Part shown: piece after piece, positions 1 to 64,000 of the stretch
Layout: each line of letters opens with the position of its first letter
Numbering within the stretch: the stretch's first letter is position 1
NCBI RefSeq assembly: GCF_000332275.1
Contig: NZ_CM001776.1
Location: 4,462,008-4,526,007, forward strand
From: Synechococcus sp. PCC 7336
GTDB taxonomy: Bacteria; Cyanobacteriota; Cyanobacteriia; Thermostichales; PCC-7336
Direction of reading: 5' to 3'
Length of the DNA: 64,000 nt
Translations under genes and position numbers: made by a program
The notes under the pieces: generated by a model
What the model was told of the DNA's origin: nothing
What the model saw: only the letters and a program-made list of their open reading frames with translations
The model's database searches: none

Positions 1-828
1 GAACACCCTTTAGCGGGAGCGGTCGTGGCGCGAGCGGAGGCAGAGGGAATTGACGCTCCCATCGCCACTGAAATAGAAGCCATGCTCGGGCGCGGCCTGC
101 GGGCGAGCGTGGGCGAGCGCGCGGTGCTGGTCGGCAGCCCCGATTGGGTTGCCAGCGTTGCGAGCTCGGAGATCGATTGGCAGGAGCAGATCGAGACCCT
201 CGAAGCCGCCGGACAAACCGTCGTGCTGGTCGCGCTAGATGGCAGTATCTTGGGGGCCATTGCCATTGCCGATGCCCTCAAGCTGGATGCTGAAACTGCG
301 ATCGCCAGTTTGCAGGGGCGCGGTTTGCAGTTGGCCCTGTTGACGGGGGATAACCCTCGGGCAGCAGCGGCGATCGCCGAGCGAGTCGGGATCGCAACCG
401 TGAGAGCGGGCGTATTGCCTGAAGGGAAAATTGAGTGGGTGCGCCAACTGCAGCAGGAAGGCCACATGGTCGCGATGGTGGGAGACGGCATTAACGATGC
501 CCCAGCCCTCAAACAAGCCGATGTCGGCATTGCGCTGGGGACGGGGACCGATATCGCTGTGGAAGCCGCCGATATCGCCCTCGTGCGCGGCGAATTAATC
601 GGGGTCGAGCAAGCCCTATCCTTGGCCAGAGCCACCTTTGACAAGATCGAGCAAAACCTTTGGTGGGCTTACGCTTACAACCTGATTGCGCTACCGGTGG
701 CTGCTTGTGGCCTACTGCACCCCATCATGGCGGAAATTGCCATGGCGTTGAGCTCGTTGAATGTGGTTTGGAATTCTCTCCGACTCAAAAGCATCGAGTT
801 CGACCCAGTTGCCAACCCTAAGGGGTAA
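1..828 (+). CDS. Heavy-metal (copper-type) P1B ATPase, C-terminal part
   Basis: The open frame runs in from the left edge, so this is the 3' part of a larger gene; the GTG at 25 is internal. The first residues read EHPLA, the conserved HP motif of the P1B nucleotide-binding domain. Further on come LLTGDN and the hinge motif GDGINDAPAL, followed by two last membrane segments with YN in one and MALSSLNVVWNSLRL in the other. The YN and M-SS pattern is that of Cu(I)-transporting ATPases such as cyanobacterial PacS/CtaA, so copper is the likely substrate. The phosphorylation site and N-terminal metal-binding domain lie outside the window. Confidence 0.93.
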   Translation, partial: EHPLAGAVVARAEAEGIDAPIATEIEAMLGRGLRASVGERAVLVGSPDWVASVASSEIDWQEQIETLEAAGQTVVLVALDGSILGAIAIADALKLDAETAIASLQGRGLQLALLTGDNPRAAAAIAERVGIATVRAGVLPEGKIEWVRQLQQEGHMVAMVGDGINDAPALKQADVGIALGTGTDIAVEAADIALVRGELIGVEQALSLARATFDKIEQNLWWAYAYNLIALPVAACGLLHPIMAEIAMALSSLNVVWNSLRLKSIEFDPVANPKG

Positions 829-894
829 AGCTTCGCATCTCAATGGGACACTCGCACAGCCCCACGACTCCGAGCCCTATCCCACCTGTAGTGC

Positions 895-2217
895 TTAAAA
901 CGGAAGCTCGCGGTGGGTAAATCGACGGGCATTCGGACCGCTGTAGCTGGCCACAATGTGCCCGTCTCCCTCTAGCAAATACTTATACGTCACTAACCCT
1001 TCCATGCCCACCGGGCCTCTAGGTGGTAACTTTTGAGTGCTAATCCCCACCTCGGCCCCAAAACCATAGCGGAACCCATCCGAAAATCGCGTGGACGCAT
1101 TGTGAAACACACCTGCCGCATCCACCGCATTCATAAATTGCTCGGCAGTAGCGCCATCCTCCGCGACGATCGCCTCCGTATGCCGCGAGCCGTACTGCTC
1201 GATATGGGCGATCGCCTCATCCAGCGAATCTACCAGCTTTACCGCTAGGACCAAATCGCCGTACTCCGTCGCCCAATCAATCTCGCCAGCAGCAGACATT
1301 TCTGCCAAGGCACGAGCGCGATCGCAACCGCGCACCTCCACTTGCTTCGCTTGCAACGCTGCCACCGCTCTCGGCAAAAAATCAGCTGCAATCTCTTCGT
1401 GTACCAACAGCGTTTCTAAGGCATTGCAAGCTGCTGGATAATCCACCTTAGAATCCACCGTCAGCGAAATCGCTTTGTCGATATCGGCAGTGCGATCGAC
1501 ATACAAATGACAAATCCCATCCGCATGGCCCAAGACCGGAATCTTGGTGTTGTCCTGCACGTAGCGCACAAACGCATTCGAGCCGCGCGGAATCACTAAA
1601 TCTACTAAATCGTCCAGTGCCAACAGCGCCCGCGTCTCTTCCCGAGTTGTCAGCAAACTCACCGCCGCTGTCGGAATGCCTCGCGACTCTAACGCCGCGT
1701 GAATCACCTCCACCAACATGCGGCAGGAATTGACCGCCTCTTTCCCCCCCTTGAGCACCACACCATTGCCAGTTTTGAGCGCTAGCGAGGAAATCTGAGT
1801 GACCGCATCGGGGCGGGATTCAAAAATAATGCCGAGCACCCCCAGCGGTGCAGTCTTGCGATGCAGAATTAACCCCTCGTCCAACTCCCGAGACCATTGC
1901 ACCTGTCCTACCGGATCGGTCAATTTCATCACATCCCTTACGCCAGCCGCCATCGTCCCGATCTTGTCGGGAGTCAGCTTCAAGCGGGCGTAGGCAGCAG
2001 CAGTCAGCGCTCCCTTCGCAAGCATGTCGGACGCCGCTGCCAAGTCTTTGGCATTGGCCGCCAAAATCTCGTCTGTGCGGGTCTCGACCGCAGCCGCGAT
2101 CGCCTCTAACGCTGTGTTTTTGATCTCAGTGGGCAAGAGAGCTAGGCGTAAAGCCGCTTGACGAGTGGCTTGCACTTGCTCGCGCAATGGCAAATCGAGA
2201 GCGCCGATCGCAGACAT
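895..2217 (-). CDS. proA: Gamma-glutamyl phosphate reductase
   Basis: This cytosolic enzyme makes glutamate-5-semialdehyde from gamma-glutamyl phosphate with NADPH, the second step of proline synthesis. The 440-residue product has the normal family length. It carries the aldehyde-dehydrogenase-like active-site segment [13 protein letters not shown] with the catalytic Cys, the substrate segment [11 protein letters not shown] near residue 130 and [21 protein letters not shown] near the C-terminus. The ATG at 2217 begins [11 protein letters not shown]. It is convergent with the P-type ATPase gene, 66 bp apart, and the proB partner is not in the window. Confidence 0.97.
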
Positions 2218-2271
2218 GATACCGATTCCAAATGGGAGAGAAAGGGATTGTTTGGCAAACTCAATTCGATC

Positions 2272-2784
2272 TTACTGCCACGCCGCCGTCAAGCTAGTGA
2301 ACTCGCCGAGGTTAGCGCGGGGATGGCAAGTAATGCAGCCGGTCGCTCGGATTTCTCCGGGAAACTCGACATCGGGATGGAGAGCGTTAAAAAAGCGGGA
2401 GTTGGAGAGGCGATAGGGAATCGGCTCCGTTGTGCCCCGATTGCGGGAGAAGTCCCTCATAAATGCCCACGTTGCTTGCAGCAGCGGACCTCGCGGCAAA
2501 TTCTCTAACTGGAGGCCGTAATGATTGGGAGACTGCAGCAGCGATCGCCAGGTATCTGCTGGCATCACCTGCGGAGGTAGGGCTGTATGGCAAGCACCGC
2601 AGGTTTCCACATACACCTCCGCCCCCAGGCGATGGCGCGTCGCCAAATCCGGTTGGGAAATGGTTTCTTGCGCCCCCAAACTCCAGCCAAATCCCCAGGC
2701 GATCGCCACCAGGAGCAACACCGTCAAAAGACGCGATCGGCGCAGGCGGCGAATGAAACGGTTCATAGGTACGAACTCCGGCAA
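2272..2784 (-). CDS. Exported diheme cytochrome c
   Basis: The 170-residue product has a basic N-terminus followed by a hydrophobic segment (about residues 19-37), which fits a signal peptide or membrane anchor. Two CxxCH haem-attachment motifs follow: CGACH at 62-66 and CITCH at 150-154. They are widely spaced, as in small dihaem cytochromes c (DHC-type). The position suggests a periplasmic or thylakoid-lumen electron carrier, but partners are not shown by the neighbourhood. Translation may start at Met7 (MNRFIRRLRR) rather than the upstream Met. It lies between proA and ffh on the same strand with short gaps. Confidence 0.8.
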   Translation of the reverse strand: MPEFVPMNRFIRRLRRSRLLTVLLLVAIAWGFGWSLGAQETISQPDLATRHRLGAEVYVETCGACHTALPPQVMPADTWRSLLQSPNHYGLQLENLPRGPLLQATWAFMRDFSRNRGTTEPIPYRLSNSRFFNALHPDVEFPGEIRATGCITCHPRANLGEFTSLTAAWQ

Positions 2785-2871
2785 TGCGAGGTCATATCAG
2801 CTTTATTTCATATCAGCTTTACTTCATGCCCAGACGCGAACTGGCGATCGACGACCTCCTGACCAGCGTCA
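2785..2871. repeat. 16-bp tandem duplication upstream of the cytochrome gene
   Basis: The short gap between ffh and the cytochrome gene contains two adjacent copies of an almost identical 16-mer, atatcagctttatttc and atatcagctttacttc, at about 2796-2827. Being directly upstream of the cytochrome start it may be part of its promoter or an operator, but no canonical promoter boxes are obvious. Confidence 0.5.
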
Positions 2872-4347
2872 CTAACCCCCAAAGCCCTTGCCGTCACCTC
2901 CTTTTTTCCGATTGCGCTTCTTCTTCGGCCGCCCCGAGCGCTTGCCGCGCCAACCAGGACCGCCCATCGCAGCGGGCATATTCCCCCTCGGCATTCCCCC
3001 CATTCCCGGCATACCGGGCATGCCCATGCCCCCCATATCGGGCATCATGCCGCGACCCATCTGGCCCATCATGTCCCGCATCCGTTGAAACTCTCCCACC
3101 AACTGGGTCACATCCCCCGTCGTGTAGCCAGACCCCTTCGCCACCCGACGCTTGCGACTGGCACTGCGGGCCAGCAAATCGGGATCGCGCCGCTCAGCCT
3201 TCGTCATGGAATTAATCATCGCCTCGGATCGATACAACTTCTCCTGCCCCTTCTGCAGTTGATCGTCACTCAGCTTATTCATACCGGGCACCATCTTCAT
3301 CAGCCCCCCCAGTGCTCCCATCCCCTTAATCAAGCGCATTTGCTTGAGAAAATCGGTGAAATCAAACTGTGCCGAGAGCAATTTCTCGGTCATAGCCTCG
3401 GCATCAGAAATATCAATTTCTTCCTGTGCCTTTTCCACCAACGTCAGAATGTCCCCCATCCCTAAAATGCGGGAGGCCATCCGCTCGGGATAAAACGGAT
3501 CGAGGGCTTCGACTTTTTCGCCAGTCCCGATAAATTTAATTGGCTGACCGGAAACTTGACGCACCGAGAGCGCCGCACCGCCGCGCGTGTCGCCGTCTAA
3601 CTTGGTCAAGATGGCACCCGTCACCCCAATCCGGTTGTGGAATTCGCGGGTTAGGGTGGCCGCTTCCTGACCGGTCATGGCATCCACCACCAGCAGGGTT
3701 TCGTGGGGGTTGATGGTGGTTTTGATCTTCTCCAACTCTGCCATCATCGTTTGGTCGATTTGCAGGCGACCTGCCGTATCGACAATCACGGTATCGAAGC
3801 CCTCGTCTCGGGCTTTGGCAACCCCTTGGCGAGCAATCTCAACTGGATCGGTTTTGCCCAGATCGAAGACGGGAATGTCGATCTGTTCCCCCAGAGTTTT
3901 GAGTTGATCGATCGCCGCCGGACGGTAAATATCCCCCGCCACCAACAAGGTTTTCTTGCTCTGCTTGCGCAAAAACAGCGCTAATTTCGCAGCAGCAGTC
4001 GTTTTCCCCGTCCCCTGCAGGCCCGCCATCAATACAATGGTTGGTCCTGTCCCGTCAGCAGCCTGATTGAGGGGAGCGTTCGCTTCCCCCATCACCTTCA
4101 CCAGTTCGTCGTTGACGATTTTGACGAACTGTTGGTCGGGGCTCACCCCCATAATCACATTGGCCCCGAGGGCCGCTTCGCGCACGTCCTCGACAAAGTG
4201 TTTGACCACCTCCAAGTTCACGTCCGCTTCCAGCAGGGCGCGGCGGACCTCTCGCAGGGCGTCCTTAATATTACTTTCCGTGATTTTGTCTTGCCCGCGC
4301 AGTTTTTTCCAGGCGGATTCCAGTTGGTCGGAAAGAGCGTCAAACAT
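2872..4347 (-). CDS. ffh: Signal recognition particle protein Ffh/SRP54
   Basis: This GTPase binds 4.5S RNA and signal sequences and targets nascent membrane proteins to the membrane with FtsY. I place the start at the internal ATG at 4347 ([10 protein letters not shown]), the normal Ffh N-terminus; the open frame extends about 30 codons further upstream without family similarity. The NG domain shows the P-loop [22 protein letters not shown] and [10 protein letters not shown]. The M domain is methionine-rich, and the C-terminal tail is Met/Gly-rich and then strongly basic ([14 protein letters not shown]), consistent with RNA binding. The length of about 491 residues is typical. Confidence 0.97.
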
Positions 4348-4442
4348 TGTGTTTCTGAATGATGTAACGGTTGCATACTCGTGCGAGCATCGCTCCCTTA
4401 GAATAACGCGCAAATCCCACCGACACCCATCTCCCAAACGCT

Positions 4443-4559
4443 ATGGCCCGTACCCAGGCTAATGGCATTGCTGTCGAGCTAGTGCAACAGATAACAAAGC
4501 TGTCGATGGAAGAAGTGCTTGAGTTGCAACAGAGGATCGCCAAGAAATTAGGCCAATAG
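4443..4559 (+). pseudogene. Duplicated C-terminal fragment of an Rpn-family gene
   Basis: A 38-codon frame beginning at an ATG contains VELVQQITKLSMEEVLELQQ, closely matching the C-terminus of the Rpn-family gene that ends at 6283 (VELVQQMTKLSRKAVLELQE). Similarity continues past the stop into the following region up to the tRNA-Thr fragment at 4631-4666. It is therefore one half of a diverged direct duplication, not an independent gene. The catalytic part is absent here. Confidence 0.75.
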
Positions 4560-4630
4560 TCCCCATTCTTCTCGACCGTGAATCGCTTCAAAGCTAGTTA
4601 TAGTATGGGAAAATCCCGATATATCTAAAA

Positions 4631-4666
4631 GCTGATGACCGGACTTGAACCGGTGACCTGCTCATT
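4631..4666 (-). pseudogene. Truncated duplicate of tRNA-Thr 3' half
   Basis: These 36 bases are identical to the 3' part of the tRNA-Thr gene at 6362-6434: acceptor 3' strand, T-arm and part of the anticodon stem. They diverge inside the anticodon arm. The 11 bases beyond the 3' end (atatctaaaa and context) are also shared with the intact gene. No D-arm or acceptor 5' strand follows, so this cannot fold as a tRNA. It marks the edge of a duplication or integration event. Confidence 0.85.
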
Positions 4667-4789
4667 CCGTAATCTTTCAGTCTGCGGTATCGGCGATCGC
4701 ATCTTTCACGAACTGAGATGCTTCTTAGGGGTAGGCCGCCTGAGGCGCTGGCATCTACTGAACCTTACCCACTCTTCTATACTGGGTCT

Positions 4790-5065
4790 ATGCAAGAGGC
4801 AAACACTATTACTGTACGCCTGATAGGTGAAGATCTCGATCGCCTGTCGGCAGAGGCTGCCTGCCGGGGGCTGACTCCCGATCGCTTGGCAGCGGAGCTG
4901 CTGCACGAGCACTTGAAGGACGATCGCGCAAGCAAGAAGGCGCGGGCTCTCAACTCTTTGAAAAGGTTGCGACAGTTACGCGAACGCCGCTCCTCTAAGA
5001 ACATTGACGTTGTTGCTTTGGTTCGCGAAGGACGCGAGGAATTGGGGCAACGGGGAGACGTTTAG
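4790..5065 (+). CDS. Ribbon-helix-helix-like antitoxin (VapB-type)
   Basis: The 91-residue product starts MQEANTITVRLIGEDLDRL, a short beta strand followed by helices as in ribbon-helix-helix DNA-binding antitoxins. The C-terminal half is charged and helical (LKRLRQLRERRSSKN), as expected for a toxin-binding tail. I choose the ATG at 4790; the frame is open upstream but lacks similarity. Its TAG is immediately followed by the TTG start of the PIN-domain gene with no gap, the tight coupling typical of toxin-antitoxin pairs. It probably represses its own promoter together with the toxin; this is inference from the family. Confidence 0.75.
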   Translation: MQEANTITVRLIGEDLDRLSAEAACRGLTPDRLAAELLHEHLKDDRASKKARALNSLKRLRQLRERRSSKNIDVVALVREGREELGQRGDV

Positions 5066-5500
5066 TTGGTAAGGGTGGTGTTGGATGCCAATTTGCTGGT
5101 GGCTCTGGCCATTGGCGGAGAAAGAAGCAATCTTGTTGAAGCTCAGTTGATGCAATGGTTAGAGGAGAATGCCGAGCTTTACGCTCCCGATCTAGCCCGT
5201 TACGAAATTGCGAGTGCTTTTACTGGCGCGATCGCCGGTGGCGAATTCACTGTAGCTGCTCTTCCAGAGGCGTTTGGAGCCTTGGCTGACTTGCCGATTG
5301 TTTTCTGCGCTTGCCCGGAAGGGGAACGGGTAGTTGAGATTGCACTGCAGTTGAAGCGGCGCAGCGCTTACGATGCTGCTTATTTGGCTTTGGCTGAATT
5401 TCTACAGGCGGAGCTGTGGACTTTGGATGGCAAGTTGTTTCGCAATGCTATGGAATATGGGTTTGCGGTAAAGCTGTTGGATGGCGAACTCGACAGTTGA
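5066..5500 (+). CDS. PIN-domain ribonuclease toxin (VapC-type)
   Basis: The 144-residue product begins MVRVVLDANLLVALAIGG; the first acidic residue of PIN nucleases is the Asp in LDANLL. Further acidic positions lie in ARYEIASAF, SAYDAAYLALAE and LWTLDGKLF, matching the four-acid active site of PIN RNases. The start is TTG at 5066, directly abutting the antitoxin stop; GTG at 5075 is an alternative. After its TGA the same frame continues directly into the Rpn-family sequence beginning at 5501, so the pair appears to have landed at the 5' end of that gene. Toxicity and target RNA are not predictable from the sequence. Confidence 0.8.
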   Translation: MVRVVLDANLLVALAIGGERSNLVEAQLMQWLEENAELYAPDLARYEIASAFTGAIAGGEFTVAALPEAFGALADLPIVFCACPEGERVVEIALQLKRRSAYDAAYLALAEFLQAELWTLDGKLFRNAMEYGFAVKLLDGELDS

Positions 5501-6283
5501 GAGCGATCGCCTGACTCTATCTTTTACCGACTGTTCGCAGGCTATCCCACCAGCTTCTTCGAGCTAGTCGGCTTACCCACAGAAGAGGCCCAGTCCTACC
5601 GATTTGATTCGGTAGAAGTCAAACAGACCGCTTTCCGCATCGATGGCGTCTTTCTCCCCCTCAGCCCCCAGCGCCCGGTCTTTTTCTGCGAAGTCCAGTT
5701 TCAAGCAGACCCCAACCTCTACAAGCGCCTGTTCTCCGAGATCTTCCTCTACCTGCGCTACGACAGCTCTAACCCCGCTTGGCGAGCAGTAGTCTTGTTT
5801 GCCAAACGCAGCCTTGAACCTATCGACACGGTTAACTACCAGCCCTTGCTAGACAGCCCTTACGTGCAGCGGCTGTATTTGGATGAGCTGGAAGCAGGAG
5901 ATGGGACTCTGGGGGTGGAAATGGTAAAGATGGTTGTGGAGCCAGAGGAGGACACTAAACAGAATATCCGTCAGGTGGTGGCGCAAGCTCAGCAGATACC
6001 TGATGCGACCCTCCGCCGAGAGATCGTAGAATTGATTGAGGTGATTCTGCTGTACAAATTCCCTCGTCTGAGTCGAGAGGAGATCGAAGCCATGCTGGGT
6101 GTTAGCGACATCAAACAGACCAAGGTATACCAAGAAGCCCTTGAAGAAGGTCGCCTGGAAAGGTCGATTGAAGTGGCAACGGAGATGCTGACCCATGGCA
6201 TGTCCGTCGAGCTAGTGCAACAGATGACAAAACTGTCTCGGAAAGCAGTGCTTGAGTTGCAAGAGTCGATCGCCGGGAGATAG
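5501..6283 (+). pseudogene. Rpn/DUF2887-family nuclease gene lacking a start codon
   Basis: Read in the frame starting right after the VapC TGA, the sequence gives SPDSIFYRLFAGYPTSFFEL, then RIDGVFLP, PVFFCEVQFQADPNLYKRLF and PYVQRLYLDEL. This is the normal domain order of DUF2887/Rpn (PD-(D/E)XK recombination-promoting nuclease) proteins from close to their first residues. No ATG, GTG or TTG occurs before 5795, so the expected start codon is missing, probably lost when the toxin-antitoxin pair joined it. Only a shortened 162-residue product from TTG 5795 is possible by standard initiation, which would omit most of the nuclease core. Expression by read-through from vapC is conceivable but unproven. 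Confidence 0.75.
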
Positions 6284-6361
6284 TTCGAACTGAGCCAGGA
6301 ACGGTGAAGACTACAGTCCCGAAAGCCAGTGATAGCAAGGGAAAAGCTCGATATATCTAAA

Positions 6362-6434
6362 AGCTGATGACCGGACTTGAACCGGTGACCTGCTCATTAC
6401 GAGTGAGCTGCTCTACCAACTGAGCTACATCAGC
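6362..6434 (-). tRNA. tRNA-Thr (anticodon CGT)
   Basis: On the minus strand the sequence folds as a full cloverleaf: acceptor GCTGATG pairs with CATCAGC, D-stem GCTC/GAGC, anticodon stem GCTCA/TGAGC with the 7-base loop CTCGTAA (anticodon CGT, reading ACG), and T-arm ACCGG-TTCAAGT-CCGGT. CCA is not encoded. The 3' half is duplicated at 4631-4666. Confidence 0.96.
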
Positions 6435-6571
6435 ACGGCCTATCTAAAATACCGCATTCCGATCGCCACGCGAACCCCTGAAATGCATTTGCCAATAGAA
6501 CCGAACGCCTCGCGTTGGCAGCACAATGCTAACGCGATCGCCTATCTCTGCCAAGCCTTACATCCCCCAAG

Positions 6572-6608
6572 CGAATGGGCGGGAGCTATCTAGGCTCCCG
6601 CCCATTCG
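6572..6608 (-). terminator. Strong hairpin downstream of dxs
   Basis: A perfect 15-bp inverted repeat (cgaatgggcgggagc and its complement) with a 7-base loop lies about 20 bp past the dxs stop codon. The position fits a transcription terminator, but no U-run follows on the minus strand, so termination may be factor-assisted or the hairpin may protect the mRNA 3' end. Confidence 0.7.
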
Positions 6609-6627
6609 ACATCGAATTGGAAGCAAG

Positions 6628-8559
6628 CTAGCTCACTTCCGCAGGCTGAACCACCTCAGCCTCGGCAAGCTGCCATTTCTGCCGAATCCGCTCGGCGATC
6701 GACGCACTGGTCAGTCCCAACTCCGCCAAAGATTCTTCAGCCTTAGCGTGATCCACCAACTTATCGGGCACCCCAAGCCGCAGCACGGGCACCGTCACAT
6801 CCGCATCCGATAGCGCCTCAGCCACCGCCGAACCAAAACCACCCATAAGGCAGCCCTCTTCAACCGTCACCACCTTACCGATGCGGCTCGCCAGCGGCAA
6901 AATCAGCTCGGTATCGATCGGCTTGACAAAGCGAGCATTCACCACCGTGGCCTGAATGCCGTGCTCCGTCAGAATCTCAGCTGCATGCAACGACGGATGC
7001 ACCATTGAACCATAGGCCACAATCAGCACGTCATCGCCCGAGCGCAAAATCTCGCCCTTGCCAATGGGCAATTCCTGCCAGCCCTCTTCAACAATGGGGA
7101 CGCCAACGCCATTGCCGCGCGGGTAGCGCACCGCGATCGGGCCGTCGGTGTAATTCACCCCCGTCGCGATCATCCGCTGCAGTTCCGCCTCATCCTTGGG
7201 AGCCATCACCACCATGTTGGGGATGCAGCGCAGATAGGCAATATCGTACAGACCCTGGTGTGTGGGACCGTCAGCCCCCACCACACCGGCACGGTCCATG
7301 CAGAAGAAGACGGGTAATTTCTGAATGCAGACATCGTGAACGATCTGGTCGAAGGCCCGCTGCAGGAAGGTGGAATAGATCGTGGCGATCGGGCGCATGC
7401 CTTCGCAGGCTAAGCCTGCCGCCAGCGTCACCGCATGTTGCTCGGCAATGCCCACATCCAAGAACTGTTCGGGCAGTTTCTCCTGAAACTTCACCAACCC
7501 CGTGCCAGTGGCCATCGCCGCTGTAATCGCGACAATGCGCGAGTCGTTTTCTGCCAGCCTAGTTAGGGTATGGGAAAACACCTTGGAATAGCTGGGGGGC
7601 TTGGGTTTTGTGGACGGCTTGGGTTTGCCGGTGGAAAGGTTGAAGCTGGACTGGGCGTGATAGCCCACCTGCTCCTGTTCGGCTAAGGCGTAGCCCTTAC
7701 CCTTGGTGGTGGCGACATGCACCAATACCGGTCCGGTGATGTTCTGCACTAAGGTGAACACATGCACCAATTCCTGCAGGTTGTGGCCGTCTACAGGGCC
7801 GACATAGGTAAAGCCCAATTCTTCGAAGATGATACCCACCTTGTTGTTGCGCACGGCGGTCATCAGCTTCATGCTCTCCTTCATGCGATCGATTTCGGGA
7901 GAGAGGCTAGAGCCCACCAAGGGCAAGTTTTTGAGCTGCTCTTCCAGGCGATCGGTGATGGTTTGAACGGGGGGGCTGAGGCGCAACTGGTTGAGATAGC
8001 GGGTCATGGCCCCAACATTGGGGGAAATTGACATGCCATTGTCGTTGAGCACCACCGTTAAATTGGTTTTGGGTAAGTGACCGGCGTGGTTGATGGCTTC
8101 GTAGGCCATGCCGCCCGTGAGCGCGCCGTCCCCGATGATGGCGACAACGTTGAAGCTTTCCCCGCGAGCATCGCGAGCTAGGGCCATTCCCAAAGCTGCC
8201 GAGATGCTGGTGGAGGCATGACCGGCCCCAAAGTGATCGAAGTGGCTTTCGCCGCGCTTGAGATATCCGGCAATACCGCCTTTTTGGCGCAGGGTATGGA
8301 AATCTTTGTAGCGACCCGTCAGCATTTTGTGGGGATATGCCTGGTGGCCCACATCCCAGGTGACTTTATCGCGATCGAAGTCTAGGGTTTTGTACAGGCC
8401 CAAAGTTAACTCGACTACACCGAGGCCGGGGCCGAGGTGACCGCCCGTGGCGGCGACGGTTTGAAGGTGCTTCTCCCGCATTTGACGGGCGAGCTCGCGC
8501 AGTTCGGCGATGCTCAGATCGTGGAGTTGATTGGGGTGGGTGATATCACTCAGGTGCAT
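6628..8559 (-). CDS. dxs: 1-deoxy-D-xylulose-5-phosphate synthase
   Basis: This enzyme condenses pyruvate and glyceraldehyde-3-phosphate using thiamine diphosphate, the entry step of the MEP isoprenoid pathway that feeds carotenoids, phytol and quinones. The 643-residue length is normal. The TPP site [18 protein letters not shown] lies near residue 150, and the transketolase-type segment [18 protein letters not shown] carries the DRAG motif. [15 protein letters not shown] contains the catalytic Glu region. It ends about 20 bp before a strong hairpin and is divergent from polA across a 360-bp intergenic region. Confidence 0.98.
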
Positions 8560-8919
8560 AGGCCGCTAGCTATTCTTTAGATATAAATATAGTTGCAATA
8601 GTGGGAACGAGCCCGCAATCGCTAGAGTTACAGCGATTGACCGGACGGTCGCAGGGAGGAATGGACGCTAGCCGAAGATAGGCACTCGACTCAATATGCG
8701 ATCGAGGATACGGGCTAATACAACTGCAGAATGTGCAATGCGTACAGTTTAAACCGACTTGTAGACCGCTCGATAGAGTGGTGCCATTCCCGAGCCCACG
8801 CATTTCGCTGGCGCTTCGATGGGGCAAGGATGCCCATTCGAGCGGCGATCGCCAACACCGACGCTACAATCAGAGCCGGTATCCACTGATGCAATTTTTA
8901 TTCTTATTCCGCGATCGCC
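8560..8919. other. Divergent intergenic region between dxs and polA
   Basis: This 360-bp region holds the 5' regions of two divergent housekeeping genes. It includes two HIP1-like gcgatcgc sites near polA (about 8846 and 8911). I see no convincing gene, RNA structure or repeat beyond these. Confidence 0.5.
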
Positions 8920-11817
8920 ATGCCCGCCGATTCCCCTACTGAATCCGCCAAGCTCTTGCTGGTAGACGGCCATTCCCTGGCCTATCGGGCCTTTTATGCG
9001 TTTGCCCTCAGTCGAGAAGGAGGGCTGCGCACCTCCACCGGCATTCCCACCAGCGTCAGTTTCGGCTTTACGAAATCCCTGCTCGACATCCTGGCGCAGG
9101 AAAATCCCACCCATGTGGCGATCGCCTTCGACTCTCGCCAACCCACGTTCCGCCACGAAGCCGATGCAAGCTATAAGGCTGGCAGAGCGGAAACCCCCGA
9201 GGAATTTTTTGTCGATATGCAAAATTTACAGGAGTTACTCGCAGCACTGGATTTACCTATCCTCACAGCACCGGGATTTGAGGCGGACGACATTATTGGA
9301 ACCTTGGCGACAGCAGTGCCCGAGGGGGTAGCGGTGGCGATTTTGAGTGGCGATCGCGATTTATTCCAGCTCGTGGATGACGAACGCGAGATCGAAGTAC
9401 TGTACATGGGGGGTTCCACCTACGGTCGGCGCAATAGCTCCTCTGCGCCACAAGAGATTGGCTCCGCACAGGTGTTGGAAAAGTTGGGGGTGCGGCCCGA
9501 GCAGGTGGTGGACTATAAAGCGCTCTGTGGCGATAGTTCTGACAATATTCCCGGTGTCAAAGGGATTGGGGCGAAAACAGCGGTCAAATTATTGAGTACC
9601 TACGACAGCCTCGATGGGGTCTATGCCGCTTTAGACGAGATCGAGGGGGCGGTGAAGAAAAAGCTAGAGGCAGGCCAGGAATCTGCCGAACACTCCCAAT
9701 TTATGGCGCGGATTAAGTTGGACGTACCGGTGGATGCGCCGTTTGAGTCGCTGAAATTGCAGGGGTTTGACGACAGCCGTCTCATTCCCATATTGGAAAA
9801 GTTGGAGTTTCAGTCGTTTTTGCGGCGGATTAACCAAATTCAGTCGCGTTTGGGCGGAGCAACAGTTGCAGCTCAGTCGGAATCGGCTGCGAAGCAGGAT
9901 GAAGCCGGAGATACGTGGTTTTTCAGTGCGGCGGATACTGCCGAGCAACAACAGGCCCAACCCGAGCCGATTCAACCGCAGATTATCGATACACCAGACA
10001 AGCTCGCCGAGCTAGTCGATCGCCTCAAAACCTATACCGATCCCCAAACTCCCGTTGCCTGGGATACCGAAACCACTTCCCTCGACCCCCGCGAGGCTGA
10101 CTTAGTTGGGATTGGCTGCTGCTGGGGTGGCGAGAGGGACGATATGGCTTACATTCCTGTGGGACACTCGCAGGGACAGATGCTGGATAAAGCCACAGTG
10201 CTCGAATCCTTGCGGCAAGTGTTGGAGGGCGATCGCTACCCCAAATCTCTGCAAAATGCCAAATACGATCGCCTTATCCTGCGCAACCAGGGCATTGGTC
10301 TCAATGGGGTCGTATTCGACACCATGCTGGCTAGCTACACCCTCAATCCCGAAACCAGCCACAAACTCAGCGAGCTCTCCTCGCGCTACTTGGGCATTGT
10401 GGCGCAAGACTATGCCGATCTCGTTCCCAAAGGCAAAACCATTGCCGAGCTCGATATCCCTGCCGTTGCAAGCTATTGCGGCATGGATGTCTACTCCACC
10501 TTCCTGCTCGTGCCCAAACTGCGATCGCAATTGGAGGCCAGCCCCGAGCTGAAGGCGCTGTTCGAAACGGTCGAATTGCCCCTCGAACCCGTTCTGGCTG
10601 AAATGGAGCACTGTGGGGTTCGCATCGATATTGCCTACCTCAAAGACTTTTCCGCTCGATTGGAAACGGATTTGGCGGCGATCGAGCAACGGGCCTACGA
10701 TCGCGTCGGCTCAACCTTCAATCTGGCCTCGCCCAAACAGCTCAGCGTGCTGCTATTTGAAACCCTGGGCCTCAATAGCAAAAAATCCCGCAAAACCAAA
10801 TTGGGTTACTCCACCGACGCCGCCACCCTGACGAAATTGCAAGGGGAACACCCAATTGTCGACGACATCCTCGAATACCGTACTCTAGCCAAGCTCAAAT
10901 CCACCTACGTTGACGCCCTGCCCGCCCTAGCCCGCCCCGATACCCAACGGGTCCACACCGATTTCAACCAAGCGGTCACCGCCACAGGGCGCCTTTCCTC
11001 CTCCAACCCCAACCTGCAAAACATCCCCATCCGCACTGCCTTCAGCCGCCAAATCCGCGCTGCTTTTTTGCCCGAAGCAGGTTGGCTGCTAGCCTCGGCA
11101 GACTATTCTCAAATCGAGCTGCGCATTCTGGCCCACCTCAGTCAGGAGCCCGTTTTGTTGGAGGCTTATCGCAACAACGACGATGTCCACAGTCTTACCG
11201 CCCGCCTACTGCTGGACAAAGATTCCGTCACCGCCGACGAGCGCCGCTTGGGCAAGACCATCAACTTTGGCGTCATTTACGGTATGGGAGCCCAGCGGTT
11301 TGCCCGCGAAACGGGGGTTTCCAGCAAGGAAGCCAAGGGGTTTATCGATCGCTTCAACCAGCGCTACCCCAAAGTTTTCGGCTATCTCAAGCGGATGGAA
11401 CGAGAGGCGATCGCCAATGGCTACGTCGAAACCATTCTGGGTCGCCGCCGCTATTTCACCTTTGAGTCTGCCGCCCTCAAGCGGCTGCGGGGTCAAGATC
11501 CCGCTGAAATCGACCGGGATACCCTCAAGCTCAACCGCTTCGAAGCTGGTGCGTTGCGGGCTGCTGCCAATGCCCCCATTCAGGGGTCGAGTGCCGACAT
11601 CATCAAGCTGGCGATGGTGAAGCTGCATCGCATTCTCGCAGGCTATCGCGCCCGACTGTTGCTGCAAGTCCACGACGAACTGGTGTTCGAAATTCCCCCT
11701 GAAGAATGGGACGAACTGCAAGCAAAAATTCAAACGACGATGGAAACGGCGATCGCTCTAGATGTCCCCCTTAAAGTCGATATTCAAGCGGGAAAAAACT
11801 GGATGGAAGCCAAATGA
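8920..11817 (+). CDS. polA: DNA polymerase I
   Basis: This polymerase serves in repair synthesis and Okazaki-fragment processing. The 965-residue protein has all three domains. The 5'-3' exonuclease covers residues 1-300 (LLVDGHSLAYRAFYA, SGDRDLFQLV, DNIPGVKGIGAKTA). The 3'-5' exonuclease begins near 380 with the intact acidic motif AWDTETTSLDP, so proofreading is predicted to be active. The polymerase domain has motif A DYSQIELRILAHLSQ, motif B RRLGKTINFGVIYGMG and motif C LLQVHDELVFEIP. The ATG at 8920 gives MPADSPTESAKLLLVDG. An Ala/Gln-rich linker (about residues 305-345) separates the first two domains. Confidence 0.98.
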   Translation: MPADSPTESAKLLLVDGHSLAYRAFYAFALSREGGLRTSTGIPTSVSFGFTKSLLDILAQENPTHVAIAFDSRQPTFRHEADASYKAGRAETPEEFFVDMQNLQELLAALDLPILTAPGFEADDIIGTLATAVPEGVAVAILSGDRDLFQLVDDEREIEVLYMGGSTYGRRNSSSAPQEIGSAQVLEKLGVRPEQVVDYKALCGDSSDNIPGVKGIGAKTAVKLLSTYDSLDGVYAALDEIEGAVKKKLEAGQESAEHSQFMARIKLDVPVDAPFESLKLQGFDDSRLIPILEKLEFQSFLRRINQIQSRLGGATVAAQSESAAKQDEAGDTWFFSAADTAEQQQAQPEPIQPQIIDTPDKLAELVDRLKTYTDPQTPVAWDTETTSLDPREADLVGIGCCWGGERDDMAYIPVGHSQGQMLDKATVLESLRQVLEGDRYPKSLQNAKYDRLILRNQGIGLNGVVFDTMLASYTLNPETSHKLSELSSRYLGIVAQDYADLVPKGKTIAELDIPAVASYCGMDVYSTFLLVPKLRSQLEASPELKALFETVELPLEPVLAEMEHCGVRIDIAYLKDFSARLETDLAAIEQRAYDRVGSTFNLASPKQLSVLLFETLGLNSKKSRKTKLGYSTDAATLTKLQGEHPIVDDILEYRTLAKLKSTYVDALPALARPDTQRVHTDFNQAVTATGRLSSSNPNLQNIPIRTAFSRQIRAAFLPEAGWLLASADYSQIELRILAHLSQEPVLLEAYRNNDDVHSLTARLLLDKDSVTADERRLGKTINFGVIYGMGAQRFARETGVSSKEAKGFIDRFNQRYPKVFGYLKRMEREAIANGYVETILGRRRYFTFESAALKRLRGQDPAEIDRDTLKLNRFEAGALRAAANAPIQGSSADIIKLAMVKLHRILAGYRARLLLQVHDELVFEIPPEEWDELQAKIQTTMETAIALDVPLKVDIQAGKNWMEAK

Positions 11818-11828
11818 ACGAGCGCACT

Positions 11829-12905
11829 CTAGCCGGAAAAGTCTTCGAGCGAGACTCTCTGGCCGATCGCTGTGGGCTGCTCGTAAACTCGCTTGAGGGT
11901 ATTGACAGCGTGGCGGGTGACTGACGGATTGGGAAACAGCTCTGTCGCGTACATCAGATCTCGCGGGTTGGGGCTGTGGCCCCATAGCCCCAAAGCGTGA
12001 CCGAGTTCGTGTCGGGCAGTGGAGGCAACCCTGCCCAGGGTTTGGAATTCAGTAATCACAATGGAAACCTTCATCTGTCGCCGAGCCTCGCTATCGATAA
12101 AGAGGCTGGGGGTTGCCACTCCCCCCACCCTGGCAATGGGGGCCGTCCTGATAATGCTGATATTGGCGTCTTCTTCGCGACGTACTTTTCTGAGGGGAAT
12201 GTATTGCGACCAATCATCGATCGCCGCCTCGATACTTTGTCCCCAATCGGAATTGCCATTCTCCACGTAAACGGTGATGGGGTACTCCACCCAGCGCAGA
12301 TACAGGCCATCTTCAGAGCTAATCGCGTCGAAAAAGTCGCCTGCATCTCGGTCGTAAGGGATGCGGTCCAACTTCGATGGAGCCGCCGCCACCAAGGGCG
12401 CGGATAGGCCAGAATTACTAGAAGAATTACTCCGACGGGATTGTGGCGGCGTACTGGCCGAAGAGCGGCGCACAATGGCGGACGAGTCTCTTGCCGCTGT
12501 CGTGCGAGTGCTGCCGACTCGAGAAGCCGAAAATCCCAGCAATGCTTGGCTATCTGGATCGACATCGATCCAGGCATCAATATTGGCGGGCTGCTGCTGC
12601 CACTGCGATCGCCGCACGCTGACGCGCAAGAGGGGCACTTGAGAACCACTGCGCTTGCCGAGCACCTCGAATTCCAGCGAGGCAAGCGCAGCATTGCCAT
12701 TAAACTGGCGCGCGATTTCCGCCAGTGTGTCTTGCTTGGCGCGAGCGAGCAATTGCTCGTAGGTGTCGTTCGAGCTCGCTCGAACGGTGATGGGGGCGAT
12801 CGCCGACGAATGGACGGGCTGGTGACCGACAAATGTCCACAATCCTGTTAGCAAACAGCCCAACACCAATAGGTATCGAAATTTACGCAAAAGCTTGCCA
12901 ATCAT
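11829..12905 (-). CDS. Secreted matrixin-like zinc metalloprotease
   Basis: The 358-residue product starts with a hydrophobic segment after MIGKLLRKFRYLLVLGCLL, consistent with a signal peptide. The C-terminal domain contains ARHELGHALGLWGHS, the HExxHxxGxxGH zinc-binding motif of matrixin/metzincin proteases; the following PRDLMYA provides the Met-turn. The central region is Ser/Thr/Arg-rich and probably disordered. Proteases of this type act outside the cytoplasm; the substrate is unknown. It is convergent with polA, only 11 bp apart. Confidence 0.82.
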   Translation of the reverse strand: MIGKLLRKFRYLLVLGCLLTGLWTFVGHQPVHSSAIAPITVRASSNDTYEQLLARAKQDTLAEIARQFNGNAALASLEFEVLGKRSGSQVPLLRVSVRRSQWQQQPANIDAWIDVDPDSQALLGFSASRVGSTRTTAARDSSAIVRRSSASTPPQSRRSNSSSNSGLSAPLVAAAPSKLDRIPYDRDAGDFFDAISSEDGLYLRWVEYPITVYVENGNSDWGQSIEAAIDDWSQYIPLRKVRREEDANISIIRTAPIARVGGVATPSLFIDSEARRQMKVSIVITEFQTLGRVASTARHELGHALGLWGHSPNPRDLMYATELFPNPSVTRHAVNTLKRVYEQPTAIGQRVSLEDFSG

Positions 12906-13144
12906 GCTTTACCCAGCTAAATTTCTCAGCAAGACTCCTACAAATCTATACGGTTGAAGCTTAGGTGCTAGAGCGGAACAAGGCTCGTCACGCTCGACTA
13001 GATTGTTTCGTTGGGAGCCAAACTAGACAAAGCAATGGTTATAGCTCGCCGAGCCTCGAGACTTGCGGGAAATCTGGGTATTAGCATGCCCGTCAGAGCA
13101 GAAAAACGAACAAGTATTAAAGGATACTCGATGTATTCAAACAC

Positions 13145-13534
13145 CTATCCAGTCGGAATGGTTTTATTTAAAACAGTTTTGTCGGCTGATTGGGGCTCGT
13201 ATAGTAATTCGAAGACATTCCCATCCAGATCGCGACCGTAGCAGGAGGCCGTCCCGTCTCGATGATCGTGAATGGCCCCAATCTTGACCCCGAGAGCTTT
13301 GATGCGCTGGTATTCAGCCTCGAGGGAGTCGCGATCGCGAAATACGAAGCCAAAATGCGGACCGGCAGCCTTATACCCCGGTCCCAATAGCGCCAAGCCA
13401 TCGCCTCCCGCCTTGAGATAGGCCCAGTCGCTGTCCGACCAAACCACAGTCATGCCTAGGCGTTGATAAAACTCCAGGGCTTTAGGAATATCTTGCACCT
13501 TGACAGCAACGTGTCCCATACCAGGAAGGGCCAT
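13145..13534 (-). CDS. VOC/glyoxalase-fold protein
   Basis: The 129-residue product consists of one VOC domain: GMGHVAVKVQDIPKALEFYQ gives the N-terminal beta-alpha unit with a metal-ligand His, and FGFVFRDRD followed by GRDLDGNVFELLYEP gives the second unit with the ligand Glu. VOC proteins are metal-dependent isomerases, lyases or dioxygenases. The substrate cannot be inferred, so I would not call it lactoylglutathione lyase. The start is MALPGMGHVAV at 13534. It lies 47 bp downstream of purC on the same strand direction. Confidence 0.85.
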   Translation of the reverse strand: MALPGMGHVAVKVQDIPKALEFYQRLGMTVVWSDSDWAYLKAGGDGLALLGPGYKAAGPHFGFVFRDRDSLEAEYQRIKALGVKIGAIHDHRDGTASCYGRDLDGNVFELLYEPQSADKTVLNKTIPTG

Positions 13535-13581
13535 AATGTTTGCGAACTCCTAGCGACACAACCATTGTAAAACTTGCGGCA

Positions 13582-14310
13582 CTACTGCCCTAATTCTCCA
13601 GCCACCGCCTGCACCCGCTCTAAAACTTCGCGATAGCCCGCCACCGGATCTCCCAAGTCGAAGCGAAATAGGTCTTTGTCCAGCACTCGCTCGTCTGCTA
13701 AGTTCCACAGGCGACAAGTATCGGGGCTAATCTCGTCTGCCAGCAAAATATCCCCATTCGCATCGGTGCCAAATTCTAGCTTGAAATCAATTAGTTCTAA
13801 CTGGCACTGGAGGAAAAACTGCTGTAACAGAGTATCGATCGCCAGTGCCTGCTGCCGCAATACCTGTACTTGTTCTGGAGTAGCTAAGTTCAAGAGTTCA
13901 ATGTGGTCGGTGGTAAGGAGGGGATCTCCCAGGTCGTCATTCTTGTAGAAAAATTCCACCAAAGGGGGGGCGATCGCCTTTCCCCGCTCTAACCCCAGCC
14001 GCTTGCACAACGTTCCCGCCGCCCGATTGCGCACCACCACCTCCACTGGCAAGATCGTCACTGCCCTGACGGCCATCTCAGTCGATCCCGTTTGTCCGAC
14101 AAAGTGCGTTGCTATCCCCGCCCCTTCCAGATAGCGGAACAAGAGAGCGGCAACCGTACAGTTGACCTCCCCCTTACCGGCAATTTGACCTTTCTTTTGG
14201 GCATTAAAGGCTGTTGCGTCGTCCTTGTATTGGCAGCGCAATATCCCCGGTCGGTCGGTGGCGTAAATGCGCTTGGCTTTGCCTTCGTAGAGCAAGGTGG
14301 CGTCAGACAT
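13582..14310 (-). CDS. purC: SAICAR synthase
   Basis: This purine-pathway enzyme ligates aspartate to carboxyaminoimidazole ribonucleotide using ATP. The 242-residue length is typical of the single-domain bacterial enzyme. Visible motifs are LLYEGKAKRIYAT at the N-terminus, VVVRNRAAGTLCKRLGLERG, IDFKLEFG and ILADEISPDTCRLW, matching the two PROSITE-type signatures. Its start at 14310 is divergent from the repeat-protein gene at 14514. Confidence 0.97.
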   Translation of the reverse strand: MSDATLLYEGKAKRIYATDRPGILRCQYKDDATAFNAQKKGQIAGKGEVNCTVAALLFRYLEGAGIATHFVGQTGSTEMAVRAVTILPVEVVVRNRAAGTLCKRLGLERGKAIAPPLVEFFYKNDDLGDPLLTTDHIELLNLATPEQVQVLRQQALAIDTLLQQFFLQCQLELIDFKLEFGTDANGDILLADEISPDTCRLWNLADERVLDKDLFRFDLGDPVAGYREVLERVQAVAGELGQ

Positions 14311-14513
14311 ATCGGCAGTACGGGCTTCTCAGAATGCTATATCCCAACTCTACTCACGATCGAGATCGCCAGTCCGATTCAGTCGAAATCTAGCGGACGA
14401 TTTGATGTGGGGGGCGCGATCGCGTTAATCTCAAACTGTAAACATCTTTGTAGTATTGCGATATAGTAATTCGATCTATTGCAGCAGTTCCCGTAACCGG
14501 AGAGTCTCTCGCT

Positions 14514-14879
14514 ATGACCACCCAAACAGCCAAAACCACTTCAGACATGGCCGTCTACGAGCGCGGCGGTTCTCTGGGCCTGCGGCCCACTGCCCCTGCC
14601 AGCATGAATATTGTGGCTACCTATATGGGCAACCGTCCCATTGTCTCCTCTGGCCTGAAGGTCGCTTCCACCTATTTCAACGGTCGTCCCATCCAGGCCA
14701 AAACCCAGACTGTGGCCTCCACCTTTATGAACAACCGCCCCGTGATGGCGACCACACACAATATTGTGGCCACCTATATGGGCAACCGCCCCGTCATGTC
14801 TAGCGGTCTCAAGATCTCCGCCACCTACCTTCCCGGCGGTCTCTCCAGCCTGCAGGTGGTCGACGAACCGGCTAATTAA
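14514..14879 (+). CDS. Small protein made of 17-residue repeats
   Basis: The 121-residue product is mostly tandem repeats of exactly 17 residues: IVATYMGNRPIVSSGLK (33-49), VASTYFNGRPIQAKTQT (50-66), VASTFMNNRPVMATTHN (67-83), IVATYMGNRPVMSSGLK (84-100) and a partial unit from 101. The core is hydrophobic-x-x-T-aromatic-x-x-x-RP-hydrophobic. There is no signal peptide or membrane segment. A good Shine-Dalgarno (ggagag) precedes the ATG. I recognise the NRPV-type repeat from other cyanobacterial small proteins only in a general way and assign no function. A short beta-solenoid or filament-forming scaffold is one structural guess. Confidence 0.85.
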   Translation: MTTQTAKTTSDMAVYERGGSLGLRPTAPASMNIVATYMGNRPIVSSGLKVASTYFNGRPIQAKTQTVASTFMNNRPVMATTHNIVATYMGNRPVMSSGLKISATYLPGGLSSLQVVDEPAN

Positions 14880-15065
14880 TCAGTCGCTGAATCTCAGTCA
14901 ATATACGTAACAGTGCCGCTGGGCAAGCTGCTTGGGGCACTGGACTGATTGAGATCGCCGCGCGCCGTTCTAGAATGCAACCTCTCCTTCTAGCAGTACG
15001 GCCAGAAACACCTGTCTGGGCTACGCTTGTTATAGTTTTTAGATGTCGGATGTAGAGTTGCTTTT

Positions 15066-15404
15066 ATGTCGAATCCGCTTACTCGTGCCTTCTTTCTCGG
15101 ACGAGCCACCGCCAACCTTTTGGCCGAACGAGCTGAAGGTACCCTCTCCGATCTCGCTAGCGATTTAGGCAAAGTAGTTGCTGAAGCTCAGCAGCAGTGG
15201 GAACAATTTGGGGAGGATGTACTGGCCAGGGCCACAGAAGAAGAAGCTAAGGCTGCTGGCGATTTCAGTCGTAATGGCTTCTACGATAGTGCTTCGGGAT
15301 TTCCTTCCAAATCCAGCGACCTGCAAGCCACCCTCGACGAGCTTCGGGCTGAAGTGGCCCAGCTTCGCTCTGAACTGCAGACCTATCGGAGTCAGTCCGC
15401 TTGA
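15066..15404 (+). CDS. Conserved cyanobacterial small helical protein (DUF6825-like)
   Basis: The 112-residue product begins MSNPLTRAFFLGRATANLLAE and continues as amphipathic helix (LSDLASDLGKVVAEAQQQWEQF). A C-terminal coiled coil follows (LDELRAEVAQLRSELQTY). Similar proteins are conserved in cyanobacteria and some are described as thylakoid-associated; I make the family link from memory and the function is unknown. Its TGA overlaps the TTG start of the ABC1-kinase gene (ttga), so the two are probably translationally coupled. Confidence 0.78.
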   Translation: MSNPLTRAFFLGRATANLLAERAEGTLSDLASDLGKVVAEAQQQWEQFGEDVLARATEEEAKAAGDFSRNGFYDSASGFPSKSSDLQATLDELRAEVAQLRSELQTYRSQSA

Positions 15405-17140
15405 CCGCCATCAACCTGCCCTTTCGCATCCAAAGCCCCACGCCGTCGAAAAAGTCTTACGACTCCTATCGTTGGGCGCGAGATAGCTATAGTCGCCAGG
15501 GTCGCCTCGTCGATATCTGGCGATTTACGCTCATGCTGGTCTATTACAACTGGCTCGACAAAAAGAACTGGAGCTACGGCTCTACTGAAGCTCCGACAGA
15601 AGCGCAGCTTGCCCGCCGCCGCCGCCAGCGAGCGATCTGGATTCGGGAAACGATTTTGGAATTGGGTCCGACCTTTATTAAGGCCGGACAGATGTTTTCG
15701 ACTCGGGCCGATCTGTTTTCGGCGGAATATATCGAAGAGTTGTCGGCTCTACAAGATCGCGTACCTGCATTTGACTTCGAGCGGGCTGCCGACATTGTGG
15801 AAGGGGAACTGGGGCGATCGCTAACAGAAATTTATTCCTATTTCGACCCCACTCCAATTGCTGCTGCCAGTTTGGGTCAGGTGCATCGAGCTCAGTTACA
15901 CACTGGCGAAGAAATCGTCGTGAAGGTGCAGCGTCCGGGATTGCGCCGCTTATTCGAGATCGATCTAGACATCCTGCGGGGCATTGCCGAATTTTTCCAA
16001 TACCGCACCAAGTGGGGTCGGGGGGGGCGAGATTGGGTGGGCATTTACGAAGAATGTCGCCGCACTCTCTGGGAAGAGGTGGATTATCTCAACGAAGGTC
16101 GTAATGCCGATACCTTCCGGCGCAATTTTCGCGCTGTCGAGAATGTTGCGGTGCCCCGAGTCTACTGGCGCTATAGCTCTCCTCAAGTTCTGACGCTGGA
16201 ATATTTGCCCGGTATTAAGATCAGCGATTTCGAAGCATTGACTGCTGCAGGGCTCGATCGCTCGGCAGTGGCCCGCTTGGGGGCGGAAGCCTATCTGCGA
16301 CAGGTATTGCAGCATGGGTTTTTCCATGCCGATCCCCATCCCGGCAATTTAGCGGTAAAACCGGATGGAACCCTGATCTTTTACGACTTTGGCATGATGG
16401 GGGAAGTACAGCTAGACATCAAGGCGAAGTTGATGGTCACCCTGCAGGGGATTGCCACTCGGGATGCCAGCGTGGTGGTGGATTCAATGGTGGAGTTGGG
16501 AGCCTTGGTGCCTTCGACAGATATGAGTCCGGTGCGGCGCTCGGTCCAGTACATGTTGGATAACTTTCTCGATCGCCCGATGGGCCAGCACGGCAGCATC
16601 TCGATCGCAGAAATCAGTGAAGATTTGTACGAGTTGGCTCAGGGACAACCGTTTCGCTTCCCGGCCACGTTTACGTTTGTGATGCGGGCGTTTTCCACAC
16701 TCGAAGGACTGGGCAAGGCCCTCGATCCCGAATTTAATTTTATGGAAGTTGCACAACCCTTTACGACAGAGCTGATGGCCCAAACCTCTCCGAACGAAAC
16801 CAATACCCTGATCGACCAACTGGGCCGTCAGGCTGCTCAGTTTACCAATACTAGCTTGAGTTTGCCCCGCCGCATCGAGCAAACCCTCGATAAGCTAGAG
16901 CAGGGGGATATTCGAGTGCGGGTGCGATCGGTGGAAACCGATCGCCTGCTGCGGCAACTGCAGGCGGTTGGTCTGGGGGCAATTTTTGCCCTGCTGTTCG
17001 CAGCGTTTTTAATTGTCACTGTCCAGTTGGCGATTGCCGGGTTGGCTCGATTAGCACTAATCTTGTCTGTATTCGCAGCAGGCGCGGCCATTGCTACGAT
17101 TCGCTCTCTCTTGCAGCTCAAGCGGTTCGATCGCTTTTGA
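15401..17140 (+). CDS. ABC1/UbiB-family atypical kinase
   Basis: The 579-residue protein has the ABC1 signature set: KAGQMFSTRADLF (KxGQ motif), IAAASLGQVHRAQ (Ala-rich nucleotide loop), EIVVKVQRPG (catalytic Lys), HADPHPGNLAV (catalytic Asp loop) and IFYDFGMMGE (metal-binding DFG). Two C-terminal hydrophobic segments (about residues 520-570) anchor it to a membrane. The family controls quinone and prenyl-lipid metabolism; in cyanobacteria plastoquinone or tocopherol metabolism is the likely context. The start is TTG overlapping the stop of the upstream small gene. Confidence 0.93.
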   Translation: MTAINLPFRIQSPTPSKKSYDSYRWARDSYSRQGRLVDIWRFTLMLVYYNWLDKKNWSYGSTEAPTEAQLARRRRQRAIWIRETILELGPTFIKAGQMFSTRADLFSAEYIEELSALQDRVPAFDFERAADIVEGELGRSLTEIYSYFDPTPIAAASLGQVHRAQLHTGEEIVVKVQRPGLRRLFEIDLDILRGIAEFFQYRTKWGRGGRDWVGIYEECRRTLWEEVDYLNEGRNADTFRRNFRAVENVAVPRVYWRYSSPQVLTLEYLPGIKISDFEALTAAGLDRSAVARLGAEAYLRQVLQHGFFHADPHPGNLAVKPDGTLIFYDFGMMGEVQLDIKAKLMVTLQGIATRDASVVVDSMVELGALVPSTDMSPVRRSVQYMLDNFLDRPMGQHGSISIAEISEDLYELAQGQPFRFPATFTFVMRAFSTLEGLGKALDPEFNFMEVAQPFTTELMAQTSPNETNTLIDQLGRQAAQFTNTSLSLPRRIEQTLDKLEQGDIRVRVRSVETDRLLRQLQAVGLGAIFALLFAAFLIVTVQLAIAGLARLALILSVFAAGAAIATIRSLLQLKRFDRF

Positions 17141-17195
17141 GCTTTTCCTGTCTACCCTTCCACTATCCGTTTCGAAAGCGAGAATTGCGATTGTG

Positions 17196-17915
17196 ATGCG
17201 ATTTTCCGGTCACACAGATTGCGGCAAGGTGCGTCAAAGCAATCAAGATTCATTTTATTGCGATCCAGAGGGTCGATTTTTCATCGTGGCCGATGGCATG
17301 GGGGGGCATGCGGCTGGCGCTCAGGCCAGCATATTGGCGGTCGATACCATTCGCAAAACCCTTGCCGATGGCTGGAGGAGCAATCCGGCTCCTCAGCTAC
17401 TCAACCACTCCATCGAAGCAGCGAATGAAGCCATCTTGCACGATCAAGAGACCCATCCAGAGCGAGCGGATATGGGAACCACCATTGTGGTCATCCTGCT
17501 CGACACAGAGGGCAACTGCTGGAGCGCTCACATTGGCGACTCGCGGCTCTATCGTCTGCGGGGCAAAGACATTCAACAAATGACGGAGGATCACACCTTA
17601 ATTGCCCGGGCAGTGCGATTGGGGGAATTAACGCCTGCCCAATCCAAGTTACACCCCTATCGGCATATTCTGGAACGTTGTTTGGGTCGTCCCGATTCGG
17701 GTCCCCCTGCCGTCCAACCGATCCCGTTGCAGTTGGGCGATCGCCTGTTGCTGTGTAGCGACGGTCTGACTGAAGAGTTGGATGACGGGCAAATTGCTAA
17801 AACCTGTCAAGAATCTAGCGTCTTGGAGGAAATCCCTGCAGCCTTGGTGACTGCTGCTAATGAGAAAGGCGGGCGCGATAATGTCACGGTGGTGATGGCG
17901 GAATATTTGGGTTGA
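17196..17915 (+). CDS. pphA: PP2C-type protein phosphatase (PphA-like)
   Basis: The 239-residue product is a minimal PP2C/PPM domain: GHTDCGKVRQSNQDSFYCD, FIVADGMGGHAAG (metal-binding DGMGGH), ADMGTTIVVILLD, HIGDSRLYRLRG, LLLCSDGLTEELDD and GGRDNVTVVMAEY. All metal-ligand Asp residues are present. It resembles cyanobacterial PphA, which dephosphorylates the signalling protein PII, but substrate specificity is inferred only from overall similarity. The start is ATG at 17196 (GTG 17193 possible); the frame open to 17091 overlaps the kinase gene and is not used. Confidence 0.92.
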   Translation: MRFSGHTDCGKVRQSNQDSFYCDPEGRFFIVADGMGGHAAGAQASILAVDTIRKTLADGWRSNPAPQLLNHSIEAANEAILHDQETHPERADMGTTIVVILLDTEGNCWSAHIGDSRLYRLRGKDIQQMTEDHTLIARAVRLGELTPAQSKLHPYRHILERCLGRPDSGPPAVQPIPLQLGDRLLLCSDGLTEELDDGQIAKTCQESSVLEEIPAALVTAANEKGGRDNVTVVMAEYLG

Positions 17916-18051
17916 GCTCGGCACTGATACTGAAGCTTGCCTTGCGGGAACCCTTAAACTAGCTTGAAGTGACGATTGAAGTGTCAAGGGTCCTCAAGCT
18001 TTTGCAAGTCTAATGACGAAACTGGCTGCGCTGGCGTTGCCTGACTCGAAG

Positions 18052-18249
18052 CTGAGTTCGATGGCTCTGCATTGCCCTCACCCCCGGCCCCTCACCCCCG
18101 GCCCCTCTCCCCAGGGAGAGGGGAGAAACAGTCTAAAACCCGCAATCTGCCGTTCTGTTCCTCTTCCCCCAAACTTACGGCTGACGCCACGCTTCGCGAG
18201 GGGGGAAGGGGTTAGGGGATGTGGGCCAGACACTTGTCGAATTGACGTT
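18052..18249 (+). repeat. Interspersed ~190-bp element, copy A
   Basis: This intergenic stretch matches the element at 34591-34774 over its whole length. Both share ctgagttcgatg at the left, cctcacccccggcccctctccc with its complementary gagaggggag, tacggctgacgccacgcttc in the middle, and tgtcgaa(t/c)tgacg at the right. The ends carry a short imperfect inverted repeat (agttcga/tcgaact, weaker here). Copy A has an extra repeat of the C-rich unit. It occupies most of the 369-bp gap between pphA and larC. It has no coding capacity and looks like a non-autonomous element. Confidence 0.88.
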
Positions 18250-18284
18250 GACTCGACCTTTACCGTGACTTTTAACCTTTTCCT

Positions 18285-19469
18285 ATGAAGCTTGCCTACT
18301 TAGACTGTGCTGCTGGAATTGCGGGCGATATGTGCCTGGGGGCATTGCTCGATTGTGGCTTGCCATTGGATTATCTCGAGCAAGAGTTGAGCCGCCTCCA
18401 CTTGGAGGAAGAATACGAATTGCAAGTGCATTCAGTGACGCGATCGGGCGTGAAAGCCACCCAGGCAATTGTTCAGACCGCCGGTCGAGAGTCCCCTTCT
18501 CGTCATTGGCCCGAGATTCAGGCGACGATCGCGTCTTCTTCTTTGTCCCCCACCATCGCCCAGCGCAGCCTCGATATCTTTCGCACCCTCGGCCAAGCGG
18601 AAGCTGCTGTCCACGGTCAGTCTCTAGAGTCGGTTCACTTCCACGAAGTGGGAGCGGTCGATGCCACGATCGATATTGTGGGTACTTGCATTGGCCTCGA
18701 TTGGCTGCAAGTGGAGCGCATCATTGCCTCTCCGCAACCGGTGGGAGGGGGATGGGCCAACAGCGCCCACGGCAAGATACCAGTGCCCGTCCCTGCCGTC
18801 ATGCAGTTATGGCAAGATTTTCGCGTGCCGGTCTTTAGCAATGGTGTGGAGTCAGAATTGGTCACTCCCACTGGAGCCGCAATTTCAGTCAGTTGGGCAG
18901 ATGGTTTTGGCCCCTGTCCCCCCATGCAAGTGGAACAGGTGGGTGTGGGCGCGGGCACGAAAGACTTACCTCTACCCAATGTGTTGCGGTTGTGGGTGGG
19001 AGACAGTTTGGCGGAGCAACCCACTGAAACCATCGCCGTGCTAGAAACCCAAATTGACGATGTCAATCCGCAGGTGGTGGCCTACACGTTCGAACGGCTG
19101 TTCGAGGCCGGTGCCTTGGATGTATTTTCGCAGCCAGTCACGATGAAGCAAAATCGTCCCGGCACCCTCGTCACTGCGATCTGCCCCCCCCACCTGGCCG
19201 ATCGGTGCGAGGGCATCTTGTTTGAGGAAACCACCACCATCGGCATTCGGCGATCGCTGCAGCAGCGGTCTGTCCTAGAGCGGGAAATTATGCGGGTCGA
19301 AACCCCCTACGGCTCGATCCAAATGAAGGTTGCTCGCCGCCACGCCCAAGTGGTCAATGCCCAGCCAGAATTCTCTGACTGTGCCGCCCTTGCCCGCAAA
19401 TTTCACATCCCCGTCCAGCAGGTATGGCTGGCCGCTCAAGCAGCTTGGCATCGGACAGCGCAGTTGTAG
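18285..19469 (+). CDS. larC: Nickel-pincer cofactor biosynthesis protein LarC
   Basis: LarC inserts nickel into the pincer cofactor of lactate racemase and related enzymes in a CTP-dependent step. The 394-residue product is an intact single frame; it begins MKLAYLDCAAGIAGDMCLGALLD and contains VHFHEVGAVDATIDIVG, the typical LarC HFHE motif, and IDDVNPQVVAYTFERLFEAGA. No larB, larE or larA is in the window, so the client enzyme is unknown. The open frame is unlike the Lactobacillus arrangement, where LarC is made by a frameshift. It is convergent with msrP, 9 bp apart. Confidence 0.93.
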   Translation: MKLAYLDCAAGIAGDMCLGALLDCGLPLDYLEQELSRLHLEEEYELQVHSVTRSGVKATQAIVQTAGRESPSRHWPEIQATIASSSLSPTIAQRSLDIFRTLGQAEAAVHGQSLESVHFHEVGAVDATIDIVGTCIGLDWLQVERIIASPQPVGGGWANSAHGKIPVPVPAVMQLWQDFRVPVFSNGVESELVTPTGAAISVSWADGFGPCPPMQVEQVGVGAGTKDLPLPNVLRLWVGDSLAEQPTETIAVLETQIDDVNPQVVAYTFERLFEAGALDVFSQPVTMKQNRPGTLVTAICPPHLADRCEGILFEETTTIGIRRSLQQRSVLEREIMRVETPYGSIQMKVARRHAQVVNAQPEFSDCAALARKFHIPVQQVWLAAQAAWHRTAQL

Positions 19470-19478
19470 AGGCAGAAA

Positions 19479-20459
19479 CTAGGCGTACAAATGGGCTACA
19501 TACTCTGCGTAGCCGTTGTATGGAAGTGTCGGTTGACGAGTCCATCCCCAGGCGGGGCCATCGCCAACGAGACGTTCTTCGGCTTGCGACCAGCGGGGAT
19601 GGGGAACAGCAGGATTCACGTTGGATTCAAATGCGTATTCGCTGGGGGCGAGGGTATTCCAATAGGTGGCGGGTTGCTCGGTAACAAATTCGATTTTGAC
19701 AATTGATTTGGCCCCTTTAAAGCCGTATTTCCAAGGCACCACCATGCGAATGGGGGCTCCGTTTTGTTTGGGCAAGTCTTTACCGTAGGTCCCGAGTGCG
19801 AAAAAAGCCAACTCATTGGCCATCTCGTCGAGACGCAGTCCTTCAGTGTAGGGCCAAGGGAGAGAGGCAGAGGGGGGCCAAAACGGACCCGTGGTGATGG
19901 CGGGATCGTAAAAAGATTGAAATCGGACGAATTTTGCTTCAGCAGTGGGCTGCACGTCTTCTAACATCAGTCGCATGGGGAAACCCAGCCAGGGCACCAC
20001 CATCGCCCACGCTTCCACGCAGCGGAAGCGGTAGACGCGCTCTTCGAGGGGAAATTGGCGGCGGAGGCTGTCAAGATCGTAAATTTTGGGGTTTTGGACT
20101 AGACCGGTAACCTCGACTTTCCAGTCGTCGGTGGGCAGAGCTTGGGCTTTGCGCCAGATGGTTTTCGAGTTGCCAAATTCGTAGAAATTGTTGTAGCGGG
20201 AAACCAAAGATTCTGCTGTAGGGGTCAAGCCGGTATCGGTAAAATCGGCGTTTGGAACGTAATTTTCAGGTGCAACAGTAGTGCTGTCTCCCACTAAAGC
20301 CGAACGGGAAGGGCGATCTCCTAGGATCGATGCCGCTGCAATACCCATGCCCGCGCCAGCCAGTTGTTTCAAAAAGCGGCGGCGGCTGCGGTAGGAGCTC
20401 TCGGAGGTAATGCGACTCTCCGGCAGATGCCAGGGTTTGGGAACTCGAATCAGCGGCAT
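19479..20459 (-). CDS. msrP: Protein-methionine-sulfoxide reductase catalytic subunit
   Basis: MsrP is a periplasmic molybdopterin enzyme that repairs oxidised methionines in envelope proteins. The 326-residue product has a Tat signal around residues 25-45 (SRRRFLKQLAGAGMGIA) and the molybdenum-ligand Cys in YRFRCVEAWAMVVPWLG. C-terminal GAPIRMVVPWKYGFKGAKSI is family typical. The length and order match YedY/MsrP. Its haem partner MsrQ is not in the window. The start MPLIRVPKPWHLPES at 20459 is normal. Confidence 0.95.
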   Translation of the reverse strand: MPLIRVPKPWHLPESRITSESSYRSRRRFLKQLAGAGMGIAAASILGDRPSRSALVGDSTTVAPENYVPNADFTDTGLTPTAESLVSRYNNFYEFGNSKTIWRKAQALPTDDWKVEVTGLVQNPKIYDLDSLRRQFPLEERVYRFRCVEAWAMVVPWLGFPMRLMLEDVQPTAEAKFVRFQSFYDPAITTGPFWPPSASLPWPYTEGLRLDEMANELAFFALGTYGKDLPKQNGAPIRMVVPWKYGFKGAKSIVKIEFVTEQPATYWNTLAPSEYAFESNVNPAVPHPRWSQAEERLVGDGPAWGWTRQPTLPYNGYAEYVAHLYA

Positions 20460-20541
20460 AACACTCCAATTGAGGTAATCTTTTGCATTCTAAACTTAGG
20501 AGATCGATCTAGGTATTCCCTGAAAGACGACTGAGAGTGAC

Positions 20542-21681
20542 TTGGCGTCAGCTACAATTTTGCGATCGCGTTCGACACCGTCTGGGATACAGCAAAATCA
20601 TTCAGAGGTGTCAGAAGTGACGGACACCAAAATTTGGATCGGTCGGGTCGACCGCTCAAACCCCTTCGGACCTGAGTTCGATGGTTCTGCATGCCCTCAC
20701 CCACAACCCCTCTCCCTGGGGAGAGGGGAGCAAGAGGGGCAATCGAACCCTCCTCCATTTAGCGTTCTTGTTCCCCTGACCCTAAACTTCGAGACCGTCA
20801 AATGGCCCCCCAGTGCCGAAGCGCTCCTCGGTCCCCTTTCCCTCGCCCTACAAACGGGAGGTCTGCACGTCAAGCGCCGCAAACTGTTGGCCCAAGCCTT
20901 CCAACCCCGAGCGCTAGATAGCTATATTCCGACCATAGAAGCCATTAGCGATCGCTACTGCCAAGCTTGGGTCGTCGCCCGAGAACTGACTTGGTACCCC
21001 CAACTGCGTCGCTACACTCTAGACATTGCCTGCAAGCTCTTCGTCGGCCTCGATCGCGGTTCGGACAGTGCCTTAGGGCAACTGTTTGAAATTTGGAGTC
21101 AAGGGCTATTCAGCATTCCTCTCAATTTGCCCTGGACCCGGTTTGGCAAGTCCATGTGCAGTCGGAGGAAATTGCTGGCGGAGTTGGAACGGCTGATTCG
21201 CGATCGCCAAGCCGCCGTAGATGGGGAAGCAAATACCGACGCCTTGGGGCTTTTACTGCAGGCTCGCGATGACGACGGCGAACGATTGAGCATTGAAGAG
21301 CTAAAAGATCGGGTGCTGTTATTGTTGTTCGCCGGTCACGAAACCCTCACCTCCCCACTGACATCCTTTTGCCTCGCAATGACCCAATACCCCGAAGTGC
21401 AGGCGAGAGCCCGAGCCGAACAAGTCCAATTGGGCGATCGCCCCCTCAGCCTCGACACCCTCAAACAAATGACCTATCTGGAGAACGTTCTCAAAGAGGT
21501 ATTGCGCTTTATTCCTCCGGTCGGGGGTGGATTCCGAGAGGTGCTGCAATCGTGCGACTATGGCGGCTATCAGTTTCCCAAGGGGTGGGCAGTGCTCTAC
21601 GGCATTAACCAAACCCACCGCGATCGCAGCGTTTTTGCCGACCCCGATGCGTTGGTAAAGCAAGAATCAGATAATGGGTGA
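20542..21681 (+). pseudogene. Cytochrome P450 (CYP120A-like), broken at both ends
   Basis: From WPPSAEALLGPLSLALQTGG onward the frame follows CYP120A-type P450s: RRKLLAQAFQPRALDSYIPTIE, the I-helix LLFAGHETLTSP, the K-helix ExxR in LKEVLRFIPPVGGGFRE and GYQFPKGWAVLYGINQTHRD. It stops at FADPDALVKQESDNG, before the PERF segment and the haem-binding Cys loop, so it cannot bind haem. At the other end, the first ~75 codons are unrelated and partly come from a repeat element (20671-20795). A retinoid-hydroxylating ancestor is plausible from CYP120A1, but this copy should be non-functional. Confidence 0.88.
20671..20795 (+). repeat. Interspersed element, partial copy B, inside the P450 frame
   Basis: The left part matches elements A and C: cctgagttcgatggttctgc, a C-rich run, and gagaggggag. 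The right half (the tacggctgacgccacgcttc part) is missing or diverged. It lies where the N-terminal coding sequence of the P450 should be and is read through in frame. It is probably associated with the deletion that broke the gene. Confidence 0.75.
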
Positions 21682-21730
21682 AGTTTGTATAAATACTGCT
21701 ACATGTGTCAACATAGGCGGACAGATTGCC

Positions 21731-21961
21731 TTAGGCTTTCAGCAACAAGAGGATTGTCCCTGCAATGACGCTAATAGTCGCTCCAGCAATTAGAAACGTC
21801 GCTAGCCGTTCGAGGCGTTCTCCTGCACCTTGGTAAGTTTCAAACTTATAATCGAGCTTCTCCACATCGCGTTCGAGCGACTCGACATCAGTTTTCAGAT
21901 CGCTCCTTAAAGAAGCGATCGCCTCTTCGATGCGAGAGAGCTGCTCGCTCGTGTCATTCAT
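21731..21961 (-). CDS. Small coiled-coil protein with C-terminal membrane anchor
   Basis: The 76-residue product begins MNDTSEQLSRIEEAIASLRSD, continues as a charged heptad-like helix to about residue 40 and ends in a hydrophobic segment (TFLIAGATISVIAGTILLLL). This is the layout of a tail-anchored coiled-coil protein. I do not recognise a named family. It sits downstream of the broken P450 on the opposite strand; the helical pattern and compact start support a real gene, but the short length leaves doubt. Confidence 0.6.
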   Translation of the reverse strand: MNDTSEQLSRIEEAIASLRSDLKTDVESLERDVEKLDYKFETYQGAGERLERLATFLIAGATISVIAGTILLLLKA

Positions 21962-22232
21962 GCCAAAATCTCTCGCGCCATCTCTCTCGCGCCATCCAAG
22001 CTGAATACTACCATACTAAAACCTAAGCAGTTTAATAAGCGACCTCTATTGCAGTAGCCCGGGCCACAAACCTAGAATTTACTCGAAAACCGCCACATCT
22101 ACTTATACCGGCCTACCTCAAAAATCGGTAGTGTTCTAGAAGTCAAGATAGAGTGTCTATAGGGCGAGAGTTTTAGGATCTCATATCCTTATCTATTAAG
22201 AGCTACCCGTTATACTAAAACTGACAAGCAAA

Positions 22233-22775
22233 ATGGATAAATCTCAAGTACATATCAGCAAGTTTCTGAGTCTAATTCTCAGGCATAAGCCCGAAACAAT
22301 TGGTTTGGAGCTAGACAATTCTGGCTGGGCTAATGTCAGCGAACTTCTTGCAAAAGCAGAAGAACACAACCGCCAGATTTCAATGAAAGAATTAATAACT
22401 GTTGTTGCTGAGAATGACAAACAGCGATTTATATTTAACTCAGACAGATCGAAGATACGCGCGAATCAAGGACACTCCCTTAGCATTGAGCTTGATTTAA
22501 AACCTGTAAAACCTCCCGAAATTCTGTATCACGGGACGGCGACCCGATTTATCGACTCAATTCGAACACAAGGGCTAATCAAGGGAAGGCGACAACACGT
22601 TCACTTGTCCTCGGATATCGAAACGGCAAGGAAAGTTGGCGATCGACATGGAAAACCAGTCATTCTAGCGGTGTTGACAGACAAGATGCACGATGGCAAT
22701 CATCAGTTTTTCCTCTCAGATAACAAAGTTTGGCTGACAGATTATGTGCCTGTTGAGTACATTTTGTTTCCATAG
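22233..22775 (+). CDS. kptA: RNA 2'-phosphotransferase Tpt1/KptA
   Basis: The 180-residue product begins with the family winged-helix segment SKFLSLILRHKPETIGLELD and has YHGTATRFIDSIRTQGL and VHLSSDIETARKVGDRHGKP. These are the NAD+-binding residues of KptA, which transfers a 2'-phosphate from RNA to NAD+, forming ADP-ribose cyclic phosphate. In yeast the role is tRNA splicing; the bacterial substrate is unknown. The gene is noticeably AT-rich, lacks HIP1 sites and stands alone between a P450 relic and an unrelated minus-strand gene, which suggests horizontal acquisition. The ATG at 22233 gives the full family N-terminus. Confidence 0.93.
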   Translation: MDKSQVHISKFLSLILRHKPETIGLELDNSGWANVSELLAKAEEHNRQISMKELITVVAENDKQRFIFNSDRSKIRANQGHSLSIELDLKPVKPPEILYHGTATRFIDSIRTQGLIKGRRQHVHLSSDIETARKVGDRHGKPVILAVLTDKMHDGNHQFFLSDNKVWLTDYVPVEYILFP

Positions 22776-22892
22776 AATGGTGCATAAAGATTTCTTTGAG
22801 CTAGATCTCCCTCGAGAGATCGTTTAGATCTAGCTTTCTGTTCCGCTGATAGAAGTTACGGCTTGGAGATTCCAAGCAAATAATGTAGGACT

Positions 22893-23390
22893 CTAGGAAA
22901 GCGCGATCGCATATTCAACATTGAAGCGCGATCTCATATCTACTGTCTCGCGATCGCCAATATTCGTGTTGCTCAACTCCAAATTGTAGAAATCGACCGA
23001 ATCGCCTTCGAAGTAAGGACCGGCATGCCAAGTGCCGAGGTCGAGTTTGACAAAACAGCTTCCAGGTATACGAAAAACCGTAATTTCCTCAGGTTCGGGG
23101 TGAGATTTCTCACCGGGGGGAGCCACCGCCAGAAACCATTCTTTTCCATCTAACGATCCCAAACATTGGGTACATTGACAGTGGCGAGTTATCTCGTGAA
23201 AGCGGAAGCTCCGTCGCTGCAAGTGCATAATGTAAAACCGAGGAACACCGCGATCTAAAATGAGTTTCGCATCCTCCCTCCCAAAGGGTTTCCCATCTGC
23301 AGTAGCCCAAATTGCCTGACCGTATGGAGAAAATGCTTCTGCAGTGAGGAAAAGGGGGCTCAACGATCGCAACTGTAATTCATCTGCCAT
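22893..23390 (-). CDS. Ureidoglycolate lyase-family cupin
   Basis: The 165-residue product has the ureidoglycolate lyase (AllA, PF04115) pattern: LTAEAFSPYGQAI near the start, EITRHCQCTQCLGSLDGKEWFLAVAP in the centre and DLGTWHAGPYFEGDSVDFYNLELSNTN near the end. AllA releases glyoxylate and urea from ureidoglycolate in purine degradation. No other allantoin-pathway genes are nearby, so it may act in salvage or on another substrate. The cupin His residues are in HCQC and TWHAGP. Confidence 0.85.
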   Translation of the reverse strand: MADELQLRSLSPLFLTAEAFSPYGQAIWATADGKPFGREDAKLILDRGVPRFYIMHLQRRSFRFHEITRHCQCTQCLGSLDGKEWFLAVAPPGEKSHPEPEEITVFRIPGSCFVKLDLGTWHAGPYFEGDSVDFYNLELSNTNIGDRETVDMRSRFNVEYAIALS

Positions 23391-23536
23391 GACAGGTACA
23401 TATCCTTAGAATTGCGACCTCGATTTTAGAGTGGCACATTGAGGGGTTTGCGCTCAAATAGAACGGCACTCGGGTAAAGCATCTCCAGCAATGGGCGGCC
23501 AAATCGGTATAATATGCCTGCGAAGTCCTAGGCTAC

Positions 23537-23634
23537 ATGCCCTGCTTGCTCTCCCATCTCCAGCCTCTGGAAGCGCTAGGGGAAGTGCTACTGAACTTCT
23601 AGAGTGGGAAGATTTCGAATATTGGGTTGGATGA
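23537..23634 (+). pseudogene. Decayed DUF4351 C-terminal fragment
   Basis: One frame reads LQPLEALGEVLLNF then stops; the adjoining frame continues EWEDFEYWVG. Together they match the end of a DUF4351 domain, LPQLEALGEALLDF followed by xxLDSWLDE, as in the truncated Rpn gene at 55137. One frameshift separates the parts, and no upstream coding part remains. It lies in the 357-bp gap between the AllA-like gene and the hydrolase; the rest of that gap shows nothing I can assign. Confidence 0.5.
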
Positions 23635-23747
23635 ATCGGATACGCGAGGGCGATCGCTGACAAAATTCGCAGGGTCGATGCGTAGCCGCATAGGTTGGCG
23701 GAGCTGCCAGACTACAATTTGTAGAGTTGCACTCCATCTCGATCTCT

Positions 23748-24677
23748 ATGTCTGAGTCCTATTTTGGGCACCAACGCGATTGGTCGTGGAGAGGGTGGTC
23801 CATTCGCTATAGCTATACGCCAACTCTGGCGGTCACAGCAGCAGCACCGATTTTGCTCATTCATGGGTTTGGAGCGTCTTTAGGGCATTGGCGATCGAAT
23901 ATCGAGCCGTTGAGTCGGACGCGATCGGTCTACGCGATCGACTTGCTCGGGTGCGGAGCTAGCGAGAAGCCTCTGAGTGTCGAATACACAGTGGATTTGT
24001 GGGTGGAGCAAATTTATGCGTTTTGGCAGGAGCACATCCAACAGCCAATAATTTTGTCCGGACATTCTTTAGGGGGGTTGATCGCCGTGACTCTGGCGGC
24101 GCGATATCCCAAAACGGCAAAAGGCTTATGCTTAATTAGCTGCGCAGATGGCCCCCATCCCGAAGAATATCCGGCCCCAATTGCATGGGCGATCGAACGG
24201 ATTTGCGAGGCAGTGGTGTGTGCGATTGGACTCCCCTGTATCTATCCATTTTTCTTTCGGCAGTTGCGACAGGAGAAGAGCTTGAAGAAAGCGATCGCCA
24301 ATGTCTACAAACTCAAGTGTCGAGTCGATCTAGAACTCGTTAAAATTTTCCAAGCGCCTGCATTCGAGCAAGGAGCCGAGATAGTATTGTTAGAATTATT
24401 GCGAGCAATTTTGATCCGTAGATTTGAAAGTCCGAGGCTGCTACTGCCTCAAATTGAGGTACCAATTTTAGTTATTTGGGGACAAGAAGACCCAGCAGTA
24501 CCGAGTTTCTTTGCAGACAAGTTCAAACAATGGAAGCCATCTATTCAGCTTATTAAACTACCGGGAATTGGCCATTGCGCTCACGATGAATTGCCGCAAT
24601 GGGTGAGTACATTAATTTCTGAGTGGGCTGCAGCAACTGAGCTAGGCTCGGTGGAGTATGTTTTGAGAAATCAATAA
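23748..24677 (+). CDS. Alpha/beta hydrolase
   Basis: The 309-residue product has a standard alpha/beta hydrolase core: LLIHGFGASLGHWRSN (oxyanion-hole HGFG), YAIDLLGCGASEKP, LSGHSLGGLIAVTLAARYP (nucleophile Ser), ILVIWGQEDPAVPS (Asp) and LPGIGHCAHDELP (His). I prefer the ATG at 23748 (MSESYFGHQRDW) to the TTG at 23727. Substrate is unknown; related cyanobacterial and plastid proteins include chlorophyll-type or ester hydrolases, which is only a weak hint. Confidence 0.87.
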   Translation: MSESYFGHQRDWSWRGWSIRYSYTPTLAVTAAAPILLIHGFGASLGHWRSNIEPLSRTRSVYAIDLLGCGASEKPLSVEYTVDLWVEQIYAFWQEHIQQPIILSGHSLGGLIAVTLAARYPKTAKGLCLISCADGPHPEEYPAPIAWAIERICEAVVCAIGLPCIYPFFFRQLRQEKSLKKAIANVYKLKCRVDLELVKIFQAPAFEQGAEIVLLELLRAILIRRFESPRLLLPQIEVPILVIWGQEDPAVPSFFADKFKQWKPSIQLIKLPGIGHCAHDELPQWVSTLISEWAAATELGSVEYVLRNQ

Positions 24678-24784
24678 CTCCTACAGGATCGTTTACATAG
24701 TATTGAATAGGCCGAAACCCTTTTTTAATTGCCTATAGGGCTACCTTGTTCCAAAGATCGATCTGCAACCGATATACTGCAACC

Positions 24785-26014
24785 TCAGTTTCGATCGAAG
24801 GGAACAGCACTCAGGAGGGTATCTTCCACCAAGATACCCTCTTTGACTAATCCGCCGAGGAGAGGCAAAATTACGGTTTCAAGGTCACAGTCGGGTAGCC
24901 ACCGGGCAACGTCTCGAATGGTAAAAACCTCTTGACTGAAGATTTTTTTGACAAGTGTTTCAACAACTTTGGGAGCTAGGTCTTTGAACTTTATTGTCTT
25001 TTGGGGCGTAACTAAAACATAGGTCTTATCATCCAGAGGTTTTAGGTTGACGGTTTGAAATCTCGGTTGTCTTAACGCTGTATTGAGCCCTTGCTCGAGG
25101 ATATTAAAACCAACCTGCCCGGGTAGCGATATTTCTGGGGCATGGGTTGTGGTCATTAACTGCGAGAGGGCATACTCTCGGACAAGCAGCTCTTTCTCGC
25201 GTTCTAGGACAGTTGATAGAGAATCAAATATTTGTCGAACGTGAGCTTCCATATTTTGGGACTGACCATAGGGCATAAAAGGTAAATTATGACGTAGGGC
25301 TTCTTCGTTTTGCAGAGTTGTTTGCAGCTTTTTGAATAGCCATGCTAAGGCATCCCGCCCAGTGAAACAATAGATGCCAATGGTGACATGTAAAGCAGGT
25401 TGCTCCCGGGCAATGGCATAATGCCAGTGGCCACGAGGAATGTAGAGGAGATCGCCTGGGTTGAGAACACTGTGGATGTAGGGATCGCCCGTTGGTGGCA
25501 TGTAAGATTCTGATGTTTCGTCGCGACAGGGATATTTAACCGTATCTTCAAACACAAACCATTCTTTTTGTCCGTCAATTTGCAACACAAATACTTCATG
25601 GGAATCGAAGTGATTGTTAAATCCTTGTCGGTCGGGCCAGGAGCAATAGATATTAGCTTGAACAGTTTGATGCCCCAGTTCTTGTTGAATGGCCCAGGAT
25701 AAGTCTGCCAAAGATTTGACTTGGTCTTGGGCTTGGCTAACCACTAAACTTGCTCCCTCTCTACATCGCTTCACCCAGTCTTTTGGGTCGCAGGGGGGTA
25801 AGACCTTGTTGTGAAGTACAAACCGTAGATCGAGCTGGTGAAAGTTGAGCAACTCGTTGAGCTGTTGCCAAGAAAAGAAAGAGCGGAATTTATCAGGTCG
25901 ATCGCCAGGTATAACGATGCCTTGTTTGACCCAGTTTTCGGATAGGAATTTTTCTAGGGAATGGGGCTGTAAGAGCTTTGCTAAGGTTGATGGTTGTTCT
26001 AACGTTGTTTTCAT
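24785..26014 (-). CDS. JmjC/cupin-4 type Fe(II)/2-oxoglutarate oxygenase
   Basis: The product of about 409 residues resembles ribosomal oxygenases of the RoxA/NO66/MINA53 group (cupin-4). The metal site is FNNHFDSHEVFVLQIDGQKEW (HxD) with the distal His in IPRGHWHYA. The helical C-terminal part may dimerise and a winged-helix-like end follows. Known bacterial homologues hydroxylate ribosomal protein residues; the target here is unknown. I set the start at the ATG ending at 26014 (MKTTLEQPSTLAKLL); an upstream Met at 26065 is possible. It is convergent with the hydrolase gene, and its 3' end contains a perfect hairpin. Confidence 0.85.
   Translation of the reverse strand: MKTTLEQPSTLAKLLQPHSLEKFLSENWVKQGIVIPGDRPDKFRSFFSWQQLNELLNFHQLDLRFVLHNKVLPPCDPKDWVKRCREGASLVVSQAQDQVKSLADLSWAIQQELGHQTVQANIYCSWPDRQGFNNHFDSHEVFVLQIDGQKEWFVFEDTVKYPCRDETSESYMPPTGDPYIHSVLNPGDLLYIPRGHWHYAIAREQPALHVTIGIYCFTGRDALAWLFKKLQTTLQNEEALRHNLPFMPYGQSQNMEAHVRQIFDSLSTVLEREKELLVREYALSQLMTTTHAPEISLPGQVGFNILEQGLNTALRQPRFQTVNLKPLDDKTYVLVTPQKTIKFKDLAPKVVETLVKKIFSQEVFTIRDVARWLPDCDLETVILPLLGGLVKEGILVEDTLLSAVPFDRN
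24815..24841 (+). terminator. Perfect hairpin inside the 3' end of the oxygenase gene
   Basis: gagggtatctt, five loop bases, then its exact complement aagataccctc, followed by ttt on the plus strand. In plus orientation it could terminate the convergent hydrolase transcript; it overlaps the last codons of the minus-strand gene. Confidence 0.55.
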
Positions 26015-26342
26015 CACGAGCGGTGAGCATTGATGGGATTGAAGTATCCAGCGCCGAAAAGCCAAAAGCCGAATTCGGATAATGTCCCCCCATTCAATCC
26101 CATTGTGGGAAAGGTGTGCTGCCGATTTGGCAAGAGAGCTGTTAATTTTGGTAGGGTTCGATCGTGTGGATATGTCATCAGCAACAGTTCGAGGGCATGA
26201 AGTTGCTGGGTGTGGATTGTTAGCAGCTTAATGCTCGATTCTGAAGGATTTTAGTGGGCGACTGCGGGTGTCGCGAGACCCCCCAGTCCTACAGGCAACC
26301 TGCCCGCTTCAAAGGAAGAGCCTCCGCAGCCAAGACATGCCT
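26015..26342. other. Intergenic region without assignable gene
   Basis: This 328-bp region lies upstream of the oxygenase gene and downstream of the NTF2-like gene, so it holds the promoter of the former. I see no RNA gene, repeat or terminator that I can support. Confidence 0.45.
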
Positions 26343-26888
26343 CTAACCCCCATCCTGCTGCTGCATGGGCGTTTGAGTGTCGATGTACTCTCGCCAGCGC
26401 TGAATTTTGCTATTTTGAAAGTCGATCGCGATCGCATCCTCAGCAGAGTTGCGGCGACCGGTTGCCTTCTCGATATCCACCCAGGTCCACTCGACAGCAG
26501 CGCGATTGCCCTCAACAAGGGTGCTCTGAAGATCAATGGCGAGGACTGAGTACTGCTCGAAATAGCTGGCTGCAGCTTTCCGAATCGCCGCTGGCCCTAC
26601 CCAGCGTTCTCCCGGCACCACAAACTCGCCTGAGGTCGCAAACAGCCTTGCAAAAGCGTCGGCATCAGCCTCTAACCAGGCGGCTCTCGCCAACTGAATC
26701 GCAGACAAAATTTGCTTGGAGGGCGGCTCTATCACTTTGCCGGACAGTTGGGAAACCGCTTGGGACAATGGTAGGGCGATTGCTGGCAGCGATCGCGCTT
26801 GTGCCGTTGCTGCTAAATGGAATAAAAGACAGCCCGCGAGCAAACAGGAAGTGATTCTAGGAGAGGCTGCAGTACATTTCGCCACCAT
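26343..26888 (-). CDS. Exported NTF2/SnoaL-like protein
   Basis: The 181-residue product has an N-terminal signal-like segment (ITSCLLAGCLLFHLAATAQA; Cys residues could serve as a lipobox) and a C-terminal SnoaL/NTF2-like fold: ARAAWLEADADAFARLFATSGEFVVPG, WVGPAAIRKAAASYFEQY and AAVEWTWVDIEKATGRRN. Such folds bind small ligands or act as isomerases. Function cannot be assigned. Its start overlaps the 3' end of the isoaspartyl-peptidase gene by 32 bp, suggesting a shared operon. Confidence 0.75.
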   Translation of the reverse strand: MVAKCTAASPRITSCLLAGCLLFHLAATAQARSLPAIALPLSQAVSQLSGKVIEPPSKQILSAIQLARAAWLEADADAFARLFATSGEFVVPGERWVGPAAIRKAAASYFEQYSVLAIDLQSTLVEGNRAAVEWTWVDIEKATGRRNSAEDAIAIDFQNSKIQRWREYIDTQTPMQQQDGG

Positions 26889-27795
26889 TTTCGATCCAGC
26901 CGTAAATCATGCCAGAGGTCGAGTGTCCGACTGCGCACTGACCGTTCTTGTCCACCACAATGACACCGCCCAAGCCATTCACCTTCGAGACGAGATAGTC
27001 AATCCCCGCCCGGGCGGCTTCCTTCGCGTTCAACCCCTGGAAGTGAACTAGATCGGAAATGGTCTTGGACAGCACCGTCCGCAAAAACTGCTCGCCGTAT
27101 CCCGTAGCAGAGACTGCGCAGGTTTCATTATCGGCAAACACCCCCGCTCCCACGATTGGACTATCGCCCACCCGGCCCCATCGCTTATTGACAATGCCAC
27201 CCGTAGAGGTGGCAGCAGCAAGGTTGCCATTGATGTCGCGGGCCACAGCTCCGATGGTACCCAACTTTTTTTGGGGCATCGGCACCACATCCTCGTGATC
27301 CAGCAGCATCTTGCCCGCCACCTGTGCCTCCTTCCACTGTCGCACCCGACTCTCCACAATGAAATAATCATCGGGCATCAACTCCATGCCGCTGACTTGC
27401 GTGGCAAACTCCATTGCCCCCTTGCTCACCAGCATGACGTGTTCGCTTTTTTCCATCACCCGCCGGGCCAAGCAGGTCGGATTTTTGATGTTGTGGACGC
27501 CGGCAACCGCTCCTGCCGACAGATCGCGCCCATCCATGATGGCGGCGTCCATTTCCACTAAACCAAATTCGTTCAAGACCGAACCCCGACCTGCATTGTA
27601 GAGAGGGTCATCTTCCAGCAGTGCCGCACACAGTTCTACCGCATCGATCGCCGCCCCTCCCTTCTCCAAAACTCTTCGACCTCGCAGTAAGATGCTGCTC
27701 AGACTCTGAGTGAATGCTTCAACGCTGCCTTCCCGTTTGATGTGCTCTAGGGCACCAGCGCCGCCGTGCAGGATGAGGGAGAAGTTGGAGGTCAT
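26857..27795 (-). CDS. iaaA: Isoaspartyl peptidase/L-asparaginase (Ntn hydrolase)
   Basis: The enzyme cleaves isoaspartyl dipeptides and some L-asparagine after self-cleavage in front of a Thr nucleophile. The 312-residue product has LHGGAGALEHI at the N-terminus, YNAGRGSVLNEFGLVEMDAAIMDG, the cleavage site KLGTIGAVARDINGN and TSTGGIVNKRWGRVGDSP in the small subunit. In cyanobacteria such enzymes complete cyanophycin degradation by hydrolysing beta-Asp-Arg; no cyanophycin genes are in the window. It follows an ATP-grasp gene by 74 bp. Confidence 0.95.
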   Translation of the reverse strand: MTSNFSLILHGGAGALEHIKREGSVEAFTQSLSSILLRGRRVLEKGGAAIDAVELCAALLEDDPLYNAGRGSVLNEFGLVEMDAAIMDGRDLSAGAVAGVHNIKNPTCLARRVMEKSEHVMLVSKGAMEFATQVSGMELMPDDYFIVESRVRQWKEAQVAGKMLLDHEDVVPMPQKKLGTIGAVARDINGNLAAATSTGGIVNKRWGRVGDSPIVGAGVFADNETCAVSATGYGEQFLRTVLSKTISDLVHFQGLNAKEAARAGIDYLVSKVNGLGGVIVVDKNGQCAVGHSTSGMIYGWIENGGEMYCSLS

Positions 27796-27869
27796 AGGTC
27801 TGGGGAGTGATAGAACGCAGACTTAGCACGGCGATCGCGCGATGAGAACTGCTACAAGTACAAAGTAGG

Positions 27870-28970
27870 CTATTGCAATCGCGCTTTAACCTTCTCTCTC
27901 AACTCTAACTGCTTGTCAGGCGGTCCCACTAACAAAACCCCCAGCTTGCCAGCCAAAATGCTGCCCCAATTCACCAAAATGATGCCCGTATGCCCGGGCT
28001 CTTCAAATTCCAAACCGCTAAAGTCGAGATCGCGTAGGGAGCGATGGGGAGTATTAAAGGTTTCGTGCGCCCAATGCTTGAGGTTGAGCTTGAGGGCAAT
28101 ACCGGTGGGATAGGAGGCGCCATTGTAACGGGGGTTGCATTCGATCGCCAAATATCGCGGTTGTCCGTCGATTTCCTCAACCGATACGTCAAACGCAAAA
28201 ATCTCTTTCATGCCGCGATCGACTATCCAAGCCGCCATCGGCTCGACGAGATCCCAGGCATCGTAGACTGTGGGATAGCGGTTGCCCAAGTGATTGTAGC
28301 CAGCCAAAATTTGCTCCGTGATTGCTACGCGTTCGGGACCGTGGGGGGTGGCCCGATACTGTAGATTCAAAAATGTTTTGGCCTCGACTTCTTCCTGGAG
28401 CTGCAGGGGAACTTCTGCAGAGACATTGGTCAGAGCCTTCGCTAGGGCTTGCCGATCGCCACAGCGCACAATCCCCATGCCATCCACAGAAATCGCCGGT
28501 TTGAGGTAGCAGGGGTAGGGAATATGCGGGGTATCGAGATCGACCTCGGTCGGGCTGCTGAATCGCAGTGTTGTCGGAACTGACACCCCCAGCTCGTCCG
28601 CTAAAGCCATGAAATTATTTTTGGAGTTCATCCACTGGACGGTATCGAACCAGGGCTTATCGAGCTGACGGAACAGCTCAGTATCTGCGCTGTCGGGGTG
28701 GACGGCATCGCCAAAATAAAATACGGAAATTTCGCGTTCGGGATGACCGGCTAGGTGGTGGAAGGAAACATCCCAAATGGCGTTTTCCGTGTGGCTGAGA
28801 CCGATGCGGTTGTAGTGAGCGGCGATCGCCTCCCACTCGCTCTTGAGGTCGGGATGGAGCTGAATCACATCGTCCGGCTCTGTGCTTCCCAGCACTCTAC
28901 CGGAGAAAAGCTGATTGCCTACCACCTGCTCGTGGGTGCAGGTCATGATGTCGTGATTGAAGATTCTCAT
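27870..28970 (-). CDS. ATP-grasp ligase of unknown substrate
   Basis: The product of about 366 residues has the ATP-grasp layout: a pre-ATP domain, YPCYLKPAISVDGMGIVRCGD (nucleotide-binding Lys), LQLQEEVEAKTFLNLQYRAT and the metal-binding AIECNPRYNGASYPTGIA. The family couples ATP to forming a carboxylate-amine or -thiol bond through an acyl phosphate. I take the start at the ATG ending at 28970 (MRIFNHDIMTCTHE); an upstream Met at 29015 lacks a clear reason. Directly downstream is an isoaspartyl peptidase, which hints at dipeptide or beta-aspartyl chemistry, but that is inference. Confidence 0.8.
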   Translation of the reverse strand: MRIFNHDIMTCTHEQVVGNQLFSGRVLGSTEPDDVIQLHPDLKSEWEAIAAHYNRIGLSHTENAIWDVSFHHLAGHPEREISVFYFGDAVHPDSADTELFRQLDKPWFDTVQWMNSKNNFMALADELGVSVPTTLRFSSPTEVDLDTPHIPYPCYLKPAISVDGMGIVRCGDRQALAKALTNVSAEVPLQLQEEVEAKTFLNLQYRATPHGPERVAITEQILAGYNHLGNRYPTVYDAWDLVEPMAAWIVDRGMKEIFAFDVSVEEIDGQPRYLAIECNPRYNGASYPTGIALKLNLKHWAHETFNTPHRSLRDLDFSGLEFEEPGHTGIILVNWGSILAGKLGVLLVGPPDKQLELREKVKARLQ

Positions 28971-29073
28971 TCGCCTCTCGATGCACTCTCTAACAAGACC
29001 AAAATTCCCTAGCAATACATTGATACTATCGGCTATTTTGTTTGGGCAGGGCGATATTTCAGAGGACGATTGC

Positions 29074-29742
29074 TTAACTCAGCAAGAGCGATTGCACCCA
29101 GCGGGGCGGCGGCGGTAGGGGGCGCTCCAGCTTTTCCATCACCAAGGCAGAGACTAAGTGCAACGTAAAGACATAAATGATGGAATTGATCGCCAACAAA
29201 CCGACAATGGCTAGCCGAATCGTCAATAGTGTCGCAGCTGCGTGAATGCCCAGCCAACTGAGGGACCAATCCAAAATCCAGTTGACAAACCCCGTTAACT
29301 GCAGGGTAAACAATGCCCAGAGATTTTCTCCCACCAATAGCGATGACAGCGCCAACTGAAAGATCAGACCCAAACTACTCAGCAGTGTTCCTGCTGCGAT
29401 CGAACGAGCCCACGATCGCCCCTGCTGCCACATACAGCCCATCCACAAACCCAAAATTCCGTAAGGCACGAGATACAGAATGCTGCGGGTGGGACCGAGC
29501 AGAACGGTCAGCAGCAGTGTGGAAACCACCATACACATTTGCCCCGCCCGCCGGTTCCAGCGCAAAACGGCGATCGCCACCGGCAGTGGGAAAAACAGAC
29601 GTACGAGCGGTAGTGCCGGGTTGATGTAAACCGACACCAACCACAACAGCGCTGACGTGCTGGCGAGAAAAGCTGTTTCCACCAAGCGCAGAGCCTGCTG
29701 CTTGGGGGAAGGAGAAGAGGGCGGTAAAGAAGGATTGGGCAC
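29074..29742 (-). CDS. DUF2232-type integral membrane protein
   Basis: The 222-residue product has about six hydrophobic segments, e.g. ETAFLASTSALLWLVSVYI, LVPYGILGLWMGCMWQQG and AAATLLTIRLAIVGLLAINS. The region LPLVRLFFPLPVAIAVLRWNRR followed by LLLTVLLGPTRSILYLVPYG is characteristic of the DUF2232 (YybS-like) family found in cyanobacteria. Function is unknown; the fold resembles ECF-transporter substrate-binding components, but no clear partner is near. Confidence 0.82.
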   Translation of the reverse strand: MPNPSLPPSSPSPKQQALRLVETAFLASTSALLWLVSVYINPALPLVRLFFPLPVAIAVLRWNRRAGQMCMVVSTLLLTVLLGPTRSILYLVPYGILGLWMGCMWQQGRSWARSIAAGTLLSSLGLIFQLALSSLLVGENLWALFTLQLTGFVNWILDWSLSWLGIHAAATLLTIRLAIVGLLAINSIIYVFTLHLVSALVMEKLERPLPPPPRWVQSLLLS

Positions 29743-29757
29743 AGAATCGAGAGGGCA

Positions 29758-29787
29758 ATATTTTCAGGCTAGATATTTTCAGACTAG
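29758..29787. repeat. 15-bp tandem repeat
   Basis: Two adjacent near-identical 15-mers, atattttcaggctag and atattttcagactag, fill the short gap between the DUF2232 gene start and the arginase-fold gene stop. Confidence 0.7.
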
Positions 29788-29788
29788 A

Positions 29789-30646
29789 TTACGAAACGGG
29801 GACAGTCCCGCTCTCGGAGGCTGGAGAGACAGAGGTTGGGGCGCTCGACGCAAAGTGACAGGCGAGTAACCAACCGATCGTGCGTGCCGTCACTCGGACA
29901 GAGAGGGAAAGGCCGGATTCCCCCCTCAAGCCTCCAATCGCCGCCCCCACCACCGTACGATTGGCGAAGAGTTCCCGACACAAATCTGCCAACTGCTGCC
30001 ATTGCAGCCCTCCGGGCTCGGGATGGGGCACCGCAGCCACCAGGCTGGGATCGAAGACACTGCAATCGATCGCCAAAAATACCGGTCGCTCGGAGGGGAG
30101 AGCGGCGATCGCCGCCTCTAACGTCCAGTCCGAGGCTAAAAACACGGGAGTCTGTCGAGTTTGCAACCACTGCCAGGCCGAAGCACTACAACTGCGCAGT
30201 CCCACATGTACGATGGCAGGGTCGTAGGATTCCACTGACTCTAACCAGGATTCAGCCATGTCGTCAGCCAGTGGCTCGGGGGGCAGCAGGCCCGCGCGAG
30301 CACTACAGTGTAGCAGTGTTAAGGGACCGTACCGCTTCCATAAGGCCCGCACGGCTCCTCGGGTGGCGGCTAGAGAGGATGGCACTAATAACGGCCAGCG
30401 GGCGGTATCGAAGCATGTCCGAAAAGCCGCTTCGCTCATGCCAAATGGAGCTTCGTCACGGATGGCCGACAGTCGAGCAACAGGATAGGCATCCACATCG
30501 AGGTCCAACTGCGGCTCGAAACCGCAAAGGCGATCGCCTGCTGCCACAATAGCGGCAGGCAGATCGGCACGAGCATCGCAGATAACAGGTACGATCGCTG
30601 CCTTAGCAAATTCTAGTCGAGCGGGGCGGGAAGACCACTGGGCCAT
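29789..30646 (-). CDS. Ureohydrolase-fold protein lacking metal ligands
   Basis: The 285-residue product follows the arginase/agmatinase layout, including VFLAIDCSVFDPSLVAAVPH and PEPGGLQWQQLADLCREL, which match the SIDxDxxDP and PEPGGL regions. The metal sites are degraded: GGDH is replaced by PSSL (89-92), DAHxD by SARAG (115-119), and the second Asp of SIDxD by Ser196; Asp194 and Asp199 remain. It is therefore most likely not an arginase or agmatinase. A regulatory or structural pseudoenzyme role, or a new metal-free activity, is possible. The frame is full length with no stop, so it appears maintained. Confidence 0.75.
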   Translation of the reverse strand: MAQWSSRPARLEFAKAAIVPVICDARADLPAAIVAAGDRLCGFEPQLDLDVDAYPVARLSAIRDEAPFGMSEAAFRTCFDTARWPLLVPSSLAATRGAVRALWKRYGPLTLLHCSARAGLLPPEPLADDMAESWLESVESYDPAIVHVGLRSCSASAWQWLQTRQTPVFLASDWTLEAAIAALPSERPVFLAIDCSVFDPSLVAAVPHPEPGGLQWQQLADLCRELFANRTVVGAAIGGLRGESGLSLSVRVTARTIGWLLACHFASSAPTSVSPASESGTVPVS

Positions 30647-30856
30647 AAGTCATCCAAAGAAATAGGGGGAATTCATTCAAGTCGCCCAACAATTGGCGCA
30701 TGGGTTGGGGGGGAAACATACATTTTAGATGTTACCGATGGCGAGTCTAGTGATGCTTTTTGCATAATACTTAACGCCTCAGATCTCCACACCCCAGTCA
30801 GTCCGCTGTAGAGTTGGAATACTAGCGGTATAGTAGCTGGCAATAGCCCAAATGCC

Positions 30857-30892
30857 AGCACTGATTGGTACTCCAGCACCGATTGGTTCAGT
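30857..30892. repeat. 18-bp imperfect tandem repeat in an upstream region
   Basis: Two imperfect 18-base units, each containing agcac(t/c)gattggt, lie about 50-80 bp upstream of the gene at 30938 and may be part of its control region. Confidence 0.45.
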
Positions 30893-30937
30893 TGAGGCAC
30901 TCGGGCATATTAGTTTGGCCTGCATAGGGAGCATTCA

Positions 30938-31384
30938 ATGGATGCAGCTGCATTCCTCAAGCAATATGGATTCGATCTGGGGGGGCAGTCGTCTGGTGAC
31001 TGGGTTAGGTCTTGGGAGCAACGCTTCCCGAAATCTTGGGTGTCTTCAGCACTGGTGGAAGCACTGTATCGGGGACGGTACAAAGCACGCTCGGTCGAAC
31101 AACTCTTAAACATGTGGAAGAGTCGTGGTTGCCCCTGCGTAGGCTTTAACTTAGATTTCGGTCGCGAGGTGTGGCCGGATGGGCTCGAACGCCTTCAAAT
31201 AGGCCTGGAGCAGGGAGCACTACATTCCAGCGCGGCAGCCATCCGCAGTTACGCATTTGAGTCCTTCGCCACCGTTAAAAAGACTGCGGTAGAGCAAAAT
31301 AACTGCATCACCGTCTATCCCCTGTGCAAGCAGTTGCGCCGCGAAGCATTGCCCGCGAAGTTACAGGATTTGCTGCACGTGTAG
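30938..31384 (+). CDS. Conserved cyanobacterial protein of unknown function
   Basis: The 148-residue product starts MDAAAFLKQYGFDLGGQSSG and contains VSSALVEALYRGRYKARSVEQLLNMW, a pattern I recognise from conserved cyanobacterial hypotheticals. It is soluble with no signal peptide. The C-terminal part is positively charged and helical. Its stop is 7 bp from the stop of the convergent HAD hydrolase gene. No function is assigned. Confidence 0.72.
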   Translation: MDAAAFLKQYGFDLGGQSSGDWVRSWEQRFPKSWVSSALVEALYRGRYKARSVEQLLNMWKSRGCPCVGFNLDFGREVWPDGLERLQIGLEQGALHSSAAAIRSYAFESFATVKKTAVEQNNCITVYPLCKQLRREALPAKLQDLLHV

Positions 31385-31391
31385 GCGATCG

Positions 31392-32093
31392 CTAGCCCGC
31401 CCGAACGGACAATTCGGCCAGAATGAAACTTGTAGCATTTGCCAAACTGGGCAGGATGGCCGCAGGTTTGTACCGCTCTAGCTGGCGGCGATTGCGAATA
31501 CCGCACAACAGGCCGAGGGTGGGAATGCGATGGGTAGACCCCGCCACCAGATCCGCCTCGGTATCTCCAATCATCCAACTGCAGGCAGCGGGCGGCAGTT
31601 CCGCTAGGGCTTTGGCCAATAGATTGGGCTTATCGCGGGTATCTCCCTGTTTGACATGATTGTCAGCCAAGCAATAGCGATGGGAGGAAGGGAAAAATTC
31701 AGTTAACCCAAACCGTTCGAGAGCGGGCTCTAGCTCGCAGGTGCGACGCATGGTCATGGTCGCCAATTCGATGCCGGCGTCTCTCAAGCAGGTCAAAGCA
31801 GCGATCGCATCCGCTTGCAAGACATCGTAAGGAAAGTAAGGCTGGCTGTGGACGTGCTCTCGACGCAGGCGAACAAACTCGATCGCTTGTTCTTCCCGAA
31901 AGCCCGAGGCGATCGCAATTTGATATTCTGGAATGCGATCGCGCTTGCAGGCCCAAAACTCCGCTCTAGCCAGGGGCGACAAGGGTTGCCCCGGCTCCGC
32001 CACCTGCTCCAGACAAAATTGATAGACCCGAAAATAGCGAGCCGACACATCCACCAGCGGACCGTCAAAGTCTGTAAATACCCGAATGCTCAT
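31392..32093 (-). CDS. HAD-superfamily hydrolase
   Basis: The product of about 233 residues begins MSIRVFTDFDGPLVDVSARYF with the nucleophile pair DxD (FTDFDGPL), has TMTMRRTCELEPALERFGL for motif II and ends with MIGDTEADLVAG for motif IV. This is the HAD phosphatase core with a helical cap, typical of small-molecule phosphatases such as phosphoglycolate phosphatase. The substrate is not assignable. The start is the ATG ending at 32093; the longer frame to 32138 has no support. Confidence 0.87.
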   Translation of the reverse strand: MSIRVFTDFDGPLVDVSARYFRVYQFCLEQVAEPGQPLSPLARAEFWACKRDRIPEYQIAIASGFREEQAIEFVRLRREHVHSQPYFPYDVLQADAIAALTCLRDAGIELATMTMRRTCELEPALERFGLTEFFPSSHRYCLADNHVKQGDTRDKPNLLAKALAELPPAACSWMIGDTEADLVAGSTHRIPTLGLLCGIRNRRQLERYKPAAILPSLANATSFILAELSVRAG

Positions 32094-32176
32094 GCAGTAT
32101 TCCCCAGCGTTACCCCTTGTATGCGGTGCATCTGGCAAACACCACCCCAGTGATATGTATTAATACTTATTCTATA

Positions 32177-32758
32177 TTAATACCCATTCTGCTGCTGGCG
32201 CTTTAATTCCTCCAACTCCAGATCGGTTTCCAGATCGCGAAATTTCGTTTCTAATTCATCCCAATCGCTAGACGGTTGCGACCAGCCACTCCAACTGAAG
32301 GTCTGGGCACTAGCTGAAGCGGTCTGGCGCTCAGCTTGTTCTCGCTGCATGGCGCGCAACTTTTGCTCGACCTCCTGCCGCCGCAATTGCGCCTGCTGCA
32401 GCAACTTTTCCATCTGTTGAATGCGCTCTTTCACACCGGTCATCTGCCCCCAGAACTGGTTGCCCTGGCTGAGCAGATCGGCCTCCCGCTGCCGCGCTCC
32501 CTGGGCCAAATCGGGACGATTGGCTGCCTCTGCTTGGGTGACTCGTTCGTGCCAGCGTTTGATTTCTCGGGCGGTGGCCAAAATACTATCTTGCAGCCGC
32601 TGCTGCTCTGCCCGACTTTGGGCGATCGCCCGAGTGGTATCGGCTTCCTGCTGGCGCAGTTGCTCTTCCAATGCCTGCAACTCTAGTTCTGGATGTGCCC
32701 GCAGAAATTCCTCTAGGCGCAGTTCGAGAAAGCGGATGAGATCGTCGATCGGGTTCAT
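32177..32758 (-). CDS. TIGR04376-family coiled-coil protein
   Basis: The 193-residue product starts MNPIDDLIRFLELRLEEFLR and is dominated by a long coiled coil (LEEQLRQQEADTTRAIAQSR, RRQEVEQKLRAMQREQAERQ), then a Trp/Ser-rich linker and an acidic C-terminal helix. The N-terminal block and length match the cyanobacterial TIGR04376 family, which has no known function. It is 13 bp downstream of the membrane-anchored protein gene, probably co-transcribed. Confidence 0.8.
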   Translation of the reverse strand: MNPIDDLIRFLELRLEEFLRAHPELELQALEEQLRQQEADTTRAIAQSRAEQQRLQDSILATAREIKRWHERVTQAEAANRPDLAQGARQREADLLSQGNQFWGQMTGVKERIQQMEKLLQQAQLRRQEVEQKLRAMQREQAERQTASASAQTFSWSGWSQPSSDWDELETKFRDLETDLELEELKRQQQNGY

Positions 32759-32771
32759 ATATCCCCACTGC

Positions 32772-33515
32772 TTATTGCAATCCCACCTGCAAGGTTAACG
32801 TGCGTCTGCCATTGGTCACTCTAACTTGGCGATCGCGAATGGATGCCACCCTCCAACCGTTTTCGATCGTTGCCCCTGCTGGAATCGTTTGCAGCAGGTC
32901 ATCGACGATCAGGAGGGCCACTGGCTGACCGTCGGAACCACCGTCCATAATGCCCATTAACTGGAAGTCGGGGACGGCGGCATCGATGGGGGCAGCAGCG
33001 GCAATGGCAGGGGGGCTGGGGACAGTGGCAGGGGAAGGGGCCACAGTAGCTGGAGGGGAGACTGCGGGAGCAGGTGGAGCCGGTCTGCTAGCGGGAGGAG
33101 CCGCCGCAAGGTCTTCAGACTCCAGTGAAGCTACGTTGGAAACCTCAGCCTCGCTGCTGGCAAGAGTCAAGGCAGAGTCGGTGACTCCAACAGCGTTCTC
33201 GAAGTCGAGGGCGGCGTCAGGGGTCGGGATGGGGGGGGATTGGGCAGCAAATTTCTGGGGGAGATGGACAAAACTCCACCACAGGGCAAGAGCGGCGATC
33301 GCTACCGTCCCCAAAGCCCCAATTGCCACCCACAGCATCGAAGCCATCAGCGGGGCTGGCGGTCGAGCGGGCTCGACCGATTGGGAATGGGAATGGACTT
33401 CTGACTGCTCCCCCTCTTTGAGGGTTGCTTCCACCTCGCCAAATAATTCGTCTAAGAGGCGATCGGCCTCGGCTTCAGCCTGAGCTAAGGAGGGAATAAA
33501 CGATTGGGAAGACAT
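32772..33515 (-). CDS. Membrane-anchored Pro/Ala-rich protein
   Basis: The 247-residue product has a cytoplasmic N-terminus (about 55 residues), one transmembrane segment (MASMLWVAIGALGTVAIAALALWW), a long Pro/Ala-rich linker, and a small C-terminal domain (FQLMGIMDGGSDGQPVALLI and VASIRDRQVRVTNGRRTLTL). The layout resembles GspC/PilP-like periplasmic inner-membrane proteins in which a flexible linker carries a beta domain, but I cannot confirm the family. It precedes the TIGR04376 gene by 13 bp. Confidence 0.72.
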   Translation of the reverse strand: MSSQSFIPSLAQAEAEADRLLDELFGEVEATLKEGEQSEVHSHSQSVEPARPPAPLMASMLWVAIGALGTVAIAALALWWSFVHLPQKFAAQSPPIPTPDAALDFENAVGVTDSALTLASSEAEVSNVASLESEDLAAAPPASRPAPPAPAVSPPATVAPSPATVPSPPAIAAAAPIDAAVPDFQLMGIMDGGSDGQPVALLIVDDLLQTIPAGATIENGWRVASIRDRQVRVTNGRRTLTLQVGLQ

Positions 33516-33527
33516 GATTGATATCCG

Positions 33528-34508
33528 CTAGAGCAGCTGTAGCTGCGGATATTCCGTCAACAGTTCGGTGGCGGTGAGGGTATCGCCTGCAGCTTGAGGG
33601 CTCCATAGCACCTCCATAGCCGCGAGACGTTCCGCCGGAATAGCCCCCAACTGCATTAGGCAACGCCGCAGCGATTCAGCAGAATCCACTACAGGTAGTG
33701 TACCCGAAGTGGACTGATACGCCACCAGTAGAGTCACCACAATATATTCCCCCAGCTCGGAGAATTCTTCGGCAAGCGTCTCTCCAGAACTATCTGCCTT
33801 AAAAGTCGGTTGAGAGTTGGCTGCTTGTCGGCGACCGTCAACGTTGCTCAGGGTTTCGAGGTCGACCTTGCTGCGCTCTTGCAGCGACAGTTGGTTGATG
33901 CGCTGCTCGGCACGATTCAGCTTCATGGTTTCGGCGATGGCGTTGCCGTAGACCCAATAGTCATCGTGACGTACCAACAGCAGCGACACCTCTTGCAAGA
34001 GTTGGCTCAACCCAGCGGGGTCGGAGGGATCGGAGGAGCGAGCCAATTGGTCAATTTCCGCTTGCAGGCTGCGGGCACTCGACAGCAAGCCCACTTGAAT
34101 TTCGCTGACGGTCATATCGGGATTGGCCTCGCGGTCAGCTTGGCGATTTTCGTTGGCCGATCGCAAAGCCCGAATCGCAAAACTCCCCACCCCCAAAATC
34201 AGCAAGAAGGTGAAGATACTGCTGCCACCTCCGACAAATAGCGGGAACATGAGGGGGAAGCCAATGCCGCCGCCATAGCCGCCGTAATAGCCGCCGCCAC
34301 CGTAGGAACGGGGTGTCCGTTGAGGCGCGCTGCGGGTGATGGGGGCGCGGAAGCTGCGGAAGCTGCCACCTCCTGCTCTACCGCCCGTTCTGGCCCAAAC
34401 AGCGCTGGCGGGGGCAACCAGCAGGGCAATGGCGAGGGCGATCGCCAGCAACGGACGCCACCCCTGCCGTGCGATGCGCTGAAACGGCTTCCACATGGAT
34501 TTCAACAT
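33528..34508 (-). CDS. DUF1517 membrane protein
   Basis: The product has a signal-like N-terminus (WRPLLAIALAIALLVAPASA), a Gly/Tyr-rich stretch (GGGGYYGGYGGGIGFP), one transmembrane segment (SSIFTFLLILGVGSFAIRAL) and a cytoplasmic or stromal C-terminal domain ending LLTEYPQLQLL. This is the pattern of the cyanobacterial/plastid DUF1517 family. Function is unknown. Possible starts are the ATGs ending at 34508 and 34496; the earlier one at 34544 is less likely. It lies 13 bp upstream of the Pro-rich protein gene. Confidence 0.82.
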   Translation of the reverse strand: MLKSMWKPFQRIARQGWRPLLAIALAIALLVAPASAVWARTGGRAGGGSFRSFRAPITRSAPQRTPRSYGGGGYYGGYGGGIGFPLMFPLFVGGGSSIFTFLLILGVGSFAIRALRSANENRQADREANPDMTVSEIQVGLLSSARSLQAEIDQLARSSDPSDPAGLSQLLQEVSLLLVRHDDYWVYGNAIAETMKLNRAEQRINQLSLQERSKVDLETLSNVDGRRQAANSQPTFKADSSGETLAEEFSELGEYIVVTLLVAYQSTSGTLPVVDSAESLRRCLMQLGAIPAERLAAMEVLWSPQAAGDTLTATELLTEYPQLQLL

Positions 34509-34590
34509 AAGTACTTTCTTGCACAAACTCTGTACAATCACCATTTTACGGCGATCGCTGAGGGACCGGGGCAGGCCAACCTCACTTTGA

Positions 34591-34774
34591 CCTGAGTTCG
34601 ATGACTCTGCATGGCCCTCACCCCCGGCCCCTCTCCCACAATTTGGGAGAGGGGAGAAGCAGCCTCAAACCCGCAATCTACCGTTCTGTTCCCCTTCCCC
34701 CAAAATTACGGCTGACGCCACGCTTCGCGAGGGAAGGGGTTAGGGGATGGGGGCCAGACACCTGTCGAACTGAC
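34591..34774 (+). repeat. Interspersed ~190-bp element, copy C
   Basis: This closely matches copy A (18052-18249) over its full length, including the C-rich block, gagaggggag, tacggctgacgccacgcttc and tgtcgaactgacg. The ends carry short inverted repeats: ctgagttcga at the left and the complement of agttcga (tcgaact) at the right. It fills most of the gap upstream of the DUF1517 gene and has no coding capacity. Confidence 0.9.
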
Positions 34775-34858
34775 GCTCATAAAACTCTGGGGAACGCTCA
34801 CGACATTTCAATGAATCCTATACGCATGCATTCTATGACTCCCATGACGCTCAGGACC

Positions 34859-36658
34859 TTAAAGGCGATCGTCTAGCTCGGCATTGGGTAAAGTCTCTCC
34901 CTCAGGGAGGCGATCGGTCAATCGATAAATCGTGGCCCGAGGATTGCTAAAAACTTCCTCATATATTGAATATTGATTTGTGTTTCGGAGCGTCGATTCT
35001 TGTCTAGAGACGAGATAAACTGTCCTATTGCTTTGATGTGTGCGATCGAGAGAGTTCAAGACCTCACGGTAGTTCTCCACCAGGTTTTCCCCAGCCAATA
35101 ATGCTTCTGCAATCTGCTTCCTCCGATTGACCACAGCTTTAGGATGCCCCTCTTGAAAGATTAACAGAGAAGGAGGCGAACTCCATCCATCTCGCATCTT
35201 ATCGATTTGATAAGGCTGCCAGCCCGAATTGAGGGCCACATACAGTTGTCTTTGACCAAATGTTGGAATCGTTAATTCTGAATCAATAAATAGGGCATCG
35301 CGCTCTGTACGCTCTCGAATCCAAGCAAAGAGTTCCTCTTGCATCGGATCCCCATGCTGTAAAACACTGCCTTGCAGCATATAGGGTTCTCTAACTTGCC
35401 AGTTCCTCGCATCCAGTTTCCCAATCCAATCTTGACTGATGGGCACTAAAAACAATGCGATCGCAATCGTAGCAAGTATACGATGATTGCGATACAACTG
35501 TGCAAGCGGGATGCCCGCGATCGAGCCAAAGGTAAAACAACTCACGATAAAGTATTTATACTCTGCTCCAGTTGAACCTAGGCTCGAGAACAAGTACATT
35601 ATGCCAGAAGTAACAGCTGCAATCGCAACGATTGATAAGGGTTCGGAATCGGTTTTAATGACATCCCATAGTGCTTTTCGATTTAGGGCGGCAACGATCG
35701 CAATCGGCAGTAAAGTCAGAGCATAACGAATGCACTTAATTGCAAAGAATTTAATATCTGGCTCTAGGAATAGAGCTGATGTTTGTTTCGATGAGCCGAT
35801 CTGGTAAATGTATGGCAAGACAATCAAAATGCTAATGGCAATGACTGCAGCCGCAGGGATGAGGACTGCCAGAAAGTTGCGCCTCCTTCGAAACAGTAGG
35901 ATGGCGCTAATCGTGCCAAAGCAAGCTATTAATGCCAGCCAGACGATTGGATATAAGAATCCGGCACCAACTGCAGCAATTAGCAATAGGACATAGTTTT
36001 GCTTGGTTGCGTTATTTTTCGCATATATTTGCACAATTGAGAATAAGAATAAGGCGAAGCAAGTCACTCCCAGCGGCATACTATTAATATTGCTCAACTT
36101 AGGGGACAGTAGAGCTCTAAACTCTCCTCCGATACGACCCATTCCAGTTATGCTGAACACAATATCTTCAAAGATTCTAGCGATGGGGCCTGCGTTAAAG
36201 ATAGTTAATCCAAATACAGACAACACAACCGAGAAGATAGCTGCAACGCGATCGGATGACAGTAGCTTAGCCACTTGAAATGTCAAAAACATCAGGAGCA
36301 GAATATTGAGCAGATTGACGATACAAAATGCCAGAGATGGAGAAATATTCAATAGCCTGACCATCCCCGCGATCGCCGCATGATGGCCCCAGGGATAGAG
36401 TAGGGAGCGAGCACCCAACAGCGGGCTTTCAGGGGGAAACGTTCCGTTGGCAATTTGGTAGACAAAACTTGTGTGCATCAAGCCGTGGAACGAAAACACT
36501 CGAGCATTGGGACTGCCGATATAAACCACCAGAAAGGGCAAAATGCCTAAGAGCAAGAATGTTCCAGCTTTCGCTTGGCGATCGAGCAGTGCAATTAGCG
36601 CCCAACTCATTGCAAAGCCCAGCAAAAGAGAGCTCATCGTTTCAATGAGAATGTTCAT
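34859..36658 (-). CDS. Polytopic membrane protein, GT-C glycosyltransferase-like
   Basis: The 599-residue product has at least ten hydrophobic segments in residues 1-400 and a soluble C-terminal part of about 190 residues. A loop with SFHGLMHTSFVYQI after the second segment places charged and aromatic residues where GT-C enzymes have their catalytic loop. The C-terminal portion (LFAWIRERTERDALFIDSEL) resembles the luminal domain of such enzymes. Assignment to GT-C is by topology only. The gene is richer in AT than its neighbours, and its upstream region is open. It could make or modify an envelope polysaccharide. Confidence 0.65.
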   Translation of the reverse strand: MNILIETMSSLLLGFAMSWALIALLDRQAKAGTFLLLGILPFLVVYIGSPNARVFSFHGLMHTSFVYQIANGTFPPESPLLGARSLLYPWGHHAAIAGMVRLLNISPSLAFCIVNLLNILLLMFLTFQVAKLLSSDRVAAIFSVVLSVFGLTIFNAGPIARIFEDIVFSITGMGRIGGEFRALLSPKLSNINSMPLGVTCFALFLFSIVQIYAKNNATKQNYVLLLIAAVGAGFLYPIVWLALIACFGTISAILLFRRRRNFLAVLIPAAAVIAISILIVLPYIYQIGSSKQTSALFLEPDIKFFAIKCIRYALTLLPIAIVAALNRKALWDVIKTDSEPLSIVAIAAVTSGIMYLFSSLGSTGAEYKYFIVSCFTFGSIAGIPLAQLYRNHRILATIAIALFLVPISQDWIGKLDARNWQVREPYMLQGSVLQHGDPMQEELFAWIRERTERDALFIDSELTIPTFGQRQLYVALNSGWQPYQIDKMRDGWSSPPSLLIFQEGHPKAVVNRRKQIAEALLAGENLVENYREVLNSLDRTHQSNRTVYLVSRQESTLRNTNQYSIYEEVFSNPRATIYRLTDRLPEGETLPNAELDDRL

Positions 36659-36917
36659 CCTTCCACTCCCAGCTCAAACAGTCTGCAGCCGTCTCGTGTT
36701 TCCTACTGTCTCAGTCGACTCGTAGGTAATGCAAAGCTTTACAGTAGCTTTTAAAGACGGCGATATAGTGCTCGATTGAATACATTTATATGAATATTTA
36801 TACTTTTACCTCCCGAGCTTGTGGTTTGAGAAGCTCGATCGTTGTGTAGTATTTTGCACTTCTATTGGATCGTCTATTCCAACCCCTCGGGAAGCAAGTG
36901 CTCGCTGGAGCCTGTTG

Positions 36918-38450
36918 CTAATCCTTAACCACTTTGAGGGTCTGGAGGCGAACGTCTTCGGGTCCGTTGATGAACCCCCCCGCCTGGTGAACGAGTAACA
37001 AATATTCAACGGCTTCAGAGGTGACCTCTTCGCCAGGGACGAGGATGGGAATGCCGGGGGGATAGGGGGAAATAATTTCAGCACAGACTTTGCCGATCGC
37101 CTCCTGCAGTGGCAGGCGATGGATAGGGGAGAAAAAGGCTGCTCGGGGACTCAATCGTTGGGGGGGTAACTGCGGCAATTGAATGCAGGCTAAACGCTGC
37201 ATCCGATCGCTCAATTCCACTGTTGCTGCAGTCTCCCGTCGATCGCGCGATAGAGCTTCAAAACTGGCGACGAGGCGATCGATATCCTGCTGCGTGTTGC
37301 CGATGGACACAATGAACACCACATTGTGCAGCGTAGACATCTCCGGTTGCACGTTGCAATGGCGGTTGACCCAATCGTCCGCTTCAAAGCCAAATAAGCC
37401 CAAATCGGACACAGTCACGGTCAAGCGGGTGCGATCTAAATGGTGAAAGCCGGGGGTGGAGCCCAAGCGCTCGGTGCCAAAACACTGAATGCCCTCCACT
37501 CGATTCAGCCGTGCCCGCGCCTCATCCGCCAAGCGCAAGGTTTCCTCCAGCAATGCTTCTCCTTGCAAAGCCATCTGGCGGCGGGCCACATCCAACGACA
37601 TCATCAAAACGTAATTGGGACTGGTGGACTGCAGCAGTTGTAGGATATTGCGCACGCGATTGCGATCGATGCGATCGCCCCGGACGTGCAGCAGCGAGGC
37701 TTGGGTCATTCCCGCCAGAACTTTGTGGGTGGACTGCACGACGAGATCGGCTCCAGCCTCTAAGGCCGAAATGGGTAATTCGGGGTGGAAGGCAAAATGA
37801 GGCCCCCAGGCTTCATCCACGAGAAAAGGGAGATTGTGGGCGCGAACCACAGCGGCGATCGCCTCCAGATCGCTGGCCACGCCATAATAGGTGGGGCTGA
37901 CCGCCAACACTCCTTTAGCCGAGGGATACCGCTGAATTGCAGCTTCCACAGCAGCGGGGGTTAAACCGTGGGCAATGCCTAAATCGCGATCGTAATCGGG
38001 CTCGATGTAGGCCGGAATGGCCCCCGATAGCATGACCCCGGCGATCGCCGACTTGTGACAGTTGCGGGGCAGCAAGACCACATCCCCCGGATCGCAGACC
38101 GCCATCATTAGGGTTTCGACTCCGCAGGTGGAACCGTTGACCAAAAACCAACTGCGATCGGCTCCATAGGCGCTTGCTGCCAGCTCTTGAGCTTCGCGAA
38201 TCACCCCGTCGGGATCGTGCAGGTTGTCCACTTCGGGCAACTCGGTCAGATCCGCCCGAAATACATTTTCGCCTAAAAACTCCAGTAACTCTGCAGGCGT
38301 ACCCCGCCCTTGCTTGTGGCCTGGGGTGTGAAAGGCTGCTTTGGGGAGAGCGGCGTAGCTGCGGATGGCTTCGAAAAGGGGAGCGCGCGATTGCGCCGCT
38401 CGATCCTGACGGCGCAGGGTACGACGGAAAACTTTAGAAGACGCGATCAA
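36918..38450 (-). CDS. PLP-dependent Orn/Lys/Arg decarboxylase
   Basis: The 510-residue product has the fold-type I layout: FHTPGHKQGRGTPAEL near residue 40, SWFLVNGSTCGVETLMM (phosphate-binding), FLVDEAWGPHFAFHPELPIS and the PLP-binding Lys in LVVQSTHKVLAGMTQ. The C-terminal domain contains SPYPPGIPILVPGE, typical of the family. Cyanobacterial members are lysine, ornithine or arginine decarboxylases in polyamine synthesis; the substrate is not decided by these motifs. The 36659-36917 gap upstream of the GT-C gene has nothing recognised. Confidence 0.9.
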   Translation of the reverse strand: MIASSKVFRRTLRRQDRAAQSRAPLFEAIRSYAALPKAAFHTPGHKQGRGTPAELLEFLGENVFRADLTELPEVDNLHDPDGVIREAQELAASAYGADRSWFLVNGSTCGVETLMMAVCDPGDVVLLPRNCHKSAIAGVMLSGAIPAYIEPDYDRDLGIAHGLTPAAVEAAIQRYPSAKGVLAVSPTYYGVASDLEAIAAVVRAHNLPFLVDEAWGPHFAFHPELPISALEAGADLVVQSTHKVLAGMTQASLLHVRGDRIDRNRVRNILQLLQSTSPNYVLMMSLDVARRQMALQGEALLEETLRLADEARARLNRVEGIQCFGTERLGSTPGFHHLDRTRLTVTVSDLGLFGFEADDWVNRHCNVQPEMSTLHNVVFIVSIGNTQQDIDRLVASFEALSRDRRETAATVELSDRMQRLACIQLPQLPPQRLSPRAAFFSPIHRLPLQEAIGKVCAEIISPYPPGIPILVPGEEVTSEAVEYLLLVHQAGGFINGPEDVRLQTLKVVKD

Positions 38451-38913
38451 GGGAAATTCTCACACACCGAATCTTCGCTATTATGCCCCCATTGCGGTCC
38501 TTTTTGGGGATACAAACCTACGACCGATGCCACCGTTTGACTGAAGTAGCATTTTTGAAGGTGGCGATCGCACCCTCCTGCAACCAGATCGGTCACTGAA
38601 TCATCGCTCACTGAATCGGCATTGCACTCTGCCCGCGACTTTTACCGACAGTTCCGTTGGCGAAATCAGATAGCGCTAGGTCGTCACTTCCGCTAGATTT
38701 GATGGCAGATTGGGAGTCGCAGGGTACACTCTAGCCCCCCTCGCGCATAGTTCACCTTATGTGTAGGGGGCACAGGGGCAAAGTCTTGCAAGAGTCCGTT
38801 GCCGTCGAGACAAGTTGAAGCAGACTGCGATGGACTCAAAGACTGCGCGAAGTACTACCCCGCCATTTAGCAAATTTTTGCAATAGTCCGAACTACTTAG
38901 TTAGGAGATTGAT
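38451..38913. other. Long intergenic region without gene
   Basis: This 463-bp region separates the divergent PLP decarboxylase and DUF3747 genes. It contains a HIP1 site near 38563 and a good Shine-Dalgarno (aggag) just before the DUF3747 start. I see no supported RNA, terminator or repeat. Confidence 0.5.
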
Positions 38914-39603
38914 GTGATGAATTCAATCGACAGTCTGTCACTCGCTTGGCGCACCCTACTGGCCACTTGCGGTGCCGCAGCGATCGCGCTGACGGGGGCC
39001 GCCACTCTGGCCTCGGGCGTAGAACCGGAAGTCCCAAATCTGGATGCTTCTGGCACGCCTGCCACTGTGGCCCCCTCGTCTCGAGCAGCAGCAAATGCCC
39101 GTTCCCTCTTTGACAAGCAAGAAGTCGATATCGAAGCCTTTATTGCGATGGCTGCTCCTCGGGGCCGATCCGGCGATTACTATCTGATGATTGTCGAACA
39201 AGAGACAGACGAAAGTCTGTGTTGGAGCGAGCAGGGTACTAGCCCCACCGAAGTCCAGCCGCTACTGCTGACCTTTGATTTCACTGGTATTTGCGGACGC
39301 AAAGCAGACAGCAATGCCTATTCGATTCGAATGGCCGATCGCGATTTGGGGTTGCACTACAGCCTCAGGGTCGTGCAGGAAGGGGACGAGCTGTTTTTGC
39401 GGGGCTACTCCAACCTCGATTTCAGCACTCCTCCCATCGAGATTGGTCGAACCCAAGGCATTAGCAGCACTGGCTTCACTCGCATTTCGCTCAATCCCGG
39501 CTGGCGTTTGACCCGCCGGATGTTTGAGGAAACAGAGTTGGGTCATATCTACTTGACGAGCGATCTGCCCTTAACGAGTACCGAGCCCATTAGCCAGAAC
39601 TAG
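38914..39603 (+). CDS. Exported DUF3747 protein
   Basis: The product of about 229 residues has a signal segment (LLATCGAAAIALTGAATLASG) and a DUF3747-type body: SLFDKQEVDIEAFIAMAAPRG, ESLCWSEQG, LLTFDFTGICGRKADSNAYS and ISLNPGWRLTRRMFEETELG. The family is cyanobacterial, exported and of unknown function. The start is GTG at 38914 or, better spaced from aggag, ATG at 38917. Two Cys residues (in ESLCWS and TGICGR) may form a disulfide. Confidence 0.85.
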   Translation: MMNSIDSLSLAWRTLLATCGAAAIALTGAATLASGVEPEVPNLDASGTPATVAPSSRAAANARSLFDKQEVDIEAFIAMAAPRGRSGDYYLMIVEQETDESLCWSEQGTSPTEVQPLLLTFDFTGICGRKADSNAYSIRMADRDLGLHYSLRVVQEGDELFLRGYSNLDFSTPPIEIGRTQGISSTGFTRISLNPGWRLTRRMFEETELGHIYLTSDLPLTSTEPISQN

Positions 39604-39635
39604 CACTGCCGCTACTCTGTAGTGGGGGCGGGGCA

Positions 39636-40370
39636 TCAGACTTTAGAGGGAACGGGCCTGGGGACGGACAACTCCACCGGTTCGATGGGAGCTTCAAACT
39701 TATAGCCCACCCCGCGCACGGTGCGGATGATGGAGGGCTGATCCACCTGAGTTTCGATCTTCTTGCGGATTTGGCCGATGTGAACGTCCACCACCCGTTC
39801 GTCACCGTCATGCTCCTCCTCCCACACAGCTTCAATCAGCTCGCCGCGCCGCCAGACTCGGCCCGGCGTTTGAGCCATGGTGTAAAGCAAATCGAACTCA
39901 AGTGCCGTTAGAGGAATGAGATTCTGGCCTCGACTGACCTTGCGCTGCTCGGGGTCAATGCTCAAATCTTGGAAGTGCAGCGGCTGTTCTAGCGCTGCCG
40001 CGATCGGGCGCTGCCGCTTGAGAATGGCCGCAACCCTTGCCCCCACTTCAGGTAGGTTAAAAGGCTTCGTAATATAGTCATCTGCCCCTAAGTGAAACCC
40101 CTGCAGGCGATCGGCGGTATCGACGCGAGAGGTCAGCATGAGGACGTAAACCCCTGTTTCTTCTTGCATTCTGGGGCACAGTTCGTAGCCATTCATGTCC
40201 GGTAGGTTGAGATCGAGCACCACTAAATTGGGCTGAAAGGCATGAAAGTGCTCTAGCGCCACTGCTCCACTTTCAGCCACTTCAACGGTGTAGCCTTGTT
40301 GTTCGAGGTAGCGTTGCAGGAGGGTACGAATGCTGAGTTCGTCCTCAACGATCAAAATACGAGCTGTCAT
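39636..40370 (-). CDS. OmpR/PhoB-family response regulator
   Basis: The product of about 244 residues is a receiver domain (ILIVEDELSIRTLLQRYLEQ, phospho-acceptor Asp in LVVLDLNLPDMNGYEL, GADDYITKPFNLPEV) joined to a winged-helix DNA-binding domain (LTALEFDLLYTMAQTPGRVW, DVHIGQIRKKIE, IRTVRGVGYKFEAP). The start is the ATG ending at 40370 (MTARILIVEDE); upstream codons to 40496 have no support. The paired histidine kinase is not adjacent. Direct repeats in the upstream region could be its own operator. I cannot assign it to RpaA, RpaB, ManR or NblR. Confidence 0.92.
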   Translation of the reverse strand: MTARILIVEDELSIRTLLQRYLEQQGYTVEVAESGAVALEHFHAFQPNLVVLDLNLPDMNGYELCPRMQEETGVYVLMLTSRVDTADRLQGFHLGADDYITKPFNLPEVGARVAAILKRQRPIAAALEQPLHFQDLSIDPEQRKVSRGQNLIPLTALEFDLLYTMAQTPGRVWRRGELIEAVWEEEHDGDERVVDVHIGQIRKKIETQVDQPSIIRTVRGVGYKFEAPIEPVELSVPRPVPSKV

Positions 40371-40661
40371 TGCAGGAAACGGTCTCAATGCAGGTGAACG
40401 GTCTGTTTGAAGGGATGGGGGTGCGTGCGGACACCGGCTTAAGGTGCGGAACTGCGAGATGGTGAAAGGGAGCGAACTAACAACACAGAGGGGCATAGAA
40501 CTCTAGCCATCGGTGCAAGTCAATTGCGTGAAAGCAACGCTAGCAGGCGATCGAACACTCTCCGTTCCTCCCTCCTAGATTACCCATAGGTGGTAGAGAT
40601 GACATCGATTGCGCGACAGAGCAGGCATCGCCTTCATTTTGGCCCGGAACATCCTCTCGGC

Positions 40662-40712
40662 AAGTCAGTCTTTACAGTAAGTCAGTCTTTACGGTAAGTC
40701 AGTCTGTAGGAA
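40662..40712. promoter_or_regulatory. 17-bp direct repeats upstream of the response regulator and DUF4168 genes
   Basis: Three consecutive units of about 17 bp: aagtcagtctttacagt, aagtcagtctttacggt and the diverged aagtcagtctgtaggaa. OmpR-family regulators bind direct repeats, so this may be an operator shared by the divergent regulator and DUF4168 genes. A second pair, agtgtcaatt separated by 14-15 bp, lies at about 40766-40796. Binding is inference. The remaining 440-bp gap shows no gene. Confidence 0.55.
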
Positions 40713-40810
40713 TCCCGAGCGCGATCGCCTGCGGAGGGGATATCAGTGGTTCGATACTATATGAGAAGTGTCAATTAAGCATCATCAGTGTCAATTGAGG
40801 ATAAGTCTCG

Positions 40811-41260
40811 ATGAAAATCTGGCCCCAATTCAGTTTGCATTTCGGCCTGTCTCTGTGCCTGCCTTTATTGCTGGGGGTGGCAGTCGGTACGGGGGGTGGC
40901 AGTAGTCGTTGGATAGATTTGCGATCGCAAGCGGTAAGGGCTCAGGAGGAAGATGCGATCGCACCAGACATCGCGCCAGACACGGTAGAACTGTTTGCAC
41001 GGGTGTTGCTGGAAATCGAGCCCTTCCGTTTAAAAGCGCTAGAAGAAACCAACAATACTGCTGACACAACCGCCCAAAATGAAATCCGGCGGCAATTTAT
41101 CCGAGATGCTACGGCAGTGATTGAAAGCCATAACCTGTCGGTTCCCGACTATAACCGCCTCACGATTCAACTGCGGGAAGATCCCGAGCTGAAGGCCCAA
41201 ATCGAGCAGGCGATTCGCTCCATTCAACTGGAGGAAATCAGCCGTTCGCAACCGTTCTAA
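40811..41260 (+). CDS. Exported DUF4168 protein
   Basis: The 149-residue product has an N-terminal hydrophobic segment (FGLSLCLPLLLGVAVGTG) and a helical body: DTVELFARVLLEIEPFRLKAL, FIRDATAVIESHNLSVPDYN and IQLREDPELKAQIEQAI. This is the DUF4168 pattern (helical exported protein, abundant in cyanobacteria and proteobacteria). Function is unknown. Its TAA overlaps the TAG stop of the convergent pyk gene. Confidence 0.82.
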   Translation: MKIWPQFSLHFGLSLCLPLLLGVAVGTGGGSSRWIDLRSQAVRAQEEDAIAPDIAPDTVELFARVLLEIEPFRLKALEETNNTADTTAQNEIRRQFIRDATAVIESHNLSVPDYNRLTIQLREDPELKAQIEQAIRSIQLEEISRSQPF

Positions 41261-43077
41261 CGATTGCGAAGGGAGGCTCGACCCACCCCCGATGTCACCC
41301 GACCTTTCTCTGTGTCAATCGTGACAATGGCTCCATCTCGAATCAGACTGGTTGCCCCCTTGACTCCCACCATCACCGGCAGCCCCAAGCGCATAGCAAT
41401 TACCGCAGCGTGGGATGCTGCTCCCTCTTCTTCAGCAATCACGCCGGCAGCGTGTTTCATCGCCTCCACATAGTTGGCATTAGTGGACGACACCACTAAG
41501 ATCTCTCCTTTTGTCAGCTTGCTCGACTCCAGACCGGAGCGCACGATGCGGGCCGGACCGCTGACGCAGCCGCGACCGAATCCTTGGCCAGTAGCGACCA
41601 CCGACTTCACCATTTCCACTTTGATCAGGTCTGTCGAGCCCGAAAACCCCTGAATGGTCCCGGCAGTCATCACCACCAGATCGCCATCTTGCAGCATGTT
41701 TTGCTCTTGGGCTGTGTTGAGGGCCACCTCAAAAGTCTGGCTAGTGGAGGCTAGATCTGCCAACACGAGGGGGTGAACCCCCCAGACTAGCTGGAGTTGT
41801 CGGGCCACCGTCACTTGGGGGGTAATGGCGAGAATTGGGGTACGGGGGCGAAACTTAGACACATTCCGGGCAGTGGCCCCCGATTTGGTCAGGCTCATAA
41901 TCGCCGCCGCCTCTAATTGCTGAGCAATTTTACCCACCGACCGGCTAATGGCATCGGGAATATTGGTTTTGGGCAGATCGCGATCGCCGCTACCTGCACT
42001 GGCGTGGAGAGTGGGTAGTTGCGGCAGTTGGCGAATGGGGGAAACATATTCCTGCTCGATGCGGCAGGCAATCTGGGCCATAGTTTTCACCGCTTCGACA
42101 GGGTATTTCCCCACGGCAGTTTCGTTGGAGAGCATGACGGCATCGGTGCCATCCAAGATGGCATTGGCCACATCCGAAATCTCGGCACGGGTGGCGCGGG
42201 GGCTGTGGGCCATACTATCCAGCATTTGAGTCGCCGTGATCACCGGAATGCCGAGGCGATTGGCAGTGGCAATCAGACGCTTTTGCAAGACAGGTACATC
42301 CTCAGGCGGGACTTCGACCCCCAAATCTCCCCGCGCTACCATAACTCCGTCCGACAGACGGAGAATTTCCTCCAGTTGCTCCACCGCTTCGTGCTTTTCA
42401 AATTTGACAATAATCGGTACGCGACGACCGAGTGCCGACATGAGCTGGCGCAACTCAATCACATCTGAGGGCTCTCGCACAAAGCTGAGGGCAACCCAAT
42501 CGATCCCTTGGCTGAGACCAAAGCGCAAGTCCTCGCGATCTTTCGGGGTAATCGCCCGAATCGAGAGGCGTATGCCGGGAAAGTTTACCCCTTTGCTATT
42601 GGAGAGCACTCCGCCGATGACGGTGCGGCAGTGCAGTTCTCCCGCTTCGGCATCCACCCGCTCCACCCGCATTTCCACGCGACCGTCATCGAGCAAAATG
42701 ATGGCTCCTACGGGGACTTCGCGGGCCAGCCTGTCGTAGGTAATGCAACTGCGCTCCTGCGTCCCTGGCATGGGGGTGCTCGTCAACACGTAGGGATCGC
42801 CCGCTGCCAGCGAGATCGGCCCCTCTGCGAATTTGCCGAGGCGAATTTTAGGGCCTTGTAGGTCTTGCAAGATAGCCACTTGAATACCCAACTCGTAGGC
42901 CACCTGACGGATGAGTCGAATGCTGCGGCGGTGGTCGTCGTGGCTGCCGTGGGAAAAATTCAGCCGTAGCGTCGTCGCGCCACTGAGTACCAGTTGACGC
43001 AACATATCTGGCTTGGAAGTGGCAGGGCCAATCGTGGCAACGATTTTAGTTCGGCGGAAGGAATCGCTCCAGCGCAT
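41257..43077 (-). CDS. pyk: Pyruvate kinase with C-terminal PEP-utiliser-like domain
   Basis: This glycolytic enzyme makes pyruvate and ATP from phosphoenolpyruvate and ADP. The core has TLRLNFSHGSHDD, LQDLQGPKIRLG, VMVARGDLGVEVP (catalytic loop) and ITATQMLDSMAHSPRATRAE. About 120 residues follow the usual C-terminal allosteric domain and resemble the mobile phosphohistidine domain of PEP-utilising enzymes: EEEGAASHAAVIAMRLGLP. The combined 606 residues match the long pyruvate kinases of cyanobacteria. It starts at ATG 43077 and ends overlapping the DUF4168 stop. Confidence 0.96.
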   Translation of the reverse strand: MRWSDSFRRTKIVATIGPATSKPDMLRQLVLSGATTLRLNFSHGSHDDHRRSIRLIRQVAYELGIQVAILQDLQGPKIRLGKFAEGPISLAAGDPYVLTSTPMPGTQERSCITYDRLAREVPVGAIILLDDGRVEMRVERVDAEAGELHCRTVIGGVLSNSKGVNFPGIRLSIRAITPKDREDLRFGLSQGIDWVALSFVREPSDVIELRQLMSALGRRVPIIVKFEKHEAVEQLEEILRLSDGVMVARGDLGVEVPPEDVPVLQKRLIATANRLGIPVITATQMLDSMAHSPRATRAEISDVANAILDGTDAVMLSNETAVGKYPVEAVKTMAQIACRIEQEYVSPIRQLPQLPTLHASAGSGDRDLPKTNIPDAISRSVGKIAQQLEAAAIMSLTKSGATARNVSKFRPRTPILAITPQVTVARQLQLVWGVHPLVLADLASTSQTFEVALNTAQEQNMLQDGDLVVMTAGTIQGFSGSTDLIKVEMVKSVVATGQGFGRGCVSGPARIVRSGLESSKLTKGEILVVSSTNANYVEAMKHAAGVIAEEEGAASHAAVIAMRLGLPVMVGVKGATSLIRDGAIVTIDTEKGRVTSGVGRASLRNR

Positions 43078-43173
43078 GCAATCGCCTCGGTTGGAGATAA
43101 CGGTACACCCAAATCAAATCACACTGAGGTCCAGTTTCCGCAATAGACCTCTGCGGGTGCAATAGATTTTTGT

Positions 43174-43211
43174 TGTCCGTTAGGGCTGGGTCTGCCTAGC
43201 CCCAACGGACA
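43174..43211. terminator. Strong hairpin between pyk and the small conserved gene
   Basis: A 14-bp inverted repeat with one mismatch (tgtccgttagggct and agccccaacggaca) and a 10-base loop. It follows the small gene at 43240-43467 on the minus strand, so it is likely its terminator, although no U-tract follows; the region also lies upstream of pyk. Confidence 0.6.
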
Positions 43212-43239
43212 GAGTGAGTCGCAGGTTGACTTGTACGGC

Positions 43240-43467
43240 TCAATCTTCGTCCACTTCTAATTCCAGGAGATGGACATAAGGAACCACCAATTCAGGCTGC
43301 TGGAAGGAGATTGCCTTGAGGGCATGCCAATCTTCCAGACAACCAAATACTGAAGTGTACTCGTCGCGCTCCAGCCGTTCGGCAAGTTCGGCAACTTCCG
43401 CTTCGGTATAGCGGCGGGGGGGGGCAGAGGATTCTGCCTGGGAAGGGGAAATGCTGTGACTAGTCAT
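43240..43467 (-). CDS. Small conserved cyanobacterial protein
   Basis: The 75-residue product contains YTEAEVAELAERLERDEYTS and FGCLEDWHALKAISFQQPEL, a compact helical protein with an acidic C-terminus (LLELEVDED). I recall similar small cyanobacterial proteins with the same DWH-L-AI-FQ-PEL pattern, but they have no assigned function. Start MTSHSISPSQAES at 43467. Confidence 0.72.
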   Translation of the reverse strand: MTSHSISPSQAESSAPPRRYTEAEVAELAERLERDEYTSVFGCLEDWHALKAISFQQPELVVPYVHLLELEVDED

Positions 43468-43639
43468 AGGAATTCAGAACACGGGGATTCGCGATCTTGT
43501 AGCTGTCAGTGTCCGGTTGGCGGCTGCATTGCACCTTCGGCCACGAATCTAGTGTAGCGGGCGAACCGGATACGATCGCCTCAGTCAACATGAAAAAACA
43601 TGTCGCGATTGATGTATCGATAAGAGTGTCGGAGAAATG

Positions 43640-44335
43640 TCACAGTGCAAGTTCTAGTAAAACACCCACAGCAATGTCATTTTGATTGATGGTGTTGCGC
43701 CAGTTGACTTGACCGGCGATGCGGAGTTCTGGCGATAAGTGGTAGGCGGTGGTGACCGAGCCCAGGGTGGCTTCATCCGATGCCAATGGGTCGAGTAAGC
43801 CGTAGGTCACCACCAAATCGGCAGTTCCCGGTGCCAGTGCAATCGTCCCCACCAATCCCACCAATACCCCTTCTGTCAGGTTATCGGCTAGGTCGAGGTG
43901 GCGAAATCCCAGTTGCGGGGCGATGTTGAAGTACGACCCCCGACGCAATAGGTAATAGCGCAGGGAGGCACCGAATTCGATGTCTGATTGCTCGTCAAAG
44001 GCAGCTCGGTAATCGCCGCTGAGGGTGAGGCGATCGTAGAGGGGAATGTCTTCTGCACCGGCAGTCCATTCGCGGTTGCTGGCCAGCCCTCCGCGCAGGC
44101 GGAAGGGTACGGCGGGGGTGTTGCGAATTTCGTCGAGCAGGTTGGGGGTCTCTTCCAACCAGCGCTGCAGGACGGGGCTGCTGTCGACGAGCTCGGCATC
44201 GAGGCCATTGGCAGACTCCACATCCTCCAACTGTGCCGGTATATCGGTGACGGGTTCTGCCCGTCCGGCACCAGCAGCCAGCAGCAGTTGTCCGAGCGAA
44301 ACCAGCCCAACCATTGCGATTTTCAAGCCAAGCAC
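43640..44335 (-). CDS. Exported, probably outer-membrane beta-barrel protein
   Basis: The product of about 231 residues starts at GTG 44335 (MLGLKIAMVGLVSLGQLLLAAG), which gives a clean signal peptide; the frame extends to 44470 without one. The C-terminal 130 residues alternate aromatic and polar residues in beta-strand-like segments (YDRLTLSGDYRAAFDEQS, SDIEFGASLRYYLLRRGSY, ILLGLL-type end AVGVLLELAL), and it ends in a hydrophobic strand as in outer-membrane proteins. I do not recognise a named family. Confidence 0.65.
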   Translation of the reverse strand: MLGLKIAMVGLVSLGQLLLAAGAGRAEPVTDIPAQLEDVESANGLDAELVDSSPVLQRWLEETPNLLDEIRNTPAVPFRLRGGLASNREWTAGAEDIPLYDRLTLSGDYRAAFDEQSDIEFGASLRYYLLRRGSYFNIAPQLGFRHLDLADNLTEGVLVGLVGTIALAPGTADLVVTYGLLDPLASDEATLGSVTTAYHLSPELRIAGQVNWRNTINQNDIAVGVLLELAL

Positions 44336-44563
44336 CCCTTCATCCTCAGTCTTTATAGTTAGCACGCGATCGCCCTCTCTCCCACTCGATTGAGGATCTC
44401 CACAAGCTCGATCGTAATCTGCTGCCCCATTCCTTCGGATTGTCTGGCAAGCAGTCAGCCAGTCCGGCACGAACTGAGGGGCGGGTCGAGGATGCCAATG
44501 TTGAGGAATGATATGGTTAGTGATGCTGTTGCACGAGCGCGGACAGAGGCATAGGAGAGCTCG

Positions 44564-44612
44564 CTAGACCGAGCGGAGTCGAAGCCTGTCAATGGCGAAC
44601 GGAGTCGAAGGA
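44564..44612. repeat. Short direct repeats upstream of trpS
   Basis: Two copies of (a/g)gcggagtcgaag about 27 bp apart (one copy reads acggagtcgaagg) lie 15-60 bp upstream of trpS. This sequence type is common as dispersed repeats in many genomes, so a trpS-specific role is not implied. Confidence 0.5.
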
Positions 44613-44623
44613 TCTGAGGCAGA

Positions 44624-46057
44624 ATGGATAGCGCTGAAATTTTACGCAAAAGGAAATATCGCCACAGTCTCGTCCGCGACTTCGATTCAGATCGAGTCTT
44701 GAGTGCCTTCCTGTTGGGGGACGATCGCCCGACGTTAATCTTTATTTGTCAGAACAACTCAGACAGTTCCGGGACTTTGCCAGATTTGCGAGATCTCGAA
44801 CGTATTGTGGGGATGTCCCTGACTGTCCGGGACGCTCGCAAGGTCGAGGATGGGCTGGCCGTTGTCCAGCAGGGTCAGGTGCAAAGGGTTGTGTTAGACG
44901 AGTCGGCGTTCGATCGCGAGAAGATTTATTTGCGATCGCCAGACAACACCTCCGCACTTGAAATCAGTGGGGAAGACTTTAAGGCATTGCTCGAAGACCT
45001 CGGTTTTGAGACAGAGTCGGAAACCGCAAGGCTGCGTATCTACGATTTTGGCTATGCAGCGGTGCGGCAATCGGCGCAGAATCGGGTTGTTTCTGGGATT
45101 CAGCCGTCAGGAGATATGACGCTGGGAAACTATTTGGGGGCCGTTGTTAATTGGCAAAAGCAAGTCGAGAACTATGACGAGAATTTTTTCTTTCTGGCTG
45201 ACTTGCATAGCTTGACGACATTGCCCGACCCTGCCGATTTGCGCGATCGCATTTTCAAAACGGTCGCAACCTTGGTGGCCTGCGGCTTGGATTTAGACAA
45301 GGCCACCCTGTTTCGCCAAAGCGATCTGGGGGGCTATCACACCGAGCTGGCCTGGATTTTTAGCTGCTTGACACCAGAAGGGCGTCTGGAACAAATGACG
45401 CAGTTTAAGGAAAAGGCCAGAAAGCAGGAATTCGTTGGCTCCGGTTTAAAAACCTATCCAATCTTAATGGCCGCCGATATTGCCATCTACCAGGCCACCC
45501 TAGTCCCGGTGGGAGAAGACCAGAGACAACACCTCGAACTGGCTCGCGAAATTATCCGTCGCTTTAATGGTCGCTATGGCTATACGATGCCCGTGCCTAA
45601 AGCTGATATGCCGCAGGTGCTGGCTCGCGTCATGAGCTTGACGGATGGAACCAGCAAGATGTCTAAATCCAATCCCAATCGGGATAGCTGTATTTATTTG
45701 CTGGATAATCCCGACGATATTAAACGCAAAATCAAGCGGGCTAAAACGGATAGCAATCGCGATCTCTTTTTTGACGAGAACCGCCCCGAGATTTCCAATC
45801 TTTTAGGAATTTATCAGGTGCTATCGGGGCTCGCGCAAGCTGAGGTTGTAGAGCAGTTTAAGGGGCAAGGGGCGGCCAAGCTGAAAGCTCAACTGACAGA
45901 GGCTGTCATTGAGGCGTTACGGCCCATTCGAGAGCAGTACGATCGGCTGTCAGCCGATCGCGATCGCGTGCTGGAGATCTTGAGCCAGGGCAAAGCGCGA
46001 GTCGAGCCGATTGCGCAACAAACGCTGGCTGCCGTCAAGCAACGGGTGGGTCTTTAG
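44624..46057 (+). CDS. trpS: Tryptophanyl-tRNA synthetase with ~150-residue N-terminal extension
   Basis: The catalytic core begins near residue 154: RVVSGIQPSGDMTLGNYLGA (HIGH-like region), FFFLADLHSLTTLPDP, GSGLKTYPILMAADIAIYQ, VGEDQRQHLELAREI and KMSKSNPNR, all features of class I TrpRS. The core of about 324 residues has the normal length. The first ~150 residues (MDSAEILRKRKYRHSLVRDF onward) are not part of any TrpRS I know and form an acidic alpha/beta domain of unknown type, in one continuous frame. It could be a specialised second TrpRS or a fused regulatory domain. Confidence 0.92.
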   Translation: MDSAEILRKRKYRHSLVRDFDSDRVLSAFLLGDDRPTLIFICQNNSDSSGTLPDLRDLERIVGMSLTVRDARKVEDGLAVVQQGQVQRVVLDESAFDREKIYLRSPDNTSALEISGEDFKALLEDLGFETESETARLRIYDFGYAAVRQSAQNRVVSGIQPSGDMTLGNYLGAVVNWQKQVENYDENFFFLADLHSLTTLPDPADLRDRIFKTVATLVACGLDLDKATLFRQSDLGGYHTELAWIFSCLTPEGRLEQMTQFKEKARKQEFVGSGLKTYPILMAADIAIYQATLVPVGEDQRQHLELAREIIRRFNGRYGYTMPVPKADMPQVLARVMSLTDGTSKMSKSNPNRDSCIYLLDNPDDIKRKIKRAKTDSNRDLFFDENRPEISNLLGIYQVLSGLAQAEVVEQFKGQGAAKLKAQLTEAVIEALRPIREQYDRLSADRDRVLEILSQGKARVEPIAQQTLAAVKQRVGL

Positions 46058-46204
46058 CTATTGGAGTATCTTAGGGTCGAGCATCCTTGTCTGGGTTAGC
46101 CCTCTCACCGCAAGTCGCGGGCCATTTCGCCTCGATGCTCGTCGGCCCGCGCTCATCCGCCCGATTTTTGCGATAGGCTCGAACCGCAGTCTTTCCCCCG
46201 ATTT

Positions 46205-46855
46205 ATGCTGATCGAACTGACCCTCGAAGAGCTGGATGCAGTCCTTCCCCTCGCCCCCACCGGTTCGCAATACAGCGATTACATCAGTAATGTGTTTCTC
46301 AACTTAGAGCGGCTGATTGTGGCGATCGGGGCGGGGGCAGCCTTACTGGTGATTTCCACCCTGTTTAGCGAAACGGGGGTGGGGTTTATTTTCTTTGTGG
46401 TGGGGGTACTGTCTGTCCTCTATCCGTTTGTGTGGGGGCCGCTATTTGAGATTTCCCGCCGCAACAAGGCTTATCGGGAGCTGCCTTACGGCTGGTTTTT
46501 TTTCGGTCAGATCGAGCGGGTGGACAGCCGAGAGGTGCTGGTTGACGAGATCGAACAGATTGATGCGAATGGCGACCTCTATGTGGAAGAGGTGATCGAG
46601 CAGGAATTGCGGCTGGCGATCGCCGACGAGACGGGCATGTCGTTTGTGGTCAAAACTCGCGACGAACCGGCCTACGAGTCAATTGTGCCGCGCCAGTCGG
46701 CGATCGCTTTGATCAAGTCTTTTTCTCCCAATCTGCGCAGCCCAGTCATTAGCGAAGTATATATTGTCAAACTGGGCCAGTGGGTGGGAGATGTGTCTTA
46801 CCTCAAACGCGATGAATTTCTCGATCTGGCGAACGATTTAGTCGAAATGGCCTGA
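46205..46855 (+). CDS. Two-TM conserved cyanobacterial protein
   Basis: The 216-residue product has an acidic N-terminus, two adjacent transmembrane segments (about residues 35-75: LIVAIGAGAALLVISTLF and VGFIFFVVGVLSVLYPFVW), and a cytoplasmic C-terminal domain with IEQIDANGDLYVEEVIEQEL. I recognise it as a conserved cyanobacterial type without assigned function. Start MLIELTLEELDAVLPL at 46205. It lies 147 bp downstream of trpS. Confidence 0.75.
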   Translation: MLIELTLEELDAVLPLAPTGSQYSDYISNVFLNLERLIVAIGAGAALLVISTLFSETGVGFIFFVVGVLSVLYPFVWGPLFEISRRNKAYRELPYGWFFFGQIERVDSREVLVDEIEQIDANGDLYVEEVIEQELRLAIADETGMSFVVKTRDEPAYESIVPRQSAIALIKSFSPNLRSPVISEVYIVKLGQWVGDVSYLKRDEFLDLANDLVEMA

Positions 46856-46903
46856 GCTCTGCCACTTACCGAACGATCCCAATTACGATCGCCGTTTAGC
46901 CCT

Positions 46904-48202
46904 CTAGCAATCCAAAGTGTGCTCCAACTCCCAAGAGCTGAGATGGGCGGAGTAATCCGACCATGCCTTACGCTTGAGCTTGAGATAGGCAGAGATGATT
47001 TCTGGGCCGAGGCGATCGCCCATCACCGAATTCGCCTCCAAACCGCGCAGAGCATCGAGAAGGTTTTCGGGCAGTCGCTTGACATCTGGGGCAGGGGAAT
47101 CGGTGTAGGTATTTGCCTCCGATCGCGGCCCAGGATCTCGCTTTTCCGCCATGCCATCTAACCCCGCCGCAATCACAGCCGCAGGCAGTAAATAGGGATT
47201 GGCAGACCCATCGGGAAGGCGGAACTCAAACCGACCGGCAGCGGGAATGCGAATTGCATGGGTGCGATTGTTGCCGCCGTAGGTGGCGGTGGTGGGGGAC
47301 CAAGTTGCTCCAGACGTTGTGGTTGAGGCGTTCAGGCGCTTGTAGGAATTGACAGTGGGATTGCTGAAGGCGCAAATCGCCTCCGCGTGATGCAAGACGC
47401 CAGCGATAAACTGGTAGGCCAGGTCGGATAGCCCCAATTCCCCTTGGGGATCGTCAAACAAATTCGTGCTGCCAGCGGTATCCCACACGGAGAGGTGCAG
47501 GTGGCAGCCATTCCCCGTTAAGTGGGTGAAGGGTTTCGGCATAAAGGTGGCTCGGAAACCGTGCTTAGCCGCGATCGCCTTCACCATGTATTTGAAAAAG
47601 GCATGTCGATCGGCTGTGACCAAAGCATCTGCATACTTCCAATTCATCTCAAATTGGCCGTTGGCATCCTCGTGATCGTTTTGATACGATTCCCAACCCA
47701 GCTCTAGCATGGCATCGCAAATTTCCGAGATGACATCGTAGCGGCGCATCAACGCCTGCTGGTCGTAACAGGGCTTGGAGGCGCGATCGAGCCCGTCAGA
47801 AATACTCTCGCCATCGGCACTGAGGAGAAAATACTCGCACTCCACCCCCGTTTTCACCTGGTAGCTTTGGCCTTCAGCTTCAGCTAACACCCGTTTCAAG
47901 ACCAGTCTGGGGGTTTGGGCGATCGCCTCTCCAGTCACGCTATACAGATCCGCTGGCATCCAAACCACATCGGGCTGCCAAGGCAGTTGTATGAGGCGAT
48001 CGCGATCGGGAATGGCCAAAATATCTGGATCGGCTGGGGTCATATCCAACCAAGCTGCAAACCCAGCAAACCCCGCTCCAGCTTGGGCGATCGTATCGAT
48101 CGCCACTGCGGGCACTAGCTTCGAGCGCTGCACCCCGAATAAATCTGTGAAGGAAATCAGAAAATAGCGAATGCCGCGATCGCGAGCTAACTCAGACAGC
48201 AT
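46904..48202 (-). CDS. glnT: GlnT-type glutamine synthetase homologue
   Basis: The 432-residue product has GS-superfamily catalytic segments: TGVECEYFLL (metal-ligand Glu pair), GQFEMNWKYADALV, NGCHLHLSVWD (GMHxH-like His), NPTVNSYKRL and FEFRLPDGSANPYLLPAA. It matches the GlnT (TIGR03105 type III glutamate-ammonia ligase) group rather than GlnA or GlnN, based on length and the N-terminus (MLSELARDRGIRYFLISFTD). The family forms gamma-glutamyl amides; ammonia or another amine could be the partner. It overlaps the MetX-like gene by one base (taatg). Confidence 0.88.
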   Translation of the reverse strand: MLSELARDRGIRYFLISFTDLFGVQRSKLVPAVAIDTIAQAGAGFAGFAAWLDMTPADPDILAIPDRDRLIQLPWQPDVVWMPADLYSVTGEAIAQTPRLVLKRVLAEAEGQSYQVKTGVECEYFLLSADGESISDGLDRASKPCYDQQALMRRYDVISEICDAMLELGWESYQNDHEDANGQFEMNWKYADALVTADRHAFFKYMVKAIAAKHGFRATFMPKPFTHLTGNGCHLHLSVWDTAGSTNLFDDPQGELGLSDLAYQFIAGVLHHAEAICAFSNPTVNSYKRLNASTTTSGATWSPTTATYGGNNRTHAIRIPAAGRFEFRLPDGSANPYLLPAAVIAAGLDGMAEKRDPGPRSEANTYTDSPAPDVKRLPENLLDALRGLEANSVMGDRLGPEIISAYLKLKRKAWSDYSAHLSSWELEHTLDC

Positions 48203-49215
48203 TAATCACCACTCCTCAGCAAATGGTCTACAGCTTCTCGGATAAATCGTTCGTCTTCGGGATTTTGGTAAGGATTGCCAGCACGGTGTCCCCAAATCGA
48301 CGGGATTGGTAAATACTGCCCCTTGGGAATGAGTTTGGCTTCTGCGGCACAGTCTTCCGGCGTAAAGTACAAATCTGTTTCAGCGGGCATCACCAATGTT
48401 TGAGCCTGGATGGCCCCCAAAGCCGCCTCGTAATTGCCGCAATAGAGGGGATTATCTCCGACATCGCAATGCAACCATGTATCGAGCATGGCAATTAAAT
48501 TGCGCGGATCGCATTTGCGATAGCTAGCTTCCCAACCCCGCAGGAGGTAATCTTCCAATGAAGCGTAGCCCAGCGAGTAAAACAGTCCCTCGCGGTAATA
48601 CGCCTGAGAGGCTGCCCAGCTAGCGTAGATTTGGGCAAAGGTCCGAAACCCCCGTTCGGGCACCCCCTCAAACCTGCTCCCCGTCCAGCTTGGATCGCTG
48701 GTTAAGGCCGAGCGCAGGCTTTGCAGAAAGATCCGATTGTGAGGAGTGGTGCGGGCAGTGCCGCAGAGAGCAGCCATTCGCGCGACGCGATCGGGATATA
48801 ACGCTCCCCAGTGATAAGCCTGCTGAGCCCCCATCGACCAGCCGTAGACGAGTGCCAAGCGATCGATCTTCAGCACTTCGCGGACGAGATGGGCTTGCAG
48901 CCGCACGTTGTCCCAGTGGGTAAACCAAAACTGTTGCTCTGCCAAGCCGCACAGAGGCTGATTGCTAGGAGAGCTGGATAGTCCGTTTCCCAGGGCGTTA
49001 ACGGCGATGATGAAATAAGCTGCGGGGTTGAGAATGCCCTCGACACGGATGAGCCACTCTAAATCGGTATGGTGGGCTCCGTAGGAGGTGGGATAGAGGA
49101 TGGCATTGCTGCGATCGCCGTTGAGAGTCCCGTAGGTTTCATAGACCAGTTGAATCTCCGGCAGTGTCACCCCACATTGCAGCGGGAAGTCTGCGAGCGT
49201 CAAACATTCAGACAT
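48202..49215 (-). CDS. MetX-like alpha/beta hydrolase (acyltransferase family)
   Basis: The product of about 337 residues follows homoserine O-acyltransferase (MetX) architecture: QLVYETYGTLNGDRSNAILY, YPTSYGAHHTDLEW, the nucleophile in VYGWSMGAQQAYHWGALYP, the acidic residue in PAETDLYF and His in SIWGHRAGNP. MetX normally has G-S-MGG; here the motif is GWSMGA. The start ATG ending at 49215 overlaps the stop of the desaturase gene by 8 bp, and its stop overlaps glnT by one. True homoserine acylation is not assured because the context differs from methionine genes. Confidence 0.85.
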   Translation of the reverse strand: MSECLTLADFPLQCGVTLPEIQLVYETYGTLNGDRSNAILYPTSYGAHHTDLEWLIRVEGILNPAAYFIIAVNALGNGLSSSPSNQPLCGLAEQQFWFTHWDNVRLQAHLVREVLKIDRLALVYGWSMGAQQAYHWGALYPDRVARMAALCGTARTTPHNRIFLQSLRSALTSDPSWTGSRFEGVPERGFRTFAQIYASWAASQAYYREGLFYSLGYASLEDYLLRGWEASYRKCDPRNLIAMLDTWLHCDVGDNPLYCGNYEAALGAIQAQTLVMPAETDLYFTPEDCAAEAKLIPKGQYLPIPSIWGHRAGNPYQNPEDERFIREAVDHLLRSGD

Positions 49216-50236
49216 ACGGCAACTCGGGGGAATTGACTCGTTCTCCACGACGCAGTTTTTGCAAGATTTTCAGGTTGACCGATAGGTAGCCGGGATCGAC
49301 GCGATTGAGGTGGGGTCTGAGTTTCTGGTGGGCGCTGCCGAGGGCGTGAAACGGAATTGAGGGGCAGAAGTGATGTTCGGCATGGAAGGGCATATTCCAG
49401 AGCAGGAATCGCAAGGGTGCCCAAGTCAATGTGGTGCGGGTATTGGTGAGGGGGTTGGCGTCTAGGCTGCAGTCTGTGTGTTCGGCTAACAGAATCATCC
49501 GCAATATCGGCTGCCCGATCGCCAGAGGCAGCAACCATCCCAGCACAAACCAGGGTTGTTGCAAGTAGAGGGAAGCGGCGATCGCAAAAGCATAAACCAA
49601 CAACTGCACTTGCACCGATCGCTGTACCTGCCTGCGGGCACTGTTGGGAATATAGGGCATGTCTGCCATCTGCCCCGTAGCACAGAGGAAGTGGGTTTTC
49701 AGTTTGCCGATCCACCAAGGAATGCCGCTGACTAGCCACAGGTATTCCCATACGTTGGTCGGAGTTAGGTCGGCCAGCTCTGGATCTTTGCCGGGAATGC
49801 GGGTGTAGCGGTGGTGCCACTGGTGGTAGCGCCAGTAAAAGGTGCTGTTATACAGGGAAAACAGCCCAGCGAACCAAGCCACGATGTCATTGGCACGATT
49901 GCTGGCGAATGCCGTCCGATGGACGCATTCGTGTAGGGGCATGAACAGAATCGCAATACTGAAGCCGTAGAACGCCAATGCAGGCAAGCCAATCCAAAGA
50001 TTGTGGAGATGTGCGAGCCAGCAATAACCGCTCGCCCCGATCGCGATCGCGTGGCCAGCTAGCTGCAAAGTCCCTTTGCGATCGGAGCGCTGATTGAGCT
50101 GTTGCAATCCCTGTTTGGAAAACACTTGCTGGGGCGAAAGGTAGGCAGCCGCAGCTTTAGGCGAGCGATCGAAACTCAGCTCGGTTTCGAATGCTGCAGG
50201 TTCCGATGGATGGACCGCCTTGGGTTCGTCAGACAT
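49208..50236 (-). CDS. Membrane di-iron fatty-acid-desaturase-type protein
   Basis: The 342-residue product has three histidine boxes of the desaturase/hydroxylase superfamily: HECVH (102-106), HQWHH (138-142) and HAEHH (285-289). Four or so hydrophobic segments surround them. Box 2 context is YHQWHHRYTRIPGKDPEL. It is not a typical CrtR carotenoid hydroxylase, whose boxes read differently. Likely reaction is desaturation or hydroxylation of a lipid or amide. It is first in a three-gene operon with MetX-like and GlnT-like genes. Start MSDEPKAVHPSEP at 50236. Confidence 0.88.
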   Translation of the reverse strand: MSDEPKAVHPSEPAAFETELSFDRSPKAAAAYLSPQQVFSKQGLQQLNQRSDRKGTLQLAGHAIAIGASGYCWLAHLHNLWIGLPALAFYGFSIAILFMPLHECVHRTAFASNRANDIVAWFAGLFSLYNSTFYWRYHQWHHRYTRIPGKDPELADLTPTNVWEYLWLVSGIPWWIGKLKTHFLCATGQMADMPYIPNSARRQVQRSVQVQLLVYAFAIAASLYLQQPWFVLGWLLPLAIGQPILRMILLAEHTDCSLDANPLTNTRTTLTWAPLRFLLWNMPFHAEHHFCPSIPFHALGSAHQKLRPHLNRVDPGYLSVNLKILQKLRRGERVNSPELPYV

Positions 50237-50692
50237 AGTTATCGAACCTACCAGTTGTGAGTATTGACCGGATTGAAACTAAGTTAGCCGATCGCCAGAT
50301 GGCAGAGATTCTAGGGCTATCCCTTGGCAGTCCGATATGAGTTTACGAACGCGCAGCTCATACTAATCGAGAGCACCCGATTCTTTGCGGGGAAAACCCT
50401 ATCCAGTGGCGATTCGGCTAGCCTACTCTGTTACTAAACGATAGCCATCTGTTGTGCAGCCATCCATGATGGCTGACTGATTCGGCTTTACTGGACTTGC
50501 TATGCTGGCCATACGCCCGCAGAGACTGAAGACCTGAACAAAATGGCTGGCGCGATCTCATCTCAACAGAGAAGGCCAGCATATGCCAGCTCCAGCAAAG
50601 CACTGAGAGGTTTGTGGGGTCGAGCAATCGCGCTGAGTCCGGTAAAGTCTTTTTGCGATCGAATAGAGCTTTGCAACGGGAGCCGAGTTGAT
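50237..50692. other. Intergenic region upstream of the desaturase operon
   Basis: This 456-bp region lies between the divergent desaturase operon and the zinc-ribbon membrane gene. It contains a small perfect hairpin near 50457-50473 (agccatc, 3-base loop, gatggct). I see no gene. The frame open from 50543 that reaches the next gene is not supported before Met at 50693. Confidence 0.5.
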
Positions 50693-51508
50693 ATGTCTTG
50701 GAAATGTCGCGGTATCACAACAAACGGCAATACCGATCGCAAGCATGATGAGTACGAGGTGCATGGAAAATTTTGCCCGGAGTGCGGACTGCTTCAGGAT
50801 GAAGTCGAACCCCTCTTAACTGAGAAGCGTCCCATTCGTTTTTCCCCAATTGCTGTAGCGGTCGGAGCGATCGCCTTACTTGTCAGCAGTGTCGGTTACC
50901 TGGCTTGGCAAAATCTCCGCCCCTGTGCTGAAGGGCAGCCGAAAGTCAACGGACAGTGCTCGGATACTGCCGCCAGCCCTCCAACTCTTAGCAATCCACG
51001 CTCGCCAACCTCTTCGAACACAATCAGTATTCATAGGAATACAAACTATGGAATCAGTGTTGAATATCCTAACTCGTGGGAGTTGAGGCGTCCCATCGAG
51101 AACTTTCCACCCAATGTTTTAACCGGCACCAAGGATTTATTTCAGCTTCTGGCCCCCGATCGAAATGAATTCTCCTATCGGGCAAATATTCTAGTTAAGA
51201 TCGAACAGATTGTCCCCCCTGTGTACTTTGATGAGTATGCAGAGACACAGATCGCTAGGATTAAGCAGCTTGGGACCTTTAGCCTTGAAAGTGATGAAAG
51301 AATTCAACTGGGAGATCGACCGGCTCGCGAGATTGTCTACTCTGGAAATGATGGAGAGTATAGCCTTAGAAGGAGAAGAATTATTATAGAGCCAATAACG
51401 CCAAGAGATTACTTTATTTTGATTACCTACACTTCCGAGCTGGATGATTATGAGAATAATTTGCCCGATGCCGAGAAGGTGTTTGCATCAATTACACTCC
51501 TAGAATAA
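50693..51508 (+). CDS. Membrane protein with N-terminal zinc-ribbon-like motif and PsbP-like domain
   Basis: The product of about 271 residues begins MSWKCRGITTNGNTDRKHDEY and has CPECG near residue 31, so a degenerate zinc ribbon is likely. One transmembrane segment follows (IAVAVGAIALLVSSVGYLAW), then a Ser/Pro-rich linker and a C-terminal domain with YGISVEYPNSWELRRPIE, the start of a PsbP/MOG1-like fold. The start is ATG at 50693, preceded by a gggag-like site. Family is typical of cyanobacterial hypotheticals; the function is unknown. Confidence 0.72.
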   Translation: MSWKCRGITTNGNTDRKHDEYEVHGKFCPECGLLQDEVEPLLTEKRPIRFSPIAVAVGAIALLVSSVGYLAWQNLRPCAEGQPKVNGQCSDTAASPPTLSNPRSPTSSNTISIHRNTNYGISVEYPNSWELRRPIENFPPNVLTGTKDLFQLLAPDRNEFSYRANILVKIEQIVPPVYFDEYAETQIARIKQLGTFSLESDERIQLGDRPAREIVYSGNDGEYSLRRRRIIIEPITPRDYFILITYTSELDDYENNLPDAEKVFASITLLE

Positions 51509-51574
51509 GAGTGAGATAGGCTATTATTTTGGCGAAATAACTTTGAGTTGTAGTGCATTTAGGGAGATCGAGAC

Positions 51575-52099
51575 ATGAGCAGCACAATCAGTCATTTTTT
51601 GCCTCGCTTGATTCTAATATCTCTGGCTTCAATCGGTTTTAATTGCTTAAGTTCTGCCAGCATAAATGCCAGTAGCCAAACTGATACAGACACTCTAGAG
51701 AAACATAGTGAAACATACTATTGTGATAGTGAGAACTTCGGTCGTCCGACATTGGTCTTCCGCTCTGATTTAGGAAATTCCCGATTGATTGAGTTTCAAT
51801 ATGAAGGATTTAACGGATGGCCACCTCTAAAGCGTTGTCAAGAGATTGCGGAAAGAGCGCAAAACTTTCATGAATTAGGTATAATCAGCTATCTTACAAT
51901 TGAGCAGATGCCAAATGGCACCAATGTTGTTTGTATCTCAAAAGTGGATTGGGATCACCTTCAGGCTCTGGAGCTTGGCTTCGACGATCTGGTTCGGCTA
52001 TTGATTACACTCAAGCCAGATGACGATCCGCAGGAAATTTTAGCAGGAATTAAGGGTGTCACCTCTTTGTCTAGCGATGGCAATCCACTCATACATTAG
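51575..52099 (+). CDS. COP23-type exported protein (first paralogue)
   Basis: The 174-residue product has a signal peptide (FLPRLILISLASIGFNCLSS) and a COP23 domain (PF14218 type): YYCDSENFGRPTLVFRSDLG, PLKRCQEIAERAQNFHELG and LVRLLITLKPDDDPQEIL. The conserved Cys in RCQEIA and the first in YCDS may form a disulfide. COP23 is a circadian-regulated exported protein of unknown function. A good agggag site precedes the ATG. It is followed by a second COP23 gene on the same strand. Confidence 0.83.
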   Translation: MSSTISHFLPRLILISLASIGFNCLSSASINASSQTDTDTLEKHSETYYCDSENFGRPTLVFRSDLGNSRLIEFQYEGFNGWPPLKRCQEIAERAQNFHELGIISYLTIEQMPNGTNVVCISKVDWDHLQALELGFDDLVRLLITLKPDDDPQEILAGIKGVTSLSSDGNPLIH

Positions 52100-52129
52100 C
52101 CATTTAAATCTGTAAAGCCACTTGCAATA

Positions 52130-52672
52130 TTGGAGGTTAATAAAGTTGGGGTTGACAGGAAGTTGAAGAACGCTAAATCTAGCCTCTTGACAACCTTGTC
52201 AGTACTGATGGTGACTGGCTGTGTTAGCAGTTTCAGCTCTCTGTTTTGGGCTGATGCGATGGCTGAGCCAATGCCTACTTCCTCAAGCCTTCAGATACGT
52301 TACCAAAATACTTTCTTTTTCTGTGATGGGGGCGATCCCTCAACATTGGTTACCCGGACAGATTTAGGCAATGCAGATGTCATCGTATTCGAAAGCAGCT
52401 TTGGCGAATGGACTCCATTGCTGCGATGTCAGGAGATTGCTAGGCGGTTGACGGAGTTCTACAACGATCGCAATCTGGCTTACTTGACCTGGGCGCGATC
52501 GCCTGGAGGCGGAAGAGTCATTAACGTCGCCAAATACGAAGGTGACATCTTGAGATCTGAAGAATTTGTCACGCTATTGCTGACGCTAAAACTAGACGAT
52601 CTTCCTCATGAAATTATTGCGGAACTTACAGGTATTATATCTACATTTGGCGATCTACCCATTAGGAATTAA
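52130..52672 (+). CDS. COP23-type exported protein (second paralogue)
   Basis: The 180-residue frame has a hydrophobic N-terminal segment (LLTTLSVLMVTGCVSSFSSL) and the same COP23 pattern as its neighbour: FFFCDGGDPSTLVTRTDLG, LLRCQEIARRLTEFYNDRN and LLLTLKLDDLPHEIIAEL. The start is uncertain: TTG at 52130 opens the frame, but ggagg follows it at 52132, and TTG at 52163 is another option. The Cys in TGCVSS could be a lipobox. The two genes look like a tandem duplication with strong divergence. Confidence 0.78.
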   Translation: MEVNKVGVDRKLKNAKSSLLTTLSVLMVTGCVSSFSSLFWADAMAEPMPTSSSLQIRYQNTFFFCDGGDPSTLVTRTDLGNADVIVFESSFGEWTPLLRCQEIARRLTEFYNDRNLAYLTWARSPGGGRVINVAKYEGDILRSEEFVTLLLTLKLDDLPHEIIAELTGIISTFGDLPIRN

Positions 52673-52690
52673 CTAGATATTGGAGAATAG

Positions 52691-55012
52691 CTAAGGAGCA
52701 GATTCCACAAGAGAAAATCCTGGCTTAAAAGGACGTTGAGGAGTAGATTGGACTGCAAAAGTGACTCGATCGCGTAACTCTCCACTCGCCACTTCTAAAG
52801 TCCAAACCCCCGGCTGTAGTTCCCAAAATAAGCTGTTACTGTCAGGCTCGGGCAATAGCCGATCGTTCAGACGCCATTCCACAGATCCCCCAGCAAATTC
52901 CGCCAAGCGAAATTCCAATTGCTGGGTAGCCTCGGGAGCGATCGCCGGATCGGGATAGAAAACAAAGCGATCGCCCTCTCGGGGAGACAGGATTTTGAGC
53001 TCGCGATCGGACAGCAGCGTACTCCCCTGCAACGCCAGCCATTCGTCGTACTCTGGCGGCAATTGCAACCGAACTTCGCCATCCACGAGCTGATACAAGG
53101 AATCGAGATGGCGATCGTACTCGTCGAGATCTCGCTCGAAAATGTATTCCTGCACCACCGTGGGACAGGCATCAGTGGGTTTGAGCCCCGACAGCGCACA
53201 GATGGGACGCAGCACCATGTTCTCTGGCTCCGGTAAGGCTGTAGGCTCGCGATCTTCGTGCAAGTGCAACATAATCCGATGCCACAACGGAGCCGCCCCA
53301 TCCACCCCCGACACCTCCTGCATCGGTTCCCCATCAAAATTTCCCATCCAGGTGGCGACGGTGTAATCAGCTGAAAAGCCGATGGTCCAGGTATCGCGAA
53401 AATTCGATGACGTGCCGGTTTTCACTGCCGCTGGAAAAGATAGATTCAGCACCGAATCGACCCCAAACGCCTCCGATCGCGCATAGCGATCGCCCAACAT
53501 ATCCGTCACCAAAGCCCAGCTATTGGCAGTCCCTAGCCGAGTTTCTCCCCGCTCGCCTGGAGACCGATCCCCAGCGGCGATCGCCCTCAACTCAATCCCC
53601 TCCCCTTGCCGTGCCAGCGTCGCATAGGCTCGCGCCAGTTCCCACAGACTCGCTTCCCCTCCCCCTAACGACAGCCCCAATCCGTAATGCTCTGCCGACT
53701 CGTTCAAGTGCTCGAACCCCAATTGCTGCAGGCGATCTAGAAAGGCTTGCACCCCCAACCGCTCCAACACGCGCACTGCCGGAACGTTGAGGGAATTGGC
53801 CAGCGCCAACCGCACTCGGACGGGACCGAGAAAGGTGCGATCGAAATCGACGGGACGGTAGATGCGGGCGTCGGGGAGGGCGTAGTAGGTGGGAATGTCG
53901 GCCAGGACAGTGTTGGGGCGGAGGGTACGGTTCTCGAAGGCGAGTTGGTAGAGGAAAGGTTTGAGGGTGGAGCCCGGTTGACGTAAGGCTTGTACGCCAT
54001 CGAATTGGGCGGCGTCCTGTCCGGCGAAGTAGTTGGGGGAGCCGACGTAGGCCAGAATTTCCCCCGTGCGATTGTCGATCGCGATCGCCGCTGCTTGCCG
54101 TACGTTGCGATCGGCCAGGGCGCGGACCACCTCTCGCACTTGGGTTTCGACAAACTGTTGCAGGGGGCGATCGAGGGTGGTGACGACTTCGGTGCCGTGT
54201 TTTGCGGGGAGCTGTGCGGCAGCCCAAAAGAGGAAATGGGGGGCGGCAACGATGCCGTGCTGGCGGTCTTGCAGAGAGAGGGTTTCGGTATAGGCGCGGT
54301 TGGCCTCTGCACGGGTAATGAGCCCTTCCTCCAGCATGCGTTCGATCGTGTAGGTTTGGCGACGCAGCAGTGCATCCCAGTGGTAATAGGGATTGAGTCC
54401 GTTGGGGTTGTTGGGGATGGCCGCCAGCAGGCTGGCTTGAGCGAGGCTGAGATCGGCGGCGGGGGTGCCGAAGTAAATGCGGGCGGCGGCTTCGATGCCG
54501 TAGATGTTGCCCCCCATTGGCAAGCGATTGACATAGGCCGTCAGGATTTCGTCTTTGGTCATGCCCGCAGCCAGTTGCCACGATCGCCAAATTTCCCGCA
54601 CTTTATGGGGAATTGTGCGGGGGGCAGGCTGCAACAGGCGGGCCAGTTGCATTGTGACGGTTGACGCCCCACTGACAATGCGACGGTGGCGGATGGCTTG
54701 GTAGCTGGCGCGAGCAATCGCGGGCAGATCGACGGGGCCGCGATCGTAAAAGTCGGCGTCTTCGGCGGCCAATATGGCTTGAATGAAGTGGGGAGAGATC
54801 TCGTCTAGAGGGACGACGGCAGTGTGGTTGCGATCGCGGGTTAGCAAAGTTCCGAGTAGGAGGCGATTGCGATCGCGGAAGGTGATGGCGCGATCGTCTT
54901 GGGCAATATCGGCGGTGCGAATGGGGGCGAGATAGGGGAGCAAGCGAACGATCGCTCCAACGCCCAACAGGACGAGGCCGATCGCGATCGCGTTTCGGGT
55001 GCGACTGTGCAT
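52691..55012 (-). CDS. pbpC: Penicillin-binding protein 1C
   Basis: This bifunctional enzyme polymerises and cross-links peptidoglycan. The product of about 773 residues has an N-terminal membrane anchor, a transglycosylase domain (FIQAILAAEDADFYDRGPVD with the catalytic Glu, then GASTVTMQLARLL), a transpeptidase domain with PGSTLKPFLYQLAF (SxxK), ANSLNVPAVR (SxN) and AVKTGTSSNFRD (KTG), and a C-terminal BiPBP-C-like domain ending near residue 780. I take the ATG ending at 55012 (MHSRTRNAIAIGL); the frame extends to 55054. Confidence 0.94.
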   Translation of the reverse strand: MHSRTRNAIAIGLVLLGVGAIVRLLPYLAPIRTADIAQDDRAITFRDRNRLLLGTLLTRDRNHTAVVPLDEISPHFIQAILAAEDADFYDRGPVDLPAIARASYQAIRHRRIVSGASTVTMQLARLLQPAPRTIPHKVREIWRSWQLAAGMTKDEILTAYVNRLPMGGNIYGIEAAARIYFGTPAADLSLAQASLLAAIPNNPNGLNPYYHWDALLRRQTYTIERMLEEGLITRAEANRAYTETLSLQDRQHGIVAAPHFLFWAAAQLPAKHGTEVVTTLDRPLQQFVETQVREVVRALADRNVRQAAAIAIDNRTGEILAYVGSPNYFAGQDAAQFDGVQALRQPGSTLKPFLYQLAFENRTLRPNTVLADIPTYYALPDARIYRPVDFDRTFLGPVRVRLALANSLNVPAVRVLERLGVQAFLDRLQQLGFEHLNESAEHYGLGLSLGGGEASLWELARAYATLARQGEGIELRAIAAGDRSPGERGETRLGTANSWALVTDMLGDRYARSEAFGVDSVLNLSFPAAVKTGTSSNFRDTWTIGFSADYTVATWMGNFDGEPMQEVSGVDGAAPLWHRIMLHLHEDREPTALPEPENMVLRPICALSGLKPTDACPTVVQEYIFERDLDEYDRHLDSLYQLVDGEVRLQLPPEYDEWLALQGSTLLSDRELKILSPREGDRFVFYPDPAIAPEATQQLEFRLAEFAGGSVEWRLNDRLLPEPDSNSLFWELQPGVWTLEVASGELRDRVTFAVQSTPQRPFKPGFSLVESAP

Positions 55013-55136
55013 CGTTTTGCCAAAGCTCGCTTTAGAGATTCGCAGATTAATCACAGACCGATCGGGCCACTCAATGCTTTGGAAATCGTTCGGTCGAGCG
55101 TTGTTCTATTTGAACGCAAGGCCGAGGCGATCGTCT

Positions 55137-55858
55137 TCACGAATCACATTCATCCAACCAACTATCCAGTTCCGCCCCACTCTGGAAATCCAATAGCGCT
55201 TCCCCCAGTGCTTCCAACTGAGGCAGTGCCAGTGCTGCTATGCGAGCTTGGCGCTGCGCAGACATTTCCCCGAATCGTCGCGCGAGCAGGCGCAAAATCA
55301 ATGCCCGCTCTCCCTGTTCGCGACCTTGTTCGAGTCCTTCTTCGCGACCTTCTTTGCGGCCTTCTTGGTGTGCCATGCGCTCGATCGTACTGAGATAAGG
55401 CATCCGACCCTCCTGCTCCCATTGCTCCAACTCTGTCCGAAATTCTAGCTCCAATTCCTCGGGTAACTGCATGACCCAATCGATAAACCGATACAGACTC
55501 AAGATCGCCTGACGCTCGTAACCACGCTCGTACAATCGCCGAGTCAAACTCCATTTCCAACCCTTACGCTCGTTTGGCTGACCCCGCGTTGCCTGAGCCT
55601 TCAAATGCGCCATCACTACCGTGGAAAACACATTCTGGCTGGTTTCCAGTTCTTTCCAGCGTTGCCCGTAATCTAACAGCTTCACCGTGGGAAAGCGAAA
55701 GCTCAGCTCGCAGCCCCACAGATTCGTTGCAAATTCATTGGGTCGCCAATTGGCCTGCTCGTCACTCAAGATCGCCAAACTGACCACTGGGACATCGAAT
55801 TTGTCCCGCAGGCGATAGTTGTAGATAAACCAGAATACAGGATCGAGTCTCGAATGGC
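55137..55858 (-). pseudogene. N-terminally truncated Rpn/DUF4351-family gene
   Basis: The frame read from the upstream gene end gives HSRLDPVFWFIYNYRLRDKF then VPVVSLAILSDEQANWRP, which is the middle of an Rpn-type protein; the N-terminal nuclease core that should precede it is absent. It continues through QGREQGERALILRLLARRFG to the DUF4351 end LPQLEALGEALLDFQSGAEL. Translation from GTG 55787 would give 216 residues, short for the family (about 300). No internal stop is present. It is probably a deletion derivative. It abuts the stop of the membrane protein gene at 55864. Confidence 0.72.
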
Positions 55859-55863
55859 GATCG

Positions 55864-56286
55864 CTATTCGGCGTTGGCCGGGATGCCGGTCGATAAGGTT
55901 TGGGGAGACGGCTCCGAATCGCTCAAACCAGCCACTCGATGCATCTGTTCCACAGAAGCGTGCATGGACGCTTTGATGCCCTCAACGGTTTCCCCGTCGG
56001 CGCCGTCAACTGCGGCTCTGTTGAGCTGCCGAGTCAGCTTGATGAAGTGTTCGACCTCAGCACGCAAGACAACGTAATGCCGCTCATTCGACAAAAATGG
56101 GCTGGAGTCATACCAAATACCGGCAGCTAACAGCAGTAAGCCAATGGTGATGGCGGCGAGTTTAAATAGATCGCTCTCGAACAGCAGAAAGCAACTGTAA
56201 ACGAGGAATAAACCCGTCATCATCAATGCGATCGGAGCTCGCTGAGTCATCAGACGACGCCAAGACAGTCGAACGGGGTCACTCAC
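55864..56286 (-). CDS. Two-TM conserved membrane protein
   Basis: The 140-residue product has two transmembrane segments (APIALMMTGLFLVYSCFLLF and LAAITIGLLLLAAGIWYD) followed by a helical cytoplasmic region (YVVLRAEVEHFIKLTRQLNR). I recognise no named family. The start MSDPVRLSWRRLMTQ at 56286 is preceded by an open upstream region. It is downstream of the transglycosylase gene, possibly co-transcribed, with a gap of about 100 bp. Confidence 0.72.
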   Translation of the reverse strand: MSDPVRLSWRRLMTQRAPIALMMTGLFLVYSCFLLFESDLFKLAAITIGLLLLAAGIWYDSSPFLSNERHYVVLRAEVEHFIKLTRQLNRAAVDGADGETVEGIKASMHASVEQMHRVAGLSDSEPSPQTLSTGIPANAE

Positions 56287-56385
56287 AATTGAACTCCTGG
56301 GGAACGTGAATTTGCAATATTGCTATTCAAGATACCCAGATCGAGGCGCTAATCTATCTCGGCCAAACCCGATCGCCCCACTCCA

Positions 56386-58470
56386 TTAACTCTGAGGCGA
56401 TCGCACCGCAGACTGAACCAAGGCGCTCAAATTATTGGTGTCTGGCGCGTAGATTTGCAGGTAATTCCAATAATTGCCCAACACCGCTTTGACATAATGA
56501 CGGGTCTCGTTAAACGGAATTTGCTCCACAAACAGATCGGGGTCAGCTAAACTGCGTTCCCGCATCCACTTGGCAACATTCCCAGGACCGGCATTGTAGC
56601 TGGCGATCGCCAACATGGAGTTGTTTTGGTAGGTGCGATGGGTGTAGTCGAGATACCAAGCGCCAAAGTGTAAGTTGTCTTCTGGATTGCGCAAATCGAA
56701 GCGGGGTCGACCAATTTGTCCGGCAATCCAGGCCCCCGTACTGGGCAACACCTGAGTTAACCCCAATGCCCCCGAACGAGATACGATCTCGGGTTCGAAG
56801 CGCGATTCCTGGCGAATCAACCCCGCCATCACCAGCGGATTGAGGTTGAATGCTGCCGTCTCGGCCACGAGCGTTTCGTAGTGGTGCAGGGGATAAACCG
56901 TTTGCCAAAAGTCTGGTCGCTGTTGCAGTTGACGGGCGACGGGGTCCCCTTGTTTGGCCAATGTCAGTAGGCTGGCCACTTGATTGATGCCGCTGAGGCG
57001 ATCGAAATAACTGCTGCCGCGATTGCGCAGTACACCGCCGGTAAATAAAGCAGCTGCGGTTTCGTTCTGCCGCCCCGCTGCTTCCCAACTCCATTGCTGC
57101 CAAGCCGCATCTGCTGCCCCCATCTGGTGCAACTGCTGCACTGCCGCAGAAGCTTGGGGGAGTGGCAGAAGCGCGGGATTGTAGTTCGGCGAAACCGCAG
57201 TGCGGCCAACGCGAAAATCTCCGGTAGGAAGCCCGAGCAGAGCCGCCGCCCGCCAAGCGTAGTAACTCGATCGGGCATCTTGCAACACCAACCGGTAGGC
57301 TTCTGCCGCGCCCGCGTGATTGCCTGCCCGCGCCATCCATTTCCCCGCCCAAAAGCGTAACTGCGCCCCCCAATCGGTACTGGGCTGTTCCGACGCAATT
57401 TGCTGGGCCAGCGTCGCTGCCCCGGAGAAATTCCCCGCTGCGGCCCGCTGCAGCGCCACCTCCCAAGCCACTGCTGCTGCTGCCGAGTGCTGGGGAAAGC
57501 GCTGCCACAATTCCTGTCGGGCTGCTGCTGCCGAGACGGGGCTGCGGGACTGCGCGTAAGTGCGCGCGAGGCGTTGCAGCGCCCGAGGGGACGTGTCGCG
57601 ATCGAACTCGGCTTCCTGCTGCAGGAGAGAGATGGCGGTGGCGGTATTGACGACTTCGGCCCAGCGCAAGCGAGCCTCTCCCGTTTCTGCCGCGTTGGGG
57701 AATTGGGCGAGCAGTCTACCATAGGCAGCGGCAGCAGCAATCGGTTCGCGACTAATGTGGTGGGCGCGTCCGAGGCGATAGAGATTTTGGGATGTGACGC
57801 GGGTGCGTTGATAGGCGCGAGAGGCCCGACCGTATTCCCGTTGTGCCCAATAGGCATCGGCAACCAACTGCCAGTCATCGGGGCCGAAGCTGGCGCGGCT
57901 GAGCTCCACCCAACGGTTGATGTGGGGGGAGAGCCCTTCGCTGTCGGGGGCGATCTGGGCCAGGTGGCGAATCAACTCGACATTGTGGGGCTGTTGCTCG
58001 ATCGCCGCCTGCAAATACTCCACTGTGACGGAGTGATTGGGGAAGCGCGATCGCAACTCATCGGTGCGCCTCAGCCCCAAGAGTGCGCGGGGAACGAGGG
58101 GGCTGCGGGGATGGCTGTCGATCAGCTCGGTCCAGGTACGTTCGGCAGAGACGGGACTGGCTGCGGTTTCATAGGCGATCGCCCGCATCATCAAGACCCG
58201 ATCGGCCAAGTTGGGTAAGCCGACCTCGAGGTTTTCGAGCAGCGAGAGGGCGAGGGCTGCCCGACTGTGCTCTAATGCCTCGGCGGCTTGTAAGAAAGAC
58301 CGTTCGGCCTCTCGTTCGGAGCTAAAAATCTGTTGGGCTCGGGCTGAGGGAGAGACGACTGCCTGCGGTATTCGGTTCGCCAATCCCATTGCGGCCCCGA
58401 GGGCGATCGCCCCTCCGCCAATCCAGCCAGCTAGCCACAGTCTTGATTTGCCGTTGAGATCGCCTCTCAT
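56386..58470 (-). CDS. Soluble lytic murein transglycosylase (Slt70-like)
   Basis: This periplasmic enzyme cleaves peptidoglycan glycan strands to 1,6-anhydro products. The 694-residue product has a N-terminal anchor or signal (WLAGWIGGGAIALGAAMGLA), a long TPR-like alpha-helical region to about residue 520 and a C-terminal lysozyme-like domain with LIRQESRFEPEIVSRSGALG (catalytic Glu) and LTQVLPSTGAWIAGQI, ALGLTQ-type motif, and MLAIASYNAGPGNVAKWM. The order matches Slt70. Confidence 0.93.
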   Translation of the reverse strand: MRGDLNGKSRLWLAGWIGGGAIALGAAMGLANRIPQAVVSPSARAQQIFSSEREAERSFLQAAEALEHSRAALALSLLENLEVGLPNLADRVLMMRAIAYETAASPVSAERTWTELIDSHPRSPLVPRALLGLRRTDELRSRFPNHSVTVEYLQAAIEQQPHNVELIRHLAQIAPDSEGLSPHINRWVELSRASFGPDDWQLVADAYWAQREYGRASRAYQRTRVTSQNLYRLGRAHHISREPIAAAAAYGRLLAQFPNAAETGEARLRWAEVVNTATAISLLQQEAEFDRDTSPRALQRLARTYAQSRSPVSAAAARQELWQRFPQHSAAAAVAWEVALQRAAAGNFSGAATLAQQIASEQPSTDWGAQLRFWAGKWMARAGNHAGAAEAYRLVLQDARSSYYAWRAAALLGLPTGDFRVGRTAVSPNYNPALLPLPQASAAVQQLHQMGAADAAWQQWSWEAAGRQNETAAALFTGGVLRNRGSSYFDRLSGINQVASLLTLAKQGDPVARQLQQRPDFWQTVYPLHHYETLVAETAAFNLNPLVMAGLIRQESRFEPEIVSRSGALGLTQVLPSTGAWIAGQIGRPRFDLRNPEDNLHFGAWYLDYTHRTYQNNSMLAIASYNAGPGNVAKWMRERSLADPDLFVEQIPFNETRHYVKAVLGNYWNYLQIYAPDTNNLSALVQSAVRSPQS

Positions 58471-58667
58471 CGCTATCTCCCAAGCTTAAAAAGCATTGCT
58501 AAAATCGCTTCAAACGAGCGATGGCACTCGCCTTCCGGTTCGGCTGGAGGGCAGTCCGGGTTTAACTCCACACGTTCCATAACCATACCCAACAGAAGCA
58601 GGTAATGGAGTGACAATCGCGTCAAATTTTACAGTTAGAGGCGATCGTGACCGATCTCTTCAAGATC

Positions 58668-58696
58668 GTGCGCCGCCTGTCTTGCAGGCGGCGCAC
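58668..58696. terminator. Hairpin between the transglycosylase and yajQ genes
   Basis: A perfect 12-bp inverted repeat (gtgcgccgcctg and caggcggcgcac) with a 5-base loop, located between divergent genes. It could be an attenuator or an operator; a terminator role is less certain because it lies upstream of both genes. Confidence 0.5.
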
Positions 58697-58767
58697 ACCA
58701 GACCGTTCTCAGCTTTCCCCAGCAAGATAGGATGGAAATCGGTCCCTGAAGCATTTGAGGTATTTTG

Positions 58768-59259
58768 ATGGCTTCCAGCTATTCATTTGACGTGGTGAGC
58801 GACTTCGATCGCCAAGACTTGGTGAATGCTGTCGATCGAGCCATGCGAGAAGTCAAAACCCGTTACGATCTCAAATCCAGCAAAAGTACCCTCGATCTCG
58901 ACGACGCTTCCCTCACCATCAACACCGACAGCGATCTCTCCCTCAAGGCGATCCAAGATATTTTGCGCATCCAAGCCTCCAAAAGCAATCTTTCCCAAAA
59001 GATCTTCGAGTTCGGTACGCCCGAGAGCGCCAGTGGCAATCGCATCCGCCAAGTGGTTACCCTCAAAAAGGGGATTGAAAAAGAGCTGGCCAAGAAAATG
59101 GTCAAGCAAATTCGCGATGCCTTCAAAAAAGTCCAAGCATCGATTCAAGGAGACTCGCTGCGGGTATCGGCTAAAGACAAAGATGTGCTGCAAGCGGCTA
59201 TCCAACTTTTAAAGGAAAGTGACTATCCCGTGCCCCTGCAATTTACAAACTATCGATAG
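58768..59259 (+). CDS. YajQ-family nucleotide-binding protein
   Basis: The 163-residue product has the YajQ (UPF0234) pattern: [20 protein letters not shown] at the start, [40 protein letters not shown] and [20 protein letters not shown]. Members bind cyclic di-GMP or nucleotides and some regulate transcription. The start is ATG at 58768; a TTG just upstream also opens the frame. It is preceded by a 297-bp divergent region containing a hairpin. Confidence 0.92.
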
Positions 59260-59650
59260 CGGTATACCGCTCGACATCCCTTTCGAGCCCTTCGATATAC
59301 CCGTTCGATACCCCCGAGCAGTGGAACTGTCTCGTAGGGGATTGGAAAAGTTGACAATCAATCAAACTTCTTACTAAAGATACAAGCTAATTCCACAAAG
59401 ATAATTTAATCTGTCAATAGCAACCTAAATTAAAACGTGTAATTCGCGACCCGCCATCGCTAGTTTTCCGTTGAGCGGAAGTGCTGGGCGCGATTCCTCA
59501 ATTTTTGTTAGCAGTGCATCGTTGTTAGTAACTTAAGTGGATCTGTCTGCTTAACTTGTTAGTGGCGATCCACTGCCCTGCTGCTGTGGTGCTGTAGCTA
59601 CCGTCCTACTTTATGATTGATAGTTAGGAACGATACGGCAGCTACAGCAC
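59260..59650 (+). promoter_or_regulatory. Leader of the DUF2294 gene with a large inverted repeat
   Basis: The 391-bp gap before the DUF2294 gene ends in a hairpin whose arms are gtgctgtagct (59589-59599) and agctacagcac (59640-59650), followed directly by the ATG. Inside the outer arms ccgt and acgg can extend the pairing. The right arm covers the usual Shine-Dalgarno position, and no other good ribosome-binding site is apparent, so the leader may control translation. The rest of the gap shows nothing assignable. Confidence 0.6.
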
Positions 59651-60046
59651 ATGAGCGATACTAACGAAGACTTGCCCACTAGCGGACAACTCGAACGAAC
59701 GCTATCGCAGCGCATGTCTAGTCTGTTTGCCGAGCGTCTCGGCCATCGCCCGAGTCAGGTGACCTGTCAACTCTCGCAGCAGCAAGTGGCGATCGTGGTT
59801 GAAGGCTCTATCACTCCAGCCGAGCAGCTTTTGTCAACTGAGAGCGACTCCGAACTGGCTGAAGACGTGCGCGATAGCTTGGACGAAGCCCTCCGCCCCG
59901 ACATTAAACAGATTGTGGAAGATAGTCTGCAAGTGGGCGTTCAGGACATGATGAGTGATGCGACCCTCGAAACTGGACGCACGGGCATTATCGTCATGTT
60001 GGAGGAAGTTCCGCAGACACGACCAGCGCGCTCGACCCAGAAATAG
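59651..60046 (+). CDS. DUF2294 protein
   Basis: The 131-residue product has the DUF2294 pattern: LERTLSQRMSSLFAERLGHRP, VTCQLSQQQVAIVVEGSITPAE and VRDSLDEALRPDIKQIVEDS. It is soluble and has no signal peptide. Some family members are described as Na+-translocating decarboxylase-associated but function is not established. It begins a run of plus-strand stress-type genes and is preceded by a hairpin-containing leader that may control its translation. Confidence 0.8.
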   Translation: MSDTNEDLPTSGQLERTLSQRMSSLFAERLGHRPSQVTCQLSQQQVAIVVEGSITPAEQLLSTESDSELAEDVRDSLDEALRPDIKQIVEDSLQVGVQDMMSDATLETGRTGIIVMLEEVPQTRPARSTQK

Positions 60047-60367
60047 TATCTCGAAGCTCGCAAGCTTGTCTATCGCTCTCATGCGGTAGCACCGTAACCG
60101 TCAAGAAGGAAGTTGCTCTGGTTTGACGAGAAATGCTGATGGGCTCGCGATCGCTAGTCGGTTTCAGCTCGACTTTAGGAGAGACACGTTCAGTAAAAAC
60201 CGAGAGTAACGGCACTTTTGTGCATCAGTCTGAACTCTCGCAGATGAATCTCTCTATCAAAAGTTTAATAGAGACACGAAAAGACTACAGTCAAGTCTAG
60301 CTTTAGAGCGATGTATGTCAGCGCACAATTGCCGCACAATAAAGGCTGTACTGATTGGATAAACAAG

Positions 60368-60751
60368 ATGATTTTAGGATTGCGCTTAGCTCGATTTCTG
60401 ACTGCATTGCGTCGGATGGCCGCGACAATAGCCTGTATAACTTTAGCTCTGATTGTTATTGGCTTCAATCGCGAGGCAACGGCTTCGTTACTGCATGACT
60501 CCAGTATATTTGCCATTAGTCAGTCGAGCGCACGTAACCAAGTTGAAGGGAAAGTGGAAGAAGTTACCGGTAAAGTTGAGCGCTCTGTCGGTCAAGTGAC
60601 TGGTCAGGCAAAGGGAGCAGCTCGCCAAGTGAAAGGTCAAACAAAGCAAGCCATTGGAAAAACTCAAAGTAACCTCGAAAAATTTCAATCAAACGTCCAA
60701 GATACTGCTGAAGATATAGCCGACAGAGTAGAAGATATGTTTGGCAATTAA
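60368..60751 (+). CDS. CsbD-family stress protein with membrane or signal segment
   Basis: The product of about 127 residues (from ATG 60368) has a hydrophobic segment (MAATIACITLALIVIGFN) and a CsbD-like domain: SARNQVEGKVEEVTGKVERS followed by VGQVTGQAKGAARQVKGQTK, the repeated hydrophilic motif of CsbD. A longer start at 60311 is possible. CsbD proteins are induced by general stress; the added N-terminal hydrophobic segment suggests export or anchoring. The C-terminus is acidic (AEDIADRVEDMFGN). Confidence 0.83.
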   Translation: MILGLRLARFLTALRRMAATIACITLALIVIGFNREATASLLHDSSIFAISQSSARNQVEGKVEEVTGKVERSVGQVTGQAKGAARQVKGQTKQAIGKTQSNLEKFQSNVQDTAEDIADRVEDMFGN

Positions 60752-60847
60752 ATTCATTAAGGACTCGCAGGCTTCGAGCCAATGATGTAATGGTATTGGG
60801 AGCAATATACCGATCGAACAATCGATCGATCTTGATGGGCTTTGTTG

Positions 60848-61024
60848 ATGAGAGAAATTAAGGCTGTAGATCTTATTCGGTTGGCTTGTGCAATTCTGCT
60901 ACCACCACTGGGGGTTTTTCTCCAAGTGGGGCTTACAGGTCAGTTTTGGCTGAATGTTTTGTTGACGTTGTTCGGATATATTCCCGGTATCGTTCATGCA
61001 GTCTGGATTATTGCAAGGCGATAG
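60848..61024 (+). CDS. Pmp3/YqaE-family membrane protein
   Basis: The 58-residue product, from ATG 60848, is nearly all membrane segments: MREIKAVDLIRLACAILLPP, LGVFLQVGLTGQFWLNVLLT and LFGYIPGIVHAVWIIARR. The PPLGVFL and GYIPGIVHA pattern is the Pmp3 (UPF0057) signature. Members are induced by salt, cold or membrane stress and affect membrane potential. It lies between the CsbD and Dps genes in the same orientation. Confidence 0.93.
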   Translation: MREIKAVDLIRLACAILLPPLGVFLQVGLTGQFWLNVLLTLFGYIPGIVHAVWIIARR

Positions 61025-61136
61025 GGCGATCGCACTTGCGATAGAGATAGAAATTCTAATAAATCACCTTCTAGGTAGATTTTAATTTATTTGGAATTTT
61101 ATTGAATAGAGGTGTGTAGATTTGACGGGGCTTTTC

Positions 61137-61679
61137 ATGAGAAGCATTAATATTGGTCTGAGTGACGAGCAGCGGCAAGGGGTCATTGATTTACTCAACC
61201 AAGATTTATCGGATGCATACTTATTACTTGTCAAGACTAAAAAGTATCACTGGGATGTGGTTGGGCCTCAGTTTCGTTCGCTGCACGAACTGTGGGACGA
61301 GCATTACGAAGCTTTAAGCACCAATATCGACGCCTATGCCGAGCGCGTGCGTGCCCTAGGCGGATACCCAGTCGGCACTGTAGCGGGATTTTTGCAGCAC
61401 GCCACGATTGGCGAGCATCCCGGCGATATTCCCAACACGACTCAGATGGTGTCTCGCTTAATGGAAAACCACGAGACGATTATTCGCAATCTGCGCCAGC
61501 ACCTCGATGCCTGTAGCAAACAGTTTCACGATGAAGGAACGGCAGATTTCTTAACAGGAATGATGGAGCAGCACGAGGAGATGGCTTGGATGTTGCGCTC
61601 GTTCATTGAAGGTCAGAGTTTAGAACCGAGCAACATTCGGTTTGGGATTGAAGATCGTCAACCTGCTGGCACGAACTAG
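61137..61679 (+). CDS. dps: Dps-family ferritin-like DNA-protection protein
   Basis: The product of about 180 residues, from ATG 61137, has Dps ferroxidase ligands in the usual order: [10 protein letters not shown] (His38), [13 protein letters not shown] (His50, Asp54) and [12 protein letters not shown] (Asp65, Glu69). It makes dodecamers that oxidise and store iron with hydrogen peroxide, protecting DNA. The C-terminal tail is short and not strongly basic, so DNA binding may be weak. It is the central member of the stress cluster. Confidence 0.94.
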
Positions 61680-61789
61680 CCCTCAGGTATTGCAGTGAGC
61701 TTGTATCGCGAAACCGCACTGACTGTCGTCCGACAGCACGATCGCTCCCACAGGCAATCGCTAACACACAAGAGTTAAGGAGTTTCAAC

Positions 61790-62566
61790 ATGACTGAGAA
61801 GGCTGAAAACTATACTGCCGAGCGGACAATATCTGCTGTTTTTAAAGAGCAAGAACAGATTGATGGCTTGATGCGCCGCTTACTCGATCGCGGCGTTCCT
61901 AACGATTACATTTCTGTGATGGGTCGCAACTTTAAGTCCGAGACGAAAATTACAGGCTTTATCTCCAAGAAAGACGTTATCTTAGGCGGGCTGAGAACAG
62001 GCGCCATTTTCGGCTCGCTGTTCGGTTCGCTACTGAGCTTGTTAACCGGTGTGGGTTTATTGTTTGTGCCGTTCGTCGGTACGGTGGTGGCCGCTGGCCC
62101 CATCAGCGCGGTGTTACTCGGGGCTGCCAGTGGCGCGATCGCGGGCAGTGCGGGCATTGGCCTAGTATCGGCACTAACAGCGCTGGGCATGCCCGAAGAC
62201 AAGGCAACAATTTATCAAACGCGGCTGCAAGCGGGCGAGTTTATCGTGATGGCTGAGGTGCCTGCCGATCGCACGGGCGAGTTTCAACTCTTGATGGAAA
62301 GCGCTGGCGGTGAAGAAGTTCATATCAGCCAGAGCACTTTACCGCGTCAGCGTTCCGGTCATTGCGATGGTGCTGAAGACTTATCGCCCGAAATCCGCTC
62401 TCATCTTTCTGAAGATGCACAGGTGGCTTTTATCGAGTCTTACAACGCTGTTTTGGACGCAACTGACGATGAAACAAAAGCCGAACAAACTGCTTGGGAA
62501 ATGATTCGCGAGCAGTACGATGAAGATGAAAATGGTGTTTGGTCAAAGGCTAAGGTTGTGGCATAG
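61790..62566 (+). CDS. Stress-domain/glycine-zipper/ChaB fusion protein
   Basis: The 258-residue product has an N-terminal DUF1269/YflT-like domain ([34 protein letters not shown]), a glycine-rich hydrophobic segment of zipper type (residues about 65-140: [40 protein letters not shown]), and a C-terminal ChaB domain: [20 protein letters not shown] with [16 protein letters not shown]. ChaB regulates ion transport in E. coli. The combination suggests a membrane-associated stress protein. ATG 61790 is preceded by aagagttaaggag. Confidence 0.83.
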
Positions 62567-62826
62567 TGGCTGAGTATTCCCACAAATCAAGTCTGAACCC
62601 GAGTATGTTTATCCTCTCTTCTCTCTCGATAAAGTCGAGACACTGAATGTGCCAAACAATGTTGCTGGACGCGATTGAAGCGCGGGCCAACTGGGGCCTG
62701 TTGGGCTTGGGAGGTCGCAAGCAGAAGGTCGCACGCCAACAACCCAACTCTGCTGTGCGCGAGACCACATATCATCGCTAGATTAACGACAGCACCGATC
62801 GCAGCGCACTAGGAAAACCGATGCCC

Positions 62827-63756
62827 TCAGTTTCCTCCGATCGCATTGATATTGCCTAGCGAAGTCTCGGCAGGCGATCGCACTGCCGCCACGGCTAACC
62901 TCAATTGCTCGCTAATATCGATCGCCAACCACTGCCCACTAGCCCGAGTCCAAAACTCAAAATGCAAGTGCGGTCCCGTCGATCGCCCCGTCGAGCCCAC
63001 ATAGCCAATCAACTGCCCTTGCTCCACCCAGGTGTTGGGCTGGGCGACAATGCTAGACATGTGACCATAGCGGGTGCGGCGACTGTTGTCGTGGGCTAAC
63101 ACCACGGCATTGCCCAAATTGCCTGCAGGGCCAGCTGCAATGACTTGACCGGAGTAAGCGGCTAGAACGGGGGTACCGGCAGGGGCAGCTAAATCGATGC
63201 CCTGATGGAAACTCTCCAGGCCGGTAATGGGGTGAACTCGAATGCCGTAGCCGGAAGAGACAGGAGCGATATAGGGTAGCGGATAGAGCAATCCCTGATA
63301 GAGACCGCCCCTCACTTTATCGAGGGGCAAGATTAGCGCAATATCCTGGCCGGGATTGAGAATAAATTGCTGGCCGCTAGACCGCTCCATCAGAATCACC
63401 CGCGAGGGAGGGGCAGAGCGGCGAGCAGCGGCAGGCTCGTCGTTGAGGCGATCGACTAAAACCTCTTGACCCAGCTCGACGGTAATAGAATCGGACGCGT
63501 CACTGCGGCGGCTGCCCGAGGTACTCAACCAACTGGGGCGATCGCTGCTGAGGTCTTTCTGCAAACCTGCTTCAGAGTCTTGGGCAGATACACCGACAGC
63601 TAAACCCAATAGAACTAAAAACCCAATCAATCCAGCCTGAGATAGCTTGGATAGGGACACTCGATTTGCGGCTGATGTCACCGGTTCACTCCCTGTTTGA
63701 GTCGAGCTCTCGTAGCTCAAAGCATCTATGTAACACTTATACAGGATAATTCCCAC
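62827..63756 (-). CDS. Exported M23-family metallopeptidase
   Basis: The 309-residue product has an N-terminal hydrophobic segment (AGLIGFLVLLGLAVGVSA) and a C-terminal LytM domain with HPITGLESFHQGIDLAAPAG (HxxxD), GYGIRVHPITG and RSTGPHLHFEFWTRASG (HxH), all zinc ligands. The middle region is Ser/Arg-rich. Such enzymes hydrolyse peptidoglycan cross-links or act as non-catalytic regulators. Ligands here are intact, so activity is predicted. Start near 63756 (MGIILYKCYIDAL) is uncertain; a later Met may be used. Confidence 0.87.
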   Translation of the reverse strand: MGIILYKCYIDALSYESSTQTGSEPVTSAANRVSLSKLSQAGLIGFLVLLGLAVGVSAQDSEAGLQKDLSSDRPSWLSTSGSRRSDASDSITVELGQEVLVDRLNDEPAAARRSAPPSRVILMERSSGQQFILNPGQDIALILPLDKVRGGLYQGLLYPLPYIAPVSSGYGIRVHPITGLESFHQGIDLAAPAGTPVLAAYSGQVIAAGPAGNLGNAVVLAHDNSRRTRYGHMSSIVAQPNTWVEQGQLIGYVGSTGRSTGPHLHFEFWTRASGQWLAIDISEQLRLAVAAVRSPAETSLGNINAIGGN

Positions 63757-63788
63757 AAAAAAATTGCCAAAGTGTCATTCTCCAAAAA

Positions 63789-63815
63789 CCAGCCTATCTT
63801 ATCATTGAAGGCTGG
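63789..63815 (-). terminator. Rho-independent terminator for the gene at the right edge
   Basis: ccagcct and aggctgg pair with a 13-base loop. On the minus strand the stem is followed by tttttgg, giving a GC stem plus U-run at about 40 bp past the stop codon of the glycosyltransferase-like gene. Confidence 0.72.
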
Positions 63816-63855
63816 CTTCAGTCTTTATCGGATTTTTTTACAATAGAATCTGAAA

Positions 63856-63999
63856 TCAAGGAACAAGAGATTTATCTTTATTAGAAATAGAGTATTCACG
63901 AATCAACTTATAAAGCTTTGTCTCAAAATTATTCATACAATTAGGCCAATCATATTTAAGCACAAAAGAACGATCGTTCTTAGACATATTTGCCTTAAG
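63856..63999 (-). CDS. C-terminal end of a probable glycosyltransferase
   Basis: A 47-residue open segment runs in from the right edge to a TGA at 63856-63858. It reads MSKNDRSFVLKYDWPNCMNN then FETKLYKLIREYSISNK. The pattern (W-x-N-C-x-x-x-F-E-x-L) resembles C-termini of GT4-type glycosyltransferases. The sequence is AT-rich compared with the rest of the window. A U-run terminator follows it. The rest lies outside the window, so the assignment is tentative. Confidence 0.5.
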   Translation of the reverse strand, partial: LKANMSKNDRSFVLKYDWPNCMNNFETKLYKLIREYSISNKDKSLVP

Positions 64000-64000
64000 T

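Follow-up and report, generated by a model that had tools for sequence, protein, structure and literature searches.

The question raised by this locus is why a bacterial tryptophanyl-tRNA synthetase (TrpRS) should be preceded, in the same reading frame, by some 150 further residues (the N-domain), and what these residues are. The window analysed is a stretch of 64,000 nucleotides from Synechococcus sp. PCC 7336, in which the gene (44624-46057, forward strand) is an unbroken frame of 477 amino acids read from an ATG. A preliminary description of the DNA had the catalytic core begin late in a frame that is uninterrupted upstream, and this was borne out on both points, as the ORF has no break and a complete TrpRS core starts at about residue 152. 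The Pfam family tRNA-synt_1b matches residues 152-432 and the NCBIfam model TIGR00233 (trpS) matches residues 152-477, scoring 309 bits where the cut-off is 177. In the catalytic and anticodon-binding core (45074-46054, forward strand) the motifs SGIQPSG, TLGN, MAAD, GEDQ and KMSKS are all intact, among them both class I motifs of bacterial TrpRS (TLGN, a variant of HIGH, and KMSKS). Also conserved is E305, the equivalent of E. coli Glu155, the reader of G73. The genome, which is complete on one contig of 5.07 Mb, holds two PF00579 genes, namely the fused TrpRS and a TyrRS, and a search of it with TIGR00233 gave a single match, the fused gene itself. The earlier suggestion of a second, inhibitor-tolerant TrpRS is therefore wrong for PCC 7336. 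Since the genome has no other TrpRS, the cell depends on the fused enzyme, and this status as the sole TrpRS suggests that it aminoacylates and would charge ordinary tRNA-Trp. No riboswitch or T-box near the genes matched at the Rfam gathering thresholds.

The N-domain (about residues 1-150; 44624-45073, forward strand) is found in other genera. A search with it of about 95 related genomes gave one relative, the uncultured cyanobacterium MAG PMM_0068 (E 1e-6), and a GTDB-wide scan with these two full-length proteins gave PMM_0068 again together with a full-length match in Microcoleus sp. LEGE 07076. In all three (PCC 7336, Microcoleus and PMM_0068) N-domain and TrpRS core share one reading frame. 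For the other cyanobacterial TrpRSs (386 genomes) the alignment starts at about residue 120-150, and among the matches listed the N-domain is covered by the window's own protein alone. No fused relative was found in viral contigs or plasmids, nor in 198 genomes around Microcoleus except Microcoleus itself. The arrangement is rare, being found in three cyanobacteria. It may be noted that a 153-codon frame would stay open by chance in one genome with a probability of about 0.002, whereas for a frame that stays open, and can be aligned, across three genera the value, calculated from composition, is about 5e-9. Between PCC 7336 and Microcoleus the divergence at codon positions 1, 2 and 3 is 0.48, 0.33 and 0.72, which is the pattern of coding DNA; the N-domains of this pair are 37% identical and the cores 75%, while the N-domain of PMM_0068 is more distant (22-24% identity). 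The presence of the same N-domain in frame in three genera, with coding-type divergence, therefore supports the preliminary description in treating it as a genuine fused domain. In PCC 7336 a GTG at codon 147 is a possible internal start near residue 150, and initiation there would give a TrpRS of normal length with the upstream frame untranslated and open by chance. However, that upstream frame encodes a homologous folded domain in the three genera, and the Microcoleus gene lacks any in-frame start from codon 124 to codon 165. Initiation at GTG 147 cannot account for the conservation of the upstream frame, and we regard this reading as extremely improbable. Separately, a long upstream frame in another genome (G055, 486 aa) is of low complexity and not homologous to the N-domain, and weak class matches (L068, L070, L071) are fortuitous, lying in unrelated ORFs.

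The profile search of residues 1-150 that had been proposed as a check was run at several levels. With Pfam PF04073 (tRNA_edit) the N-domain of the window scores 13.3 bits against a cut-off of 25.5 and so falls below it; sub-threshold matches of this kind occur in two of the three N-domains, with an E-value of 0.017 at best. In a profile search of PDB sequences, YbaK of H. influenzae (1dbu) is second in the list with an E-value of 0.17. An alignment of the three N-domains was then compared by hhalign with a YbaK-family profile built from 26 YbaK/ProX-type proteins of the phylum. The match scores 41-45 at a probability of 85-94%, and in global mode the alignment is co-linear over 134 columns. 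This is well above the controls, as 100 column-shuffled profiles score at most 19.5 (probability at most 2%), the reversed profile 17.8, and the background profiles of cyanobacterial ProRS INS and of TrpRS 11-13 and 10.7 respectively. Modelled by AF2 from the three-row alignment, the N-domain has a structure of medium confidence (mean pLDDT 61, pTM 0.58). With this model the best 25 PDB matches of Foldseek are all of the YbaK/ProX fold (probability 0.99-1.00), the best being ProX and other YbaK-fold chains (E 3e-5, probability 1.00), and past these chains the probability falls sharply from 0.99 to 0.08. Also, for SadB and the leading family members VIA-align gives Z values of 9-11, with 114-124 residues aligned. 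The AlaX family is not present among the Pfam or Foldseek matches listed for the N-domain, nor in the VIA list. At the level of predicted fold and sequence profile, we regard the descent of the N-domain from the YbaK/ProX/ProRS-INS superfamily as established. A derivation from the INS insertion of cyanobacterial ProRS in particular was rejected, the profile score being at background. As a separate observation, in the ProRS of PCC 7336 (genome position C1:287733, L105) and in many cyanobacterial ProRSs PF04073 matches the INS editing domain in its first half alone, the second half having diverged. A search for viral YbaK proteins to deepen the alignment found nothing, and a literature search, with most subscription journals outside it, turned up no paper in which a TrpRS carries a YbaK-type domain.

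The N-domain resembles YbaK/ProX, ProXp-ala and ProRS INS (PF04073) in fold, in co-linear sequence and in the position of one aspartate, and differs from them in several ways. Those domains are either free-standing or part of ProRS, whereas here the domain is on a TrpRS. The lysine found in all 26 YbaK-family proteins is replaced by Ser, Arg and Pro in PCC 7336, Microcoleus and PMM_0068 respectively (S27 in the window, codon 44702-44704, forward strand, by the hhalign alignment), and the N-domain lacks a stretch of some 15 residues ahead of this position. In ProXp-ala the corresponding K45 contacts A76 and is needed for its binding, and it is described as conserved in nearly all of the INS superfamily (PMC10164551). 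The G-G-x-x-P substrate loop (26/26, 24/26 and 25/26 in the YbaK proteins) is deleted or replaced in all three fused TrpRSs. On the other hand, 18 columns are invariant across the three distant N-domains, and the best-conserved stretch (residues 89-103; 44888-44932, forward strand, with V89, D92-E93, F96-D97 and L103 invariant) contains the motif DE-x-x-FD, whose D92 aligns with an aspartate conserved in 26 of 26 YbaK proteins. As the active-site lysine and the GG-x-x-P loop are gone, we do not class the N-domain as a YbaK/ProX editing enzyme, even though it is a relative, and it is probably a "pseudo-editing" domain that performs no hydrolytic editing. An altered hydrolysis or some other activity is conceivable in view of the positions that are kept.

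The most direct form of such an activity would be editing in a new form, whereby a rearranged site around D92-E93/F96-D97 would let the N-domain hydrolyse tRNA-Trp that carries the wrong amino acid, either a tryptophan analogue or some other aromatic one. The descent and fold of the domain, the conservation of this motif with its YbaK aspartate, and the possible supply of a tryptophan analogue by the Microcoleus gene cluster described below are consistent with this. Yet the A76-binding lysine and the loop are missing in three of three, and the domain is acidic; also, we know of no TrpRS that edits. We therefore hold it to be improbable. The acidity (pI 4.5-5.0 and net charge -6 to -10 in the three members) bears equally on a role as a tRNA-binding appendage, which the preliminary description had listed among its options. 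The model for it is the cytosolic TrpRS of Plasmodium falciparum, where an N-terminal AlaX-like domain, described as rich in basic residues, has lost its zinc ligands and has been proposed to bind tRNA (PMC3680381). The two enzymes are alike in layout and in decay, a TrpRS being preceded in each by an editing-type domain some 150 residues long that has lost its catalytic residues, but they differ in domain family. The domain of the parasite is AlaX-like, basic and joined by a 72-residue linker to a TrpRS of eukaryotic type, while here a YbaK-like, acidic domain is joined with almost no linker to a bacterial TrpRS. Also, tRNA-Trp is an ordinary cyanobacterial one in all three genomes (anticodon CCA, G73), so that an unusual tRNA-Trp was rejected as the cause of the N-domain; the Glu155 equivalent is kept as well, and nothing in the tRNA calls for an additional domain to bind it. 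Since the domain is acidic and the A76-contacting lysine is lost, general tRNA binding is less likely, and by analogy with Plasmodium such an appendage is an unlikely though arguable reading. A membrane role was rejected as well. The synthetases of cyanobacteria that are fused to CAAD, a membrane anchor, share with this protein the presence of an extra domain on a cyanobacterial enzyme, but the N-domain has no hydrophobic helix. Its maximum 19-residue hydropathy is 0.87-1.05 in the three members as against 2.3 in a control membrane ORF, in agreement with the earlier remark that the region is not CAAD-like. With values of 6.9-8.7, the cores of the fused enzymes lie somewhat to the basic side of most canonical cores (typically about 6), and it may be conjectured that the acidic N-domain packs on the basic core; the full-length AF2 model (pLDDT 46) is too poor to judge this packing.

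To place the fused enzymes among their relatives we used a maximum-likelihood tree of 34 TrpRS cores, which is midpoint-rooted and has long branches. The three form one clade (support 100/100) outside all the sampled cyanobacterial TrpRSs, including the canonical copy of Microcoleus, and core identity is 64-74% between members of the clade, against about 51% at best with the rest. The hosts belong to different families, and both the order-mates of PCC 7336 and the nearest relatives of PMM_0068 carry ordinary TrpRSs. A monophyletic clade with cores 64-74% identical, in hosts of different families whose relatives have ordinary enzymes, is best explained by horizontal spread of the fused TrpRS among cyanobacterial lineages. 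It is a second copy in Microcoleus and the sole TrpRS detected in PCC 7336 and PMM_0068, where, on this tree, it would have replaced the native TrpRS.

In Microcoleus the fused trpS heads an apparent operon (L086:2501-6017 and L093:13610-16310), being followed on the same strand by an extra trpA, an extra trpB and genes for an MFS transporter and an M14 zinc carboxypeptidase. Only 2 bases separate the trpS stop from the next start, and short overlaps or gaps follow thereafter. The extra TrpB is 51-53% identical to canonical TrpBs and its PLP lysine lies within the sequence EGNNLTGSHK; the genome also encodes an ordinary TrpB. The genes around the operon look like housekeeping genes of a cyanobacterium (accA, GTP cyclohydrolase and phosphoglucosamine mutase among them), and for this reason the contig does not look foreign. 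The operon is possibly a tryptophan-related cluster, and it gives the earlier idea of a second, tolerant TrpRS some standing as an explanation of the clade's origin. On this view the clade would be an auxiliary TrpRS that tolerates an inhibitor or analogue and stems from a cluster for a tryptophan-derived compound, with the N-domain secondary. In its favour, Microcoleus has an extra target enzyme together with precursor enzymes and an exporter, a combination that resembles self-protection clusters, an example being the auxiliary resistant TrpRS of indolmycin-linked Streptomyces (PMC6804068). The likeness to that TrpRS lies in being a second copy (in Microcoleus), with a link to tryptophan metabolism through the neighbourhood only, and the two differ in that the fused enzyme is the sole TrpRS of PCC 7336. 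However, no scaffold-building enzyme was recognised in about 40 kb of the Microcoleus contig, the trpA, trpB, MFS and M14 neighbours are absent by the window's copy and on the short PMM_0068 contig, and the Trp-binding residues of the window's TrpRS look ordinary. We know of no such N-domain on an auxiliary Streptomyces TrpRS. Self-protection as the whole explanation is a tentative possibility, with the odds against it.

The reading that we favour on balance is that of a working TrpRS with a non-catalytic, decayed editing module, which spread horizontally as an auxiliary enzyme and replaced the native TrpRS here. The gene would thus encode a bacterial-type TrpRS that charges ordinary tRNA-Trp, and its N-domain would be a YbaK/ProX (INS-superfamily) editing domain stripped of its hydrolytic machinery. 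This loss makes the N-domain most likely non-catalytic, and a docking or regulatory role is what is left once catalysis and general RNA binding look less likely. As an appended module it could pack on or near the core, or dock a partner or a small ligand, and so modulate the enzyme rather than proofread Trp-tRNA; its function, whether docking, regulatory or structural, would then be a non-catalytic one. That YbaK-like domains can serve non-editing proteins is seen from SadB of Pseudomonas (YbaK-like plus HDOD) and Maqu_0641, in which a YbaK-like module is likewise N-terminal. Proteins of this type give the best structural match of the N-domain model (VIA Z 11.0), though SadB is a signalling protein that binds c-di-GMP and not a synthetase. 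The fused TrpRS would have arisen once and then moved between cyanobacterial lineages, probably in the role of an auxiliary enzyme belonging to a gene cluster for tryptophan or a tryptophan analogue, as Microcoleus still shows, with the native TrpRS replaced in the lineages of PCC 7336 and PMM_0068. A bolder version, to which we give a small chance, is that the editing-derived domain was remodelled so as to bind, or to select against, a tryptophan analogue from the putative cyanobacterial cluster (fused trpS, trpA, trpB, MFS, M14 peptidase), and that the enzyme spread horizontally and was able to replace the housekeeping TrpRS. If true, this would be the first case of a YbaK-lineage domain serving a TrpRS in proofreading or sensing.

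Bacterial TrpRS has been stated to lack the N-terminal domain of the human enzyme in a structural paper of 2025 (PMC12135181). PCC 7336 contrasts with this statement, as its only TrpRS is a bacterial one with a predicted folded N-domain. Beside the AlaX-like fusion of Plasmodium it would be a second, independent decayed editing domain on a TrpRS, and two such cases let one ask what a non-hydrolytic editing fold gives to a synthetase. The Microcoleus operon is also a concrete place to seek tryptophan-derived chemistry.

Three other ORFs of the window may be mentioned. Directly 3′ of the fused trpS lies a probable membrane protein of 216 aa without a Pfam or NCBIfam match (46205-46855, forward strand). 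On the reverse strand, a pyruvate kinase of 606 aa (41257-43077) has an apparent C-terminal PEP-utiliser mobile domain, and a fatty-acid desaturase/ketolase-like ORF of 342 aa (49208-50236) overlaps at its end the start of a metX-like gene (48202-49248).
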